Part shown: one piece after another, positions 1 through 64,000 of the stretch | Layout: every line of letters begins with the position of its first letter | Position numbering within the stretch: the first letter of the stretch is position 1 | Source of the DNA: Pseudomonas farsensis | GTDB taxonomy: Bacteria > Pseudomonadota > Gammaproteobacteria > Pseudomonadales > Pseudomonadaceae | Reading direction: 5' to 3' | NCBI RefSeq assembly: GCF_014268805.2 | Contig: NZ_JABWRF020000003.1 | Span: forward strand, 338,001-402,000 | DNA: 64,000 bases | Made by a program: the position numbers and the translations under genes | The notes under the pieces: generated by a model | The model's database searches: none | What the model was told of the DNA's origin: nothing | The model's input: only the letters and a program-made list of their open reading frames with translations

Positions 1-2
1 GC

Positions 3-383
<381 letters not shown>

Positions 384-393
384 GGCTGCTGCC

Positions 394-1242
394 ATGACGC
401 TGGAAAACATCTCCTGTCAGAAAAGCTTCGGCGGCTGGCACAAGCGCTACCGGCATGCCTCCAAGGTGCTCGGTTGCGACATGGTGTTCGCCGTGTACCT
501 GCCGCCCCAGGCCGAGCAGGGCGCGAAGCTGCCGGTGCTGTATTGGCTGAGCGGCCTGACCTGCACCGACGAAAACTTCATGCAGAAGGCCGGCGCCCAG
601 CGCCTGGCCGCCGAGCTGGGCTTGATCATCGTGGCCCCCGATACCAGCCCGCGTGGCGAGCAGGTGCCGGGCGACCCGGATGGCGCGTGGGATTTCGGCC
701 TGGGGGCGGGTTTCTACCTCAACGCCACCCAGCAGCCGTGGGCGCAGCATTACCGCATGCATGATTATGTGGTTAGCGAACTGCCTGCACTGATCGAGGC
801 GCACTTCCCGGCGTCCGATCAGCGCAGTATCAGCGGCCACTCCATGGGTGGGCATGGTGCACTGGTGTGCGCACTGCGTAATCCTGGGCGCTATCAGTCG
901 GTCTCGGCGTTTTCGCCGATCAGCAACCCCATGGATTGCCCGTGGGGCGAAAAGGCCTTCAGCCGCTACTTGGGCGAAGACCGCGCGCGCTGGCGCGAGT
1001 GGGATGCCAGCGTGCTGCTGGCCGAGGCGGTCGAATGCCCACCGCTATTGGTCGACCAAGGCGACCGCGACGACTTCCTGCAAAAGCAGCTAAAGCCAGA
1101 AACCCTGGAGCAGGCCGCACGCAAAGGCGGCCATACCCTCACGCTGCGCCTTCAGCCAGGCTACGACCATAGCTACTACTTCATCGCCAGCTTCATCGAT
1201 GAACACCTGCGCCATCATGCGGTGGCACTTGGCCGGGTGTAG
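394..1242 (+). CDS. fghA: S-formylglutathione hydrolase
   Basis: The 282-residue alpha/beta-hydrolase of the esterase D family hydrolyses S-formylglutathione to formate and glutathione. The nucleophile is in [10 protein letters not shown] (Ser about residue 150). The acid is in the GDRDDF stretch around residues 223-228, and the catalytic His is in PGYDHSYYF (about 259). I chose ATG 394 ([10 protein letters not shown]) because it fits the family N terminus; an in-frame ATG 48 bp upstream lies inside the dehydrogenase gene. It directly follows adhC and completes the glutathione-dependent formaldehyde pathway in the cytoplasm. Confidence 0.95.
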
Positions 1243-1339
1243 CCAGCATCTGCAAGCCGCGCGCTTGTAGCTTGCAGCTTGCCCCCCGCAGCTGCAAATG
1301 CAGGTAGAATCACGCCCTGACTCAATCAGGGCGTTTTTT

Positions 1340-1813
1340 ATGCGTATTGGCCACGGCTACGATGTGCACCGTTTTGCCGACGGTGATTTCATTACCCTGG
1401 GCGGGGTGCGTATCCCCCACAAGTTCGGCCTGTTGGCCCATTCCGATGGCGACGTGCTGCTGCACGCGCTCAGCGATGCCCTGCTCGGTGCGGCGGCGCT
1501 GGGTGATATCGGCAAGCACTTCCCGGATACCGACCCGCAGTTCAAGGGCGCCGATAGCCGAGTGCTGTTGCGGCATGTGGTGGGCGTGGTGCGCAACAAA
1601 GGCTGGAAGGTCGGCAACGTCGACGCCACCATCGTTGCCCAGGCGCCGAAAATGGCCCCGCACATCGAGACCATGCGCCAGCGCATCGCCGAAGACCTGC
1701 AGGTCGATCTCGACCAGGTCAACGTCAAGGCCACCACCGAAGAAAAGCTTGGCTTCACCGGCCGTGAGGAAGGGATCGCCGTGCACGCTGTCGCCCTGTT
1801 GCTGCCCGCATGA
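1340..1813 (+). CDS. ispF: 2-C-methyl-D-erythritol 2,4-cyclodiphosphate synthase
   Basis: This 157-residue enzyme of the MEP isoprenoid pathway forms the cyclic diphosphate and releases CMP. It begins [12 protein letters not shown], with metal ligands Asp8, His10 and His42 (in [11 protein letters not shown]), and ends with the usual [16 protein letters not shown] region. ATG 1340 gives the canonical N terminus; the frame is open further upstream but that part is not conserved. Its stop overlaps the truD start (ATGA), showing translational coupling. It is the first gene of an ispF-truD-surE-pcm-nlpD-rpoS cluster. Confidence 0.97.
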
Positions 1814-2855
1814 ACGAACTTGAACTGTTGGGCCCGCGGGCCTTTGGTGACGCGCTGGGTAGCGCGGTGCTCAAGGCGGTCGCCGAAGATTTCCAGGTCG
1901 ATGAAGTGCTCGACATCCCGCTGTCTGGGCAGGGCGAGCACCTGTGGCTATGGGTCGAAAAGCGTGACCTCAACACCGAAGAAGCTGCTCGCCGCCTGGC
2001 CCGCGCTGCCGGTGTGCCGGCGCGCGCCATCAGCTACGCCGGCCTCAAGGACCGCCAGGCCCTGACCCGTCAGTGGTTCAGCCTGCACCTGCCAGGCAAG
2101 GCCGACCCCGACCTGTCGCGCGCCGAAGATGACACCTTGCGCGTACTCAAACAGGTACGTCACCAGCGCAAGCTGCAACGTGGCGCCCACTCGGCCAATG
2201 GCTTCACCTTGCGTCTGACCGGTCTGAGCGCCGATCACCCGGCGCTCGATGCCCGTCTTGAACAACTCAAGGCGCACGGGGTGCCCAATTATTTCGGCAG
2301 CCAGCGTTTTGGCCATGCCGGCGGTAACGTCCACGATGCCCAGGGCTGGGCCGCGCGCCAGGCCTTGCCGGAGCAGCGCAATGTACGTTCGCGGCTGCTG
2401 TCGGCTGGCCGCAGCTACCTGTTCAACCAGGTGCTTGCCGCGCGTGTGGCAGATGGCAGTTGGCAGCGCGCCCAGGTCGGTGACCTGCTGGCGTTCACCG
2501 ACAGCCGCAGTTTTTTCCCCGCAGGCGAGGCGGAGTGTTGCGATCCGCGCCTGGCGATTCTTGACCTGCATCCAACCGGGCCGCTGTGGGGCGAAGGCCC
2601 GTCGCCCACCGCTGGCGGCACCTTGGCCGTGGAGTCGGCGGTGGCCGAACGGCACCCGGCGCTGTGCCAGTGGCTGGCGCGGGCGGGCATGGATCAGGAA
2701 CGGCGCATCCTGCGGCTCCCTATTGGGCGGCTGACGTGGCATTATCCAGAGCCTGATATCCTGCAACTGGAATTCGTCCTTCCGGCCGGATGCTTCGCCA
2801 CCGTCGTGGTGCGCGAACTCGTCGATCTGGTGCCGGTAGGGCAGACGGACAGCCC

Positions 2856-2868
<13 letters not shown>
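1810..2868 (+). CDS. truD: tRNA pseudouridine(13) synthase TruD
   Basis: A 352-residue TruD-family enzyme that isomerises U13 of tRNA-Glu. The catalytic aspartate is in [10 protein letters not shown] (Asp81), the family signature. [11 protein letters not shown] in the middle is also typical, and the TRUD insertion domain follows. The gene overlaps ispF by 4 bp and surE by 13 bp, so it sits inside a tightly coupled operon. Confidence 0.96.
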
Positions 2869-4282
<1,414 letters not shown>

Positions 4283-4460
4283 GCCAAAACGCCGGAATAT
4301 TTGCACCACAGACGAATTCCTGCGCACCAGCCCTGTCTATTCGGCGAGGCTGGCGCTTATCGCAGCACACACTGGGCCACCGCATCAGCGCGGCTCGGTT
4401 ATAATTGCAACAATATTGCATTTCATATTGTTATTTTTCGGCACCATGAGGGGAGCGCGG

Positions 4461-5315
4461 GTGGGTCACACAGTCGTTCGGCAGCGCAAGGATCGTTCGG
4501 TTTTGAAGCTTCTGGTGATTGCGCTGGCCATGGGAACCCTGTTGGCCGGCTGCTCGAGCACAGGCTCCAGCGGTGCGCGGGTGGTCGACCGCAATAACGC
4601 GGCGCCCAAGCGCCCCACCGTCACCTCCGGCCAGCACACCGTCAAGCCAGGCGATACGCTGTTCTCCATCGCGTTTCGCTATGGCTGGGACTACAAGGAA
4701 CTGGCCGCGCGCAACAACATTCCGGCCCCCTATACCATCCGGCCGGGCCAGGCGATCCGTTTCAGCAGTGCCGCAGGTGGCAGCACAACGGTCTCCTCCA
4801 GCCCCTCTTCGTCGAGCAAGACAACGGTCATTCGTCGGCCAGTTGCCACTACTGCGCCCGCTTCGAATAATGGCAAAACTGCCAACACCGCGACTTCCTC
4901 GTCGACGCAAACGGTTGCAACCGTACCGGCTGCAGAGCGCGCCGTAGGCGGCTGGACGTGGCCGGCAAACGGCGTGCTGATTGGAAAATTTGCTTCAAAC
5001 GGTAGTTTGAATAAAGGCGTTGATATCGCCGGGGATTTGGGACAGCCTGTTTTTGCTGCGTCTGATGGAGCAGTGGTTTACGCCGGTAGTGGATTGCGGG
5101 GCTACGGCGAGCTGATCATCATCAAGCACAACGATACCTACGTCAGTGCCTACGGTCACAACCGCAGGCTTTTGGTTCGGGAGGGGCAGCAGGTCAAGGC
5201 AGGGCAGACAATCGCAGAAATGGGGTCTACGGGCACTGATCGGGTGAAACTGCATTTTGAGATTCGCCGCCAAGGCAAACCCGTCGATCCGCTTCAGTTC
5301 TTGCCACGCCGTTGA
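4461..5315 (+). CDS. nlpD: LysM/LytM murein hydrolase activator lipoprotein NlpD
   Basis: A 284-residue lipoprotein that activates septal amidases. A signal peptide ends in lipobox LLAGC (Cys about 31), followed by a LysM domain (about 58-101), a Ser/Thr/Pro-rich linker, and a C-terminal M23/LytM domain (about 195-284). The LytM domain is degenerate: it has NKGVDIAG where active peptidases have the first metal-binding His, as in other NlpD proteins that act as activators and not enzymes. GTG 4461 is preferred because GAGGGG sits 7 bp before it; ATG 4446 is the alternative. In pseudomonads the main rpoS promoter usually lies inside nlpD. Confidence 0.93.
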   Translation: MGHTVVRQRKDRSVLKLLVIALAMGTLLAGCSSTGSSGARVVDRNNAAPKRPTVTSGQHTVKPGDTLFSIAFRYGWDYKELAARNNIPAPYTIRPGQAIRFSSAAGGSTTVSSSPSSSSKTTVIRRPVATTAPASNNGKTANTATSSSTQTVATVPAAERAVGGWTWPANGVLIGKFASNGSLNKGVDIAGDLGQPVFAASDGAVVYAGSGLRGYGELIIIKHNDTYVSAYGHNRRLLVREGQQVKAGQTIAEMGSTGTDRVKLHFEIRRQGKPVDPLQFLPRR

Positions 5316-5419
5316 TCCTGTTCCGGCCTGTTCCTTGGATGTAGAGGGGACAGGCTCCAGCGCTGCCACGGAAGGGTGACGCTCGAGTCTGAGTTCGAAC
5401 TCAGCAAAGGACTATAACA

Positions 5420-6424
5420 ATGGCTCTCAGCAAAGAAGTGCCGGAGTTTGACATCGACGATGACCTCCTCCTGATGGAGACCGGCATCGTTTTGGATACG
5501 GATGTGGTGTCAGACGAACCTGTTGCACCGGTTCGAACTAAGTCAAAACAGAGCGCATCGCTCAAACAGCACAAGTACATCGACTACACCCGGGCGCTTG
5601 ATGCGACCCAGCTGTATCTCAACGAAATCGGCTTCTCGCCCCTGCTTTCGCCAGAGGAAGAAGTGCATTTTGCGCGGCTCTCGCAAAAAGGCGACCCAGC
5701 CGGCCGCAAGCGCATGATCGAAAGCAACCTGCGCCTGGTGGTGAAAATCGCCCGCCGCTATGTCAACCGCGGCCTATCGCTGCTAGACCTGATCGAAGAA
5801 GGCAACCTTGGCCTGATTCGCGCCGTAGAAAAGTTCGACCCTGAACGCGGCTTCCGCTTCTCGACCTACGCCACTTGGTGGATCCGTCAGACCATCGAGC
5901 GGGCGATCATGAACCAGACCCGCACCATCCGCCTGCCGATCCACGTGGTCAAAGAGCTGAACGTCTACCTGCGTGCTGCGCGGGAACTGACGCAAAAGCT
6001 CGACCACGAACCGTCGCCTGAAGAAATCGCCAACCTGCTCGAAAAACCGGTCGCGGAGGTCAAGCGCATGCTTGGGCTGAACGAGCGGGTATCTTCGGTT
6101 GACGTGTCCCTCGGGCCGGACTCCGACAAGACCCTGCTCGACACCCTCACCGATGACCGCCCCACTGACCCATGCGAGCTGCTGCAGGACGACGACCTGT
6201 CGCAGAGCATCGACCAGTGGCTGGGGGAGTTGACCGACAAGCAGCGCGAGGTGGTGGTGCGCCGCTTCGGCCTGCGCGGCCACGAAAGCAGCACCCTCGA
6301 AGATGTTGGCCTGGAAATCGGCCTGACCCGTGAGCGGGTGCGGCAGATCCAGGTCGAGGGCCTGAAGCGCCTGCGTGAGATTCTCGAGAAGAACGGGCTG
6401 TCCAGCGAGTCGCTGTTCCAGTAA
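5420..6424 (+). CDS. rpoS: RNA polymerase sigma factor RpoS
   Basis: A 334-residue sigma-70 family stationary-phase and stress sigma factor. Region 1.2 is near [14 protein letters not shown]. Regions 2.1-2.4 run through [33 protein letters not shown] and [20 protein letters not shown]. Region 4.2 is the HTH around [20 protein letters not shown]. The start ATG 5420 has AAAGGA 5' of it. It follows nlpD by about 100 bp and ends in a hairpin terminator. rsmZ and fdxA downstream match the usual Pseudomonas order. Confidence 0.98.
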
Positions 6425-6444
6425 TTCGCCCGGCAGTCGAAGAG

Positions 6445-6470
6445 CGCCCCGATCATATCGGGGCGTTTTC
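6445..6470 (+). terminator. rpoS rho-independent terminator
   Basis: A GC-rich hairpin (CGCCCCGAT / ATCGGGGCG) is followed by TTTTC just after the rpoS stop. Confidence 0.85.
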
Positions 6471-6613
6471 GTTTGCGGCGGCCTGCACTTGTTGCTGGGC
6501 AATTGCTCGACCCTGACAAATCGCCTGGTGGCGAGCGGGCTAGCCCCGAAACCGCCTGAGAGGTTGGCAGTAAATGGAGAAATATGTGCTTATCCACCGT
6601 TGTTGCATGATGT

Positions 6614-6631
6614 GTAAGCTTTTGCTTACTC
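6614..6631 (+). promoter_or_regulatory. GacA upstream activating site for rsmZ
   Basis: The sequence TGTAAG-CTTTTG-CTTACT is an imperfect inverted repeat that fits the GacA-bound motif TGTAAG-N6-CTTACA with one mismatch. It lies about 190 bp before the rsmZ 5' end, the spacing seen for Gac-controlled small RNAs in pseudomonads. It implies that rsmZ depends on the GacS/GacA system. Confidence 0.85.
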
Positions 6632-6804
6632 GTGACGTAGGAGAACGGCGTAAGGGTTAGTAAATCAATGTCGTTTCCAATGCCTGTAATTTCACAAGTA
6701 ATTGATATGAAAAGGATTTATTGATTTACCAAATCGTGTCACAAGTATTTCCCCGAGAAGTTCCCCCCTTGAACGCCGCGTGAAAGCCGCTAGTATTCGA
6801 ACTG

Positions 6805-6934
6805 TGTCCAGGGACAGACACAGGCTTTCAGGATGAAGGCCAAGGACATCGCAAGACGCGATTCATCAGGACGATGAGTGGGATATACAGGGACTACGGA
6901 AAAAATGTGGGCGGGTCATACCGCCCCTTTTTTT
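6805..6934 (+). ncRNA. rsmZ: RsmZ, RsmA/CsrA-sequestering small RNA
   Basis: The roughly 130-nt segment between rpoS and fdxA is in the conserved place of rsmZ. It begins with a stem near TGTCCAGGGACAGACA and carries several GGA motifs (AGGGACA, CAGGATG, AAGGACA, CAGGACG, GGGATA, AGGGACT) that RsmA/RsmE would bind in hairpin loops. It ends in a strong terminator (GGGCGG / CCGCCC plus seven T). The 5' end is inferred from the start of the first stem. Together with the GacA site it titrates RsmA-family proteins and controls secondary metabolism and the lifestyle switch. Confidence 0.92.
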
Positions 6935-6948
6935 GCCTGCAGAAAATG

Positions 6949-6973
6949 AAAAAAGGCCCTTGCGGGCCTTTTT
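6949..6973 (-). terminator. fdxA terminator
   Basis: The hairpin GGCCC-TTGC-GGGCC is flanked by A-run and T-run, so it can work in both directions. It sits 14 bp beyond the fdxA stop on the minus strand. Confidence 0.8.
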
Positions 6974-6986
6974 CGTTTCTGGGCGC

Positions 6987-7310
6987 TTAGCGCTCCAGGT
7001 CGGCAACCTTGCCAGGCTTGCCATCCCACTCTGCAGCGTCAGGCAGCGCGTCTTTCTTCTCGGTGATGTTCGGCCAGATCTCCGCAAGCTCTGCGTTGAG
7101 CTCGATGAAGTTCTCCATGCCAGCAGGAATCTCATCCTCGGAGAAGATGGCCTGGGCCGGGCACTCAGGCTCGCACAGCGCGCAGTCGATGCACTCGTCC
7201 GGGTGAATCACCAGGAAATTCGGGCCTTCGTAGAAGCAGTCCACCGGACAGACTTCCACGCAGTCGGTGTACTTGCATTTGATGCAGTTGTCGGTGACGA
7301 CGAAGGTCAT
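6987..7310 (-). CDS. fdxA: seven-iron ferredoxin FdxA
   Basis: A 107-residue ferredoxin with [3Fe-4S] and [4Fe-4S] clusters. The N-terminal cysteines are at 9, 12, 17, 21 and 25, and the second group is [13 protein letters not shown] (40, 43, 46, 50). The C-terminal extension is acidic, as in Azotobacter FdI-type proteins. It is convergent with rsmZ and shares the conserved rsmZ-fdxA-mutS order. It transfers electrons in the cytoplasm; its partner cannot be told from here. Confidence 0.96.
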
Positions 7311-7449
7311 TTCTAATTTTCTCCTCAGGCGACGGCAGCGTGCCCTTCCTTGCAGGGCAGCGCGGTTCGCGATTGTGGCTGCAGGCCAGGCTAGGAGCCC
7401 GCAGCACGCGCAAACCGCGCCGGATTCTACCAGCTTGCGCGGGCGGCCG

Positions 7450-10023
7450 TTATAACAGGTTCTTTAGTTGATATAGCATTTCGATAGCTTCACGCGGCGT
7501 CATGTCGTCCAGCGCCAGCTTGCCCAGCTTCTCGATGGCCGGGTGGGGCAGGGTGGCGAACAGGTCGCTCTGGTGCGGCACGTTTGGCTCGCCCTTGCTC
7601 TTGCTGGCAAGTGGCGCGTCGTGGGGCAGGCTTGCGGTTTCAAGCCGGCCCAGATGCTCGCGGGCACGCTGGATCACCGCGCCAGGAACCCCGGCCAGTT
7701 GCGCCACGGCCAGGCCGTAGCTCTGGCTGGCGGGGCCGGGCAGCACATGGTGCAGGAATACGATGCGCTCGTTGTGCTCGGTGGCGTTCAGGTGCACGTT
7801 GGCCACCAGCGGCTCGCTCTCGGGCAGCACGGTCAGCTCGAAATAGTGCGTGGCAAACAAGGTATAGGCGCGCAACTGGGCCAGCCGCTCGGCAGCCGCC
7901 CACGCCAGCGACAGGCCGTCGAAGGTGCTGGTGCCACGGCCCACTTCGTCCATCAGCACAAGGCTGCGGTCGGTGGCGTTATGCAGAATATTGGCGGTTT
8001 CGCTCATCTCGACCATGAAGGTCGAGCGGCCACCGGCCAAGTCGTCGCTTGAGCCGATACGGGTGAAGATGCGGTCGACCAGCGACAGCTCGCACGCCGC
8101 TGCCGGCACGAAGCTGCCGATGTGTGCCATTAGCACAATCAAGGCGGTTTGGCGCATGTAGGTCGATTTACCGCCCATGTTCGGGCCGGTGATGATCAAC
8201 ATGCGCGTGCTGTCGTCCAGGCCTAGGTCGTTGGCCACGAACGGCGTGGTCAGCACTTGCTCGACCACCGGGTGACGGCCTTGCTCGATACGCAGGCATG
8301 GTTCGTCGACAAATTGCGGGCAGTTCAGGTCCAGGTTGAGCGCACGCTCCGCCAGGTTGCTCAGCACATCCAGTTCGGCCAGTGCTGCGGCGCTGTCCTG
8401 CAACGGCGCCAAGTGGCCGATGAGGGTTTCGAGCAGGGCGTCGTAGAGCATCTTCTCGCGGGCCAGGGCACGGCTTTTGGCCGACAGCGCCTTGTCTTCG
8501 AAGGCTTTGAGCTCTGGGGTAATGAACCGCTCGGCGCCCTTGAGGGTCTGGCGGCGGATGTAATCGGCCGGCGCCTGCTCGGCTTGCTTGGTGGGTAGCT
8601 CGATGAAGTAGCCATGCACGCGGTTGTAGCCGACCTTGAGGTTGGCAAGCCCGGTGCGGGCCTTTTCGCGTGCTTCTAGGTCGATGAGGAACTGGCCGGC
8701 GTTTTCGCTCATGGCCAGCAGCTCGTCCAGCTCGGGGTCGTAACCGGTCTTGAGCACCCCACCATCGCGGATCACCGCAGGCGGGTTATCGATGATCGCC
8801 CGCTCCAGCAGGCCAGCCAGCTCCGGGTAGGTGCCGGTGATGGCCGCCAGGCGCGCCAGGTGCGGCGCTTCCAGTTCGGCCATGGCATTTTGCAGTTCGG
8901 GGAGTGCGCCCAAGGCATCACGCAGGCGCGCCAGGTCGCGCGGGCGAGCATTACGCAGGCCAATGCGCGCCAGAATACGTTCGAGGTCGCCGATTTCCTT
9001 GAGCTGCGGTTGCAGCTTTTCGAAGCGGTAACCATCTAGCAGGCAGCGGATCGAGTCCTGGCGCGCCTTCAATACTTTGAGGTCGCGCAGCGGGCGGTTC
9101 AGCCAGCGGGTCAGCAAGCGGCTGGCCATGGCGGTCTGGCAGCGGTCGATGACCGACTGCAAGGTATTGTCGCGGCCACCGGCCAGGTTGATGTCCAGCT
9201 CCAGGTTGCGACGGCTGGCCGCGTCGAGGATGACGGTGTCGTCCATGCGTTCGTGGCGCAGGCTGCGCAGGTGCGGCAGCGAGGTGCGCTGGGTTTCCTT
9301 GGCGTAGGTCAGCAGGCAGCCGGCGGCGCCGATGGCCAGGGTCAGCTTGTCGCAGCCAAAACCCTTGAGGTCCTGGGTGGCGAACTGTTGGCACAGCGCC
9401 TTGCGCGCCGAATCACGGTCAAAGTCCCACGGCGCACGGCGACGGGCACCTGGGCGTTTCTCGGCAGGCAGGCCCTGTGGCCAGTCATCCGGGATCAGCA
9501 GTTCGACCGGGTTCAGCCGCTCAAGCTCGGCCAGCAGGTTTTCCCAGCCTTTGATCTCTTGCACGATGAAGTTGCCGCTGGTGATATCCAGCACCGCCAG
9601 CCCGAACAGGCGCTCGTCACCCAGCAACGCGGCAATGAGGTTGTCGCGGCGTTCATCGAGCAACGCTTCGTCGCTGACAGTACCGGGGGTGATGATACGC
9701 ACCACCTGGCGCTCCACCGGCCCCTTGCTGGTCGCCGGGTCGCCAACCTGCTCGCAGATCACCACCGACTCGCCAAGCTTGACCAGCTTGGCCAGGTAGC
9801 CTTCAAGCGAGTGGAACGGAATTCCGCACATCGGAATGGACTGGCCCGCCGACTGCCCACGGGCGGTCAGGGTGATATCCAGCAGTTTCGCGGCCTTCTT
9901 TGCATCTTCGTAGAAGATCTCGTAGAAGTCGCCCATGCGGTAGAACATCAGCTGGTCTGGGTGCTGGTTTTTCAGCTTCCAGTACTGCTGCATCATCGGG
10001 GTGTGTGCGGAGAGATCGGACAT
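7450..10023 (-). CDS. mutS: DNA mismatch repair protein MutS
   Basis: An 857-residue MutS that recognises mismatches and starts methyl-directed repair. The mismatch-reading motif is [12 protein letters not shown] (Phe33, Glu35). The ATPase Walker [10 protein letters not shown] is near residue 615, followed by [12 protein letters not shown] (Walker B region) and ATHYFELT. The start is ATG at 10023 (MSDLSAHTP); the frame is open 72 bp further, but that part is not conserved. It is the left border of the tailocin cluster, the known mutS-cinA/recA tailocin site in this genus. Confidence 0.97.
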
Positions 10024-10753
10024 TCGGGGCCTTGAAGCAGAGCGTTTGTTAGACAAATGCGAAACCGGCAATTCTACAGGCTTTCGCCGGCACATGCCGC
10101 TACGATGTTTGCGCGTGCGGGTCTAACAGCGTTTCTTCCCAGCAGGCCCAGGCCACCGGTCAGCCGTTATGGTTGACATAAAGGTCAGCGGATACCTACT
10201 GTTGATTTGAGCGCGAAACCAGTTGCCATCCAACGGCTAGAACTGGCGTAAGAACCCCGTCGATGGTTGGGTCATCAGCGTAGGGTGAGACCTCCACACC
10301 CCTGCTTGAGGGTGTGTATATGAATATCAAGCACTCATTTCAGGCCGCTCTCAGTAGCGGCCTTTTCTTTGCGTGATATTACCGAACCGGAGCGTTCAGG
10401 TCTGAGTAGCGCTGGAAAAGCAGCTGGCTATGGCGATGTTGGTTCAGGGACTTGGCATCAGTGTGCATAAAGTTCCAGAGCACTTTGCCATTCTCCATCG
10501 TCACGCTGACAAGCATCTGCCTTTTCGACTCATAGGCGCCGGCGATGCTGTGCTCAAGGCGTTGGTTGTCGTGCTCAAGGTGGTCCCATGCCCTTGGATA
10601 GGAAGTGCGACATGGTGCCACAGATCTGTGGCGTAGCCCGTTCAACAGATCGACAAGCCGTTGCTATGAGAGCTGCTGGAGCCAACGCCTGCGGACGTTT
10701 ATTACTAGGCAATCTCACTGCGAGTATTGCGTTCCATTAAACAGAACCTCATT
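10024..10753. other. mutS-tailocin junction, about 730 bp without a clear gene
   Basis: No well-supported gene is seen. There is a hairpin CCACACCC / GGGTGTGT near 10294-10318. An 18-codon ORF at 10320-10376 (MNIKHSFQAAL...) overlaps a hairpin with the pattern GGCCGCT / AGCGGCC plus TTTTCTTT at 10343-10369 that looks like a terminator. A weak minus-strand ORF lies at 10379-10645. This may be the scar of tailocin insertion or a remnant of an older gene. Confidence 0.5.
10379..10645 (-). CDS. hypothetical small protein (doubtful)
   Basis: An 88-codon frame using a TTG start, or a shorter form from an internal ATG (MLVSVTMENG). It has no recognisable domain and no clear ribosome-binding site. 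It is charged, with many His and Gln residues near the C terminus. It could be a remnant at the tailocin border. I keep it only as a possibility. Confidence 0.25.
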   Translation of the reverse strand: MNGLRHRSVAPCRTSYPRAWDHLEHDNQRLEHSIAGAYESKRQMLVSVTMENGKVLWNFMHTDAKSLNQHRHSQLLFQRYSDLNAPVR

Positions 10754-11500
10754 ATGCACGTTATGCAAAAACGCAACGTAGCCTCCACACTCAAAGCGCT
10801 GCTTGATCGCCACGGCCTGTCCCCGACAGAGCTGCACCGGCGCACGGGCGTACCGCAATCCACGCTTTCGCGCATCCTCAGCGAGAAAATCGTCGACCCG
10901 TCCGATAAGCACGTGTCGAAGATTGCCGAGTATTTCGGCGTAAGCACCGATCAGTTGCGCGGCCGTGCCGAGCTTGGCGAGTCGCGTGAAACGCCGGCGG
11001 CCAGCGCTGGCCATTCGGCATTGAGCGACATCAGCCTGTGGGACGATGACACCCCCGTCGAGGATGACGAGGTATCGGTTCCTTTTCTTCGAGAGGTCGA
11101 GTTGGCAGCAGGATCAGGAAGATTCGTCATCGAAGAAAGCGAGCACGCCCGCCTGCGCTTCGGCAAGCGCAGCCTGCGCCACAATGGTGTGCAGTTCGAT
11201 AACGCCAAGTGCGTGACGGTGCGCGGCAACAGCATGCTGCCGGTGCTGCGCGACGGCGCCACGGTGGGGGTGAATACCGGTAAATGTACCGTGGGCGACA
11301 TCATCGACGGCGACCTCTATGCCATCAACCACAATGGCCAGTTGCGGGTGAAACAGGTGTACCGCCTGCCGACCGGCATTCGCCTGCGCAGCTTCAACCG
11401 CGACGAGCACCCCGACGAGGACTACAGCTTCCAGCAAATGCAGGATGAGCAGATCAGCGTGCTCGGCCACGTGTTCTGGTGGGGCATGTACGCCCGCTGA
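10754..11500 (+). CDS. tailocin repressor, XRE/LexA-like self-cleaving (PrtR-like)
   Basis: A 248-residue regulator with an N-terminal HTH_XRE domain (about 10-65, with LSPTELHRRTGVPQSTLSR) and a C-terminal S24/LexA-type peptidase domain. The Ala-Gly cleavage site is about 119-120 (ELAAGSGR). The catalytic Ser is in RGNSMLP (about 160) and the Lys in LRVKQV (about 200). RecA activated by DNA damage should trigger self-cleavage and release the tailocin promoter. ATG 10754 is chosen; ATG 10763 is another option and there is no strong Shine-Dalgarno for either. It resembles PrtR of P. aeruginosa, but no PrtN activator gene is present, so it probably represses the structural operon directly. Confidence 0.92.
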   Translation: MHVMQKRNVASTLKALLDRHGLSPTELHRRTGVPQSTLSRILSEKIVDPSDKHVSKIAEYFGVSTDQLRGRAELGESRETPAASAGHSALSDISLWDDDTPVEDDEVSVPFLREVELAAGSGRFVIEESEHARLRFGKRSLRHNGVQFDNAKCVTVRGNSMLPVLRDGATVGVNTGKCTVGDIIDGDLYAINHNGQLRVKQVYRLPTGIRLRSFNRDEHPDEDYSFQQMQDEQISVLGHVFWWGMYAR

Positions 11501-11520
11501 CCCCGACTTGCATCCACACA

Positions 11521-11546
11521 AACCCGCTTCGGCGGGTTTTTTTTCG
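11521..11546 (+). terminator. repressor gene terminator
   Basis: A short hairpin AACCCGC / GCGGGTT with a run of eight T lies 20 bp after the repressor stop. Confidence 0.88.
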
Positions 11547-11607
11547 TCTGCAGAAAAGCCCTACGCACCGCGTAGCGCATGGACTTCATGCGTTTCAGCA
11601 AAATCAA

Positions 11608-11661
11608 ATGCATAGACGGTTGAATAAATGCATTGACTGCATATGCATCAATGCATAACCT
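11608..11661 (+). promoter_or_regulatory. tailocin operon promoter with ATGCAT operator repeats
   Basis: A -35 TTGACT (11633-11638) and a -10-like TAACCT (11656-11661) are 17 bp apart. Four ATGCAT hexamers occur at 11608, 11628, 11643 and 11651, and the last three overlap the -35, spacer and -10. This is the expected layout for a repressor operator and fits control by the upstream LexA-like protein. The binding itself is inferred. Confidence 0.7.
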
Positions 11662-11967
11662 GTGTCTCAAGCCGGGCAGCAACCGGTTGTTACACAGGCA
11701 GCGATGAACAGGCCTCAACTGTTCAGAGGGTTGGCAACTGGCCCGGGTGTGCAGCGTAAAGCACCACGAACAGTTATCCGGCGGGCAGGCGGCCGCGGTC
11801 GGAGTCACCAATTTGAAGCGTAACCGCACGGCGTCACCAGTCGTGGCCGGCGGTTGAACCGCGCATTACTGCAAGGCCTGGCGAGCCGGGCCTTGTGGAA
11901 TGCCGAGTTATTGCACAACACGTACCGTCGGCATGTCGCCGGCGGGCATCACACAGGAGACAGGACA
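11662..11967 (+). other. tailocin 5' leader, about 300 bp untranslated
   Basis: Between the presumed promoter and the holin start there is no supported gene. It contains a perfect hairpin TGAACAG-GCCTCAA-CTGTTCA at 11705-11725 and further GC-rich inverted repeats. The length and structure suggest a transcript-level control such as antitermination or an RNA-binding protein site; this is inference. Confidence 0.5.
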
Positions 11968-12306
11968 GTGACGAACGAGCAACAGGCGTTGCTGGAAATG
12001 CCGCTCTGGCTGGTGATCGTCCTGGCATTGCTGGGCGGTCTGTCTGGCGAAATGTGGCGCGCCGACAAGGCTGGCGCCCGCGGCTGGGGTTTGATCCGGC
12101 GGCTGGCGCTGCGCTCGGGGGCCTGCATGGTCTGCGGCGTATCGACGGTCATGCTGCTGTATGCCACCGGCATGTCGATCTGGAGCGCCAGCGCCTTCGG
12201 CTGCCTGACCGCCATGGCCGGCGCAGACGTCGCCATCAACCTTTATGAGCGCTGGGCTGCACGGCGCCTGGGCCTGCAACTGCCGGCAGACGGTAATGAA
12301 CGATAA
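11968..12306 (+). CDS. tailocin holin
   Basis: A 112-residue membrane protein with three predicted transmembrane segments (about 12-30, 48-68 and 72-92), charged ends and a short basic/acidic tail, as in pyocin R2-type holins. It would form inner-membrane holes to release the GH19 lysozyme made at the far end of the cluster. The start is GTG 11968 with AGGAG 8 bp before it. Being first in the operon is unusual for phage but common in Pseudomonas tailocins. Confidence 0.85.
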   Translation: MTNEQQALLEMPLWLVIVLALLGGLSGEMWRADKAGARGWGLIRRLALRSGACMVCGVSTVMLLYATGMSIWSASAFGCLTAMAGADVAINLYERWAARRLGLQLPADGNER

Positions 12307-12317
12307 CAGGAGGACGC

Positions 12318-12815
12318 ATGAGCGAGCTTTCGACGCTACAAGCGACGTTGACCGCCACCATTCGTGAGGCAATGCCGGGCCTTGCGTCCGTCATGGCCGA
12401 TTCGAGCGCCGCTGGCAGCCCGGCACTGCCGGCGCTGCGCCACGGCATTGTCAGCATGGTCGCCGACACTGCACCGCGCGATGGCCGCTCGGTGCTGGCC
12501 GTGACCTTCGAGGCCGATATCACCACCGATGCGGCCAGCGGCGATGCGCGCTTGCAGGGCAGCGAGCTGGCCGCGCAACTGCTCGACCTGCTGCGACAGC
12601 AACTGTGGGGCCTGGAGTTCGTCGAGGCGACGCGCAATGTGCAGGCGCAGTACCAAGGCCTGCAATGGAAGGTGCGCTGGGAGCAGCCGGTGCTGCTCGG
12701 CGAGCCGCGCTGGGAGTGGCCGGACCAACCACCGGGCAGCCTGATGCTGGGCTTCGCCCCGGATACCGGGCTGGGCAACGAGGACAAATACGTCAAACCG
12801 GAGGACCTGGCATGA
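12318..12815 (+). CDS. tailocin structural protein, function unknown
   Basis: A 165-residue protein between holin and spike. It starts MSELSTLQATL with GGAGG 5' of the start and its last codon overlaps the gpV start (ATGA). I see no known domain; the middle has beta-strand-like stretches (VLAVTFEADITT, LQWKVRWEQPVLL). Position and coupling suggest a baseplate or tail-completion part. It is a good candidate for structural work. Confidence 0.7.
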   Translation: MSELSTLQATLTATIREAMPGLASVMADSSAAGSPALPALRHGIVSMVADTAPRDGRSVLAVTFEADITTDAASGDARLQGSELAAQLLDLLRQQLWGLEFVEATRNVQAQYQGLQWKVRWEQPVLLGEPRWEWPDQPPGSLMLGFAPDTGLGNEDKYVKPEDLA

Positions 12816-13393
12816 GCTACGCCAGCGCCATGCACGACCGCATGCTGGCCAGCCTGGTGATCCCGTGCAGGGTCGTTGCCGTCGACCTGGCCGCCGCCCG
12901 GGTGCGGGTATCGGACGGGGGCGGTTGGACCAGCGCCTGGGTGCGCTGGCATTCACTTGCCGCCGGCAAGGCCCGGCACTGGCGGGCGCCCAGCCTGGAC
13001 GAGCAGGGCGTATTGGTCAGCCCCAGTGGTGAGCCGGCCCAAGGCACATTCGTTGCCGGCCTTTATGGCAACGCGGGTGCCGCGCCTGACAACCGCGCCC
13101 ATGTCGAGGCCTGGCACTTCGACGACGGCGGCTCGCTGAGCTACGACTGGCAGGCCGGTAGCTACGACATCCAATTGCCCGCGGGCAACGCCACCATCAC
13201 CGTGGGCGGCAGCGTTCTACAGGTCAACGATGGCGCCATCACCTTGAAGGCGAGCGCCATCAGCCTGGACGCCGCCAACATCACCCTGACCGGCCAGGTT
13301 GCGGTCAACGGCACGCTTGCCGTCAGCGGCGACATCAATGGCGCCGGGCGGATCATCGATACCGCCGGCAACACGGCCAACCACAAGCACTAG
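12812..13393 (+). CDS. baseplate assembly protein V (central spike)
   Basis: A 193-residue gpV/gp45-like spike. The N-terminal half is OB-fold-like (VVAVDLAAARVRVS, ASLDEQGVLVSPSGE). The C-terminal half is a repeating beta-helix (SYDIQLPAGNATITVGGSVLQV, ITLKASAISLDAANITLTG). It ends in NHKH, an HxH like that binding iron at the tip of the P2 spike. It pierces the target outer membrane when the sheath contracts. Start overlaps the preceding stop. Confidence 0.9.
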   Translation: MSYASAMHDRMLASLVIPCRVVAVDLAAARVRVSDGGGWTSAWVRWHSLAAGKARHWRAPSLDEQGVLVSPSGEPAQGTFVAGLYGNAGAAPDNRAHVEAWHFDDGGSLSYDWQAGSYDIQLPAGNATITVGGSVLQVNDGAITLKASAISLDAANITLTGQVAVNGTLAVSGDINGAGRIIDTAGNTANHKH

Positions 13394-13406
13394 ACAGGTT
13401 GCGCAC

Positions 13407-13592
13407 ATGCTCAAGGATTTTCGTTGCGGCACATGCACGCGACTGCTCGCCCGTGTGGGCGGGTTTACCGAACTGCAGATCAAGTGCCCGCGTTGCGGCA
13501 CCTTGAACCATGCCAGGGCCACGAGCCCAGAGCGATCGCCTGAGAGCGACATGACCGCGGCCCGCGCCGCGCCCCATTCCTCGCTGCAATAA
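13407..13592 (+). CDS. Com-like zinc-finger protein
   Basis: A 61-residue protein with a CxxC...CxxC zinc ribbon (Cys7, Cys10, Cys27, Cys30; FRCGTC and IKCPRC) in the first 35 residues and a disordered, Ser/Pro-rich tail. It matches Com of phage Mu, an RNA-binding activator of mom translation. No mom-type DNA-modifying gene follows here, so it may regulate another message of the cluster or be a leftover. Confidence 0.82.
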   Translation: MLKDFRCGTCTRLLARVGGFTELQIKCPRCGTLNHARATSPERSPESDMTAARAAPHSSLQ

Positions 13593-13632
13593 ACAGCACA
13601 AGCCTGCGCGCTTTGCTGTCAGGAGAACGCTA

Positions 13633-13677
13633 ATGCCTGTCCACACGGATACGCCTGCGTCGGGAGGTGCCCCTTGA
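13633..13677 (+). CDS. 14-codon leader ORF before gp25 (possible)
   Basis: A short ORF (MPVHTDTPASGGAP) has an AGGAG 7 bp before its ATG. Its TGA overlaps the TTG start of the next gene, giving a TTGA junction. This arrangement can couple translation of the baseplate gp25 gene to the leader. Whether the peptide itself matters is unknown. Confidence 0.45.
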   Translation: MPVHTDTPASGGAP

Positions 13678-14000
13678 TCGGCATGGACCGCCGTACCGGG
13701 CAACCCTTGAACGGCGTTGCCCATTTGCGCCAATCCATCGAAGACATCCTCACCACCCCATTAGGCAGCCGGCGCATGCGCCCCGACTACGGCAGCCAGT
13801 TGCGCCGTTACATCGACCTGCCGGTCAATGCTGGCTGGAAAAGCGCCGTGCAGGCCGAAGTGGCCCGTGCCCTGGGCCGCTGGGAACCGCGCCTGGCGCT
13901 GGAGCGGGTGAGGGTAGTGGCGGTACTTGATGGCCAGGTCAGCCTGGCCCTGAGCGGCCGCTACCTTGGCGACGACATGCTGGTGGAGGTGAGCGTATGA
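13674..14000 (+). CDS. baseplate wedge protein gp25/gpW-like
   Basis: A 108-residue protein of the GPW/gp25 family, with the signature TPLGSRRMRPDYGS near residue 28 and the usual alpha/beta lysozyme-like core. In P2 and T4 the homologue links baseplate to sheath and starts sheath assembly. The start is TTG 13674 with GGGAGG 7 bp away; ATG 13683 would be too far from it. The stop overlaps the next start (ATGA). Confidence 0.9.
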   Translation: MIGMDRRTGQPLNGVAHLRQSIEDILTTPLGSRRMRPDYGSQLRRYIDLPVNAGWKSAVQAEVARALGRWEPRLALERVRVVAVLDGQVSLALSGRYLGDDMLVEVSV

Positions 14001-14878
14001 GCCAGGTCGACCTGTCGAAACTGCCGGCCCCGCAACTGCTCGAAGACCTCGATTTCGAGGAGCTTTACCAGCAGGACCTGGACACCTTCCGCATGCAACT
14101 GGGCGACAGCTGGAACGCCAGCCTTGAGAGCGACCCGGTGACCAAGCTGCTGGAGGTCGGTGCCTACCGCAAGCTGCTTAACCGGGCGCGCATCAACGAT
14201 GCCGCCAAGGCCCTGCTGCTGGCCTATGCCGAGGGCCGCGACCTTGCGCAACTGGCGGCCAACGTGGGGTTGCAACGCCTGGAAATCCAGGCCGAAGACC
14301 TCACTGCCACGCCGCCGGTAATGCAACTGCTGGAAACCGACGATGCCCTGCGCGAGCGGGTGCAACTGGTCTACGAAGGCCTGACCACTGCCGGCCCGCG
14401 CAACAGCTACATCCTGCATGCCCGCAACGCCTCCGGCCAAGTCGCCGATGCCACGGCAGAAAGCCCGTCGCCTGCAGTGGTAGACATCACCGTGCTGAGC
14501 CTTGAAGGCGATGGCAGCGCCAGCGCCGAACTGGTGGCGCACGTTGCGGCTTACCTCAACGACGACGATATACGCCCGGTGGCTGATCGGGTCGCGGTGC
14601 GCAGCGCCGAGATTCTGCCGTATCGCATCCAGGCGGTGCTGCACATGGCCGGCAGCGGCCCGGAGTACGAGGCGATTCTGGCCGAGTGCCGGCGCCGCCT
14701 GGCGGCTTCGGTCAACCCCCGTCGGCGCTTGGGCGTCGAGGTGGCGCGCTCTGGCATCGATGCCTTGCTGCATATCGACGGCGTCAGCCGGGTCGAGCTG
14801 ATCGACTGGGTCGACCTGCAGCCGACCAAGGCCCAGGCCGCCTGGTGCACAGGCTTCGACCTGACCCGGGGAGGCTGA
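13997..14878 (+). CDS. baseplate assembly protein J
   Basis: A 293-residue baseplate wedge protein of the gpJ (Baseplate_J) family. FEELYQQDLDTFR at the N terminus and VTKLLEVGAYRKLLNRARIND at about 45-70 are typical. It works with gp25 and gpI to form the wedge ring that triggers contraction. It is translationally coupled to gp25, and gpI begins 2 bp after its stop. Confidence 0.92.
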   Translation: MSQVDLSKLPAPQLLEDLDFEELYQQDLDTFRMQLGDSWNASLESDPVTKLLEVGAYRKLLNRARINDAAKALLLAYAEGRDLAQLAANVGLQRLEIQAEDLTATPPVMQLLETDDALRERVQLVYEGLTTAGPRNSYILHARNASGQVADATAESPSPAVVDITVLSLEGDGSASAELVAHVAAYLNDDDIRPVADRVAVRSAEILPYRIQAVLHMAGSGPEYEAILAECRRRLAASVNPRRRLGVEVARSGIDALLHIDGVSRVELIDWVDLQPTKAQAAWCTGFDLTRGG

Positions 14879-14879
14879 G

Positions 14880-15491
14880 ATGCAAAGCCTTCTGCCGCTC
14901 AACCACACGCCCCTGGAGCGCGCCCTGGAAGTGGCCGCCGCCGACGACCTCAAGGCCGGCCTGCGCGCGCTCTACAACCCCGACACCTGCCCCGCGCATT
15001 TGCTTTATCAGCTGGCCTGGGCCTGGTCGGTGGACCGCTGGGACGACAACTGGAGCGAGCTGATCAAGCGTTCGGTGATCCGCTCGGCCTTCTTCGTTCA
15101 TGCCCATAAAGGCACCCTCGGCGCCTTGCGCCGGGTGGTCGAGCCGTTCGGCTACCTGATCGAGGTGCGCGAATGGTGGCAGCTCAACCCACCGGGCCCG
15201 CCCGGCACCTTCAGCCTCAAGGTCGGCGTGGAAAAGGCCGGCATCGACCAGGACACCTTCCTGGAGCTCAGCCGCCTGTTCGAGGACGCCAAGCCCGTCA
15301 GCCGTCACCTGATCGGCCTGGATATCAGCCTGGAAAGCCTGATCCCGGCCTACCAGGCGCTGGCCGTCAGCGATGGCGAACTGCTCGAGGTGTACCCCTG
15401 GGAAGCGGCGGACATCGACGTGCACCTGGCCGCTCCCCACCGGGTGAACGATCACACTCTGGACATACTGGACATCTACCTCAATGGCTAA
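14880..15491 (+). CDS. tail protein I (baseplate wedge)
   Basis: A 203-residue P2 gpI family protein. Landmarks are LLYQLAWAWSVDRWDDNW and IKRSVIRSAFFVHAHKGTLGALRRVVEPFGY, the family core. Its last codons overlap the tail-fibre start by 8 bp. It connects the wedge to the fibre. Confidence 0.92.
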   Translation: MQSLLPLNHTPLERALEVAAADDLKAGLRALYNPDTCPAHLLYQLAWAWSVDRWDDNWSELIKRSVIRSAFFVHAHKGTLGALRRVVEPFGYLIEVREWWQLNPPGPPGTFSLKVGVEKAGIDQDTFLELSRLFEDAKPVSRHLIGLDISLESLIPAYQALAVSDGELLEVYPWEAADIDVHLAAPHRVNDHTLDILDIYLNG

Positions 15492-17589
15492 CACAACCAC
15501 TCAATTCGGTGGGTTCCTGACCAACGTTGGCATCGCGCAGCAGGCCAATACTGCCGCGCTCGGCCAGCCCTGGAACATCACCCACATGCTGATCGGCGAT
15601 GCCGGCGGCGAACCTTCGCAAACCCCGGACCCTACGCCGAAACCTACCCAGGCGGCACTGGTACGCCAGGTTTACCGGGCGCAACTCAACGCGCTGTACA
15701 CCTCCCCAGCCGACCCCAATGTGCTGGTGGCCGAACTGGTGCTGCCACCGGAAACCGGCGGCTGGTGGATCCGCGAGCTGGCGCTGGAAGACGCCAACGG
15801 CAACTTCATCGCCGTGGCCAAGCCTGCACCGAGCTACAAGCCCCTGCTGGCGCAAGGTTCGGGGCGTACCCAGACCATCCGCATGCACGTGGTGTTCGGC
15901 AACCTGGCCAACGTCACCCTGAAGATCGACCCCAGCATCGTGCTGGCCACCCGCGATTACGCCGACAAGGCGCGCGAAGCGGCCGAGCTGTATGCCCGCA
16001 ACCAGATCAAGGCACACATCGAGGCTGCCGACCCGCACCCGCAATACCTGCGCCGTGCCGATGTGGCCAAGGATGCCGGGCAACTGGCCTGGCTGGGTAC
16101 CGCCACCGGCACCGCCAATGCGCTGGTGCTCAAGCTCAAGAGCGGGGAAGCGGCGCTCACGGCCTATGCCGCCGGCCAGCGCTTCCAGTTCCAGGCCAGC
16201 GCCAGCAATACCGGCGCGGTAACGGCCAAGGTCAATGGCCTCGCCGCCGTGCCGGTGAAAAAGGCCGACAGCGCAGGGCTGGTGGACCTGTTCGCCGGGG
16301 ATATTCGTGCTGGCGCGCTGTACGACCTCAATTACGACGGCACGTATTTCCAGCTGGGTGGTGGCGTTGGTGCTGGCAAGGCGTTCGAGCGTTTCTCGTT
16401 CGAGGCTTCGGTGGGGCAGACCACGTTCAACGTGCCGCACACCATCGGTAGCACCATCGTGCTGCGCAACGGCCGTGAGGTGACGGACTACCAGGCTGAT
16501 GGCGCCAAGATCATCCTGCGCACCCCGTGTGCCTTGGGGGATGCGGTGGAAATCCTCGCGTTCAGCGGGTTCCAGACGGCCAATACCTACACCAAGGCGG
16601 AAACCCAGGAGTTGCTCAAGACAGCGTTGGCGCTGCCGGTCGGGACCATGCTGCCGTTTCCGCGCGGCACGGTGCCTGCGGGATTTCTGGAGGTGGATGG
16701 TAGTGCGCACAGTGCGGCGGTTTATCCGGACTTGGCGGCTTATCTGGGCGGGGCGTTTGACAAGGGCGATGAAGGGGCTGGGTTCTTCCGGCTGCCGGAT
16801 ACTCGCGGGGAGTTTTTGCGTGGGTGGGATCATGGGCGGGGGGTGGACCCTGAACGCGTTTTGGGCTCTTGGCAGGACAGCGAGAACAAAGCGCACAACC
16901 ACGAGTCGTCGCTCGGAGAGGGCTGGAAATTCCTGAGCTCTGACGGGAAGTCAGGGTCTGGTCTGACCGGCGCAAGTGCAACCAAGGTTTCCTACACCAA
17001 CACGATTTTGAGCTCGGGCGGCGCAGAGGCGCGCCCACGTAACCTGAGCGTTATCTGGTGCATCAAGGCCTGGAATGCTCCTGTAAATCAGGGCGTAATT
17101 GACGTCGCGGCTTTGCAGGCGCTCGCTCACCGGGCCACTGAAACCACGTCTGGTGTAGTGCAGATAGCCACACAAAGCCAAGTCATCCAGGGCACTGACG
17201 ACAGCCTTGTAGTTACGCCTCTGAAACTCAAGCAGTTCCGAGACAACCAGACCTACGAAGTTGAGTTCCCCATCACTCCGGGTACGGCCAATGTCATTTC
17301 ATATCCTGAAGGCCAGTCATTCACCACCTTTGATATTCGCTGGAAGTGCGTCACTGCCACCGGCTCGGCTGGTTATGCAGTCGGGGATGAAGTTGATCGA
17401 AAATTCTGGCTCTACAACTCCCTGCAAACCGTAAACAACGAAGGTCCTTATCTGCACAGCTTCGGCCCGACAGGCTGCGTACTGATGCAGGCTAATAACG
17501 GAAGTTCTTTCTTGCCGAACAAGACCACCGGGGCGGTAACTTCAATCACTCTTTCCAGTTTCAGACTCATCGTGAGGATGAAGCCATGA
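15484..17589 (+). CDS. tail fibre protein 1 (collar domain)
   Basis: A 701-residue gpH-like fibre. The N-terminal ~150 residues are the baseplate-attachment domain (FLTNVGIAQQANTAALGQ, GWWIRELALEDANGNFIAV). A phage collar domain at about 380-470 holds PVGTMLPFPRG, GFFRLPDTRGEFLRGWDHGRG. The last ~200 residues are unlike the family and would be the receptor-binding tip. From about 16,900 the DNA is less GC-rich than the rest of the cluster, a sign of tip exchange. A chaperone gene follows with overlap. Confidence 0.92.
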   Translation: MANTTTQFGGFLTNVGIAQQANTAALGQPWNITHMLIGDAGGEPSQTPDPTPKPTQAALVRQVYRAQLNALYTSPADPNVLVAELVLPPETGGWWIRELALEDANGNFIAVAKPAPSYKPLLAQGSGRTQTIRMHVVFGNLANVTLKIDPSIVLATRDYADKAREAAELYARNQIKAHIEAADPHPQYLRRADVAKDAGQLAWLGTATGTANALVLKLKSGEAALTAYAAGQRFQFQASASNTGAVTAKVNGLAAVPVKKADSAGLVDLFAGDIRAGALYDLNYDGTYFQLGGGVGAGKAFERFSFEASVGQTTFNVPHTIGSTIVLRNGREVTDYQADGAKIILRTPCALGDAVEILAFSGFQTANTYTKAETQELLKTALALPVGTMLPFPRGTVPAGFLEVDGSAHSAAVYPDLAAYLGGAFDKGDEGAGFFRLPDTRGEFLRGWDHGRGVDPERVLGSWQDSENKAHNHESSLGEGWKFLSSDGKSGSGLTGASATKVSYTNTILSSGGAEARPRNLSVIWCIKAWNAPVNQGVIDVAALQALAHRATETTSGVVQIATQSQVIQGTDDSLVVTPLKLKQFRDNQTYEVEFPITPGTANVISYPEGQSFTTFDIRWKCVTATGSAGYAVGDEVDRKFWLYNSLQTVNNEGPYLHSFGPTGCVLMQANNGSSFLPNKTTGAVTSITLSSFRLIVRMKP

Positions 17590-18020
17590 TGCTTCGCTAT
17601 TACGTAAAAACTACTGGCCAGTATGCCGGGGCAGCGAGTGTTGCCGAGGGCCAAGATCCAGCGGCTGCGTTCAACCCACTCCGTGACGCGGGCTATATCG
17701 AGGTGCCAGAAGCCGCGCCAAGTGGTGAGTGGTTCTGGGATTTTGCGAATCTTAGTTGGCACTTGCCGGCTTCGGCCAGTGCGGAACGTAGCTGGCGCGA
17801 CAGCGAGCTAGCCGAGTGGATTTGGCTGCGCGATCGTCATCGTGATCAGCTCGACCTTGAGGTTGCTCCATCCCTTGAGCCGCATCAATTCACCGAACTG
17901 CTCATCTATCTGCAGCAACTGCGTGATTGGCCCCAAGCCGGCGAGTTTCCTGAAATGTCGGAACGCCCAACGGCCCCTGATTTTCTTGAGCAACTAAGGA
18001 GTGGTTATGAGCCGCAGTGA
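17586..18020 (+). CDS. tail fibre assembly chaperone
   Basis: A 144-residue protein in the place of tail-fibre chaperones. It begins MMLRYYVKTTGQYAG and has the motif SWRDSELAEWIWLRDRHRDQLDL in the middle, which resembles the C-terminal part of tail assembly chaperones. It overlaps the fibre gene upstream by 4 bp and the second fibre gene downstream by 14 bp. It should help one or both fibres fold. Confidence 0.8.
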   Translation: MMLRYYVKTTGQYAGAASVAEGQDPAAAFNPLRDAGYIEVPEAAPSGEWFWDFANLSWHLPASASAERSWRDSELAEWIWLRDRHRDQLDLEVAPSLEPHQFTELLIYLQQLRDWPQAGEFPEMSERPTAPDFLEQLRSGYEPQ

Positions 18021-18921
18021 CGATCTTGCTCTGATCGAAAGCGGGATGCTCTCGGCCAGAGGTGTCAATAATGCTGTTATTCGAGGCAGCAAGGTACTGA
18101 CCGCTCAGGACACCGGCTTTGTTCTGGCGGACGCCTCGGCAGGGCAACTAAAGATCACATTACCGATTGCGAACCGTCCCATGGATATACGTGTTCAGCG
18201 TTTGGACAATACCGCAAACCGGCTGCTTGCCTACGCAGCGGATGGCGAACGTATCAAGTTTCACACTCACTTGCGGTCCGAGGGATATCCATTCTGCATG
18301 GTGCTGGGCGGCGGAGATTTCTGGCACCTGCGCAGCGACGGCGCGGGTAGCTGGGTGCTTATCGACAGACTCGACAAAACTGCAGTGGGGCGCGTTGCCT
18401 ACGACGCGTCGACCGCATTGAACCCCGGAGGTTGGGGTACTCCTGATGCCGCTTTATTGAACCGCGCTGACTGGCCCTGGTTGTGGGACTACGCCCAGCA
18501 ATCGGGGATGCTTGTCACTGAAGCCGGACGCACGGGAATGGAGGGCTGCTGGACCTCTGGGGACGAAAGCACGCTGTTCCGCCTGCCCGACTTGCGCGGT
18601 GAGTTCATCAGGGGTTTCGACGAGACTCGAGGCCTTGATGTAGGGCGCCAACCGGGTGCCCGGCAGTTGGGTAGCGTGCAGGTTCTGGACTCCACCGTCC
18701 AGACAGGGACCGTGACAGGCCTCTATAACCCCACTACACCTGAGAACGAGGCGGCTGCCAGGGCAGGTCTCGACCCTATGAATGTTGATGAGTACGGCGC
18801 GGGTGCGACGTTTATAGGTATAGGTGGGGGCTCAGCTGGTAAGGCTGTGAACGCACCAAACAATTTCGGCATTACACGCCCTCGAAACATCGCTCAGCCC
18901 GTGCGTATCAAACTTATCTGA
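18007..18921 (+). CDS. tail fibre protein 2 (short, collar domain)
   Basis: A 304-residue protein with a second collar-type module in the C-terminal half (ESTLFRLPDLRGEFIRGFDETRG at about 195-217) and an unrelated N terminus that lacks the baseplate-attachment domain of fibre 1. ATG 18007 has AAGGAG before it and overlaps the chaperone gene. The last residues (GITRPRNIAQPVRIKLI) are like fibre tips. It may be an extra receptor-binding subunit or a tip stored for recombination. Confidence 0.82.
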   Translation: MSRSDDLALIESGMLSARGVNNAVIRGSKVLTAQDTGFVLADASAGQLKITLPIANRPMDIRVQRLDNTANRLLAYAADGERIKFHTHLRSEGYPFCMVLGGGDFWHLRSDGAGSWVLIDRLDKTAVGRVAYDASTALNPGGWGTPDAALLNRADWPWLWDYAQQSGMLVTEAGRTGMEGCWTSGDESTLFRLPDLRGEFIRGFDETRGLDVGRQPGARQLGSVQVLDSTVQTGTVTGLYNPTTPENEAAARAGLDPMNVDEYGAGATFIGIGGGSAGKAVNAPNNFGITRPRNIAQPVRIKLI

Positions 18922-18946
18922 GTGTTGCAAAACACTTCTTCCCCTC

Positions 18947-18973
18947 AAGGCCCCGCACCCGCGGGGCCTTTTC
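18947..18973 (+). terminator. terminator after fibre genes
   Basis: The hairpin AAGGCCCCGC / GCGGGGCCTT with a short T run falls between the fibre and sheath genes. Partial read-through could set the ratio of fibre to sheath messages, or sheath onward may have its own promoter. Confidence 0.75.
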
Positions 18974-18999
18974 ATATCTGAATCTGGAGCAAAACCCCT

Positions 19000-20166
19000 A
19001 TGAGTGGATTCTTCCACGGCGTCACCGTGACCAACGTCGACACCGGCGCACGCAGCATCGCGCTGCCTTCGTCCTCGATCATCGGCCTGGTCGATACCTT
19101 CACCGAGGGCCCAGGCGCTACCGCCAAGGCCAACGACCTGATCCTGATCACCAGCGAGCGCGAAGCCGTCGCGGCATTCGGCCCGGATGCCGCCATTACC
19201 CGTGCCTGCCGCGCCATCTATAGCCGCGCCAAGGCGGTCATTGTTGCCTGCGGCGTGGCCAAGCTCAGCGACCGAGCCGAGCAGACCTCGGCGATCATCG
19301 GCAGCGTGCTGGCCGACGGCAAGCGCACCGGTTTGCAGGCGCTGCTGGACGGCAAGAGCCGTTTCAACGCCCAGCCACGCCTGCTGGCAGCCCCCAAACA
19401 CAGTGCCACCCAAGCGGTCGGCACCGCGCTGGTGGCCCTGGCCGACAAGCTGCGCGCCATTGCCATCATCGATGGCCCCAATACCACCGACGAGGCGGCC
19501 ATCGCATATGCCGAAAACTTCGGCGCCAAGCGCGCCTTCCTGGTCGACCCAGGCGTGCGCTACTGGGACACCGAGCAGGCCGCCACCGTGGATGCGCCGG
19601 GTTCTGCGTGGGTAGCCGGCCTGTTCGCCTGGACCGACCGCGAGTACGGCTTCTGGGCCTCGCCTTCGAACAAGGAGTTCGTCGGCATCACCGGCACCGG
19701 CCGCGCCGTTGAGTTTCTCGATGGCGACGACACCTGCCGCGCCAACCTGCTCAACAACGCCAACATCGCCACCATCATCCGCGATGACGGCTTCCGCCTG
19801 TGGGGCAACCGCACGCTGTCCAGCGACCCGAAATGGGCCTTCGTCACCCGCGTGCGGACCATGGACATCGTCATGGACGCGATCCTCTATGGCCACAAAT
19901 GGGCGGTCGATCGCTCCATCACCGCCACCTACGTCAAGGACGTCACCGAAGGCCTGCAAGCCTTCATGCGCGACCTGAAGAACCAGGGCGCGATCATCAA
20001 CTTCGAGGTCTATGCCGACCCCGAGCTGAACACTGCCAGCCAGCTGGAGCAGGGCAAGGTGTACTGGAACATCCGCTTCACCGACGTACCGCCTGCCGAA
20101 AACCCCAATTTCCGCGTTGAAGTCACCAACCAGTGGCTGACCGAAGTTCTCGATTCCGCCGCTTAA
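19000..20166 (+). CDS. contractile tail sheath protein
   Basis: A 388-residue P2 FI-like sheath protein. Features are the N-terminal HGVTVTNVDTGARSIA, internal TEDSR-like region replaced by FLVDPGVRYWDTEQAATVDAPGS, and C-terminal INFEVYADPELNTASQLEQGKVYWNIRFTDV that forms the interlocking arms. It is the main contractile part. RBS GGAGC lies just before the ATG. Confidence 0.95.
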   Translation: MSGFFHGVTVTNVDTGARSIALPSSSIIGLVDTFTEGPGATAKANDLILITSEREAVAAFGPDAAITRACRAIYSRAKAVIVACGVAKLSDRAEQTSAIIGSVLADGKRTGLQALLDGKSRFNAQPRLLAAPKHSATQAVGTALVALADKLRAIAIIDGPNTTDEAAIAYAENFGAKRAFLVDPGVRYWDTEQAATVDAPGSAWVAGLFAWTDREYGFWASPSNKEFVGITGTGRAVEFLDGDDTCRANLLNNANIATIIRDDGFRLWGNRTLSSDPKWAFVTRVRTMDIVMDAILYGHKWAVDRSITATYVKDVTEGLQAFMRDLKNQGAIINFEVYADPELNTASQLEQGKVYWNIRFTDVPPAENPNFRVEVTNQWLTEVLDSAA

Positions 20167-20179
20167 GGAGCGCATTTAC

Positions 20180-20689
20180 ATGGCAATGATTCCCGAAACA
20201 CTGGCCAACCTGAACCTGTTCGTCGATGGCGTGAGCTTTCAAGGCGACGTTCCCAGCCTGACCCTGCCCAAGCTCACCCTGAAAATGGAAGAGTTCCGCC
20301 CCGGCGGCATGGACATGGCGGTCGAAATGGACCAAGGCATGGAAAAACAGGAAGCCGCCTTTACCACCACCGGCGTGCGCCGCGAAGCACTGAAGTTCTT
20401 CGGCCTGGCCGATGGCAACGGCTTCAACGGCACCTTCCGCGGTGCCTTCAAGGGCCTCAAGGGCCAGGTCAACCCGGTGGTGGTGACCCTGCGCGGCACC
20501 CTCAAGGAAGTCGACATGGGTGACTGGAAATCCGGCGACAAGGCCGAGGTCAAGCACACCGTTGGCGTGACCTACTACAAGCTCGAAGTCGATGGCCGCC
20601 TGATCTACGAGATCGACGCCATGGGCATGAAGCGGGTGATCGACGGCGTCGACCAACTGGCCGCCCAGCGCGCCGCCCTGGGTTTGTGA
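20180..20689 (+). CDS. tail tube protein
   Basis: A 169-residue P2 FII family tube protein (MAMIPETLANLNLFVDG; LTLKMEEFRPGGMDM; EVKHTVGVTYYKLEVDG). It stacks as hexamers to form the rigid inner tube. It follows the sheath gene by 13 bp, as usual. Confidence 0.95.
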   Translation: MAMIPETLANLNLFVDGVSFQGDVPSLTLPKLTLKMEEFRPGGMDMAVEMDQGMEKQEAAFTTTGVRREALKFFGLADGNGFNGTFRGAFKGLKGQVNPVVVTLRGTLKEVDMGDWKSGDKAEVKHTVGVTYYKLEVDGRLIYEIDAMGMKRVIDGVDQLAAQRAALGL

Positions 20690-20700
20690 GGAGAGCAGAA

Positions 20701-21003
20701 ATGGCTCAAGCGAAAAAAATCCCGCAGTGGCTCAACGTCAGTGCCGAGCAAGTCACCGTGCGCCTGTCCCGTGCCAGTGAAGCCAATGGTGTACAGGTTG
20801 ATAGCCTGACCCTGCGTGCACCCACCGTGCGCGATATCCGCAACGCCCAGGCGGGCGGCAGCAAGGACGACGAACAGCGCGAGCTGAACCTGTTCGCCTC
20901 GCTGGCCGAAGTCGGCGTCAAGGACCTCGAAGGGCTGGCGCTCAAGGACTACAGCCGCCTGCAAGCCGGCTACTTTCGCCTGGTGCAGGACGACGAGCTT
21001 TGA
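20701..21003 (+). CDS. tail assembly chaperone E
   Basis: A 100-residue P2 gpE-like protein (QVDSLTLRAPTVRDIRNAQ is typical) that coats the tape measure during assembly. In the P2 family part of the ribosomes shift frame near its end to make a longer E+E' product. Here the sequence at the stop is CTT TGA C, and an open extension runs on in the +1 frame to 21115. Confidence 0.88.
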   Translation: MAQAKKIPQWLNVSAEQVTVRLSRASEANGVQVDSLTLRAPTVRDIRNAQAGGSKDDEQRELNLFASLAEVGVKDLEGLALKDYSRLQAGYFRLVQDDEL

Positions 21004-21115
21004 CCCAGCCCGGCAGAAGGCCGCCGCACGGCGGCTGGCCTGCGAGCTGAATTTTTCTGCGAGCGAAATCATGGGCATGTCGTACCCCGACATGCTCTGG
21101 TGGCTCGCGCCGTGA
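20999..21115 (+). CDS. E' extension read by +1 frameshift
   Basis: The frame starting at TTT 20999 stays open for 38 codons (FDPARQKAAARRLACELNF... to DMLWWLAP) and has no good start of its own. The part ELNFSASEIMGMSYPDMLWW has the pattern of P2 E' (one amphipathic segment near a conserved Trp). To join it to E the ribosome must move +1 (or -2) at CTT TGA C, the same heptamer used by the release factor 2 gene. No strong Shine-Dalgarno stimulator is seen upstream. Confidence 0.65.
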   Translation, partial: FDPARQKAAARRLACELNFSASEIMGMSYPDMLWWLAP

Positions 21116-21128
21116 CAAGGAGGAACGC

Positions 21129-22826
21129 ATGGCGAACACACAAGTGTTCACCCTCGGCGTCACCCCCATCGCTTCGCTTGGCAGCGCGCTCGACGCGCTG
21201 CGCAAGCAGGCCGATGGCACCCGGCTCGGACGGCTGATCGGCGAGATCATCCGCCTGGGGCTGGAGCTGGACAAGGTGCGCCTGGTTGAACGACGCCTGG
21301 CGATTGACCAGGCCTGGGCCCATGAACAACAGATCGACCGGCTGCAGCGCGAAGGTGATGCAGTCGAAGGCTTGCGCAGGCGGTATCTGGCGCTGCGCAG
21401 GGCAATAGCGTTGCAGCCGCCGAAGGCTCGGACCGTTAGTGCTGATAGCAGTGAAGCAGGCGTACCCACACAGAGCAAAAGCCCGCCTGCGGCTGGGGGA
21501 AAAACCACTGTTCCGGCCAATGAATCATCGGAGCAGGGAGCGGCTAAAGACAGTCGGCAGGCGCCAGCCCCGTACCCCCGTGATAAAGCGGACACCGGTG
21601 TTGTGGTCGGCTCCATAGGCGGCGTGATTGCAGCAACGCTGGCAGTTGGTTTGTTCAAAAAGATGCCTGCTCATTTGCAGACCAGCGTTAAGGAGGCTGC
21701 CCACGAAGGTGGGCCGACTGCCCTTGGTAAAGGGCTTGTGGCGCTTACCGAAGAAAACGAGCAAGACAGGGCAAGAGGCCTTGGCGCCGCTGCCGGCGAG
21801 TTGGCAGGCGGCGTATTGGGCACGCTGCTGGGGGCGTTGACCAAGAACGAGAAAGCCAAAAAATATGGCGGCAAGATCGGCGAGTCGTTAGGAGAAGAGA
21901 TCGGTGGGGCATTTGGCGCTCTGCTGTATGACAAGGTTTACGCTGACCCTGCCCCGAGCGACAAGTCAGCTACTGGCTCCAAAGCTACAAGCCGACCCAA
22001 TGACAGCACTAGAACGTCGCGCGATGAGGATGACGAGCCGCCGGAAGAGTATGAGGACGAGGAAGAAATAGAAGAGGAGGAAGAGGAGGAAGAGGAGGAA
22101 GAGGCAGAGGAAGAGGTCGAGGAGTTTGAAGACGACGAAGTGCGAGCTGCTTCATCTCTGCAATCCACACAGCCCTCGACGGCGCCATCGCAACCTGGCT
22201 CGGCATTGGGCTCTGCCTTGCTCGGCGCCGCCTCGCTCGCAGGCCTGGCCGGCAAAACCTCGGCCAGCCCAGCTGGCGCCTCGTTGGCCAGCCGGGCGAT
22301 GCGCCGGGTGCCGGTTTTGTCTGTGCTTGCCACCGGCATGCAACTGGCCGATACCTACAACAGCGATGCCACGCCTGATGAAAAACTCGAAGGCTACGGC
22401 GCGGCTGTCGGCGGTTTGGGTGGAGGCCTTGCGGGTGCGGCGGCAGGGGCCGCAATTGGCTCGGTTGTGCCGGTCGTCGGCACCTTGATTGGTGGCCTGA
22501 TCGGCGGCGCGCTCGGCAGCATGGGCGGGGAGAGTATCGGCGGTTTGCTTGGCAAGGTACTCGGCAGCAGTGCCGATGATGTCCCTACTGCGCCTGGCCC
22601 CGCGCCATCTGCCATACCTACGCCGGTGCCAACGGCTGCAACGCCCCCTGCGCCCACCAACCAGCAGTTCACCTTCACCGCCAACATGCCAGTCACCTTC
22701 ACCAACAGCCTGTCCGACCCCAGCGTCCTGCAGCAGTTGGAGGCCATCGCGCGCCGACAGCTGGAAGAACTGATGCGCCAGGCGCGTTCGGTGCAGTTGG
22801 CCGACGCCCCCCACATCGCACTCTAA
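21129..22826 (+). CDS. tail tape measure protein
   Basis: A 565-residue protein in the tape measure position right after E/E'. The N-terminal ~100 residues are a coiled coil rich in Leu, Arg and Glu. There are glycine-rich hydrophobic stretches at about 160-185 and in the region 415-480. An almost pure Glu/Asp stretch lies at about residues 298-338. The C terminus (QQLEAIARRQLEELMRQARS) is again helical. It is short next to phage tape measures and should set a tail of about 85 nm if the usual ~1.5 angstrom per residue rule holds. Confidence 0.82.
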   Translation: MANTQVFTLGVTPIASLGSALDALRKQADGTRLGRLIGEIIRLGLELDKVRLVERRLAIDQAWAHEQQIDRLQREGDAVEGLRRRYLALRRAIALQPPKARTVSADSSEAGVPTQSKSPPAAGGKTTVPANESSEQGAAKDSRQAPAPYPRDKADTGVVVGSIGGVIAATLAVGLFKKMPAHLQTSVKEAAHEGGPTALGKGLVALTEENEQDRARGLGAAAGELAGGVLGTLLGALTKNEKAKKYGGKIGESLGEEIGGAFGALLYDKVYADPAPSDKSATGSKATSRPNDSTRTSRDEDDEPPEEYEDEEEIEEEEEEEEEEEAEEEVEEFEDDEVRAASSLQSTQPSTAPSQPGSALGSALLGAASLAGLAGKTSASPAGASLASRAMRRVPVLSVLATGMQLADTYNSDATPDEKLEGYGAAVGGLGGGLAGAAAGAAIGSVVPVVGTLIGGLIGGALGSMGGESIGGLLGKVLGSSADDVPTAPGPAPSAIPTPVPTAATPPAPTNQQFTFTANMPVTFTNSLSDPSVLQQLEAIARRQLEELMRQARSVQLADAPHIAL

Positions 22827-22835
22827 GGAGCACCC

Positions 22836-23681
22836 ATGACCTATCTGGAGCAGCTGCAAGCCACGCTGCACGCTCTGGTCGCGGCGGGGGAGGCAGGGCG
22901 TCAGCGCATCGACGCCATGCTCGACCCGATGAACGAGGCCATCGACCATGTAAAAGGCGCAGTGACCGAGCTTGAGGGCCTGCCGGTGGTCGGCCCGATC
23001 ATCGGCGCCAAGCTGCAACGCACCATGCGCGCCATTGCCCGGGCGCAGCAACGGGTAACCAAAGTGGTCGCCAAATACGACCAAACGCTGGGCAAGGTGC
23101 GCCAGGTGCGTGAGCGGATCGATGCCTTTGCCGGCCACGTGGCCAAGGCCGGGGCGGCGATCCGGCGGGTGGTGGGCGAGGTGCGAGCAACCGTCACTGG
23201 TGTGCTGCAGACCCTGGGTTTTGCGCCCCAGGTGACACCCGCCGCCGAAGCGGTCAAGCCGTTCCCGCACCTGCTGGTGCTGCAGCCGCTCAAGCCGGGC
23301 ACCGCGCCGTACTACTTCAACCTGGATACCGCAGCGTTTGACCAGTTGCGCCGGCAGACGCGGTTTCGTTGGGCCGGGCAGGACCGCCTCGGCCGAGGCA
23401 GCGCGCAGCAGGCGGTCAGCCTTGGCGATGAGACCATCTCCCTCAGCGGCACGATCTTCCCTGGCTTCAAGGGTGGGCTGAGTCAGTTGCAGACCTTGCG
23501 CAGTATCGGCCAGCAACTGCTACCCCTGTCACTGACCACCGGCTACGGCGAGGTGCTCGGCAACTGGTGCCTGACCAGCATCGAAGACAACCAGAGCCTG
23601 CTGCAAGCCGGCGGCATCCCTGCCAAGCAAGGCTTTTCACTGGAGTTCGTAAGCTATGGCCAAGACCTGCACAACGTCTGA
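22836..23681 (+). CDS. tail protein U with long N-terminal extension
   Basis: The C-terminal ~135 residues (from HLLVLQPLKPG) match P2 gpU, the tail terminator/completion family (FRWAGQDRLG, ISLSGTIFPGFKGG, KQGFSLEFVSYG). Residues 1-140 are a helical, coiled-coil-like segment not found in P2 gpU. It overlaps gpX by 26 bp. The added part may be a domain split from the tape measure or a structural adaptation of headless tails. Confidence 0.88.
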   Translation: MTYLEQLQATLHALVAAGEAGRQRIDAMLDPMNEAIDHVKGAVTELEGLPVVGPIIGAKLQRTMRAIARAQQRVTKVVAKYDQTLGKVRQVRERIDAFAGHVAKAGAAIRRVVGEVRATVTGVLQTLGFAPQVTPAAEAVKPFPHLLVLQPLKPGTAPYYFNLDTAAFDQLRRQTRFRWAGQDRLGRGSAQQAVSLGDETISLSGTIFPGFKGGLSQLQTLRSIGQQLLPLSLTTGYGEVLGNWCLTSIEDNQSLLQAGGIPAKQGFSLEFVSYGQDLHNV

Positions 23682-23862
23682 AGGTGACCTGCTGGACACC
23701 CTCTGCCAGCACTACTACGGGCATTTGAGCGGCACCGTCGAAGCGGTGCTGGATGCCAACCAAGGCTTGGCCGACGAGGCGCAACCCTTTCGCACCGGGG
23801 TGCTGATCGTGCTGCCAGACCTGTCGGCGCCTGCCAGCAACACCCTTCAACTGTGGGACTGA
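23656..23862 (+). CDS. tail protein X
   Basis: A 68-residue LysM-like gpX family protein (GDLLDTLCQHYYGH...VEAVLDANQGL). It overlaps the end of the gpU gene. In P2 it is required for tail formation, near the baseplate. Confidence 0.92.
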   Translation: MAKTCTTSEGDLLDTLCQHYYGHLSGTVEAVLDANQGLADEAQPFRTGVLIVLPDLSAPASNTLQLWD

Positions 23863-23910
23863 CAAGGAGGGCGGCGCGGCAACGCGCCGGCCTTCCAGGG
23901 AGGCACACGC

Positions 23911-24951
23911 ATGAAACCTGAGTTCAGTATCCAGGCCGACGGCAAAGACATCACCGCACTGATCAACGACCGCCTGTTGCTGATGCGCACCACCGACAAA
24001 CCCGGCCTTGAGTCGGACGAATTCGAACTGCGCATCGACGCCCGTGACGGCGTGCTGGCGCTGCCTGCTCGCGGTGCGGTGCTGGCCGTGCACCTGGGTT
24101 ACAGCGGCCAGACGCTGACGCTGTTGGGGCGCTATACGGTGGATGAGGTGGAGCTGTCCGGCCCGCCCGATACCCTGGTGATCCGCGGCAAGGCCAGCGA
24201 CCTGCGCGGCAGCGGCAAGACCATCCGCAGCGGCAGTTGGGAAGGGGTAACCCTGCAACGCATCGTCGCCGATATCGCCGCCCGCAACGGTTGGCAGGCG
24301 GTGTGCCCGGTGACCACGCAGATACCGCGCATCGACCAGTACAGCGAGTCCGACTTCAACTTCATCACCCGCGTGGCGCGTTTGCACGACTGCACTGCCA
24401 AACTGGCCAACGGGCAATTGCTGGTGCTGCCCCGTCAAGGCGGCAAGAGCGCCAGCGGGCAAGCCTTCGGCGTGGTCAGCCTGACCCGTGCCGAGGTCAG
24501 CCAGTGGCAGTTCCGCCTGGCCGATCGCACCACCCACAAAGCTGTGCGCACCCGCCACCAGGACAGCGCCAGCGGCCGGGTACAGGCGGTGGAACTGGCC
24601 AACGAAGCGGCGCCCGACGGCATGCAGCCGCTGTATACCGACCGCCACCTTTACCCCAACCGCAGTGCAGCCGAACAGGCGGCGCGTGCGCGGCTGGCCA
24701 GCTTCAACCGCGACACCGCCAGTGTGCGCCTGGACCTGCCGGGGCGCACTGACCTGTTCGCCGAACGCAGCATCGAGGCGCGCGGCTTTCTGGCCGGGCT
24801 CGACGGCCTGTACCTGATCGAGTCGGTGGAGCAGGTGTTCACCAGCAGCGGCTGGCGCACCACGCTGCAGTGCAACGGCGGTCAGCAGGGCAAGGCGCGC
24901 GCCAAGGGCAGTGCGACCCGCCAGGCCGATGCGCTCAAGGCGCAGGGCTGA
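23911..24951 (+). CDS. baseplate hub protein D (late control D)
   Basis: A 346-residue gpD family hub protein (PEFSIQADGKDITALINDRLL; QIPRIDQYSESDFNFITRVARLHDC). In P2 it is the hub under the spike. GGGAGG lies before the ATG. It closes the structural part of the cluster; lysis genes follow. Confidence 0.93.
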   Translation: MKPEFSIQADGKDITALINDRLLLMRTTDKPGLESDEFELRIDARDGVLALPARGAVLAVHLGYSGQTLTLLGRYTVDEVELSGPPDTLVIRGKASDLRGSGKTIRSGSWEGVTLQRIVADIAARNGWQAVCPVTTQIPRIDQYSESDFNFITRVARLHDCTAKLANGQLLVLPRQGGKSASGQAFGVVSLTRAEVSQWQFRLADRTTHKAVRTRHQDSASGRVQAVELANEAAPDGMQPLYTDRHLYPNRSAAEQAARARLASFNRDTASVRLDLPGRTDLFAERSIEARGFLAGLDGLYLIESVEQVFTSSGWRTTLQCNGGQQGKARAKGSATRQADALKAQG

Positions 24952-25130
24952 AAACCCGAGCGGCGTTTCCCACTGCGGCCGGCCAGTGTCACTCCTTATA
25001 GTCGACCCTCTGTTGCCAGGGGGGGGGCGGCGTTGACCCCGTGAAAGCCTCGCGCTTCCAGCCATCGCCCTGAGCGACCCGTTGGCGGCTTGTGCCGCTG
25101 TTCGAACAGACAGCTATGGAGCATGTACGG

Positions 25131-25682
25131 ATGGTGCTGACTGCAAGGCAACTCAGTGATATCTACCCCCTCGCCGGCCAGCGTGCCACGGCGTTTCTGC
25201 CAGCGTTGAACACGGCCATGGCGCGCTGGGAAATCGACCACCCCAAGCGCGTTGCGGCGTTTCTGGCCCAGGTTGGCCATGAGTCTGGCCAACTGCGCTA
25301 TGTGAAGGAGTTGGGTAGCGATAGCTACCTGGCCCGTTACGACACCGGCAGCCTGGCCAAGCGCCTGGGCAATACCCCCGAGGCGGATGGCGATGGCCAG
25401 CGCTATTGCGGCCGAGGCCTGATCCAGGTGACCGGCCACAACAATTACCAGGCATGCAGCCGCGCGCTGTTTGGCGATGAACGTTTGCTGGCCCAGCCGC
25501 AGATGCTCGAGCAACCGCGCTGGGCGTGCGAGTCGGCGGCCTGGTTCTGGCAATCGCGGGGGCTCAATGCCTTGGCGGACCAAGGCGAATTCAACCGGAT
25601 CACCCGCCATATCAACGGCGGCCTGAACGGGCTTGCCGAGCGCCTGCAACTTTGGGCCAGGGCCCGGGAGGTGCTGTGCTGA
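25131..25682 (+). CDS. GH19 endolysin (chitinase-like lysozyme)
   Basis: A 183-residue glycoside hydrolase family 19 enzyme that cleaves peptidoglycan for particle release. The catalytic Glu is in QVGHESGQLRYVKE, and GRGLIQVTGHNNYQ is a family signature. It lacks a signal peptide and therefore needs the holin. ATG 25131 is preferred because GGAG lies 9 bp upstream and it fits related starts; ATG 25116 is possible. Confidence 0.92.
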   Translation: MVLTARQLSDIYPLAGQRATAFLPALNTAMARWEIDHPKRVAAFLAQVGHESGQLRYVKELGSDSYLARYDTGSLAKRLGNTPEADGDGQRYCGRGLIQVTGHNNYQACSRALFGDERLLAQPQMLEQPRWACESAAWFWQSRGLNALADQGEFNRITRHINGGLNGLAERLQLWARAREVLC

Positions 25683-26176
25683 ACCGTTGGAAGCCAGGCC
25701 TCTACGCGGCGCTTCTGGTTTTGGGGGCGGTGCTGGCCTGGCAAGCCCAGGCCTGGCGTTATGGGCGCCTGCTGGCGCAACAGGAGCAGGCCCTGGTGCA
25801 GCAACGGCTGGATCAGGCCGAGGCGCTGCATGGCTTGCTGCTGGCCGAACGCGAGCAGCGCGAAGGGCTGGAACTGCGCGTTCGCGACATTGATGCAAGA
25901 TACTTCAAGGAACTGAGCGATGCCCAGAATACTCAAGCTCGTCTACGTGACCGCCTTGCTACTGCCGATCTGCGCCTGTCGGTCTTGGTCGAACGTGGCG
26001 CCGGCTGTCCCGCAGTGCCCGCCGCCACCGGCGCCGCCGGCGTGGATGATGGCCCCGTACGCGCCCGACTTGACCCCGCGCATGCTCAACGAATTATCGC
26101 CATTACCGACCGCGGTGACCGGGGACTGATCGCCTTGCGCGCCTGCCAGGCCTATGTGCGGGCGCTGGCACCGTGA
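25676..26176 (+). CDS. i-spanin Rz
   Basis: A 166-residue inner-membrane spanin with one N-terminal transmembrane segment (LYAALLVLGAVLAWQAQ) and a periplasmic coiled coil rich in Gln, Glu and Arg. The start is GTG 25676, overlapping the lysozyme stop, with GGGAGG just before it. The Rz1 gene is nested inside it in another frame. Together they disrupt the outer membrane at lysis. Confidence 0.87.
   Translation: MLNRWKPGLYAALLVLGAVLAWQAQAWRYGRLLAQQEQALVQQRLDQAEALHGLLLAEREQREGLELRVRDIDARYFKELSDAQNTQARLRDRLATADLRLSVLVERGAGCPAVPAATGAAGVDDGPVRARLDPAHAQRIIAITDRGDRGLIALRACQAYVRALAP
25920..26129 (+). CDS. o-spanin lipoprotein Rz1 (nested in Rz)
   Basis: A 69-residue ORF wholly inside the Rz gene, +1 frame. 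It has a signal peptide with lipobox near LPICAC (Cys about 20) and a proline-rich body (PQCPPPPAPPAW), both typical of Rz1. It would be outer-membrane anchored and pair with Rz across the periplasm. Confidence 0.87.
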   Translation: MPRILKLVYVTALLLPICACRSWSNVAPAVPQCPPPPAPPAWMMAPYAPDLTPRMLNELSPLPTAVTGD

Positions 26177-26235
26177 TGCCTTGCGAGAGCAGATGAGGAT
26201 GGTAGGGTAGGGCGCATTCCCGCCTGGAGCCCGTC

Positions 26236-26718
26236 ATGGACCCGATCACCGTTCTTTCTGCCCGCTTGGGCGAGCACCTGCAGCGTTTAAGTGCCCAGGT
26301 CACTACCGCCGAATCCTGCACAGGCGGCGGCATCGCCGAAGCCATCACCCGCATCCCCGGCAGCTCGGCCTGGTTCGAGGCCGGCTACGTCACCTATTCC
26401 AATGCCCAGAAAACCCGCCAGCTTGGCGTGCCGCAGGCACTGTTCGGCGAGGTGGGTGCGGTCAGCTGCGAGGTGGTCGAAGCCATGGCCCGTGGCGCAC
26501 AGGCTGCCAGCGGCGCGCGTTTTGCCGTTGCCGTCAGCGGCGTCGCCGGGCCCGGTGGTGGTTCTGCGGCAAAACCGGTCGGCACGGTATGGCTGGCCTG
26601 GGCCGATGGTGGCCGTGTTCACAGCGAACAACGCCACTTCGACGGCGACCGCGATGCGGTACGCCGACAGACGGTGATCGCTGCGTTAGACGGCTTGTTA
26701 CAGCTTGGTAGGGAGTAA
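26236..26718 (+). CDS. cinA: CinA-family nicotinamide-nucleotide amidase
   Basis: A 160-residue stand-alone C-terminal CinA (PncC) domain that deamidates NMN to NaMN. Visible motifs are TAESCTGGGIAEAITRIPGSS and AVSGVAGPGGGSAAKPVGTVW. There is no N-terminal MoeA-like domain. It lies 105 bp before recA, the usual Pseudomonas order, and marks the right border of the tailocin cluster. Confidence 0.94.
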   Translation: MDPITVLSARLGEHLQRLSAQVTTAESCTGGGIAEAITRIPGSSAWFEAGYVTYSNAQKTRQLGVPQALFGEVGAVSCEVVEAMARGAQAASGARFAVAVSGVAGPGGGSAAKPVGTVWLAWADGGRVHSEQRHFDGDRDAVRRQTVIAALDGLLQLGRE

Positions 26719-26761
26719 ATCGCCTAACGGGGGTTTGCGGAAACGAATCCCTGTGGAATAA

Positions 26762-26781
26762 TACTGGCTACTTATACAGGT
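26762..26781 (+). promoter_or_regulatory. LexA (SOS) box of recA
   Basis: CTG-GCTACTTATA-CAG fits the gammaproteobacterial LexA motif CTG-N10-CAG. It is about 45 bp before the recA ATG. It ties recA, and through RecA the tailocin repressor next door, to DNA damage. Confidence 0.88.
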
Positions 26782-26823
26782 ATTCCGGCCATCAGGGCCA
26801 AAGTCGAACACGTGAGGGTTTCA

Positions 26824-27891
26824 ATGGACGACAACAAGAAGCGCGCCTTGGCTGCGGCCCTGGGTCAGATCGAACGCCAGTTTGGCAAGGGCGCAGTCAT
26901 GCGCATGGGCGATCACGAACGCCAGGGCATCCCGTCAATCTCCACCGGCTCGCTGGGCCTGGACATCGCCCTTGGCATTGGCGGCCTGCCCAAAGGCCGT
27001 ATCGTCGAGATCTACGGCCCGGAATCGTCGGGTAAAACCACGCTGACCCTGTCGGTCATCGCCGAAGCGCAAAAAAGCGGCGCCACCTGCGCCTTCGTTG
27101 ACGCCGAGCACGCCCTCGACCCCGAGTACGCCGGCAAGCTGGGCGTCAACGTCGATGACTTGCTGGTTTCGCAGCCCGACACCGGCGAACAGGCCCTGGA
27201 AATCACCGACATGCTGGTGCGTTCCAACGCGGTTGACGTGATCATCGTCGACTCCGTGGCAGCACTGGTACCCAAGGCCGAAATCGAAGGCGAAATGGGC
27301 GACATGCACGTCGGCCTGCAAGCCCGCCTGATGTCCCAGGCCCTGCGCAAGATCACCGGTAACATCAAGAACGCCAACTGCCTGGTTATCTTCATCAACC
27401 AGATTCGTATGAAAATCGGCGTAATGTTCGGCAGCCCGGAAACCACCACCGGTGGTAACGCGCTGAAGTTCTACGCTTCGGTACGCCTCGACATCCGCCG
27501 CACTGGCGCGGTCAAGGAAGGTGACGAAGTGGTGGGTAGCGAAACCCGCGTCAAAGTCGTCAAGAACAAGGTTTCGCCACCGTTCCGTCAGGCTGAATTC
27601 CAGATTCTCTACGGCAAGGGTATCTACCGCAACGGTGAAGTCATCGACCTGGGTGTTGCCCACGGGTTCATTGAAAAAGCCGGTGCCTGGTACAGCTACC
27701 AAGGCAACAAGATCGGCCAGGGCAAGGCGAACTCTGCCAAGTTCCTGCAAGAAAACCCGGCTATTGGCGCAGAGATCGAGAAGATGATTCGGGACAAGCT
27801 GCTGACCACCGGCGCTGCTGCCGCTGCTGGTAAAGCCGCGGCTGCCCAGGCTGATGCCAGCGACCTGGCTGACGCCGAAGCCGGTGTCTGA
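26824..27891 (+). CDS. recA: recombinase RecA
   Basis: A 355-residue RecA, the strand-exchange ATPase and co-protease for LexA-like repressors. Walker A is GPESSGKT (65-72); L1/L2 loops are in the [20 protein letters not shown] and [20 protein letters not shown] regions. The C-terminal tail is Ala-rich and acidic. ATG 26824 gives MDDNKKRAL; a GTG-linked upstream extension in the same frame is not conserved. SOS box upstream; recX follows 8 bp after. Confidence 0.98.
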
Positions 27892-27899
27892 TCTGCCCC

Positions 27900-28370
27900 A
27901 TGTCCGCCGTACTCGACACCCCCGTCGCCGTTCGGCGGACAGCCATGGACCTGCTCGCACGCCGCGAGCATGGTCGGGTCGAGCTGACGCGCAAGCTGCG
28001 CCAGCGCGGCGCTACGGATGAGCTGATCGAGCCTGCGCTTGATCGGCTTTCCGAAGAAGGGTTGCTCAGCGAAGCCCGTTATCTGGAAAGCTTCATACGC
28101 TACCGTTCCAACGCAGGTTATGGCCCCGCGCGTATCCGCGAGGAGCTAGGCCAGCGGGGGCTCGAACGTGGCGATGTGGAGCAGGCGCTACGTGAAAGTG
28201 GCGTGGATTGGGGCGAGCGGCTTCAGGATGTCTGGCAACGCAAATACGCCGGGCTACGCCCTCAGGACCCGCGCAGCCGCGCACAACAAACACGTTTTCT
28301 CGCCTACCGTGGGTTCTCCATGGAAATGATCGGCCGGCTACTCAACGGCCGAGATTTGGACGATTACTGA
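27900..28370 (+). CDS. recX: recombination regulator RecX
   Basis: A 156-residue RecX that inhibits RecA filament growth. It has the three-helix repeats ([67 protein letters not shown]). It sits just behind recA and shares its SOS control. Confidence 0.95.
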
Positions 28371-28373
28371 TCG

Positions 28374-28422
28374 ATGCCCTGCATCGCAGGCCTTCAATGG
28401 CCTGTGGTGCAGGGCATTTTGC
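28374..28422. terminator. bidirectional terminator recX / LOG gene
   Basis: A long hairpin (ATGCCCTGCA... / ...TGCAGGGCAT with inner AGGCC / GGCCT) followed by TTTT separates two convergent genes. Confidence 0.8.
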
Positions 28423-28424
28423 GT

Positions 28425-29543
28425 TTAGCTGACTTTCAAGGGCTGGTGGGCGCGCTGGGCGGTTTGCACAGGCAGTGGCTTGGCCCAGTTTTCCGGCAGG
28501 TTGATGAAATCCACCAGTTCGCGCAGGCGCCCCTGATTGCGGCCACTGAAGGCGAATGCCAGCCGCGTCAGGTGGCTGAAGTCGTCTCTTTCGTGTTCGG
28601 CCCCGGTGTCCGGCTGCTGCTGGAAGTGGCCGCTCAGGCACAAGTCGGCAAACTGTTCGCCAATTGCGCACAGCGCTGCCTCGCTCAAGGGGTGATGCAT
28701 GCGGATCACGAACTTGTCCTTCAGCCAGCGGCTGGAGTGGTAGTTGCGGTAGAACTGCTCGATCTCGGCCACCGCCTCTTCGGCGCTGTACACCAGGTGC
28801 ATGAGTTTCAGGTCGCTGGGCAAGATGTAGCGGTTTTCTTCGAGCTGACGGCGAATGAAGTCCAGCGCTTCACGCCAGAAACTGCCGCCCGGCGAGTCGA
28901 GCAGCACCACTGGCACCAGCGGGCTTTTGCCGGTCTGGATCAGCGTCAATACCTCCAGCGCTTCGTCCAGGGTGCCGAAGCCGCCCGGGCACAGTACCAA
29001 GGCGTCGGCTTCCTTGACGAAGAACAGCTTGCGAATGAAGAAAAAGTGGAACGGCAGCAGCTTGTCGGTACCGTCCACCGTGGCATTGGCATGCTGCTCG
29101 AAGGGCAGGGTGATGTTGAAGCCCAGGCTGTTGTCGCTGCCGGCGCCTTCGTGGGCCGCGGCCATGATGCCGCCGCCGGCACCGGTAATGACCATCAATT
29201 CAGCCTGCGCCAATTGTGCGCCCAGCTCACGGGCCAGTGCATACATTGGGTGTTCGACAGGCGTGCGCGCAGAACCAAAAACCGTGACCTTGCGCCGGCC
29301 TTTGTAGTGCTCGAGGGTACGGAAGGCGTGGTCCAGTTCACGCAGGGCCTGCAAGGTGATCTTGGCGTTCCAGCGGTTGCCGTCATCGTGTGCCATGCGC
29401 AGCACGGTAAGCACCATGTCGCGGTAAAGCGGCAAGTTAGGGCTGTTGGGGGCGACCAGTTGCAGTTGTTCGTCGACCTTGCTCAGGTCGATGCCATGTT
29501 CCTGAAAGTGGTTGAACAATCGTTCGTTCGGTAGGTAGGGCAT
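28425..29543 (-). CDS. LOG-family Rossmann-fold protein
   Basis: A 372-residue protein whose central part is a LOG/TIGR00730 domain (VTVFGSARTP, ITGAGGGIMAAAHEGAG, CPGGFGTLDEALEVL). LOG proteins are nucleoside 5'-monophosphate phosphoribohydrolases. The N-terminal ~80 and C-terminal ~90 residues are longer than in small LOG proteins, as in the PpnN-like group that hydrolyses purine nucleotides. Exact substrate is not known. Confidence 0.85.
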   Translation of the reverse strand: MPYLPNERLFNHFQEHGIDLSKVDEQLQLVAPNSPNLPLYRDMVLTVLRMAHDDGNRWNAKITLQALRELDHAFRTLEHYKGRRKVTVFGSARTPVEHPMYALARELGAQLAQAELMVITGAGGGIMAAAHEGAGSDNSLGFNITLPFEQHANATVDGTDKLLPFHFFFIRKLFFVKEADALVLCPGGFGTLDEALEVLTLIQTGKSPLVPVVLLDSPGGSFWREALDFIRRQLEENRYILPSDLKLMHLVYSAEEAVAEIEQFYRNYHSSRWLKDKFVIRMHHPLSEAALCAIGEQFADLCLSGHFQQQPDTGAEHERDDFSHLTRLAFAFSGRNQGRLRELVDFINLPENWAKPLPVQTAQRAHQPLKVS

Positions 29544-29860
29544 TCAACGTCTCCTTGGGCAACGAAACCTGTTACCGGGCCGATGGCGTGGCCCGGCAGC
29601 GACTTCCATGCGTCGCAGGCTGCCTTGCGCTCAAGTATGCACACTGAGCATTGCAGAAGGCCTTCAAGGCCGCGTTGCAGAAGTAAAGTCCATCCATTTC
29701 TGTGTTTTTGTCACCGCGCAATTGCCCATGCGCTTGTGTTCAATCTAGACGTTCGACACGCGCCGTGCCGAGGATTCTGGCCTTTGGTCGGTTCGGATCC
29801 AATTATCGCCAGACTTTGATTTACTGAATACAGAAATGCCCGCTACGCGGAGGTGGCGCC
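29544..29860. other. intergenic, about 317 bp, nothing recognised
   Basis: I see no gene, hairpin terminator or repeat of note. It holds the start regions of two divergent genes. Confidence 0.6.
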
Positions 29861-30067
29861 ATGCATCGCTTGGTAATCGAGGTAGACGCGCAGCTGTTCA
29901 GCCAGCTGGCAAGGGCTGCCAAGGCTGGGCATATCACGGTTGAGGCGGAGTGCCTGCGGCGGCTGCAAGGGGCAGAGCGGCACTCGCGGTATCTACAGGC
30001 GTTGCTTGCAGATTTACGCGCCGATGAGCAGCAACGGCGCGCAAGTTCCAGCGATCAGGTGGCGTGA
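29861..30067 (+). CDS. small conserved-looking hypothetical protein
   Basis: A 68-residue, helical and basic protein (MHRLVIEVDAQLFSQLARAAKAGH). GGAGG lies 7-9 bp before the ATG and the codon use is like the neighbours, so it is probably real. It could be an RHH- or Arc-type DNA-binding protein, but this is a guess. It is convergent with the next gene with only 1 bp between stops. Confidence 0.65.
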   Translation: MHRLVIEVDAQLFSQLARAAKAGHITVEAECLRRLQGAERHSRYLQALLADLRADEQQRRASSSDQVA

Positions 30068-30068
30068 A

Positions 30069-30491
30069 TCACTTCTTCTTGTTGCCCGATACACAACTGG
30101 CAGCGTCGAAGGCCTGGTCCATGATCGGCTGGTTGGTCTTGTAGACAGTGAAGCGATAGACCAGCACCGCGCCTTTGGACATCAGCTGGCGGTAACCGTT
30201 GTTGCGGCACACGCTGTCGCCCAGCTGGCTACGGACTTGCTGAGGGTTGGCCAGCATGCGCTCTGCATGGCTCTGACGTACGCTCAGGTGGTTGACCAAG
30301 GCCTTGCCCTTCTCAACGGTATAACCCTGGTCAAGGATGTCTTCATTGATGGCACGCGGGGTGCCAATGCTGCTTTCCTTGGCGACTTTCTGCAGCACCT
30401 GGGTCAGCTCGTACTCCTGCTTGGAGGCGGCTTGTGCGGCCAGCGGCAGAGCGAGCAGCAGGCTCAGGGTCGGGGCGATAACACGCAGCAT
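30069..30491 (-). CDS. PA3611-family secreted protein
   Basis: A 140-residue protein with a signal peptide ending near AAQA-A (21). The mature part has two cysteines and ends SCVSGNKKK. It looks like the quorum-sensing-regulated virulence factor family PA3611. The frame is open far upstream on the minus strand, but only these residues have a good start and a signal sequence. Confidence 0.78.
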   Translation of the reverse strand: MLRVIAPTLSLLLALPLAAQAASKQEYELTQVLQKVAKESSIGTPRAINEDILDQGYTVEKGKALVNHLSVRQSHAERMLANPQQVRSQLGDSVCRNNGYRQLMSKGAVLVYRFTVYKTNQPIMDQAFDAASCVSGNKKK

Positions 30492-30704
30492 GAATCTCTC
30501 CTGGTTCGATAACTGGCGCTTTGACCGGCACCTGCAGCCGGCGTTCCATGAAACCCTTGGGTTCCGTGGCCGCCAAAGCCTGTGATTATAAAGGAGCAGC
30601 GGCTTGCCCTGCACGGCAAAACAGTTGCGCTCTGGTAGACTTGCGCTTTGTTTTTGCCGAGTTGTCGCCGTGCCCGTCTCCTCCTCCAGCCAAGGCCTGC
30701 AGCC

Positions 30705-31415
30705 ATGAGCCACGCAGTCTCGCGCCTGCGCGCCGAGCGCCTGGCCCGCAGCGTCAAGCCTTTCATCGCCCGTGGCTCTCGCGCCGAGCGCTGCCCTGAA
30801 TGCCGGGTGATTGCCACTCACTGCCTGTGCGCCTGGAAACCCAGGGTGCAGGCCAACGCTGGCATGTGCCTGCTGATGCACGACACCGAGCCGTTGAAGC
30901 CGACTAACACCGGCTGGCTGATTGCCGACCTGATTGAAGACACCTGCGCCTTCGGCTGGCTGCGCACCGCGGTCGACGAGCGCCTGCTGGCCCTGCTCGA
31001 CGACCCGCAGTGGCAGCCGTATATCGTCTTCCCCGGTGAGTTCGTCGCCCAGGAACGGGTGGTCAACGAGGTGCACGCCGAGCCCGGCAAGCGCCCGCTG
31101 TTCATCCTGCTCGATGCCACCTGGACCGAAGCGCGCAAGATGTTTCGCAAGAGCCCCTACCTTGACCGCTTCCCGGTGCTGAGCCTTGAAGCCGAGCAGA
31201 TGTCGCGCTATCGCCTGCGCCGGTCCAAGCGTGATGACCATTTCTGCACCGCCGAAGTGGCCGCCATGTGCCTGGATCTGGCCGGTGACAACCAGGCTTC
31301 GCAGGCACTGGATGCCTACCTGGACGTGTTCAGCCTGCATTACCTCAGTGGCAAGCGCCGCCTGCCGCTGGATGAGCAGGACGAAGTACACCAGCGCCTG
31401 CATACCTTCCTATAG
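30705..31415 (+). CDS. DTW-domain tRNA aminocarboxypropyltransferase-like protein
   Basis: A 236-residue DTW/TapT family protein. It has a CPEC...CLC zinc-binding group near residues 30-42, TNTGWLI, and DATWTEARKMF, the place of the DxTW motif. The family adds an acp group to uridines in tRNA using SAM. Specific site is unknown. ATG 30705 is chosen since the upstream part is not conserved. Confidence 0.85.
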   Translation: MSHAVSRLRAERLARSVKPFIARGSRAERCPECRVIATHCLCAWKPRVQANAGMCLLMHDTEPLKPTNTGWLIADLIEDTCAFGWLRTAVDERLLALLDDPQWQPYIVFPGEFVAQERVVNEVHAEPGKRPLFILLDATWTEARKMFRKSPYLDRFPVLSLEAEQMSRYRLRRSKRDDHFCTAEVAAMCLDLAGDNQASQALDAYLDVFSLHYLSGKRRLPLDEQDEVHQRLHTFL

Positions 31416-31666
31416 TCCAAGGGGCGAGCGCCGCGGATTGGTTCATACTGTCGGGGCTGGCAGCCACAGGGCCAGGGCAACCGGGTAATTGGCTTGACCA
31501 CCCGGGGTGTGCTCGGCATCCTTGGCGCCGCTTCAGGCACGCTGAAGGCGCGGTACAACCGCTCTGCGCCGTGCCATCCCGGCCGACGGCCCTGCCGTCA
31601 GCTTGAGTTGCCCGCCCGGCGCCTCCCGTACCCTGCGCCCGGCACAGAACAGGATCCATAGAGCAA

Positions 31667-32317
31667 ATGGCCACGTACGAAATCCTGATTGCCGATGATC
31701 ACCCGTTGTTCCGCAGCGCCCTGCGCCAGGCCGTTACCCTGGGCCTTGGGCCGGACGTGCGCCTGGTCGAGGTGGCGAGCATCGCCGAGCTGGAAACCCG
31801 GCTCAGCGAAAAAGCCGACTGGGACCTGGTCCTGCTCGATCTGAACATGCCCGGTGCGTACGGTTTCTCGGGGCTGGTGCTGTTGCGCGGGCAGTACCCG
31901 CAGATTCCGGTGGTGATGGTCTCGGCGCAGGAAGAAGCAGCAGTGGTGGTCAAGTCGCGCGAGTTTGGCGCCAGCGGTTTCATCCCCAAGTCGAGCGATT
32001 TGAGCGTCATCCAGGAAGCGGTCAAGAAGGTGCTGGATGGTGAAGTCTGGTGGCCGCCGCAGGCATTCGAGAAGGTCGATGTGTCCGCTGAGGCCAAGGC
32101 CGCCAGCGAAGGCCTGGCCAGCCTCACGCCGCAGCAGTTCCGCGTGCTCACCATGGTTTGCGAAGGTCTGCTGAACAAGCAGATCGCCTATGAGTTGAGC
32201 GTCTCGGAGGCCACCATCAAGGCCCACGTTACTGCTATCTTCCGCAAGCTTGGGGTACGTACTCGCACCCAGGCGGCATTGCTGTTGCAACAACTTGAAT
32301 CGGTTTCGGCCAGCTAA
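31667..32317 (+). CDS. erdR: LuxR-type response regulator (ErdR-like)
   Basis: A 216-residue NarL/FixJ response regulator. The receiver domain has the phospho-acceptor Asp58 (VLLDLNMPG) and Lys in FIPKSS; the C-terminal HTH_LuxR holds LTPQQFRVLTMVCEGLLNKQIAYELSVSEATIKAHV. ErdR in pseudomonads controls acetyl-CoA synthetase and ethanol use. The name rests on the conserved neighbourhood dgkA-finR-fpr. Confidence 0.82.
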   Translation: MATYEILIADDHPLFRSALRQAVTLGLGPDVRLVEVASIAELETRLSEKADWDLVLLDLNMPGAYGFSGLVLLRGQYPQIPVVMVSAQEEAAVVVKSREFGASGFIPKSSDLSVIQEAVKKVLDGEVWWPPQAFEKVDVSAEAKAASEGLASLTPQQFRVLTMVCEGLLNKQIAYELSVSEATIKAHVTAIFRKLGVRTRTQAALLLQQLESVSAS

Positions 32318-32393
32318 GTTACTGTGCCTTCACGCTTTTTTGACCACGGTTGAACTAGCCTGCTGGCCATTTTTCGGTGAAGTCACTGCACCT

Positions 32394-32759
32394 ATGTCGC
32401 CATTCAAAGGCCAGACCGGCCTCAAACGTATTTTCAATGCCGCTGGCTATTCGCTGGACGGCCTGCGCGCAGCGTTCAAGGGCGAGGCGGCGTTTCGCCA
32501 GTTGGTGCTGGTCAACGTGCTGCTGATTCCGACGGCCTTCTGGCTGCCGGTCAGCCGCGCCGAGCGGGCGATCCTGATTGCTGTATGTCTGCTGGGGCTG
32601 ATCGTCGAACTGCTCAACTCGGCAGTCGAAGCGGCCATCGACCGCATCTCGCTTGACCGCCATCCGCTTTCGAAAAACGCCAAGGACATGGGCAGCGCCG
32701 CGCAACTGGTGGCCATGAGCATGGTCGCGCTGGTGTGGGGCGTTATCCTGCTGGGTTAG
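32394..32759 (+). CDS. dgkA: diacylglycerol kinase
   Basis: A 121-residue integral membrane DgkA with three transmembrane helices. The signature ELLNSAVEAAIDRIS is present. It recycles diacylglycerol from lipid head-group transfer. ATG 32394 (MSPFKGQTGL) fits the family; the frame is open upstream within the intergenic DNA. Confidence 0.93.
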   Translation: MSPFKGQTGLKRIFNAAGYSLDGLRAAFKGEAAFRQLVLVNVLLIPTAFWLPVSRAERAILIAVCLLGLIVELLNSAVEAAIDRISLDRHPLSKNAKDMGSAAQLVAMSMVALVWGVILLG

Positions 32760-32762
32760 TGC

Positions 32763-33689
32763 TCAGGCTATGGTCGGCAGCACGATCTCGTCGCTGCGCT
32801 GAACGCCTGCGGTAAAGCTTCTGCACAGTTCCAGGAACTCGCGCATCGCCGAGGTCTGGTATTTCTGCTTGTGCCAGATGAAGTAGAACTGCCGCGCCAG
32901 GTCCAGTGCCGGGGTTTCCACCGGCACCAGGCTGCCGCGGCGGAACGCATCACGCAGGGCCAGGCGCGAGATGCAACCGATGCCAAGGCCCGATTCCACG
33001 GCACGTTTGATTGCCTCGGTATGCTCAAGCTCCAGGCGGATGTTCAGGTTGGCGCGGTGGTGGCGCATGGCCTGGTCGAAGGTCAGCCGAGTGCCAGAGC
33101 CCTGTTCGCGAAGAATCCACGCCTCATGGGCCAGTTGCTCGATGTCGGCGTGGCCAACCTTCGCCAGTGGGTGCTGAGGCGCACAGAACACCACCAATTC
33201 ATCCTCGACCCACGGCTGCACTTCCAGGTTCGGGTGGTTGCAGTCGCCCTCGATCAGACCTAAGTCAATTTCGTAGTGGGCAACTTGTTGCACGATATGT
33301 GCTGTATTTTGCACATGCAGCTTCACCTGGCTTTCCGGGTGCAGTTGCATGAAGCTGCCGATGAGCAAGGTTGCCAGGTAGTTGCCGATGGTCAGCGTGG
33401 CGCCGACGGCCAGTGAGCCAAAGCCGGACTTGCCGTTGAGCAGGTCCTCGATCTCTTTGGCCTGGTCGAGCAGGGCAACGGCCTGTGGTAGCAATTGGTG
33501 GCCCAAGGCGTTGAGGCTCAGGCGCTTGCCGGCACGGTCGAACAGCTGGCAGCTGGACTGGCGCTCAAGTTCAGTGATCGACGTGCTGGCAGCCGACTGC
33601 GACAACGCCAGCACCCCTGCGGCTCGAGAGACGCTCTGGTGCTGTGCGACGGCGACAAAGACCTGTAGTTGACGAAGCGTGAATCGCAT
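32763..33689 (-). CDS. finR: LysR-type regulator FinR
   Basis: A 308-residue LysR-family protein: N-terminal winged HTH (LRQLQVFVAVAQHQSVSRAAGVLALSQSAAST) and C-terminal effector-binding domain. It is divergent from fpr, the ferredoxin-NADP reductase that FinR activates in P. putida under superoxide stress and sulfite-related conditions. The name comes from that arrangement. Confidence 0.87.
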   Translation of the reverse strand: MRFTLRQLQVFVAVAQHQSVSRAAGVLALSQSAASTSITELERQSSCQLFDRAGKRLSLNALGHQLLPQAVALLDQAKEIEDLLNGKSGFGSLAVGATLTIGNYLATLLIGSFMQLHPESQVKLHVQNTAHIVQQVAHYEIDLGLIEGDCNHPNLEVQPWVEDELVVFCAPQHPLAKVGHADIEQLAHEAWILREQGSGTRLTFDQAMRHHRANLNIRLELEHTEAIKRAVESGLGIGCISRLALRDAFRRGSLVPVETPALDLARQFYFIWHKQKYQTSAMREFLELCRSFTAGVQRSDEIVLPTIA

Positions 33690-33808
33690 ATCTATATAAC
33701 CGATAACACATATCTTGATAATTCAGTTAACAGATATTGTCGCTGCCCCTAAACTATCGCGCAACTGCGCGTTTTGCGCGCCGCGTATTTCTTCAGGAGC
33801 CACCCTAG
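33690..33808. promoter_or_regulatory. finR-fpr divergent control region
   Basis: A 119-bp AT-rich intergenic region serves both genes. It holds dyad-like AT sequence around 33694-33740 that could bind the LysR protein. AGGAG lies 9 bp before the fpr start. Confidence 0.55.
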
Positions 33809-34588
33809 ATGAGCAACATGAACCACGAACGTGTCCTCAGTGTGCACCACTGGAATGACACCCTGTTCAGCTTCAAGTGCACCCGCGATCCGGGCCTGCG
33901 CTTCGAGAACGGTCAGTTCGTGATGATCGGCCTGCAGCAGGAAAGCGGCCGTCCGCTCATGCGTGCCTATTCCATCGCGTCGCCGAACTGGGAAGAGCAC
34001 CTGGAGTTCTTCAGCATCAAGGTGCCGGACGGTCCGCTGACCTCGCAGCTGCAGCACTTGAAGGAAGGCGACGAGATCATCATCAGCAAAAAGCCTACCG
34101 GCACGCTGGTACTCGACGACCTCAACCCAGGCAAGCACCTGTACCTGCTGAGCACCGGCACTGGCCTGGCGCCGTTCATGAGCGTCATCCAGGACCCGGA
34201 AACCTACGAGCGCTTCGAAAAAGTCATTCTGGTCCACGGCGTTCGCTACGTGAACGAAGTCGCCTATCGCGAGTTCATCACTGAACACCTGCCGCAGAAC
34301 GAGTTCTTCGGTGAAGCGGTGCGAGAAAAGCTGATCTACTACCCAACCGTTACTCGCGAACCGTTCGAGAATCAGGGCCGGCTGACTGACCTGATGCGCA
34401 GCGGCAAGCTGTTCAGCGACATCGGCCTGCCACCGATCAACCCGCAGGATGACCGTGCGATGATCTGCGGCAGCCCAAGCATGCTCGACGAAACCAGCGA
34501 AGTGCTCGACAGCTTCGGCCTGAAAGTGTCGGCGCGTATGCGCGAGCCAGGTGACTACCTGATCGAGCGCGCCTTCGTCGAGAAGTAA
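33809..34588 (+). CDS. fpr: ferredoxin-NADP+ reductase
   Basis: A 259-residue FAD-containing enzyme. FAD-binding MRAYSIASPNW and NADP-binding STGTGLAPFMSVI are visible; the C-terminal is VSARMREPGDYLIERAFVEK. It moves electrons between NADPH and ferredoxin or flavodoxin in oxidative stress. Control by the divergent LysR gene is likely. Confidence 0.95.
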   Translation: MSNMNHERVLSVHHWNDTLFSFKCTRDPGLRFENGQFVMIGLQQESGRPLMRAYSIASPNWEEHLEFFSIKVPDGPLTSQLQHLKEGDEIIISKKPTGTLVLDDLNPGKHLYLLSTGTGLAPFMSVIQDPETYERFEKVILVHGVRYVNEVAYREFITEHLPQNEFFGEAVREKLIYYPTVTREPFENQGRLTDLMRSGKLFSDIGLPPINPQDDRAMICGSPSMLDETSEVLDSFGLKVSARMREPGDYLIERAFVEK

Positions 34589-34600
34589 GGCGAACGCGGC

Positions 34601-34634
34601 AAAAAAAACGCAGACCTTGGTCTGCGTTTTTTTA
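34601..34634. terminator. bidirectional terminator fpr / trmO
   Basis: CGCAGACC-TT-GGTCTGCG hairpin flanked by A8 and T7 lies between the two convergent genes. Confidence 0.9.
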
Positions 34635-34658
34635 TGCCTGCGATGCAGCGGCTCTGGC

Positions 34659-35360
34659 TCAAGTCTCGCGCACTACTTCCAGCACGCGGATCTGGTCCGG
34701 CTGGGGGTAATGCCAGCGCACCTGCACATCCCAGAATTTCACCCCGTAGACCCGCTCCGGTGGTGGCAGTTGGTACGCCGGGCGCGGGTCTTGCGCCAGA
34801 CACTGCTCGATCAGCTCGACCAGCGGTTCACCCAGGCGCTGCGCATGCGCATGGGCCTGGGGCACGGCATGTTCGTGCCAAAGCACGACAATAGGCGCGG
34901 GTGCAGCGTCGGCCATCAGGTTGGTTGCCGTTGCAACGCTGTCGGCGTAGGGCACATATGGCTTGATATCCAGCACCGGCGTGCCGTCGAGCAAGTCGAT
35001 GCCGGACAGCAACAGCCGGCCCGGCTCGACCCCTTCCAGGCGGACCACTGATTGCCCGATGCCATTGGGCCGGTGGGTCGCGCGGGTGGCGAACACGCCC
35101 ATGCTCTTGTTGCCGCCCAGGCGCGGGGGGCGCACCTTCAGGCGCGGCTTGTCTTCAAGCGCTTCATGGAACAAAAACAGCAGCCAGACGTGGCTCACCT
35201 GTTCCAGGCCAGCCACCGCATCACCCTGGTTGAACGGGGGCAGCAGTTCCAGCACACCGCGGGCGGCTGGCGCCAGCTGTGGCTGGCGAGGGATGGCGAA
35301 CTTTTCCTTGAAGCAGGAGCGCACGATACCCACCGGCGAAACCGAATGCGGCATCACCAC
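34659..35360 (-). CDS. trmO: tRNA (t6A37)-methyltransferase TrmO
   Basis: A 233-residue TsaA/TrmO beta-barrel protein that methylates t6A37 in tRNA-Thr. Landmarks: VSPVGIVRSCFKEKF, NGIGQSVVRLEGVE, GTPVLDIKPYVPYADS. The start is next to the stop of the DUF1456 gene upstream on the same strand (shared end points), so the two may be one transcript. Confidence 0.92.
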   Translation of the reverse strand: MVMPHSVSPVGIVRSCFKEKFAIPRQPQLAPAARGVLELLPPFNQGDAVAGLEQVSHVWLLFLFHEALEDKPRLKVRPPRLGGNKSMGVFATRATHRPNGIGQSVVRLEGVEPGRLLLSGIDLLDGTPVLDIKPYVPYADSVATATNLMADAAPAPIVVLWHEHAVPQAHAHAQRLGEPLVELIEQCLAQDPRPAYQLPPPERVYGVKFWDVQVRWHYPQPDQIRVLEVVRET

Positions 35361-35822
35361 TTAGCCATGTACGCGCAAGGTCAGGCCCTTGAGGAAGTTG
35401 CGCAGAAGCTGGTCGCCGCACGGGCGATAGTTGTCATGGCCAGCCTTGCGGAACAGTGCGCTGAGCTCGGGCTTGGAGACCGGGAAGTCGACCGAGTTGA
35501 GCACGGCATGCATGTCTTCTTCCTTGAGTTCGAAGGCCACACGCAGCTTTTTCAGGATGCTGTTGTTGGTGACGGGGACTTCGATAGGCTGCGGCGGGCG
35601 GCTTTCGTCGCGGCCACGGCGGTGGATCACCAGGCCGTCGAGAAAGTGCGCGATGACGTTGTCCGGGCACTGCACGAAACCGGGTTCTTCTTCCTTTTTA
35701 ACGTAGCCGGCGATGGCTTGTGCAGTAACTTGCAGGCCAGTCAGGGCAATGATTTCGGCCATTTTCTGGTCGTTGGCCTTGATCATGTAGCGCAGGCTGC
35801 GCATGACGTCGTTGTGGTTCAT
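35361..35822 (-). CDS. DUF1456 (YehS-like) protein
   Basis: A 153-residue protein with two related repeats (NHNDVMRSLRYMIKANDQKM and TNNSILKKLRVAFELKEEDM). The family is of unknown function. ATG 35822 gives the usual MNHNDVMRSLRY. It directly precedes trmO. Confidence 0.88.
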   Translation of the reverse strand: MNHNDVMRSLRYMIKANDQKMAEIIALTGLQVTAQAIAGYVKKEEEPGFVQCPDNVIAHFLDGLVIHRRGRDESRPPQPIEVPVTNNSILKKLRVAFELKEEDMHAVLNSVDFPVSKPELSALFRKAGHDNYRPCGDQLLRNFLKGLTLRVHG

Positions 35823-35870
35823 TGAAACAATCCTGTTCGAGCGCCGCGCGTACATGCGCGGCATGTATTT

Positions 35871-36587
35871 CTAGAAACGTTCGGTAGTCGCCATGAAGCG
35901 CCACTGGCCCAGCGGCAGTTTGCCCATGGACACACCGCCAATGCGGATGCGGCGCATGCCCAGCACCTTCAGGCCAGCGGTTTCGCACAGGGCTTCGATT
36001 TGCCCCGCTTGCGGGCCTTTCAGCACCATGCGCAGGTGTTGCTCGTTCTGCCAGCTGGCTTTGGCCTTGGGCAGTTCGACGCCTTTGCGCTCGACGCCAC
36101 GGGCCAGGCGCTCCAGCGCGCCCGGTTTGGCTTCGCCGCTGACTTGAACGATGTATTCCTGTTCGATGCGGCGCAGGTCGGCTTCAACCTTGCGCGTTAC
36201 CCGCCAGTCCTGGGTGAAGACCTGCAGGCCAGCAGCACCGGGCAGCAGCGGTGCAATGCATTCCTGGCGGACAAAGTGCCCGTGCAGGGCCCGCACACCT
36301 TCGCGATGGGCTTCGCTGAGGCTGGCCATGCCGAGGCTGGCCTGGGCAATGCTCAGGGCCTGCCCGGCGGGCTGATTGAGCAGCAGCGTGACCGGCTCGA
36401 GGGTGTCGGCCGTGGCGCCTGGCAGCAGCTCGACGCGCTGGGTATCGACCTTGAACTGCGGCTGCTCGACCACCACGCCGTCGACCGTGACCCAGCCCCC
36501 TTCGATGTACATTTCGGCCTCTCGGCGCGAACAGCCAAGCTGTTCGATGAGGCGTTTTGACAGACGGATAGGCTCGGACATGGACAT
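35871..36587 (-). CDS. RsuA/RluF-like protein lacking the catalytic Asp
   Basis: A 238-residue protein with an N-terminal S4 domain (IRLSKRLIEQLGCSRREAEMYIEGGWVTV) and a C-terminal pseudouridine synthase fold. The place of the active-site motif GRLDxDTxGL reads APLLPGAAGLQVFTQDW, so the catalytic Asp is Leu. The rest of the domain (EQEYIVQVSGE, HLRMVLKGPQAGQIE, LKVLGMRRIRIGGVSMGKLPLGQWR) is intact. It may bind rRNA without acting as an enzyme. Start at 36587 or 36581. Confidence 0.85.
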   Translation of the reverse strand: MSMSEPIRLSKRLIEQLGCSRREAEMYIEGGWVTVDGVVVEQPQFKVDTQRVELLPGATADTLEPVTLLLNQPAGQALSIAQASLGMASLSEAHREGVRALHGHFVRQECIAPLLPGAAGLQVFTQDWRVTRKVEADLRRIEQEYIVQVSGEAKPGALERLARGVERKGVELPKAKASWQNEQHLRMVLKGPQAGQIEALCETAGLKVLGMRRIRIGGVSMGKLPLGQWRFMATTERF

Positions 36588-36703
36588 TCAGCTTCGCAGT
36601 GCAGGGAAAGGCGCCATTGTACCCGGCCCGGCGAGCTTGCGGCGGCCTATCGGTGTCATTTACGTCAATTCGGCAACGGTCCCCAGCAATATCGGATCAA
36701 GCC

Positions 36704-37165
36704 TCATGTCGCTGCAGGAAGCCGGCGCATGTGCAGCAAAGGGTAGGGCTGCCCAAGGCCGTCGGTTTCAGAGCGCCCGATGATTTCAAACCCTTCGTGC
36801 AGGTAGAAGCCCAGGGCCTGCTGGTTCTGTTCGTTGACATCCAGGCGTTCGGCGTTCAGCTCGCTCACGGCGTGGCGCAGCAAACGCTGGCCTACCCCTT
36901 GGCCGCGCTGCTCGGGTGCCACGAACAGCAGGTCGATACGGCCATTGGCGACCCCGGCAAAGCCCTGTATCCGCCCGTTGCGGTCTTTGCCGCAGACCAG
37001 CATCACGGCGTCCAGGTAGCGGCTGAGCACATGATCGCGCAGCAAGACTATATAGGCGTCAGGCAGAAAGTCGTGGGTCGCGCGCACCGAAGCCTCCCAG
37101 ATGCGTACCAGCTCCGGGTAGTCGGTGTAGCGAGGTGTGTGCAGCGTCAGCGGTGGCTTGCTCAA
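36704..37165 (-). CDS. GNAT N-acetyltransferase
   Basis: A 153-residue GNAT protein. The acetyl-CoA motif is PEQRGQGVGQRLL, and NEQNQQALGFYLHEGFEIIGR follows as in the YjaB/RimI-like group. TTG 37165 is chosen as the start because AGGAG lies 6 bp upstream; the longer frame is not conserved. Substrate unknown. Confidence 0.85.
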   Translation of the reverse strand: MSKPPLTLHTPRYTDYPELVRIWEASVRATHDFLPDAYIVLLRDHVLSRYLDAVMLVCGKDRNGRIQGFAGVANGRIDLLFVAPEQRGQGVGQRLLRHAVSELNAERLDVNEQNQQALGFYLHEGFEIIGRSETDGLGQPYPLLHMRRLPAAT

Positions 37166-37205
37166 GGGTGGCTCCTGTGTTGGCCTCTCAAGCAAACATA
37201 GATGC

Positions 37206-37236
37206 AAAAAAATACCCCGCCAGTTGGCGGGGTATT
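37206..37236 (-). terminator. rimO terminator
   Basis: On the minus strand the hairpin AATACCCCGCC-AACT-GGCGGGGTATT is followed by a T run, just past the rimO stop. Confidence 0.87.
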
Positions 37237-37251
37237 CTCGACGCAGCGCGC

Positions 37252-38583
<1,332 letters not shown>

Positions 38584-38821
38584 GACTAACCTCGGTATTG
38601 AATACAGGCCGCCCGGCCGGTAACGGGGGCGATCCTGGCGGGCGCTTTGCGCGCCTCTGATCAAAAAGTGCGCAATTCTAGCGAGCACGAGGTCGCTTGA
38701 CCAGCAGAAATACGACGAACGTTGTTTCCCCATCCATGGCGTTGCCCGGCGCCAGTAGGCAACGGCTGGAAACATAACCTTGCGTTTCCAAGCCTTGATA
38801 AGCAGGGCGTTGCTGCGCACT

Positions 38822-39060
38822 GACGTGCAGGTCATTAACGCCTAACGCCGCCGATTGTCGTCCGGCTTCTTCCCGTGCTGCCTTGTGCCGATTAGATCGT
38901 CCGCCGCCCCCGTAGGGTCTGCTGCCCAATAATGTTGTCGGTTACACAGTCATAGAGAATGCGACAGCTATCGCCGGGTGGCGCTGGCATCTTGACAGGG
39001 CCTCGGCCGATGTCGCCCAGCGCCTTGGCATTCTCCGGGCTGTGCGACGACTTCTGACCG
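38822..39060 (+). pseudogene. decayed HTH antitoxin remnant A
   Basis: Read on the plus strand this matches the intact antitoxin at 47458-47784 for about 200 bp (ACGTGCAG-TCAT-AACGCC..., then GGTCGCCC-like, GTTGTCGG-TACA, TATCGC-G-TGGCGC-GGCATCTTGA). It has several stop codons and small indels. The RelE-like toxin gene that should precede it is missing; the rimO repeat joins directly to antitoxin sequence. Confidence 0.82.
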
Positions 39061-39882
39061 CGCTTTGGCGGTGATGTCGACATCCTGCTACCAGACGGTC
39101 AGCCTGCCCCAGATCTGCCGGCGCCGATGGGCGGCCAAGCGGCGGGGATGTTCGGCTTTCCCGAGAAAGGCACCACCGTGGTGGTAGGGTTCGCGTACGG
39201 CCTGCCGCACAAGCCTTTTATCCAGCAGATCCTGGCGCACGGCCTGAGCCTGCCCCGGGTGCCGAAAGGTGACCAGGTGTGGCAACAAAGCGAGGCCTGC
39301 CAGCAGCGCGTCGACGCGGACGGCAACTGGCTGCGCCAGACCGATGGCAAGATCCAGGACAAGGCGATTGAGCGCGAAGTTGAGGCCCTGGACAACCGCG
39401 AGCAGTACCAGAGCCACGCCAGCAACGTGGATGACCATTCCACCGAGTCGGTGGGCGGTACCAAGACGCTCGAGGCGATGGGTGCCCTCAAGCTGCTTTC
39501 AGGTGGGGCAGCTAGCCTGGCCGCCATCGATGATCTTAACCAGGCCACGGGCCGGGACTTCAACCTAGTGGTAGGGCAGAAGCTGAACGCGACGATCGGT
39601 GGCGACCTGCAGGAGCGGATCGAGGGCTTGCGGGCGAGCGTGGTGGGCGTGAGCCAGCGCTTGCAGGCGCCGAAGACGTGGCTGGGGTCGGAAAGCGTGA
39701 ACGTGCTGCAGGTGCTGTGCGATCTGCTGGAACTTGTGCACGAGATGAACGTGCAGTTGGCCGCACACACACACGGGCCGACGCCGGTACCGAGCAACGC
39801 AAGTGCTTTCACACAAGCTGATACATCGGCATTATTACTTGCTGAAAAGTTAAAGCCGATAACCTCTGAACAGCAGCAATAA
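39061..39882 (+). pseudogene. 5'-truncated phage spike/baseplate V-like gene
   Basis: An open frame (from before 39070, GDVDILLPDGQPAPDLPAP) encodes ~270 residues like the C-terminal part of a phage baseplate/spike protein. KGTTVVVGFAYGLPHKPFIQQIL resembles the OB-fold end of gpV-type spikes, and AHTHGPTPVPSN contains the HxH tip motif. The N terminus is missing; the frame runs straight out of the antitoxin remnant. It differs from the tailocin gpV in this window. A translation start at ATG 39127 would give 251 residues but function is unlikely. Confidence 0.75.
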
Positions 39883-39884
39883 AA

Positions 39885-40694
39885 CTAAGAGTAAAAACTC
39901 TTATTGACATGAATATTCAAAGCATGAATTGCGGGTATCCTGATTTTGGGGTCGACAATATTCATTGTTCCGTACAAGTGGTCATTTAGAGATTGGTGAG
40001 TGAAAAAATACCGCTCAAACATAAATAAATCTACCGCGTCCTGCGCCTTAATCGTAATGCGCTGGAAGTTTTTTTCTACCGCCATTGAGTACGCCTCGAA
40101 ACTTACCAGGCTCTCTGGCACTGTTTTTTTACTCCGGATCGAGAGCAATGATCCCAGCACTGCAGTGGTAGGCATACCAAATGCTTCTACCAGCCCCTCC
40201 CCGTCAATATTGCTGATCGCAGCAGTAAGAGATTCGAAATAGAAATCTTGCCAGTGCATCCTAACGATCGCCTTGTTAATGTCCTCGCTTAGCGACAAGT
40301 AAATTGCGTCAAATTTTTCATTGGCACTGACCAAAGAGCGAATGAGCTCTTTAGCTTGTGAAGGTGTTGGGCCTGCAAGGTGAGCGAAATTATTGGCTAC
40401 GATGGTCATCTTCTCTATCAAGCTACGACACTCAGCCACTAGTGCTATCTGCCTATCAAGTTGCTTGTTTCTCTGATACTGATATACACCAAGAATAAGC
40501 GCGCCTGCCGTGGCCACTTGAGCGACGAGACTGAATAGGTCGATAAATTTAATCTGCCAGAAATCATCACTGGATGTTCTTAAAAATAGCACTCCAAGTC
40601 CAGCAATTAACAAGGCAAGAAAAATGGCCCCGAAAAACAAATCGCGCTTTCTTAGTTTTGATTCTGGCTTTTTCTCGAAATGGATTCCCATCAT
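39885..40694 (-). CDS. membrane protein of unknown function
   Basis: A 269-residue protein with two N-terminal transmembrane segments (about 21-40 and 52-69) followed by a ~195-residue soluble domain of alpha-helical character. I recognise no domain. DNA is less GC-rich than the core genome. It lies just behind another unknown membrane-anchored gene on the same strand (35 bp gap), and the two probably form one operon. ATG 40694 or 40691 (AGGA closer to the second). Confidence 0.7.
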   Translation of the reverse strand: MMGIHFEKKPESKLRKRDLFFGAIFLALLIAGLGVLFLRTSSDDFWQIKFIDLFSLVAQVATAGALILGVYQYQRNKQLDRQIALVAECRSLIEKMTIVANNFAHLAGPTPSQAKELIRSLVSANEKFDAIYLSLSEDINKAIVRMHWQDFYFESLTAAISNIDGEGLVEAFGMPTTAVLGSLLSIRSKKTVPESLVSFEAYSMAVEKNFQRITIKAQDAVDLFMFERYFFTHQSLNDHLYGTMNIVDPKIRIPAIHALNIHVNKSFYS

Positions 40695-40729
40695 TCATCC
40701 TCAAATCATACTTGTTTAGGCAGCTTAAG

Positions 40730-41428
40730 TTAGAGCCTTCCTAGGCCCGGGTCCGATATCTCCTGATTCATTTTTGTAATTGCTGACTCGATATCACGCA
40801 TCAGCACAGGATAAGTCTGGCTAAGTTCTGCGGTCAGTGTCTTCAGCGCATCCGCATAAGATCCCATACCCAGAACCTTAGCCTCCAAAATAACCCATTG
40901 GTCATGATAGAACGAATGATCGTTGCCCGTAGCATCAACGCTGACAGCTAGCTGCGTCATCTCCTGAAGTCGTTTTCTTCCTGCCCCCCACACCAAATCT
41001 AAGTACCGATTGTTGGTTTCAATCATGGCCACCAAACCCTTCATACGCATATAGGTTCTCACTATAGAACCTGCAGTGGTCGGGTCGATTTCCGCGAGAG
41101 AACTTGCCATGGTGTCATAAACTGTAAATGTATCAGCCCCAATATCTAGGCGATACATATGAGGTTCACCTTGCGGAAGGGCAAGAAGGCTGGCGGCATA
41201 CTCCATATTGTAGAGGCCCCACGCCGCTCCCATTTCAGTGCTGATGAGTAGCAAAGAGTTACGAACTGAAACTAACGCTTCCCTCTTTGCTCGTTTCTCA
41301 CTCAATTCATAAGCTTTAATTGAAGCGTGTCTAGCGAAAAAACCGCCGATGAACGCAGCTCCTAAGCCAATAACAGCAGGATTTTCGAGTATTTTACGGA
41401 ACTCGGTTAGAGCACCCACAATTTCCAT
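40730..41428 (-). CDS. membrane-anchored protein of unknown function
   Basis: A 232-residue protein with one N-terminal hydrophobic segment (PAVIGLGAAFIGGFFA, about 17-33) and a long helical body. Start MEIVGAL at 41428 is chosen; GTG/ATG 41470 is possible. No known family. It pairs with the two-segment membrane protein downstream. Such pairs in islands are often defence or lysis-control genes, but there is no direct evidence for this. Confidence 0.65.
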   Translation of the reverse strand: MEIVGALTEFRKILENPAVIGLGAAFIGGFFARHASIKAYELSEKRAKREALVSVRNSLLLISTEMGAAWGLYNMEYAASLLALPQGEPHMYRLDIGADTFTVYDTMASSLAEIDPTTAGSIVRTYMRMKGLVAMIETNNRYLDLVWGAGRKRLQEMTQLAVSVDATGNDHSFYHDQWVILEAKVLGMGSYADALKTLTAELSQTYPVLMRDIESAITKMNQEISDPGLGRL

Positions 41429-41530
41429 AGCACTTCTCGGCTGGCGGCATAGGGCTACTATGGTAATCATTCTGGGAGGGCAGTGGAATTACCCTCAGCG
41501 ACACCACCAGACCGGGCGCACGCGTGCCCA

Positions 41531-41785
41531 TCAATAATCTAGAATCCGATCAGCGCAAATCGGAATGTGGCCATGCCATATAGTCTCGCGTCGTACAGCG
41601 AGGGCAGCGGCTTCTTTGCATAGGTTAGGTAGGGATGAATTTCGACCAGATTCAATGGCTCGTCCTAGCCGATCATCCTGAATGCATGTGACCCGAACGT
41701 CTACCGTCACGCCCTGATACCCACCGCGATCCTGGGGCGACATGCTGACACCTCGATAGCGCATTGGCGTCACAAGCATTCGCAT
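41531..41785 (-). CDS. small protein in SOS-box operon
   Basis: An 84-residue ORF (MRMLVTPMRYRGVSMSP...) with GAGG about 6 bp before ATG 41785. It starts 12 bp after the stop of the SOS-box gene and so is likely co-transcribed. No known domain. Ends HIPICADRILDY. Confidence 0.5.
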   Translation of the reverse strand: MRMLVTPMRYRGVSMSPQDRGGYQGVTVDVRVTCIQDDRLGRAIESGRNSSLPNLCKEAAALAVRRETIWHGHIPICADRILDY

Positions 41786-41797
41786 GATCCGCCTCAC

Positions 41798-42028
41798 CTA
41801 CCAGTTCTCAGCTTCCGTCGCTTGATGCGCGTACATCAACGCTTCATCAGCTAGCTCCAGCATTTCTGCCAAAGTCCCTGCATCAACCGAATGAGCATCG
41901 CGCAGCGCGTAGGCATGGTGCAGCAATTCCCGATGACGCTTCGTGGGCTCCTGGATCAGTGCATCAGTGTCCTGGAGGAGGTGGTACCACTCGGGGAGCG
42001 TTAAGAGGTTGGCTTGTTGTGCGAGCAT
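41798..42028 (-). CDS. SOS-box-controlled small protein
   Basis: A 76-residue acidic, helical protein (MLAQQANLLTLPEWYHLLQD...). A near-perfect LexA box lies 18 bp upstream of the ATG. The first 44 codons and 160 bp upstream are duplicated at 45101-45397, where the gene is cut. The function is not known; the LexA box suggests a DNA-damage-induced role, perhaps from a prophage. Confidence 0.65.
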   Translation of the reverse strand: MLAQQANLLTLPEWYHLLQDTDALIQEPTKRHRELLHHAYALRDAHSVDAGTLAEMLELADEALMYAHQATEAENW

Positions 42029-42192
42029 GAGGGCATCTGCGAAAAATACTGTATGTGCATACAGTATTTGAAAACATCGGCTTGGTACAGTGCTGAGCCG
42101 ACCAATTGCAACGCACGCGCGCGGGAAAATTGCGGCGAGAAAAAAAATTGCGCGAGAAAATTACTTATCCCCCTCCCGCCGACGGGCTTTGC
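41895..42192 (-). repeat. SOS-gene repeat, copy 1
   Basis: About 298 bp containing the 5' part of the small gene, the LexA box and upstream DNA. It recurs at 45101-45397 with a few changes and one missing A. Confidence 0.92.
42047..42066 (-). promoter_or_regulatory. LexA (SOS) box, copy 1
   Basis: TACTGTATGTGCATACAGTA is a 20-bp palindrome with one central mismatch and has CTG-N10-CAG. It lies 18 bp before the small gene on the minus strand. Confidence 0.88.
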
Positions 42193-42262
42193 GTCACAAA
42201 AAAGTGCAAAGACCTGGTGTGGTGCAATACGGGACTCAGCCCAAGCCCACTGCTGGACCTAG

Positions 42263-43207
42263 GCTCTGTCTGAAATTCCGAGAAACTGAACTCCCGTACC
42301 CCGAAAGCCGAAATTCTGTAATTTTTTCAGCCATCTACGGAAAGGAATTCTGTGATGGCCAAGCGCTACGAACTTTCAGATGAAGCATGGGACGTGATCG
42401 CGGATCTCTTCACTCCAACCCACTGCAGAGGAAGGCCGCGATCAAATGATCGTCTGATGCTCGACGGCGTACTGTGGCTGCTGTGCTCAGGTGCTGCATG
42501 GCGGGACATGCCCGAGCGGTTCGGGCCTTGGCGAACGGTCTACCATCGCTTTCGGGATTGGCGGAATAGGGGCACATTCGATCAGTTGCTCAAGCGATTA
42601 CACCTCCGACTGAACGATAAAGGTCTCATCGACCTGCAGACCTGGATGATCGACTCAACCGCTGTTCGTGCAACCCGCGCCTCATCAGGTGCAGGTAAAA
42701 AAGGGGGCCTGATGAACCTGCCGATCATGCTCTAGGCCGCAGTCGCGGTGGCCTCATCACGAAGATTCATATGCTTTGCGATGCCAACGGCGTGCCGTTA
42801 CGCTTCCTTCTCTCTGGCGGTCAAGCCAGTGACATCAGCTATGCCCAGCCGCTACTGGATGAAGTAAGCATCCCGGCGAGCCAACGTGGCCGCCCTCGCA
42901 AACGCTGCCGTTGGCTGCTAGCCGACAAGGGCTACGACGCCGATGCTCTGCGGCGTTACTGTGACCGATACCGCATGCAGCCGGTCATTCCTCTGCGCTC
43001 GATGAAGCGCAAGCCCAAGCCTGGGCTACCCCGCCTGTTTGATCGCCCAAAGTACCGTCAACGCAATGTGATCGAGCGCATGTTTGGCTGGCTGAAAGAG
43101 AATCGGAGGATCGTGACGCGCTTCGACAAGCTGGCGAAAAGTTATGCCGCGATGGTCTCGCTGGCCTGCGCTATGCGGTGTTTGAGACACCTCTTTTCAG
43201 ACAGAGC
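42263..43207 (+). mobile_element. IS5-family insertion sequence (IS427-type)
   Basis: A 945-bp element with terminal inverted repeats GCTCTGTCTGAAA / TTTCAGACAGAGC and flanking 4-bp direct repeats CTAG (42259-42262 and 43208-43211), which fits the YTAR target rule of the IS5 family. It carries one transposase gene in two frames. The duplicated target shows simple insertion. Confidence 0.93.
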
Positions 43208-43211
43208 CTAG
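42355..43211 (+). CDS. IS5-family transposase, -1 frameshift fusion
   Basis: OrfA (42355-42735) ends soon after the slippery AAAAAAG (42697-42703). A -1 shift there continues into OrfB (to 43211) through ...DHALGRSRGGLITKIHML. The DDE residues are in WMIDSTAVRA, LLADKGYDAD and ERMFGWLKENRR. The joint product is about 285 residues, the usual length. All signs point to an intact element. Confidence 0.9.
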
Positions 43212-43449
43212 CAACTGAGAAGGCATTGCACTGCGTGCAAAGTTTTGCAAAGAAATGTCACGCGCTTGCATGGCGTGCTGCAGGCTTGTATCGAGGGGAG
43301 CAATTCCGTAAAGCCCCAGCCCGCTTAGGCGGTAGGTTGGAAAACAGGCGAAAAGGTCGATTTTCCAAATTTGCCCCGCTTCTGGTAATGCGCACCAAGT
43401 CGCGATGCCAGATCTGCTACAAACCGAGAGGCCTAGCGGCAGTAAGCTT

Positions 43450-43836
43450 TCAGGCTATTTGCAGGCTGTCGGGGCTTTTCACTTCATTGCTTTCGGCCTG
43501 GAGCTTCAAATGCGGGAGATTTGCTTGGTTCACCAGGCGCCTGTGTTCCGCTGTGACGGTCGGATGTAGCAGACTCTTGAGCAGTTCTGCCAGCTTCAGT
43601 GCGGTCTCTTCAGTAATCTTTTTCACCGTGCCAACGCGAGCGGATGGGCGGCATATTTTGCCAGTCGACACACCTAGGGCGTCGACCATGCCGCATACAT
43701 ACCCGTCCAGAAACTCGTTGTCGAATAGCACACGGCTCTCGGGGGCTTCTTGATAGTCCCAATCCACCCGCCAAGAACGTCCTTCTTTTCTTACATCGAT
43801 CTTGGGTAACGCAGGATGTGGGGCAGGGGCTTTCAT
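43450..43836 (-). CDS. hypothetical island protein
   Basis: A 128-residue protein (MKAPAPHPALPKIDVRKEGRSW...) with GGAG 6 bp before ATG 43836. Acidic/basic mixture and no transmembrane segment. No domain recognised. It stands 75 bp beyond the RelE/HTH module on the same strand. Confidence 0.5.
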   Translation of the reverse strand: MKAPAPHPALPKIDVRKEGRSWRVDWDYQEAPESRVLFDNEFLDGYVCGMVDALGVSTGKICRPSARVGTVKKITEETALKLAELLKSLLHPTVTAEHRRLVNQANLPHLKLQAESNEVKSPDSLQIA

Positions 43837-43910
43837 CAGCGGCTCCGAGGAAGCGATGGGCAGGGGGAACTGTTGGACTACAGCTAGTTGTTGAACGCGG
43901 TAGACCCTTC

Positions 43911-44198
43911 TCAGCTCAAGGCCGCGAGTACATGTTCAGGGTCGTTATGGATAGCCCTGAGCAACGCCCGTGCTGGACCTTCAGGCTCACGGCGTCCTTG
44001 CTCCCAATTACGTAGAGTTCCTACGGCAACATCTATGCGTTTGGCGAACGTAGCTTGAGAAAGCCCGGTTGCTTGGCGGATCTTCTTGACTTGAACCGCG
44101 TCTACGTGGAATTCACGCGATGGCTGACGCTCACCGCGATCGATCTCATCCATCTGGGTCATGCTTTCCACAAGACGATCGAAGAGATTCTTTTCCAT
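43911..44198 (-). CDS. HTH antitoxin (HigA/NadS-like)
   Basis: A 95-residue antitoxin. The HTH_XRE at about 37-85 holds VKKIRQATGLSQATFAKRIDVAVGTLRNWEQGRREPEG. Its ATG overlaps the toxin stop (TAATG), so the toxin is first, as in higBA and nadTS pairs. It should neutralise the toxin and repress the pair. Confidence 0.88.
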   Translation of the reverse strand: MEKNLFDRLVESMTQMDEIDRGERQPSREFHVDAVQVKKIRQATGLSQATFAKRIDVAVGTLRNWEQGRREPEGPARALLRAIHNDPEHVLAALS

Positions 44199-44512
44199 TA
44201 TTTCCACCCTTTGTTAAGTGCGCGGAGCTGCGCGTTCTGACGATCGGTCAAGGTATCCATGATACCTTTTCGATAAATCAGAATCATTCGTATCTGTTGT
44301 GCCGATGTCACATGGTAATAAATCACCCGGACGCCACCACTTTTGCCTTTGCCATTGGCCGCCCAGCGGATTTTCCTCAGTCCACCGGTATCTTCAAGGA
44401 GGGCCCCCGATGTGGGGTGTTCTGCGAGATACCTCTGCAGTTTTCGGTACTCCTCATCGTCCAAATGCTCCGCTAGATCGGAGGTGAAAATTGGTGACTC
44501 GATGAAGATCAT
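44198..44512 (-). CDS. RelE/HigB-type toxin
   Basis: A 104-residue RelE-superfamily toxin (FIESPIFTSDLAEHLDDEEYRKLQ; GGLRKIRWAANGKGKSGGVRVIYYHV; ILIYRKG). Family members cut mRNA at the ribosome. It is coupled to the HTH antitoxin. The rimO-repeat copy B lies 138 bp upstream and its rimO promoter points toward this operon. Confidence 0.9.
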   Translation of the reverse strand: MIFIESPIFTSDLAEHLDDEEYRKLQRYLAEHPTSGALLEDTGGLRKIRWAANGKGKSGGVRVIYYHVTSAQQIRMILIYRKGIMDTLTDRQNAQLRALNKGWK

Positions 44513-44646
44513 GCAATCCCTGCTATGCGTCATTGGCGTATGTGGATGATAGCCAGACGCTCAGAAAGTATCAACTATTTGCTGATCATTTTTGATCAAC
44601 CAGGCCGGCCCTCGGTCGGAGGATTCCCCTGTTTACTTTGGGTATC

Positions 44647-44703
44647 TTAGGGGCACCCAAGCGAAACAAAGCCGACCTTAGGAATGGCGTTGGTGGTGGA
44701 CAT
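44647..44703 (-). pseudogene. rimO N-terminal fragment B (18 codons)
   Basis: Codes for [18 protein letters not shown] then a stop. Same promoter region as rimO. It stops just past the codon of cluster Cys17. Confidence 0.9.
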
Positions 44704-45102
44704 GACTAACCTCGGTATTGAATACAGGCCGCCCGGCCGGTAACGGGGGCGATCCTGGCGGGCGCTTTGCGCGCCTCTGATCAAAAAGTGCGCAATTCTA
44801 GCGAGCACGAGGTCGCTTGACCAGCAGAAATACGACGAACGTTGTTTCCCCATCCATGGCGTTGCCCGGCGCCAGTAGGCAACGGCTGGAAACACAACCT
44901 TGCGGTTCCAAGCCTTGCTAAGCAGGGCGTTGCTGCGCACTGACGTGCAGGTCATTAACGCCTAACGCCGCCGATTGTCGTCCGGCTTCTTCCCGTGCTG
45001 CCTTGTGCCGATTAGATCGTCCGCCGCCCCCGTAGGGTCTGTTGCCCAATAATGTTGTCGGTTACACAGGCATAGAGAATGCGACAGCTATCGCCGGGTG
45101 GC
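44651..45102 (-). repeat. rimO 5'-end repeat, copy B
   Basis: Direct repeat of copy A. It holds rimO codons 1-18, then a TAA at 44647-44649, and a decayed antitoxin part. It ends in the same GGTGGC where copy A goes on; here the sequence switches to the SOS-gene repeat. Confidence 0.95.
44942..45102 (+). pseudogene. decayed HTH antitoxin remnant B
   Basis: It has the same stop codons and indels as remnant A, so decay came before duplication. It is cut short by the joint to the SOS-gene repeat at 45101-45103. Confidence 0.8.
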
Positions 45103-45234
45103 ATCGCGCAGCGCGTAGGCATGGTGCAGCAATTCCCGATGACGCTTCGTGGGCTCCTGGATCAGTGCATCAGTGTCCTGGAGGAGGTGGTACCACTCGG
45201 GGAGCGTTAAGAGGTTGGCTTGTTGTGCGAGCAT
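45103..45234 (-). pseudogene. SOS-box small gene, 3'-truncated copy
   Basis: Codons 1-44 of the gene at 41798-42028 (to HAYALRDA) then the frame runs into the antitoxin remnant. The LexA box upstream is intact. Confidence 0.85.
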
Positions 45235-45252
45235 GAGGGCACCTGCGAAAAA

Positions 45253-45272
45253 TACTGTATGCGCATACAGTA
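45253..45272 (-). promoter_or_regulatory. LexA (SOS) box, copy 2
   Basis: TACTGTATGCGCATACAGTA is a perfect palindrome, CTG-N10-CAG. It lies 18 bp before the cut small gene. Confidence 0.88.
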
Positions 45273-45397
45273 TTTGAAAACATCGGCTTGGTACAGTGCT
45301 GAGCCGACCAGTTGCAACGCACGCGCGCGGGAAAATTGCGGCGAGAAAAAAATTGCGCGAGAAAATCACTTATCCCCCTCCCGCCGACGCGCTTTGC

Positions 45398-46008
45398 CTC
45401 GCGAAATAATGCAAACCAGCGGTGGGGTGCAATGCCTGCTCCAGGCCCCGCCGTCTGTGGGTTCTCGCAGGGGAAGGCCCATTTCATACTGTGAAAGGGA
45501 ATGACAGGTTCGGCAGCCGGGCTTGCACAGTGAAGCGGGGGAGAGACGATCGGGTGGGCTGGCTGCAAGCCACGGAATCCGTGGGCGAGTGTCGGAAAAA
45601 TCCGGTTTAGCGGGGTTTTCAGATTCAGCACGCATCGTTTCTGAACTGCGCAGCGTAGCAAGGGCGACAGACATAAAGACGCTGTAACCACTGCAGTAGA
45701 TGGCTTTCAGCCAGATCAGTCGCCACACCCACGTTGCAATGTAGCGCACCGTTCGTCGTATAGTTAATGGCTACACAGATACACATCAGCAACACGCTGT
45801 GCTAGAGTCGATTCTGCTGGATATAGGCCGGTAACATGAGCAGCCAATCCCGGCTGTCATGACTGACAGGGAGAGCAGCGCAACCTATTTTTGCCGCTGC
45901 AACAAAGTAGGCGTCCGTATGACTCACACCCAATGCGTTAGGGAGTTTCATTGTCAAAGGCGATAGAGGAGTAGATATCACACACGCACCCCGGAAGGAG
46001 AGGAAGTA
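45398..46008. other. about 610 bp between SOS repeat and GNAT TA module
   Basis: One minus-strand ORF (45366-45749, up to 127 codons, MRYIATWVWRL...) is open here, rich in Pro, Ser, Arg and Cys; it has no clear RBS and no known family, and I do not call it a gene. The last ~200 bp (AT-richer) should hold the promoter of the DUF1778/GNAT pair. GGAGAGGAAG stands just before its ATG. Confidence 0.5.
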
Positions 46009-46296
46009 ATGGAAAGAGTGGCAGAAGCGGGCATCAAGCCCGTGTCAATAAATATGAGGGCCGATTCGAAACGGCGGGATTTGATTGATGCTGCAGCTGA
46101 GATTCTCAGCGTCGATCGGACCAGTTTCATCCTAAACGCTGCCTGTCAGCGCGCTGAGGAGGTGATCCTGGATCGCAAGCTTTTCCTGCTTAGTGATGAA
46201 GCTTTCGACCGTTTTGAAAAGGCTCTCGATGCGAACCCCATCAGGAGCAATGAATGCGTCAAGAAACTGCTTGCCCGACCGAAGCCCTGGAGCTGA
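46009..46296 (+). CDS. DUF1778 antitoxin
   Basis: A 95-residue ribbon-helix-helix antitoxin (KPVSINMRADSKRRDLIDAAAEILSVDRTSFIL) with a C-terminal tail that would wrap the toxin. The gene overlaps the GNAT toxin by 43 bp. Type II pair of the TacAT/AtaRT kind. Confidence 0.93.
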   Translation: MERVAEAGIKPVSINMRADSKRRDLIDAAAEILSVDRTSFILNAACQRAEEVILDRKLFLLSDEAFDRFEKALDANPIRSNECVKKLLARPKPWS

Positions 46297-46775
46297 GCCC
46301 TCCCGAGAAGCTGGGTAGTCACCACGTGACGGATAAGTTCAACTGCAACGAACCCTCAATCAATGACTATCTGTGGAGCAAAGCTCTAAAGGCGCAGAAC
46401 GCCAAACACGCGATGGTCTACGTGGTGTGCTTCAAGGGCACGCATGAGGTCGCTGCGTATTACACACTTTCGAACAGTGCGATCGACCGCCGGCATGGTG
46501 CGACAGCCAAGATTCGTCGTAATGCACCAGATCCGCTCCCTGTGACAGTTCTGGGTCGCATGGGCGTGACGGAAGCAGCGAGCGGTCGGGGCCTATCCGT
46601 GGCGTTGCTGGCAGACGCGATTGAGCGCTGCATCATCGCTTCTGAAGTGATTGGGTCCACAGCGTTAATAGTGCATCCGCTCAACGACCGTCTTACCGAT
46701 TTCTACGCAAAGCACGCGGGGTTCATTCCTTGCCCTGACCTTGCTCCCATGACGATGATGCTTCCCCTCAGGTAG
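46254..46775 (+). CDS. GNAT-family acetyltransferase toxin
   Basis: A 173-residue GNAT toxin. The acetyl-CoA part is VLGRMGVTEAASGRGLSVALL and the C-terminal part FYAKHAGFIPCPD is typical. Such toxins acetylate the amino group of aminoacyl-tRNA and block translation. ATG 46254 has AGGAGC 5' of it. Terminator follows. Confidence 0.93.
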   Translation: MRQETACPTEALELSPPEKLGSHHVTDKFNCNEPSINDYLWSKALKAQNAKHAMVYVVCFKGTHEVAAYYTLSNSAIDRRHGATAKIRRNAPDPLPVTVLGRMGVTEAASGRGLSVALLADAIERCIIASEVIGSTALIVHPLNDRLTDFYAKHAGFIPCPDLAPMTMMLPLR

Positions 46776-46784
46776 CAACTGTCG

Positions 46785-46812
46785 AAAAAAGGCCCGCTTA
46801 TGCGGGCTTTTT
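46785..46812. terminator. terminator after GNAT toxin
   Basis: GCCCGC-TTAT-GCGGGC hairpin flanked by A6 and T5, usable in both directions. It also stops transcription coming leftward from the rimO promoter of repeat C. Confidence 0.87.
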
Positions 46813-46911
46813 GTTTAACAGGACACCGAGTACCGAAGGTATATTTTGACTATCGCTCGAGCAACCCAGCGAAACAAAGCCGACCTTAGGAATGGCGTTG
46901 GTGGTGGACAT
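46798..46911 (-). pseudogene. rimO N-terminal fragment C (37 codons)
   Basis: Reads [17 protein letters not shown] then leaves the rimO sequence (SSDSQNIPS...) and ends in the hairpin of the GNAT module. The same codon, Cys17, is the last shared residue. Confidence 0.88.
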
Positions 46912-47149
46912 GACTAACCTCGGTATTGAATACAGGCCGCCCGGCCGGTAACGGGGGCGATCCTGGCGGGCGCTTTGCGCGCCTCTGATCAAAAAGTGCG
47001 CAATTCTAGCGAGCACGAGGTCGCTTGACCAGCAGAAATGCGACGAACGTTGTTTCCCCATCCATGGCGTTGCCCGGCGCCAGTAAGCAACGGCTGGAAA
47101 CATAACCTTGCGTTTCCAAGCCTTGCTAAGCAGGGCGTTGCTGCGCACT
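46869..47149 (-). repeat. rimO 5'-end repeat, copy C
   Basis: About 281 bp matching the first part of copies A and B (rimO start, leader, upstream DNA) with a few changes. It ends in CTGCGCACT, the point where A and B go into antitoxin sequence; here an intact RelE/HTH module follows. Confidence 0.94.
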
Positions 47150-47219
47150 CTCCGTCGCGTAATAAAATGCTTGTTAATGCTTATAAAACACTTATTATTT
47201 GCGGTGTGACGGCGGGCGG

Positions 47220-47474
47220 ATGAATACGATCGACTGGTCCAGAAAGGCAGTAAAACAGCTACGCAAGATCACAAGTGGTGATCAGGTCAGAATCTACGAC
47301 GCGGTCCAGGTGCTGGCTCAGATGCCGGATGTGCACAATGTCCGTGCGCTGTTAAACCATCCGCAGGGCTACCGGCTGAGGGTCGGAAATTACCGCGTTC
47401 TGTTTGACTGGGATGGAGGGGTGAAAATTGTCCACATCGAAGAGATCCGAAAACGCGATGAACACACCTACTAA
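47220..47474 (+). CDS. RelE-type toxin
   Basis: An 84-residue RelE/ParE-superfamily protein (IDWSRKAVKQLRKI; NHPQGYRLRVGNYRVLFDW; VHIEEIRKRDEHTY). Probably a ribosome-dependent mRNA nuclease. ATG 47220 is preferred (GGCGGGC upstream). The antitoxin overlaps its end by 17 bp. Confidence 0.92.
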   Translation: MNTIDWSRKAVKQLRKITSGDQVRIYDAVQVLAQMPDVHNVRALLNHPQGYRLRVGNYRVLFDWDGGVKIVHIEEIRKRDEHTY

Positions 47475-47784
47475 CGTGCAGATCATCAATGACGCCGATG
47501 GTCGCCCGGCTTTTGTCGTGTTGCCTTATGCCGATTACATCGCCAGTCGCCCCCAGCAGGATCTGGTGCCCAATGACGTTGTCGGCTACATGGTCAGAGA
47601 AGGCGCGACCGCTATCGCTGCGTGGCGCCGGCATCTTGATCTGACCCAGGCAGAGGTCGCCCTGCGCCTTGGTATTTCGCAACCTGCCTATGCTCAGCAG
47701 GAGGCCGCAGAACGTCCGCGCAAGGCTACGCGGCAGAAGATCGCCGCAGCGCTCGGTATTCCGCTGCAACTGCTCGATCTCTGA
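47458..47784 (+). CDS. HTH antitoxin (intact form of remnants A and B)
   Basis: A 108-residue protein with an N-terminal part VQIINDADGRPAFVVLPYADYIA (toxin-binding) and a C-terminal HTH_XRE (LDLTQAEVALRLGISQPAYAQQEAAERPRKATRQKIAAALGI). It is the intact version of the decayed sequences at 38822-39060 and 44942-45102. Confidence 0.92.
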   Translation: MNTPTNVQIINDADGRPAFVVLPYADYIASRPQQDLVPNDVVGYMVREGATAIAAWRRHLDLTQAEVALRLGISQPAYAQQEAAERPRKATRQKIAAALGIPLQLLDL

Positions 47785-47807
47785 GCCATTTCTGAACGTC
47801 CGAAGAG

Positions 47808-47835
47808 CGCTTGACCAGCAGAAATACGACGAACG
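47808..47835. repeat. 28-bp direct repeat D, island right border
   Basis: CGCTTGACCAGCAGAAATAC + GACGAACG matches 38694-38721 base for base. It lies between the last TA module and kup and probably is the old rimO-kup junction. Confidence 0.88.
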
Positions 47836-47931
47836 CTGCGCTATGCTTCGCGCCGTTGCGTCGGGGCCTTTTGCAGGCGCTGCGCCAATTCGAATTCTAT
47901 GGCTCTATAAGGCCTTCTGCGGGAGTGGTCG

Positions 47932-49830
47932 ATGGTTCAGGCAAGCAGTCACGCCGAGGGCGGGCAGGGGGCGACGCGGTCGTTGAGCCTGTTGGTGGCA
48001 GCTGTTGGGGTGGTGTATGGCGATATCGGCACCAGCCCGTTGTACACCCTCAAAGAGGTCTTCACCGGCGGCTACGGCGTGCCGGTCAACCACGATGGCG
48101 TGTTGGGGATCCTGTCGCTGATCCTCTGGTCGCTGCTGTGGGTGGTTTCGTTCAAGTACGTGATGTTCATCCTGCGCGCCGACAACCAGGGCGAAGGCGG
48201 CACCATGGCGCTGACGGCGCTGGCGCGGCGCGCTACTGCCGGCCACCCGAAGCTGCGCACGCTGATGGTGATCTGCGGGCTGATTGGCGCCTCGCTGTTC
48301 TACGGCGACAGCATGATCACCCCCGCGGTGTCGGTGCTGTCGGCGGTGGAGGGCATGGGGCTGGCGTTCGATGGGATCGACCATTGGGTGGTGCCGATTG
48401 CGCTGGTGGTGCTGGTGGCACTGTTTCTGGTGCAAAAGCACGGCACCGAAAAAATCGGCAAGCTGTTCGGCCCGGTCATGGTGGCGTGGTTCCTGGTGCT
48501 GGCGGCCCTTGGCGTGCACGGCATTGCCCAGAGCCCGGAAGTGCTCAAGGCGTTCAACCCTGGCTGGGCGCTGAACTTTTTCATCGTCCACCCTGGCATG
48601 GGCGTGGCCATTCTCGGCGCGGTGGTGCTGGCGTTGACTGGCGCCGAGGCGCTGTATGCCGACATGGGGCACTTTGGCCGCAAGCCGATTGCCCGCGCCT
48701 GGTTTGCCCTGGTGCTGCCGGCGTTGGTGCTGAACTACTTTGGCCAGGGCGCGATGCTGCTGCAAAACCCTGAAGCTGCGCGCAACCCGTTCTACCTGCT
48801 GGCGCCGAGCTGGGCGCTGTTGCCGCTGGTGGGGCTGGCGACCATGGCCACGGTGATCGCGTCGCAGGCGGTGATTTCCGGGGCCTTCTCCCTGACCCGC
48901 CAGGCTATCCAGCTGGGCTATATCCCGCGCATGCACATCCAGCACACTTCAAGCGACGAGCAGGGGCAGATCTACATCGGTGCAGTGAACTGGACGCTGA
49001 TGGTCGGCGTGGTGTTGCTGGTGATCGGTTTCGAATCGTCCGGTGCGCTGGCGGCGGCCTACGGCGTAGCGGTTACTGGCACCATGCTGATGACCACCAT
49101 CCTGGTGGCGGCGGTGATGCTGTTGCTGTGGAAGTGGCCGCCGCTGCTGGCGGTGCCGATCCTGATTGGCTTTTTGTTGGTCGACGGGCTGTTCTTTGCA
49201 GCCAACGTGCCGAAGATCGTCCAGGGCGGCGCGTTCCCGGTGTTGGCCGGCGCGGTCCTGTACTTGCTGATGAGCACCTGGAAGCGCGGCAAGCAGATTC
49301 TGGTCGACCGTATCGATGAGGGCGCGCTGCCGTTGCCGGTGTTCATTGGCAGTATTCGTGTGCAGCCGCCGCACCGCGTCGAAGGCACGGCGGTATTTCT
49401 GACTGCCCGCGCCGATGCGGTGCCCCATGCGCTGTTGCACAACATGCTGCACAACCAGGTGCTGCACAACCAGGTGGTGCTGCTGACAGTGGTCAGTGAG
49501 GATCGCCCGCGGGTGCCGGAGCATGAGCGCTTCGAGGTCGAGGCTTATGGCGACGGGTTCTTCCGGGTACTGTTGCACTTTGGCTTCATGGACGAGCCCG
49601 ATGTGCCTGCCGCGCTCAAGCTCTGCCATCTGGAAGAGCTCGACTTCAGCCCCATGCGCACGACCTATTTCCTCAGCCGCGAGACAGTGATTGCATCGCG
49701 ACTTGAGGGCATGTCGCGCTGGCGCGGCAACCTGTTTGCATTCTTGCTGAAGAACGCCAATGGCAACCTGCGCTTCTTCAACCTGCCGCTGAACCGGGTG
49801 ATCGAGCTGGGTACGCAGGTGGAGATCTGA
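47932..49830 (+). CDS. kup: potassium transporter Kup
   Basis: A 632-residue KUP/HAK-family K+ uptake protein. It has about 12 transmembrane helices in the first 430 residues ([19 protein letters not shown] is the signature) and a cytoplasmic C-terminal domain. ATG 47932 has GGGAG 6 bp upstream. The island ends about 100 bp before it. Confidence 0.96.
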
Positions 49831-49837
49831 GGTAAGC

Positions 49838-49860
49838 GGGGCCGCATAGCGGCCCCGGTT
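49838..49860. terminator. possible terminator kup / virJ
   Basis: GGGGCCGC / GCGGCCCC hairpin between two convergent genes; T run is weak. Confidence 0.55.
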
Positions 49861-49863
49861 ACA

Positions 49864-51156
49864 TCACTTTTCGGCAACGTTGGACTTGCCTTGGCGGGTC
49901 TCGATTTCGTCGATCAGACGTTTGGCCAGGGCCGGGTAGTTCTCGTCGAAGTGGTGGCCGCCAGGCAGCTTCAGGCGCTCGCCTACCGCCGTCTTGTCGG
50001 TGCAGCCGCTTTCGTCGGTTTCTTCAACCCCATAGATGCACACCACTTTCGAGGCGGGCAGCTTGGCCATCTCCGGCCCGGTAGGGGCCTCCTGGCCTTC
50101 CTTGCCCAGCCAGCCCTCGACTTCGATCTCGAAGCTGCCACTGCGCGCAAAGGCCAGTAGCACTACTGCATCGACGCGTTTCTGGTCTTCTTCCGGCAGG
50201 CGGTTGTAGATGGCCGGCAGTACATCGGCGCCGAACGAGTAGCCGGTCAGCACGAAGCGTTTGGTACCCCATTTCTGCCGGTAGTGCTGCATCAGTTCGG
50301 ACAGGTCGGCGGCGCTCTGCTCGGGGGTCTTGTGCTGCCAGTAGTAACGCAGGGTGTCGATGCCCACTACCGGGTAGCCGAGCTTGGCCATCTCGCCCGC
50401 CACGTCGCGGTCCAGGTCGCGCCAGCCGCCGTCACCGGAGAGGAACAGGGTGACCGTATCGGTAGTTTGCCCAGCCGGTACTTCAACCACAGGGATGGCC
50501 AGGGCGTTGCCGTCGTGGCCGACCAGGGCGTGGGTCAGTTGCGCCTTGAGCACCTGCGGCAGGTGGATATCGTAGTCGGCGATGCTGGTTTCGGCGTTGG
50601 CCTGATCGCGCACAAAGGCTGCGCTGGCGTCATCCGGGTTGTCGTTCCAGGCTACGTTCCAGTGGCCATGGGCTGCAGCCTTGGGCAGCGGGGCCTGGCA
50701 GCCGGGCTGCTCCAAGGTGAAGTCCACCGAAATGGCACGGGCCTGGTCATTGCCTTGCGTGGCCAGCCAGCGCCAGGCCTGGGCCGCGCCTGGGCCGATA
50801 CCGGCGACGATAGAGGGCTTGTCGGCCAGTTGGGTCAGTGCCTGGTCCATGGCGGCTGCCTGCTTGGTGCAGTCGGCATCCGGCAGGACCACCTGCACCA
50901 GTTGGGCTTCGCCGGCCTGGCTGAGGTCGAGCAACTGCTTGTCGCTCAGGGCCTGCTCGCGGGGCACGCCGATAGCCACCAGGGTTTTCGGGTGCACGCC
51001 TGGGGTGGCGCGGGTCAGGCTGCTGCCCTCGCTCAGGGTCAGGTGCTCAAGGCTCGGCTCAGGCGCCGGGCGGGTCCATAGCCAGAAGGCCACGGCGCCT
51101 GCCAGTACGGCCAGCAGCAGAGGAATCAGTACGTACAGCCAATAGCGTCGGATCAT
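49864..51156 (-). CDS. VirJ/AcvB-like aminoacyl-PG hydrolase
   Basis: A 430-residue protein with an N-terminal transmembrane anchor (WLYVLIPLLLAVLAGAVAFWLW) and a periplasmic VirJ alpha/beta-hydrolase domain (LFLSGDGGWRDLDRDVA; VLTGYSFGADVLPAIYNRLP with the nucleophile Ser; GGHHFDENY with His). It overlaps mprF by 3 bp (ATGA). In P. aeruginosa the equivalent pair makes and hydrolyses alanyl-phosphatidylglycerol, so this is probably the hydrolase. Confidence 0.88.
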   Translation of the reverse strand: MIRRYWLYVLIPLLLAVLAGAVAFWLWTRPAPEPSLEHLTLSEGSSLTRATPGVHPKTLVAIGVPREQALSDKQLLDLSQAGEAQLVQVVLPDADCTKQAAAMDQALTQLADKPSIVAGIGPGAAQAWRWLATQGNDQARAISVDFTLEQPGCQAPLPKAAAHGHWNVAWNDNPDDASAAFVRDQANAETSIADYDIHLPQVLKAQLTHALVGHDGNALAIPVVEVPAGQTTDTVTLFLSGDGGWRDLDRDVAGEMAKLGYPVVGIDTLRYYWQHKTPEQSAADLSELMQHYRQKWGTKRFVLTGYSFGADVLPAIYNRLPEEDQKRVDAVVLLAFARSGSFEIEVEGWLGKEGQEAPTGPEMAKLPASKVVCIYGVEETDESGCTDKTAVGERLKLPGGHHFDENYPALAKRLIDEIETRQGKSNVAEK

Positions 51157-53798
51157 CAGCGTTTCACCAATCCAGTCAGGCCGCCCGCAATCAGGGCGGC
51201 GGTATCAGCCAGTGCCACCAGCGGGTCGAGCCCTGCCGGCACTGCCATGTAGCGAGGTTCCCAGTCCGGCTGGAACTTGTCCTTGAAGCGCCGCAGGCCC
51301 TGGAAGTTGTAAAGCTGTTCGCCGCGCTGGAACACCATCGAGCCCAGGCGCTGGGTCAGTGGCGCGCCCCGGCGCGGCTGCAAGCCGGAAAGTGGCACCA
51401 TGCCCAGGCTGAAGCGGCCGTAGTCATGGCTTTTGTAATGTAGGATCAGGCCCACCATCATGAATTCCATGGTCAGCTTCGGGGCGTCCGGGTGGGCGCG
51501 CATCAGGTCCAGGCTGGCCAGCTCGTTGCTGTGGGTTTCCAGCAGGTTGGCGAACGCCACCGGGCGGCCCTGGAAGCGGATCAGCGCAATGCGAAAATGC
51601 TGCAGGTACTCTGGGCTGAAACGGCCGAGGGAGAAGCCCTTTTCACGCACGTTCTTGCCGCTCAGCCAGGCGTCGGAGATTTCCTTGAGCTCGGCCAGCG
51701 GGGCATGGCCGGGTTCGTGGATTTCCAGGCTCAGGCCATCGCGGCCGCCGCGGTTCCAGGTGTAGCGCAGGTCTTTCATCTCCTTGCCCTTGGCTTCGAT
51801 ATCGAAGCGGCGCAAGTCGACGCGTGCTTCTTCACCGAGCTTGATCGCGGTCAGGCCGATGTCCATGTAGAACGGCAGGTTCTCTGCGCGCACCTGGTAG
51901 AACACCGGGCGGGCGTGGTGCAGGTCGCACAGGTCGCGGAACTGCCAGATCATCTCGGCGCGTTCCTGGGCCGGGCCGATCGGGTCGTACAGTGCCACCA
52001 GGCTACGGCCACGCCGGGCGTACATCAGGTAGGCAGTGTCATTGGGGTGGAACAGCAGTGCCTTGTCGCCGGTCAGGGCCAGGCCGCCGTCGGGCTGGTC
52101 CGAGGCCTGCAGAATACGGCTGGCGCGTTGCAACTCGTCGTCGGTAGGCAGGTGGATCACCGGCCGAGCGGTGCGCAGCAGCCAGGTCAAGGCGACGATC
52201 ACCAGCAGCACCGCGCTGCCCAGGGTGGCGCGCAGGCCACGCGGGGCGTCGGCGTCGAGGGTGAACTGCCACCATAGGCGGTGGGTGTAGGGCACATCCT
52301 GGTAGGCGAACAGCAGCAACCATACCGAGGCGCCGATGACGCAGGCGCTGGCCACCAGGTAGACCGGTGAAAACGGCAGCTCCAGCAGGCGGCTGGGGCG
52401 GTAGAACGAACGGCGGAACAGCGCCAGCAAGGCGGCGGTGAAGCACATCATGCTGGCTTCTTCCCAGTCGAAGCCCTTCAGTAGCGACAGTACGGCGCCC
52501 ACCAGTAGCAATATGGTGGTCAGTAACCACGCTGCCGACAGGCGTCGGCGCAGGCCCTGGGCCAGCAGCAGGCAGAGCACGCCGATCAGGCTGGCGCCGA
52601 AGTGCGAGGCGTCGATCAACCGATGTGGGATAAGAAAACCCATGTGTTCCAGGCGGCTGTCGATTTCCGGGGTAGCACCGGAAAACAGCAGCACCACGCC
52701 CGACAGAAACACCAGAATTGCCAGGATCGGCGCCGCAAGGCCGGAGGCTGCACGCATGGCTTGCTGGGCGAACAGCAGGCGGCGAGCTTCGTTGGCCAGC
52801 AGCAGTACGCAAGCCACCAACAGTGGCAGCACCACGTAGATCAGCCGATACAGCAGCAGGGCGGCAGCCAGCGGTGCGGCGCCAAGCTGGTTGGCGAAAG
52901 CGGCCAGCAGGATCGCCTCGAACACCCCGACGCCGCCCGGTACATGGCTTAGCACCCCAGCGGCCAGCGCCAGCAGGTAGACCAGTACGAACGCGCCGAA
53001 AGGCGGCGCCTCGGGCAGCAGCAGATAGAGCACAGTGGCAGCGGCGGCGACATCCAGCGCGGTAATCAGCAGCTGCAGCGCCGCCAGGCGACCGTTGGGC
53101 AGGCGCAGGGTGCGGCGACCGAGCTTTACCAGCAGGCTGTCCTTGAGCGGTTGCTCGGCCAGGCGGCGGCGATACAGGCCAATCACCAGCGCGGCCGTCA
53201 GCAGCAGTACCGCAACTGCGATGGCGCCCAGCAGCGTTGCCGGCAGGCGCAGCGCGGTGGCCGCAGCGGGCAGGTTGCTCAGGGTTGCCAGCGCCGCCAG
53301 GGGCGGCAGTGCGCAGCCCAGCGACAGGCTGGCGAACACCGTCATGCGCGCCACCTCGGCGGCCCCGAGGCCTTCACGGGCGTACAGGCGATAGCGCACA
53401 GAGCCCCCCGACAACATCGACAAACCAATGGCATTGCCAATGGCGAACGCACTGAAGCCGCCCAGCACCAGCGTGCGCGGCGGCAGCTTCACGTCCGCGT
53501 AGCGGGTCGCCGACCACTCATAGCCCAGCAGAATCACAAACCCGGCGACGGTCGCCAGCAGCGCGCCGGCCAGAGCGTGGCGCGGCACGCTGAGCATCGC
53601 GTCGTGCAGGGCATAGATATCCAGCTCGCTGAGCAGGTGTCGGCAAGCGACCAGGCCCATGCCGAACAAGAGCAGGGTCACGGCCAGGCCCAAGGGCTGG
53701 CGGTACTTGCTCAGCCGCTCAAGCCACGGCAGATGCTGCGCGGCCGCAGGCAGTGCTGCAGTCAGCGGAGTGTGGGTATCAGGGGTAGGGGCATTCAT
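51156..53798 (-). CDS. mprF: aminoacyl-phosphatidylglycerol synthase/flippase MprF
   Basis: An 880-residue MprF: N-terminal ~550 residues with about 14 transmembrane segments (flippase and part of synthase) and a C-terminal DUF2156 GNAT-like catalytic domain (from about 560; SGKNVREKGFSLGRF, VAFANLLETHSNELASLDLMR). It adds an amino acid from aminoacyl-tRNA to phosphatidylglycerol and so lowers surface charge. First gene of the pair with the hydrolase. Confidence 0.94.
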   Translation of the reverse strand: MNAPTPDTHTPLTAALPAAAQHLPWLERLSKYRQPLGLAVTLLLFGMGLVACRHLLSELDIYALHDAMLSVPRHALAGALLATVAGFVILLGYEWSATRYADVKLPPRTLVLGGFSAFAIGNAIGLSMLSGGSVRYRLYAREGLGAAEVARMTVFASLSLGCALPPLAALATLSNLPAAATALRLPATLLGAIAVAVLLLTAALVIGLYRRRLAEQPLKDSLLVKLGRRTLRLPNGRLAALQLLITALDVAAAATVLYLLLPEAPPFGAFVLVYLLALAAGVLSHVPGGVGVFEAILLAAFANQLGAAPLAAALLLYRLIYVVLPLLVACVLLLANEARRLLFAQQAMRAASGLAAPILAILVFLSGVVLLFSGATPEIDSRLEHMGFLIPHRLIDASHFGASLIGVLCLLLAQGLRRRLSAAWLLTTILLLVGAVLSLLKGFDWEEASMMCFTAALLALFRRSFYRPSRLLELPFSPVYLVASACVIGASVWLLLFAYQDVPYTHRLWWQFTLDADAPRGLRATLGSAVLLVIVALTWLLRTARPVIHLPTDDELQRASRILQASDQPDGGLALTGDKALLFHPNDTAYLMYARRGRSLVALYDPIGPAQERAEMIWQFRDLCDLHHARPVFYQVRAENLPFYMDIGLTAIKLGEEARVDLRRFDIEAKGKEMKDLRYTWNRGGRDGLSLEIHEPGHAPLAELKEISDAWLSGKNVREKGFSLGRFSPEYLQHFRIALIRFQGRPVAFANLLETHSNELASLDLMRAHPDAPKLTMEFMMVGLILHYKSHDYGRFSLGMVPLSGLQPRRGAPLTQRLGSMVFQRGEQLYNFQGLRRFKDKFQPDWEPRYMAVPAGLDPLVALADTAALIAGGLTGLVKR

Positions 53799-53991
53799 GG
53801 TTGACCCCGGGCGATCAGCGCGAGGTGGGGGCGAGGTGCGGCCAAGTTAAAATCCCTTTGGAAAAACGTGTCCAGATATTACTCCGGCCCGAGTGGTTAA
53901 TCTGTTTCAGGATAGTTAAAGATAGTTCATCAGCTCCCCTGAATGCGGGAAACAGCGTGGATCGGGAGGGGATTTCAGAAAGGCAGAAAGC

Positions 53992-54027
53992 AACAAGCCC
54001 CGCCATCTTTCGAGGGCAGGGCTTGTT
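53992..54027 (-). terminator. tRNA-fMet terminator (downstream copy)
   Basis: AACAAGCCC...GGGCTTGTT hairpin 10 bp beyond the tRNA on the minus strand. Confidence 0.7.
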
Positions 54028-54036
54028 CTGACGATA

Positions 54037-54113
<77 letters not shown>

Positions 54114-54206
54114 TCAGTGGGGCGCATTCTACGGCTTTCTGAATTGGCGTCAAGCGTTAATGCTTGATTTGCCAAGTTTTTTTCCGGAAGGCATTTTGCG
54201 GGCAAC

Positions 54207-54244
54207 AAAAAAGGCCACTGTGTGAACAGTGGCCTTTTTCTTGT
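54207..54244 (-). terminator. terminator between the tRNA genes
   Basis: GGCCACTG-TGTGAA-CAGTGGCC hairpin with A6 and T6 on the two sides. Confidence 0.88.
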
Positions 54245-54247
54245 ATC

Positions 54248-54324
<77 letters not shown>

Positions 54325-54404
54325 TCAAGGGTGCGTATTCTACGTATTGGCAGCCTGGTGTCAACAAAAAAATGCTGCGTGCGGTAAAAAACGCTGGGAC
54401 GAGG

Positions 54405-54878
54405 TTATTCTTCGCCCATTTGCGACTGCAGGTAGTTCTCGATGCCGATCTTGTCGATCAGGCCCAGCTGGGTTTCCAGCCAGTCGATGTGCTCTTCCTC
54501 GGACTCGAGGATGTCTTCGAGCATTTCACGGGAGCCGAAGTCGCCAACGGTTTCGCAGTGGGCGATGGCAGCCTTGAGGTCGGCGTGGCCGGTTTTCTCG
54601 ATTTTCAGGTCGCACTCGAGCATTTCGCGGGTGTGCTCGCCGATCAGCAGCTTGCCCAGGTCTTGCACGTTGGGCAGGCCTTCGAGGAAGAGAATACGCT
54701 TGATCAGTTTGTCAGCGTGCTTCATCTCGTCGATGGATTCTTTGTACTCGTGCTTGCCCAGCTTGTTCAGGCCCCAATCTTCATACATGCGGGCATGCAG
54801 GAAGTACTGGTTGATTGCGACCAGCTCGTTTCCGAGGATCTTGTTGAGATGCTGGATGACGCTTACGTCGCCTTTCAT
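54405..54878 (-). CDS. bfr: bacterioferritin
   Basis: A 157-residue Bfr: [31 protein letters not shown]; ferroxidase residues in E18, [10 protein letters not shown] (E51, M52 for haem) and [11 protein letters not shown]. It stores iron as a 24-mer. Bfd, which reduces it, is the next gene upstream on the same strand. Confidence 0.96.
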
Positions 54879-55032
54879 GGGGTCTGCCCTGTAGAAGTTG
54901 AGCCAATGAAAACAAGTTTGAGCCCGGGCACTATCTATGTCAAACCTAAGTTATTGAATAATAAGTGAAATTTAATCGGAATAAGAATGTTTTTGAACCG
55001 CGTTACAACGCTAACTTATTGAATTACAGGCA

Positions 55033-55062
55033 TAAAAAAACCGGGCAAGGGCCCGGTTCTTC
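55033..55062 (-). terminator. bfd terminator
   Basis: ACCGGGC-AAG-GCCCGGT hairpin with T7 on the minus strand, 15 bp beyond the bfd stop. Confidence 0.87.
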
Positions 55063-55074
55063 GAAATAAGGGTT

Positions 55075-55296
55075 TTACGCCGCGGTGAATTCAACGGGGT
55101 AGGGCAGAGCAGCCTGTTGGCTCAGTTGCAGCTCGGTGAGGGTTTCGCGCACCACTTGCTTGGCAAGGCAGGCACACTTGCCGCACTGGCTGGCCACGTT
55201 GGTGGCGGCTCGGACGTCCTTGTAGCTGCAGCATCCTTCGTAGATCGCATCGCGGATCTGTCCGTCGGTGACACCGACACATAGACACACATACAT
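55075..55296 (-). CDS. bfd: bacterioferritin-associated ferredoxin Bfd
   Basis: A 73-residue [2Fe-2S] Bfd. Four cysteines: YVCLC (Cys4, Cys6) and SQCGKCACLAK. It reduces haem in Bfr and frees iron. ATG 55296 is chosen; the upstream open frame contains the promoter. A Fur-like site upstream would explain iron control. Confidence 0.95.
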   Translation of the reverse strand: MYVCLCVGVTDGQIRDAIYEGCCSYKDVRAATNVASQCGKCACLAKQVVRETLTELQLSQQAALPYPVEFTAA

Positions 55297-55332
55297 AAAG
55301 GCTGACCATCGCGGGTGGGTTCGATGGGTTGG

Positions 55333-55358
55333 AGAGTAATGGTAATGAGAATGCTTGT
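55333..55358 (-). promoter_or_regulatory. candidate Fur box before bfd
   Basis: On the minus strand AAGCATTCTCATTACCATTA resembles the GATAATGATAATCATTATC-type Fur site. It lies 40-60 bp before the bfd start. Confidence 0.6.
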
Positions 55359-55509
55359 CAAAGCACTTTCTGAAAGGGGCGCGCCAGAGCGACCGGTGGT
55401 ACATATTCGGCCTGTCACGCTAACCCGTGTATGATGGTCAGCCTTTATCGGGCCCGGTTGGCCGTGTGCTGCCCGGGCAAGTTTTCTAGCCTCATCCAGG
55501 AGAAATCGA

Positions 55510-56112
55510 ATGAGCGTACTCGTTGGTAAGAAAGCCCCTGACTTCACCGTCCCTGCTGTGCTGGGCAACGGCGAAATCGTTGACAGCTTCAACCTGGCCT
55601 CGGCCATCAAAGGCAAGTACGGCCTGGTGTTCTTCTACCCGCTGGACTTCACCTTCGTATGCCCGTCCGAGCTGATCGCCCTGGACCACCGCATCCCGGA
55701 CTTCCAGGCCCGCAACGTTGAAGTGATCGGCGTTTCGATCGACTCGCACTTCACCCACAACGCCTGGCGTAACACCCCGGTCAACAATGGCGGCATCGGC
55801 CAGGTCAAGTACACCCTGGCTGCCGACATGACCCACGAAATCTGCAAAGCCTACGACGTCGAGTCCGAAGGCGGCGTTGCCTTCCGTGGCGCGTTCCTGA
55901 TCGACACCAACGGTGTCGTGCGTTCGCAGATCGTCAACGACCTGCCACTGGGCCGTAACATGGACGAGCTGCTGCGTCTGGTCGATGCCCTGCAGTTCCA
56001 CGAAGAGCACGGCGAAGTCTGCCCTGCCAACTGGAAAAAGGGCGACAAGGGCATGAACGCTTCGCCAGAAGGCGTTGCTGCATACCTGAGCGAGAACGCC
56101 GGCAAGCTGTAA
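55510..56112 (+). CDS. 2-Cys peroxiredoxin (AhpC/Tsa family)
   Basis: A 200-residue typical 2-Cys peroxiredoxin. Peroxidatic Cys is in DFTFVCPSE (about 51) and resolving Cys in GEVCPANW (about 173). It reduces peroxides using thioredoxin or AhpF. It sits divergent from bfd, connecting iron storage and peroxide defence. Confidence 0.94.
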   Translation: MSVLVGKKAPDFTVPAVLGNGEIVDSFNLASAIKGKYGLVFFYPLDFTFVCPSELIALDHRIPDFQARNVEVIGVSIDSHFTHNAWRNTPVNNGGIGQVKYTLAADMTHEICKAYDVESEGGVAFRGAFLIDTNGVVRSQIVNDLPLGRNMDELLRLVDALQFHEEHGEVCPANWKKGDKGMNASPEGVAAYLSENAGKL

Positions 56113-56126
56113 TAATTGCCAGGCGC

Positions 56127-56160
56127 AAAAAAAAACCGGCCTTCGTGGCCGGTTTTTTTA
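56127..56160. terminator. bidirectional terminator peroxiredoxin / rnt
   Basis: ACCGGCC-TTCGT-GGCCGGT hairpin flanked by A9 and T7. Confidence 0.92.
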
Positions 56161-56175
56161 TATCCAGCTTGCAGC

Positions 56176-56850
56176 TCAGTCGTTGAAGTCGCGCCAGCCG
56201 CCCATCTCTTTCCAGCGGTTGACGATGCCGCAGAACAGTTCAGCGGTTTTCTCGGTGTCGTAACGCGCCGAATGCGCCTCACGGCCGTCGAAGTCGATGT
56301 CTGCGCTCTGGCACGCCCGCGCCAGGACCGTCTGGCCATAGGCAAGGCCGGCCAGGGTCGCGGTGTCGAAGCTTGAGAAGGGGTGGAACGGGTTGCGCTT
56401 GATATCGTTGCGGTTTACCGCCGCATTCAAAAAGCCCAGGTCAAAGCTGCTGTTGTGCCCGACCAGGATCGCCCGTTTGCAGCCATTGGCCTTGAGCGCC
56501 TTGCGCACCCCCCGGAAGATATCGGTAAGCGCCGCTTCTTCACTGACCGCCATGCGCAGCGGGTGGTCCAGCTTGATACCGGTGAATTCCAGTGCCGCCT
56601 GCTCGATGTTGGCCCCTTCGAACGGTTCGACCCGGAAGAAGTAGGTGTGCTCGGGGAACAGGAAGCCCTTCTCGTCCATGCCGATGGTGACGGCAGCGAT
56701 TTCCAGCAGGGCGTCGGTGGCGCTGTTGAAGCCGCCGGTCTCGACATCCACCACTACCGGCAGGTAACCGCGAAAGCGTTCGGCCATCGGGTGGCGCGAG
56801 CCGCTAGTGGCTTGGCCTTCCTGTTCGTCTTCGTACAGGTCTTCGCTCAC
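56176..56850 (-). CDS. rnt: ribonuclease T
   Basis: A 224-residue DEDD 3' exonuclease for tRNA end turnover and stable RNA maturation. Exo motifs: [21 protein letters not shown] (D, E), [11 protein letters not shown] (D) and [13 protein letters not shown] (H, D). Overlaps pyrC stop by 4 bp. Confidence 0.96.
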
Positions 56851-57893
56851 GCGTTTTCCTCCAGCAGGCGCCAGCGCAGTGTTTCACCAGCGCGCAACGG
56901 GATGATGGTGTTGTCGCCGAACGGCAGGCTGGCGGGCGCAGTCCATTCTTCGCGCACCAGGGTGATAGTGTCGGTGTTGCGCGGCAGGCCATAGAAGTCC
57001 GGGCCGTGCTTGCTGGCGAAGCCTTCGAGCTTGTCCAGCGCATTGCGCTGCTCGAACGCCTCGGCATACAGCTCGATGGCCGCAAAGGCGGTGTAGCAGC
57101 CGGCACAACCGCAGGCGTTTTCCTTGGCGTGCTGGGCGTGGGGCGCCGAGTCGGTGCCGAGGAAAAACTTCGGGCTGCCACTGGTTGCCGCGTCCAGCAG
57201 CGCCACCTGGTGGGTGTTGCGCTTGAGAATCGGCAGGCAATAGAAGTGCGGGCGGATGCCGCCCACCAGCATGTGATTACGGTTGTACAGCAGGTGCTGC
57301 GGGGTGATGGTCGCGCCGACGTTGGCCGGTGCATCCATGACGAACTGCGCGGCGTCGCTGGTGGTGATGTGTTCGAACACCACTTTGAGCGTCGGGAAGC
57401 GCTCGACCAGACGGCGCATGTGCTCGTCGATGAAACGCTTCTCGCGGTCGAACACGTCGACGTCGCTGCGTGTTACCTCACCGTGCACCAGAAGCGGCAG
57501 GCCGGTTTCGGCCAGGGCTTCGATGGCCGGGGTAATGTTGTCGATGCTGGTCACGCCCGAATCGGAGTTGGTGGTGGCGCCGGCCGGGTACATCTTGGCG
57601 GCGTACACGAAGCCGCTGGCCTTGGCCGCGCGGACATCCTCGGCGCTGGTGCGGTCGGTGAGGTACAGCACCATCAACGGCTCGAAGCGGCTGGCAGCCG
57701 GGCGGGCGGCAAGAATACGCTCGCGGTAGGCGCCTGCCTCGACGGCGTTGCGCACCGGCGGGACCAGATTGGGCATGATGATGGCGCGAGCAAAGGTGCG
57801 CGCCACGTCACCAACGGTATGTTTCAGCACAGCACCATCGCGCAGATGGATGTGCCAGTCGTCGGGACGCAGAAGGGTCAGGCGATCGGACAT
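56847..57893 (-). CDS. pyrC: dihydroorotase
   Basis: A 348-residue PyrC type dihydroorotase for pyrimidine synthesis. Zinc ligands: DWHIHLRDG (His), [14 protein letters not shown] (Lys for carbamate), VHGEV, EHITTSD; Asp in FLGTDSAPH. First of the pyrC-rnt pair. Confidence 0.97.
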
Positions 57894-58023
57894 TGGGGTT
57901 TCCAGGCGGGTCGAACTCAGGCGCCAATCCTACCGGAAAACCCCGGCGCGAGCACGGCTATCAAGTTTTCCGCGAGCTGTCCGATAGCCTTGGGGTAAGC
58001 CGTCAGAATCTGTGGAGCCGCCC

Positions 58024-58983
58024 GTGCGCCAGCGTTATCTAGCCCTGTTCACCCTTGTTGCCAGCCTTCCGGCCGGGGCAATGACCTTCCAGACCCGCAT
58101 GGAGAGCGTTGCCTGGAAAGTCGATGGTGATCAGTTCGAATGTCGCCTGATCCAGCCTATCGAAGGCTTCGGCAGTGGCGAGTTCGTGCGCCGCGCCGGT
58201 GAGCAGCCGACGTTCCAGTTGCGCTCGGACACCAATGTGCTGGGCGCAGGCTCCGCGACCTTGCTGGCCGCTGCGGCCCCGTGGCAGCCCGGTCGTGGCG
58301 ACGTCAACCTGGGGTCGGTGCGCATGGCACGCACGGGTGTGCTGTTTACCTCAAGCCAAGGCCAGGCCAGCCGACTGATCAACGGCCTGCTCGATGGCCG
58401 CAGCACGGTCGTGCGCAACTACGCCGGTGAAGGCGGGCGGGTGATGGAAGTGCGAGTGCTGCCAATCAGCTTCGCCAAGGCTTTCAGCGACTATCAAGTG
58501 TGTGCGGCCAAGCTGCTGCCGATGAACTACGACCAGATCCGCCAAACTCAGATTGCTTTCCCAGGCACTGGCCTTGAGCTGGACAGCTCGGCGCGGGCGC
58601 GGCTGGATGTGCTGCTGGACTATCTGAAGGCCGACCCGTCGGTCAACCACATCGAGCTCGACGGCCACTCCGACAGCAGCGGCAACCGCCTCACCAACCG
58701 CGACAACTCGCGGCGCCGGGCACTGGCCGTTGCGGACTATCTCAAGGCCCATGGCGTACCTGAGGAGCAGATCACCGTACGTTTCCACGGTGAACGCTAC
58801 CCGCTGGTCAAGAACAACAGCGCCGCCAACCGCGCGCGCAATCGGCGGGTGAACATTCAGCTGGATCGCGTTACACCGGTTGAAAAACCCGTGGAAAAAA
58901 CCCAGGCGCCTGTAGCTCCGGCTGCCGCCCCCGCCGCCCCCGCACCCGCTCCGGCAGCACCAGCCCCAGCGAAGAAGGCCTGA
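58024..58983 (+). CDS. motY: sodium/proton flagellar motor protein MotY-like
   Basis: A 319-residue periplasmic protein: signal peptide (1-18), N-terminal MotY domain ([23 protein letters not shown]), and C-terminal OmpA-like peptidoglycan-binding domain ([27 protein letters not shown]). An Ala/Pro tail ends it. It forms the T-ring that holds stators. GTG 58024 is chosen (GGAG 6 bp upstream). Confidence 0.92.
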
Positions 58984-59111
58984 GCGCGACCGTTGGTCGC
59001 ACAGACGAAAGTTCTTGTCGCTTTGCCGTCAGAAGCTGTCGCCCCACTGTAAATTTTCCGGCAAGGCCGTTAGAATCGACGGCTTTCCGTACAACCCCGT
59101 GGAGTGATGGC

Positions 59112-60329
59112 ATGGCGGACGTAAATAAGGTCGTACTGGCGTATTCCGGCGGCCTTGATACTTCGGTGATTCTCAAGTGGCTGCAGGACACCTATAACTG
59201 TGAAGTGGTGACCTTCACCGCTGACCTGGGCCAGGGCGAAGAGGTAGAGCCTGCTCGCGCCAAGGCGCAGGCAATGGGCGTTAAAGAAATCTACATCGAC
59301 GATCTGCGCGAAGAGTTCGTGCGTGATTTCGTGTTCCCGATGTTCCGCGCCAACACCGTGTATGAAGGCGAGTACCTGCTGGGTACGTCCATCGCCCGCC
59401 CGCTGATCGCCAAGCGCCTGATCGAGATCGCCAACGAAACCGGCGCCGATGCCATTTCCCATGGTGCTACCGGCAAGGGTAACGACCAGGTGCGTTTCGA
59501 GCTGGGTGCCTACGCACTCAAGCCTGGCGTCAAGGTCATCGCCCCATGGCGTGAATGGGACCTGCTGTCGCGCGAGAAGCTGATGGACTACGCCGAGAAG
59601 CACGGTATCCCGATCGAGCGCCACGGCAAGAAGAAATCGCCGTACTCGATGGATGCCAACCTGCTGCACATCTCTTATGAAGGCGGCGTCCTGGAAGACA
59701 CCTGGACCGAGCACGAAGAAGACATGTGGCGTTGGAGCGTCTCCCCGGAGAATGCCCCGGACCAGGCGACCTACATCGAGCTGACCTATCGCAATGGTGA
59801 CATCGTCGCCATCGACGGCGTCGAGAAGACCCCGGCCACCGTGCTGGCCGACCTCAACCGCATCGGTGGCGCCAACGGCATCGGCCGTCTGGATATCGTC
59901 GAAAACCGCTACGTCGGCATGAAGTCGCGCGGCTGCTACGAGACCCCGGGTGGCACCATCATGCTCAAGGCGCACCGCGCCATCGAGTCGATCACCCTGG
60001 ACCGCGAAGTGGCTCACCTCAAAGACGAGTTGATGCCCAAGTACGCCAGCCTGATCTACACCGGTTACTGGTGGAGCCCTGAGCGCCTGATGCTGCAGCA
60101 GATGATCGACGCTTCGCAGGTCAACGTGAACGGCGTGGTTCGCCTGAAGCTGTACAAAGGCAACGTCGTGGTTGTCGGCCGCCAGTCTGACGACTCGCTG
60201 TTCGACGCCAATATCGCCACCTTCGAAGAAGATGGCGGCGCCTACAACCAGGCTGATGCTGCTGGCTTCATCAAGCTCAACGCACTGCGCATGCGCATCG
60301 CGGCCAACAAAGGCCGCTCCATGCTGTAA
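59112..60329 (+). CDS. argG: argininosuccinate synthase
   Basis: A 405-residue ArgG of arginine synthesis. P-loop-like [31 protein letters not shown]. Joins citrulline and aspartate with ATP. Ends in a terminator. Confidence 0.98.
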
Positions 60330-60353
60330 GCGCGTCTGCTTGCGGCAGCAAAG

Positions 60354-60376
60354 ACCCGGCCCAGGCCGGGTTTTTT
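60354..60376 (+). terminator. argG terminator
   Basis: CCCGGCC-CA-GGCCGGG hairpin plus T6. Confidence 0.92.
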
Positions 60377-60391
60377 GTTTTCAGGCAGCGC

Positions 60392-60931
60392 CTAGGGCAT
60401 GGCTTCATCGGCCATCGGCCCGACGGTTAGCTGCACCGTAATGCGATTGTCGAGGTCATGCAGGGTCCAGCTGCGCGGCGCAGAATACTTGCGCTCAAGC
60501 ACGTCGTGAAAGTGTCTCTGAAGGTTTGCCCGGCTCTGTGGCCCGGACAAGGCGATGATCATCGGTGTGCTGTCTGTGGCCACAGGCGTAAACAGAGCGG
60601 TTGCAAGGGGGGGCGGCTCGCTGGCGGCTGGCGGTGCTGCCGGTGCTGCCGGTGGAGAGTCCTGCGGCGCGGGCGCTTGCTCTGCAGTGTCATCTTGGCT
60701 ACGAGGGGCGAACAATGTTCCGTTGTTGAAATTGAGCGTGAGGAAGAACAGCACGGTCAGGAAGAACGGAAAACCGACCAGAAACCATGTGTAGATCCCT
60801 TGGCTCGATTCGCTTAGAAACGGTAGCGACGCCAACGCCGAGGCTTCGATGACGCCTGCAAAGACTGCGATGAGGCTCAAGGGGCTCAGTGATTGCTGCT
60901 TCATGATCAGATCCACCTGTGTTTTAGCCAT
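60392..60931 (-). CDS. membrane protein of unknown function
   Basis: A 179-residue protein with two transmembrane segments (about 15-36, 48-68), a Pro/Ala-rich linker and a ~65-residue C-terminal domain. No known family. ATG 60931 or 60904. Convergent with argG. Confidence 0.7.
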   Translation of the reverse strand: MAKTQVDLIMKQQSLSPLSLIAVFAGVIEASALASLPFLSESSQGIYTWFLVGFPFFLTVLFFLTLNFNNGTLFAPRSQDDTAEQAPAPQDSPPAAPAAPPAASEPPPLATALFTPVATDSTPMIIALSGPQSRANLQRHFHDVLERKYSAPRSWTLHDLDNRITVQLTVGPMADEAMP

Positions 60932-61269
60932 CAGTAACGCTTTGCATTTCAGTTGCCTAGTGCGCTTCTTTCCCTCCCGTTCAGGGATTGCACCTGAACC
61001 GACGAGATCCCTCTCCCTCGGTCGACATTTCTGTCATCCGCGGTGCTGTTTCCACGCTTTTTTAGGCGTGGCCTGGCCTGCTAGGTTGGGTTGCCTGGTA
61101 GGCCGGGCAGATAGCGGGCACTGAATTAAAGGTTTGCGCGTAGGACGTTTCTCTAAATCGCGTAGGCCTGTTCTTTCTCTGTAGGTTCAGGGGGAATCGC
61201 TACTTATCCAGAGGTGATGCTCGGGTAAGGTTAGTGGTCGAAATCAAACAACGAATCAATGGGTAACCC
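60932..61269. other. intergenic region, about 338 bp
   Basis: Start regions of two divergent genes. I see a hairpin CCACGC-TTTTTTA-GGCGTGG near 61052-61070 but nothing else that can be named. Confidence 0.5.
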
Positions 61270-61896
61270 ATGAACAAAGTGCTGATCGTGGATGATCATC
61301 CGGTCATTCGCCTCGCGGTGCGCATGCTGATGGAACGCCATGGCTATGACGTAGTGGCAGAGACCGACAACGGCGTCGACGCATTGCAACTCACTCGCGA
61401 GCACCTGCCGGACATCGTCGTCCTGGATATCGGGATCCCCAAGCTCGATGGGCTGGAGGTAGTGGCGCGCATGGCGCTGGCCAACCCGTGCAGCAAAGTG
61501 CTGGTACTCACCTCGCAGGCGCCTGGGCATTTTTCCATGCGTTGCATGCAGGCGGGGGCTGCGGGCTATGTCTGCAAGCAGCAGGAGCTCACAGAGTTGC
61601 TCAGCGCCATCAAGGCGGTGCTGTCGGGCTACAGCTACTTCCCTAACCAGGCGCTGCAGAAAGGCCGCTCGGTGACCAGTTCGGGCACCGAGGCGGAGAT
61701 GGTCGGGCGCCTTTCAGGGCGCGAAATGATGGTGTTGCAACAGTTGGCCAAGGGCAGGAGCAACAAGGAAATCGCCGACTGCATGTTTCTGAGCAACAAG
61801 ACAGTGAGTACCTACAAGACGCGGTTGCTGGCCAAACTCAATGCCCGCTCGTTGGTCGATCTGATAGAGCTGGCGCAGCGTAACGGGCTGATTTGA
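61270..61896 (+). CDS. LuxR-type response regulator
   Basis: A 208-residue NarL/FixJ response regulator. Asp53 is the phospho-acceptor (VVLDIGIP), Lys in VCKQQE; HTH at LSGREMMVLQQLAKGRSNKEIADCMFLSNKTVSTYKTR. No sensor kinase is next to it. The partner and targets cannot be told. Confidence 0.92.
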   Translation: MNKVLIVDDHPVIRLAVRMLMERHGYDVVAETDNGVDALQLTREHLPDIVVLDIGIPKLDGLEVVARMALANPCSKVLVLTSQAPGHFSMRCMQAGAAGYVCKQQELTELLSAIKAVLSGYSYFPNQALQKGRSVTSSGTEAEMVGRLSGREMMVLQQLAKGRSNKEIADCMFLSNKTVSTYKTRLLAKLNARSLVDLIELAQRNGLI

Positions 61897-61904
61897 CCAT
61901 GCGC

Positions 61905-61930
61905 AAAACGCCTCCTGAAGGAGGCTTTTC
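61905..61930. terminator. bidirectional terminator
   Basis: GCCTCCT-GA-AGGAGGC hairpin with TTTTC to the right. Confidence 0.8.
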
Positions 61931-61938
61931 AGGTGCGG

Positions 61939-62115
61939 TTACAGGTCGTAGTCGAAGTCGGCCAACTGCCGCTGCAGGCGGCGCTCCTCGAGCAGGTTGT
62001 CGATGGTGCGGCGCTTGCTGAGGTTGGTCTTGGCGGGCTCGATCCGAGGCTCTACGTCTTCCTCGGTGATGGGAAAATCGTCATCGACAACCAGGTCTTC
62101 TTTATCGGTGCTCAT
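61939..62115 (-). CDS. small PA3496-family envelope-integrity-like protein
   Basis: 58 codons (MSTDKEDLVVDDDFPITEED...), charged with an acidic N-terminal half and a C-terminal helix NLLEERRLQRQLADFDYDL. It resembles the short PA3496-type proteins of pseudomonads, which lie near nth. It is too short for many gene finders. Confidence 0.78.
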   Translation of the reverse strand: MSTDKEDLVVDDDFPITEEDVEPRIEPAKTNLSKRRTIDNLLEERRLQRQLADFDYDL

Positions 62116-62223
62116 GCGTCAGGTCACTCCCAGCCAAAGGGCCATTGGCCGTCCTTATAACGGGATTCGCGAAGCCGGTAAAAAAGATTTTTTCAATCGA
62201 AATGGGCGTTGTTTTCTATTGCT

Positions 62224-62862
62224 TCAATCGTCAGAGGTCTTCTGCTTGTATTCGCACAGGTCTTCGATGCGACAACTGCCGCAGCGTGGCTTGCGGGCCT
62301 GGCAAACATAGCGCCCGTGCAGAATCAACCAGTGGTGCGCATCGAGCAGGTAGTCCTTTGGGACGAACTTGAGCAGCTTCTTTTCAACCTCCACCACCGT
62401 CTTGCCCGGTGCGATGCCGGTGCGGTTGCTGACGCGGAAGATATGCGTATCGACGGCCATGGTCAGTTGGCGGAAAGCGGTATTGAGCACCACGTTGGCG
62501 GTCTTGCGGCCAACGCCCGGCAGTGCCTCCAGCGCCTCACGCGACTCGGGAACCTCGCCGCCATGCAACTCGACCAGCAGGCGGCAGGTCTCGATGACGT
62601 TCTTGGCCTTGCTGTTGTAGAGCCCGATGGTCTTGATGTACTCACTCAAACCTTCAACGCCAAGCGCGTGAATGGCCTCGGGGGTATTGGCGACAGGGTA
62701 CAGGCGTGCGGTGGCCTTGTTGACCCCCACGTCGGTGGACTGGGCCGAGAGAATCACCGCGATCAGCAATTCGAAGGGCGTGGTGTAGGCCAGTTCGGTT
62801 TTCGGCTCAGGGTTGTCTTCATGCAGCCTGCGGAAGATCTCCAGGCGTTTTGCGGCATTCAT
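62224..62862 (-). CDS. nth: endonuclease III
   Basis: A 212-residue DNA glycosylase/AP lyase. HhH motif LPGVGRKTANVVL, catalytic Lys in GVGRKTA and Asp in VDTHIFRV; 4Fe-4S cysteines CQARKPRCGSCRIEDLC. Removes oxidised pyrimidines. Confidence 0.97.
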   Translation of the reverse strand: MNAAKRLEIFRRLHEDNPEPKTELAYTTPFELLIAVILSAQSTDVGVNKATARLYPVANTPEAIHALGVEGLSEYIKTIGLYNSKAKNVIETCRLLVELHGGEVPESREALEALPGVGRKTANVVLNTAFRQLTMAVDTHIFRVSNRTGIAPGKTVVEVEKKLLKFVPKDYLLDAHHWLILHGRYVCQARKPRCGSCRIEDLCEYKQKTSDD

Positions 62863-62901
62863 GGGGCCAAAGGGTTCCTTGATGGCATTGCAGATACAAT
62901 T

Positions 62902-62924
62902 GCCCCGGCCAGTGGCCGGGGCAG
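62902..62924 (-). terminator. metG terminator
   Basis: GCCCCGGCC-ACT-GGCCGGGGC hairpin with AAT-rich tail on the minus strand, just past the metG stop. Confidence 0.72.
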
Positions 62925-62929
62925 GGGGC

Positions 62930-64000
62930 TTACTTGATGCGCTGGCCTGGCTTGGCGCCGCTGTCAGGGCTCAGCAGGTAGATCTCTTCACCGCCGGGGC
63001 CGGCAGCCATCACCATGCCTTCAGACACGCCAAAGCGCATCTTGCGGGGCTTGAGGTTGGCAACCATCATGGTCAGGCGGCCTTCGAGCTTGCTTGGGTC
63101 CGGGTAGGCCGATTTGATGCCGGAGAACACGTTGCGCCGCTCATCACCGATGTCCAGGGTGAGCTGCAACAGCTTGTCGGCGCCAGGCACTGCCTCGGCC
63201 TTGACGATAAGCGCTACGCGCAGGTCGACGGCGGCAAATGTATCGAACTCGATCTCGGCCGACAGCGGGTCTTTGGCCAGCTCGCCGTTACCTGCCGGCG
63301 CTGCAGCTTCTGCAGCCAACAGGTCTTCCTTGCTGGCAGCGACCATGGCTTCGACCTTGGCCAGCTCGATACGGCTCATCAGCGCCTTGAACGGGTTCAG
63401 CTGGTGGTTTTCCAGGCGGCTCAGGTGGTCGTTCCAGGCCAGCGGTGCGACATTCAGGAATGCCTCGGCGTCGGCAGCCAGCACCGGCAGTACCGGTTTG
63501 AGGAAGATCACCAGTTGGCGGAACAGGTTGATGCCCTGGGCGCAGATGGCCTGTACCTCGTCCTGCTTGCCTTCCTGCTTGGCCAGCGACCACGGTGCCT
63601 TGTCCGCGATCCAGGCGTTGGCGCGGTCGGCCAGGGCCATGATTTCGCGCATGGCGCGGCCAAAGTCGCGGCCTTCATAGGCGTCGGCAATGGACGGCGC
63701 GGCGGCGATGAAGGCCTCGGTCAGCTCTGGCGCGGCGTCACCGGCAACCATGACGCCGTCGTTGCCCTTGTGGATGAAGCCTGCACAGCGGCTGGCGATG
63801 TTGACCACCTTGCCGACCAGGTCCGAGTTGACCTTTTGCACGAAGTCTTCGAGGTTCAGGTCCAGGTCATCGACGCCACGGCCCAGCTTGGCTGCGTAGT
63901 AGTAGCGCAGGTATTCAGGCTGCAGGTGGTCCAGGTAGGTGCGCGCCTTGATGAAGGTGCCGCGCGACTTGGACATTTTCGCGCCATTGACGGTCAGGTA
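62930..64000 (-). CDS. metG: methionyl-tRNA synthetase, C-terminal part
   Basis: About 356 residues of MetG are present; the N-terminal catalytic part is beyond the right edge. [27 protein letters not shown] near the cut holds the KMSKS loop. The anticodon-binding domain follows, and the C-terminal ~110 residues are a tRNA-binding OB domain ([26 protein letters not shown]). Confidence 0.96.

What the first reader, a model, noticed from the sequence alone, without database searches (positions are those of the whole stretch)
20990..21115. Tail chaperone E/E' joined by a +1 frameshift at CTT TGA C
E ends at CTT TGA C, identical to the +1 site of the RF2 gene prfB. The +1 frame is open for 38 codons with an E'-like sequence and has no start codon of its own near the front. 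P2-type E' normally uses -1 slippage; a +1 (or -2) mode in a tailocin would be unusual.
Basis: partly seen in the sequence, partly recalled or inferred. Interest (0 to 1): 0.65.

Follow-up and report, generated by a model that had tools for sequence, protein, structure and literature searches.

The report
Tailocin +1 frameshift, upstream UUU-C site

Summary
In detail: E (20701-21003) ends CTT TGA C, and a conserved E' lies in the +1 frame without its own nearby start codon. The +1 mode is supported; the site is not. CTTTGAC occurs in 64 of 199 unique relatives and 22 lack any NTT before the stop, yet E' is in the +1 frame in all (broken in one). What never changes is a Phe codon nine codons upstream, TTT followed by C (20974-20977): 199 of 199, although eleven window genes use TTT for 22 of 131 Phe. 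Synonymous change drops at that codon (26.8 to 8.6 per codon), as expected if both frames are read from there. In a second set 64 of 65 keep it; the exception has no recognisable E'. In tandem E-E genes the first copy lacks the site in 18 of 18, the last keeps it. TTT_CGN is a known +1 motif of eukaryotic viruses, proposed for haloarchaeal tail chaperones. Most likely tRNA-Phe slips UUU to UUC, giving a 137-aa fusion. No protein evidence yet. New variant of a known kind.

The parts
20701..21003 (+). gene E, tail assembly chaperone (0-frame product, 100 aa)
   Evidence: Pfam PF10109 Phage_TAC_7 E=2.2e-21; phrog_166 tail protein
20974..20977 (+). proposed +1 slip site TTT_C (context TAC TTT CGC); tRNA-Phe moves from UUU to UUC
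   Evidence: 199 of 199 unique relatives; 64 of 65 unique sequences in a second set, the exception lacking a recognisable E'; 0 changes on the tree for 189 sequences
20978..21003 (+). region read in both frames: end of E (0 frame) and start of the E' part (+1 frame, AWCRTTSF)
   Evidence: synonymous changes per codon 8.6 in codons 92-100 against 26.8 in codons 5-91; no +1 stop between TTT and the E stop in 199 of 199
20978..21115 (+). E' part of the fusion, 45 codons in the +1 frame plus stop TGA 21113-21115
   Evidence: length 45 aa in 189 of 199, 44 in 7; profile match to -1-frame E' of phages, probability 97, E=1.1e-10
20998..21004 (+).
   Evidence: exact heptamer in 64 of 199 unique relatives; NTT before a stop in 177 of 199
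21129..22826 (+). tape-measure gene, likely client of E and E-E'
   Evidence: phrog_794 tail length tape measure E=5.2e-29
20180..20689 (+). tail tube gene
   Evidence: Pfam PF04985 Phage_tube E=1.9e-58
19000..20166 (+). tail sheath gene
   Evidence: phrog_23 tail sheath E=1.1e-112

Best explanation
Gene E of this R-type tailocin carries a programmed +1 ribosomal frameshift site at TTT_CGC (20974-20979). Most ribosomes read on in frame and make E (100 aa). A minority let the peptidyl-tRNA-Phe slip from UUU forward to UUC, skip one base, and continue in the +1 frame (GCC TGG ...), making a 137-aa E-E' fusion whose end carries the conserved WWL motif. By analogy with P2 and lambda, E would coat the tape-measure protein and the rarer E-E' would recruit tube subunits. 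The CTT TGA C at the end of E is not the shift site: it arises where a Phe codon (TTT) of the +1 frame overlaps the stop codon of the 0 frame. Shown here by comparison: frame relation, invariance of TTT_C, start of two-frame constraint at that codon, absence of the site in a relative without E' and in non-terminal E copies. Inferred: that slippage happens, its direction (+1 rather than -2), its efficiency and the role of the fusion.
For: (1) TTT_C in 199 of 199 unique E sequences (192 at the aligned codon as TTT_CGN, 7 one codon later as TTT_CTG), while eleven window genes use TTT 22 and TTC 109 times and the other conserved Phe column of E is TTC in 150 of 193. On a tree of E the codon has 0 changes (189 sequences) against 22 synonymous changes at Phe65 (199 sequences) and 17 at Phe26 of E'. 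(2) Synonymous changes are 30, 32 and 20 at codons 89-91, then 1 at codon 92 and 1-18 at 93-100; this 9-codon window is the lowest of 92 (77 against 154 for the lowest window that does not overlap it, codons 1-9). (3) Second set, no sequence identical to the first: 64 of 65 unique sequences have TTT_C (61 of the 62 not looked at before); the exception (TTC ATG, L301; L303 is its copy) has no E' that a profile finds in six frames. (4) Tandem E-E genes: last copy TTT_C in 18 of 18; first copy, where a slip would abort the gene, has TCG (16), GCG (1) or ACG (1). (5) P. aeruginosa-type records lack an NTT-stop but keep TTT CGC and the +1 E'. (6) UUU_CGN is an established +1 motif: PA-X of influenza A, site and direction by mass spectrometry (PMC3498833, abstract seen); plant amalgaviruses (PMC5052127, passages).
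Against: No protein or reporter evidence. TTT_C alone does not force +1: Achromobacter phage Mano reads GGT TTT CTC and is annotated as, and by sequence is, -1. CGC is the commonest Arg codon of the window genes (170 of 274), so no slow A-site codon is apparent. No RNA structure beyond chance near the site (z -0.19, 1.05, 0.38) and no drop of synonymous change upstream of the site, so any stimulator is unknown. The NTT-stop is also kept more often than codon usage predicts (177 of 199); two-frame coding explains this only if the Phe at +1 residue 8 (181 of 199) matters. Low synonymous change over codons 92-100 could in part reflect a cis-acting signal rather than coding. The sequences share ancestry; the tandem copies may reflect two or three events.
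Confidence: 0.85

Rival explanations
1. One reading: +1 slip at CTT TGA C as in prfB, tRNA-Leu moving from CUU to UUU while the stop codon waits for release factor.
For: Exact prfB heptamer in the window; prfB consensus CTT_TGA_C (PMC3711429, passages). NTT before the stop in 177 of 199 unique relatives with C, G, A or T first, more than codon usage predicts.
Against: CTTTGAC in only 64 of 199; GTT-stop in 59 of 199 although tRNA-Val should re-pair poorly on UUU (pairing argument, not a tool result); CTG TAA in 9 of 199; P. aeruginosa-type records have no such site but keep E' in +1. It does not explain invariant TTT_C, nor the drop of synonymous change that starts at codon 92, nor the absence of TTT_C in L301 and in first copies of tandem E.
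Confidence: 0.07
2. Both sites are used: mainly TTT_C, with the NTT-stop as a second chance for ribosomes that reach the end of E.
For: Both motifs are kept beyond codon usage in most relatives.
Against: Lineages without the NTT-stop keep E' in +1, so it is dispensable; two-frame coding already explains it.
Confidence: 0.1
3. A -2 shift, as reported for phage Mu, reaches the same frame and adds one residue.
For: +1 and -2 give the same frame; Mu gp41 belongs by name to the same Pfam family and -2 is on record for Mu (PMC5009743, passage).
Against: From TTT a -2 move puts tRNA-Phe on ATT/ACT (or a codon such as CCT where Phe is one codon later), without pairing; +1 puts it on UUC, a perfect match, and the following C is invariant (pairing is an argument, not a measurement).
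Confidence: 0.04
4. E' is a separate protein made by re-initiation or from an ATG in the +1 frame, or it is not made.
For: Some lineages have an ATG in the +1 frame near the E stop (L211, L212, L215, L219, L220, L232, L235, L244, L254, L264; L053 by sequence); 12 of 82 NTT sequences have an ATG in the open +1 stretch, 8 of these 50 nt before the E stop and so upstream of TTT; P. aeruginosa-type records have ATG inside E'.
Against: The window has no ATG, GTG or TTG in the open +1 stretch before 21071 and 52 of 82 NTT sequences have none of the three upstream of the E stop. +1 residues such as W at position 2 (191 of 199, plus 7 at position 1) are conserved also where no start precedes them; TTT_C is kept in the ATG lineages too.
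Confidence: 0.03

Closest known systems
P2 E/E+E' tail chaperone (-1 frameshift at TTTTTTG)
   Same: Gene order tube - E - E' - tape measure; E' reached by frameshift (record annotation); the slip involves a TTT Phe codon near the end of E, GGT TTT TTG; KS5, KS14, KL3 keep the site (PMC3091744, passages).
   Different: Direction is +1, not -1; the slip codon is followed by C (TTT CGC), not TTN.
UUU_CGN +1 motif of influenza A PA-X and plant amalgaviruses
   Same: Same sequence in the same phase (0-frame UUU, next codon CGN in 192 of 199), same proposed P-site slip of tRNA-Phe onto UUC (PMC5052127, passages); for influenza A stimulatory signals also seem absent (PMC5009743, passage).
   Different: Bacterial ribosomes; tail chaperone gene; 7 of 199 have CTG in place of CGN; CGC is common in the host genes counted.
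HF1-group haloviruses, tail chaperone pair with TTT-CGC (PMC7230728, passages read)
   Same: +1 relation of two small genes between tube and tape measure; TTT-CGC in a conserved 15-bp stretch near the stop of the first gene; proposed, not tested.
   Different: Archaeal viruses, six genomes aligned; relationship of the proteins not tested here.
prfB (RF2) +1 site CTT_TGA_C
   Same: Same heptamer at the end of E in the window.
   Different: Heptamer not conserved, stop may be TGA, TAA or TAG, no SD-like AGGGGG at its position; probably not the shift site.
Phage Mu gp41 and the frame behind it
   Same: Same Pfam family by name and an open +1/-2 frame behind gp41.
   Different: Mu is reported as -2 (PMC5009743); its end of gp41 (CGG GGG CGA) lacks TTT_C.

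Membership tests
E/E' tail assembly chaperone pair (P2/lambda type) | Short gene between tube and tape measure of family E/41/14 | tested here: met
   PF10109 E=2.2e-21; neighbours PF04985 tube and tape measure
E/E' tail assembly chaperone pair (P2/lambda type) | Second part E' in another frame, without own start, homologous to E' of phages | tested here: met
   +1 frame; first ATG 21071; profile of 11 tailocin E' against 12 -1-frame E' probability 97, E=1.1e-10. The Pfam GpE model itself does not hit
P2-type -1 frameshift | E' in the -1 frame behind a slippery TTTTTTG-like site | tested here: not met
   -1 frame closes at 21048; E' in +1 in the tailocin relatives
prfB-type +1 site (CTT stop C) | Heptamer conserved where the second frame is conserved | tested here: not met
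   CTTTGAC 64 of 199, NTT-stop 177 of 199; no NTT-stop in 34 of the 64 second-set sequences that have E'
prfB-type +1 site (CTT stop C) | SD-like stimulator about 3 nt upstream | tested here: not met
   Window reads CAG GAC GAC GAG CTT TGA; no AGGGGG; the exact prfB layout is recalled, PMC3711429 only names an upstream SD-type stimulator
UUU_CGN +1 frameshift class | In-frame TTT followed by CGN inside the overlap, invariant in relatives | tested here: met
   TTT_C 199 of 199; CGN follows in 192, CTG in 7; 64 of 65 in the second set
UUU_CGN +1 frameshift class | Fusion peptide showing F followed by the +1 codon | not testable with these tools
   needs mass spectrometry
UUU_CGN +1 frameshift class | Two-frame constraint begins at the motif | tested here: met
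   26.8 to 8.6 synonymous changes per codon, step at codon 92
Mu-type -2 frameshift | Re-pairing possible two bases back | tested here: inconclusive
   Pairing argues against it at TTT (sequences); direction not measured

The most novel reading that the evidence does not exclude
The R-tailocins of two Pseudomonas groups changed the direction of the tail-chaperone frameshift from -1 to +1 while keeping a TTT Phe slip codon near the end of E: GGT TTT TTN became TAY TTT CGY. They use a +1 site that needs neither stop codon, SD-like element nor RNA structure, a bacterial counterpart of the UUU_CGN class so far established in eukaryotic viruses.
Probability: 0.7. Interest if true: 0.68.

Novelty: new variant of a known kind. 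Interest (0 to 1): 0.6.

Why it matters
Frameshifting in tail chaperones is textbook knowledge, and -1, -2 and +1 are all on record (PMC5009743, passage). New here would be a clade-wide +1 mode in bacterial R-tailocins at UUU_C, with a clean comparative signature and natural controls (a relative without the site and without E'; tandem E genes whose first copy lacks the site). It would give bacteria a simple +1 site that acts in elongation, not termination, so it should not respond to RF2 as prfB does (inference). It would also show that frameshift direction can switch in evolution while the protein pair and slip region are kept. In practice it corrects where the fusion junction should be placed when tailocin genes are annotated.

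Tried and rejected
Shift at CTT TGA C: rejected as the common mechanism because of CTG TAA and P. aeruginosa-type lineages. Switch to a separate E' with its own ATG in some lineages (idea): set aside because TTT_C is kept there. RNA structure as stimulator: three folds, none clearly better than shuffles. Pfam GpE for E' alone or in the fusion: no hit; NCBIfam: no hit for E or the fusion. Prior art: the searches (one search lists 20 of 175 papers) showed no paper that I recognised as describing a +1 or UUU_CGN site in a tailocin or pyocin; only passages of some listed or cited papers were read and one abstract with outline. Xu, Hendrix & Duda 2004 was not looked up and Christie 2002 is not held, so an earlier mention there cannot be excluded. 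No structure prediction was run: it would not separate the two junctions.

Full report
What was claimed. The sequence is as described. E is 20701-21003, 100 aa, Pfam Phage_TAC_7 (E, 41 or 14) at 2.2e-21. By gene order the locus is an R-type tailocin between mutS (7450-10095, minus strand) and recA (26812-27891), with sheath, tube, E/E', tape measure and baseplate genes; mutS and recA are named from their translations, and pyocin-like clusters at mutS-recA of Pseudomonas are known (PMC2647930, passages). That the host is a Pseudomonas rests on the titles of near relatives. The +1 frame is open from 20888 to the stop at 21113, well upstream of the heptamer, and its first ATG is at 21071; the -1 frame closes at 21048. 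Only a +1 or -2 shift can join E to E'.

Relatives. E was searched in genome contigs (54 loci), viral contigs (best 80 of 181), the host genome (2 copies), 298 genomes of the genus (89 with a match), 274 genomes of the class with the Pfam model (12 with a match), 145 of the order (11) and the phage collection (38 records). In 135 of the 136 loci of the first sets (L136 was on the other strand and entered later as L197) and in the 103 genus loci parsed E' is in the +1 frame; one viral contig (L074) is broken off inside E'. Together these are 237 sequences, 199 unique around the junction; 198 of 199 carry the WW end of E' in the +1 frame, L074 being the other.

The heptamer is not the constant. 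Among the 199, CTTTGAC is in 64; NTT before a stop in 177 (CTT, GTT, TTT, ATT; TGA, TAA and three TAG); CTG TAA in 9; other endings in 13. In P. aeruginosa-type records (L137, L268, L269 and those) E runs 5 to 14 codons further and there is no NTT-stop, yet E' is in +1.

The constant. Nine codons before the E stop of the window is Phe92, TTT (20974-20976), followed by C. TTT followed by C is present in 199 of 199: 192 at the aligned codon (next codon CGC 160, CGT 31, CGA 1) and 7 one codon later, there followed by CTG (four of the seven by codon display, L052, L053, L216 and L221; the other three show the same F-L residues). Eleven window genes use TTT 22 and TTC 109 times; the other conserved Phe of E is TTC in 150 of 193. 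On a tree of E built from the codon alignment, parsimony gives 0 changes at TTT (189 of 199 sequences used: the 7 with the moved Phe and 3 with other E' lengths left out; with all 199, where seven rows have another residue in that column, 1 synonymous and 3 other) against 22 synonymous changes at Phe65 and 17 at Phe26 of E'.

Where two-frame reading begins. Parsimony counts of synonymous change are 30, 32, 20 at codons 89-91, then 1, 16, 10, 8, 13, 6, 4, 18, 1 at 92-100; means 26.8 (codons 5-91) and 8.6 (92-100). The window 92-100 is the lowest of all 92 nine-codon windows (77; the lowest that does not overlap it is codons 1-9 with 154). The same amino acids elsewhere in E change more, for example Asp 21-42 against 6 and 4, Val 20-35 against 8; Gln differs least, mean 17 against 13. 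No sequence has a +1 stop between TTT and the E stop (0 of 199), whereas +1 stops lie as close as 23 nt upstream of TTT, at the median 32 nt. The first +1 residues are conserved: A or V in 191, then W in 191 of 199. This fits a shift at TTT_C. It does not fit a shift only at the stop, unless these 27 nt are a cis-acting signal.

Two natural controls. First, TTT_C was expected in further sequences: P. aeruginosa-like genomes (17 of 25 with a match) and two more viral scans (20 and 37 loci). Of 78 loci parsed, 65 unique (L137, L268 and L269, already seen, among them; none identical to the first 199), 64 have TTT_C at the aligned codon, that is 61 of the 62 not looked at before; 30 of the 65 have an NTT-stop. 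The exception L301 reads TTC ATG and has no recognisable E': a profile of E' finds nothing in six frames of L301 or its copy L303 (best E 6.7), while L137, L264, L268 and L297 score 1.2e-16 or better. Second, 18 unique sequences have two E domains in one ORF. The last copy has TTT_C in 18 of 18; the first copy has Ser TCG (16), Ala GCG (1) or Thr ACG (1, L264) at that place. A slip in the first copy would be harmful, so absence of the site there is what the model predicts; most of these loci are related and may stand for two or three events.

Direction elsewhere. Of 13 phage records fetched, 12 have E' in the -1 frame; the thirteenth is the P. aeruginosa record L137. Mica and Mano are annotated as frameshift products. 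Their ends of E differ: AAT TTT A is common, AcaML1 and WO have GGT TTT TTG, FoX5 has CGT TTT ACC, Persinger GGT TTC ATC, and Mano GGT TTT CTC, so TTT_C by itself is compatible with -1. P2 is -1 at GGT TTT TTG. In the class sample 9 of 12 loci have a -1 E' (one of them, L190, without a TTT run), 3 have none that I recognised, none is +1; one of the -1 loci, L184, comes from the host's own family. In the order sample 15 of 17 unique loci are -1 (one cut by its contig end; two further matches were not fetched) and the two P. aeruginosa-like ones +1. The -1 and +1 E' parts are homologous by profile comparison (probability 97, E 1.1e-10). By eye the TTT lies within one or two codons of the same place in both kinds, so a switch of direction at a kept Phe codon is likely but not proven.

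Mechanism. tRNA-Phe reads UUU and UUC; slipping forward from UUU to UUC improves pairing (PMC5052127, figure legend), and the invariant C after TTT is what this needs. A -2 move would put it on ATT or ACT. Influenza A PA-X uses UCC_UUU_CGU in the +1 direction by mass spectrometry (PMC3498833, abstract and outline); UUU_CGN is the motif of plant amalgaviruses (PMC5052127, passages), where 1-2% efficiency is quoted for the influenza site; TTT-CGC was proposed for the tail chaperones of HF1-like haloviruses (PMC7230728, passages). That tailed phages use -1, -2 or +1 is stated in PMC5009743 (passages). No stimulator was found: no fold beyond chance, no constraint upstream, and CGC is common (170 of 274 Arg). 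A low, unstimulated level could suffice for a chaperone needed in few copies; that is inference.

Why CTT TGA C then? In the +1 frame the eighth residue is Phe in 181 of 199. A Phe codon TTT that overlaps a 0-frame stop reads NTT TRA; TTC would remove the stop, as seen in L211 and its relatives, whose E runs on. A second, minor slip at the stop cannot be excluded.

Verdict. Observation confirmed; +1 mode supported; site moved to TTT_C at 20974-20977. Confidence 0.85 in this site, pending protein evidence. New variant of a known kind.

Noticed in passing
L051/L227, L218, L224, L229, L230, L233, L236, L238, L239, L242, L243, L245, L246, L248, L251, L255, L256, L264: Tandem duplication of the E domain inside one ORF (about 195-220 aa) in some Pseudomonas tailocins; the first copy lacks the Phe slip codon. 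Purpose of the double E unknown.
   Followed up: partly
L301 and L303 (further copies in genome G716): E homologue without a recognisable E', TTC ATG in place of TTT CGC, followed by an unrelated ORF; a tail gene set that does without the fusion, or a decayed one.
   Followed up: partly
22044-22139 (inside the tape-measure gene 21129-22826): Long run of Glu/Asp (EEYEDEEEIEEEEEEEEEEEAEEEVEEFEDDE) in the tape-measure protein; unusual low-complexity acidic stretch (position).
   Followed up: no
G000:C5:25601-25894 (L136, L197): The host has a second E/E' pair (74% identical E) elsewhere in its genome, with the same CTT TGA C; it is among the 199 sequences that all have TTT_C.
   Followed up: partly
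L001 (NZ_VWXI01000002.1): Record titled 'Pantoea sp. Cy-639' carries an E 92% identical to this Pseudomonas tailocin; possibly a mislabelled Pseudomonas genome.
   Followed up: no
L211, L212, L215, L219, L220, L053, L232, L235, L244, L254, L264: An ATG lies in the +1 frame near the end of E; whether it gives an extra short E' protein is open.
   Followed up: partly
L139 (Achromobacter phage Mano): End of E reads GGT TTT CTC, a TTT_C, yet E' is in the -1 frame; a useful counter-example for what decides the direction of slippage.
   Followed up: no
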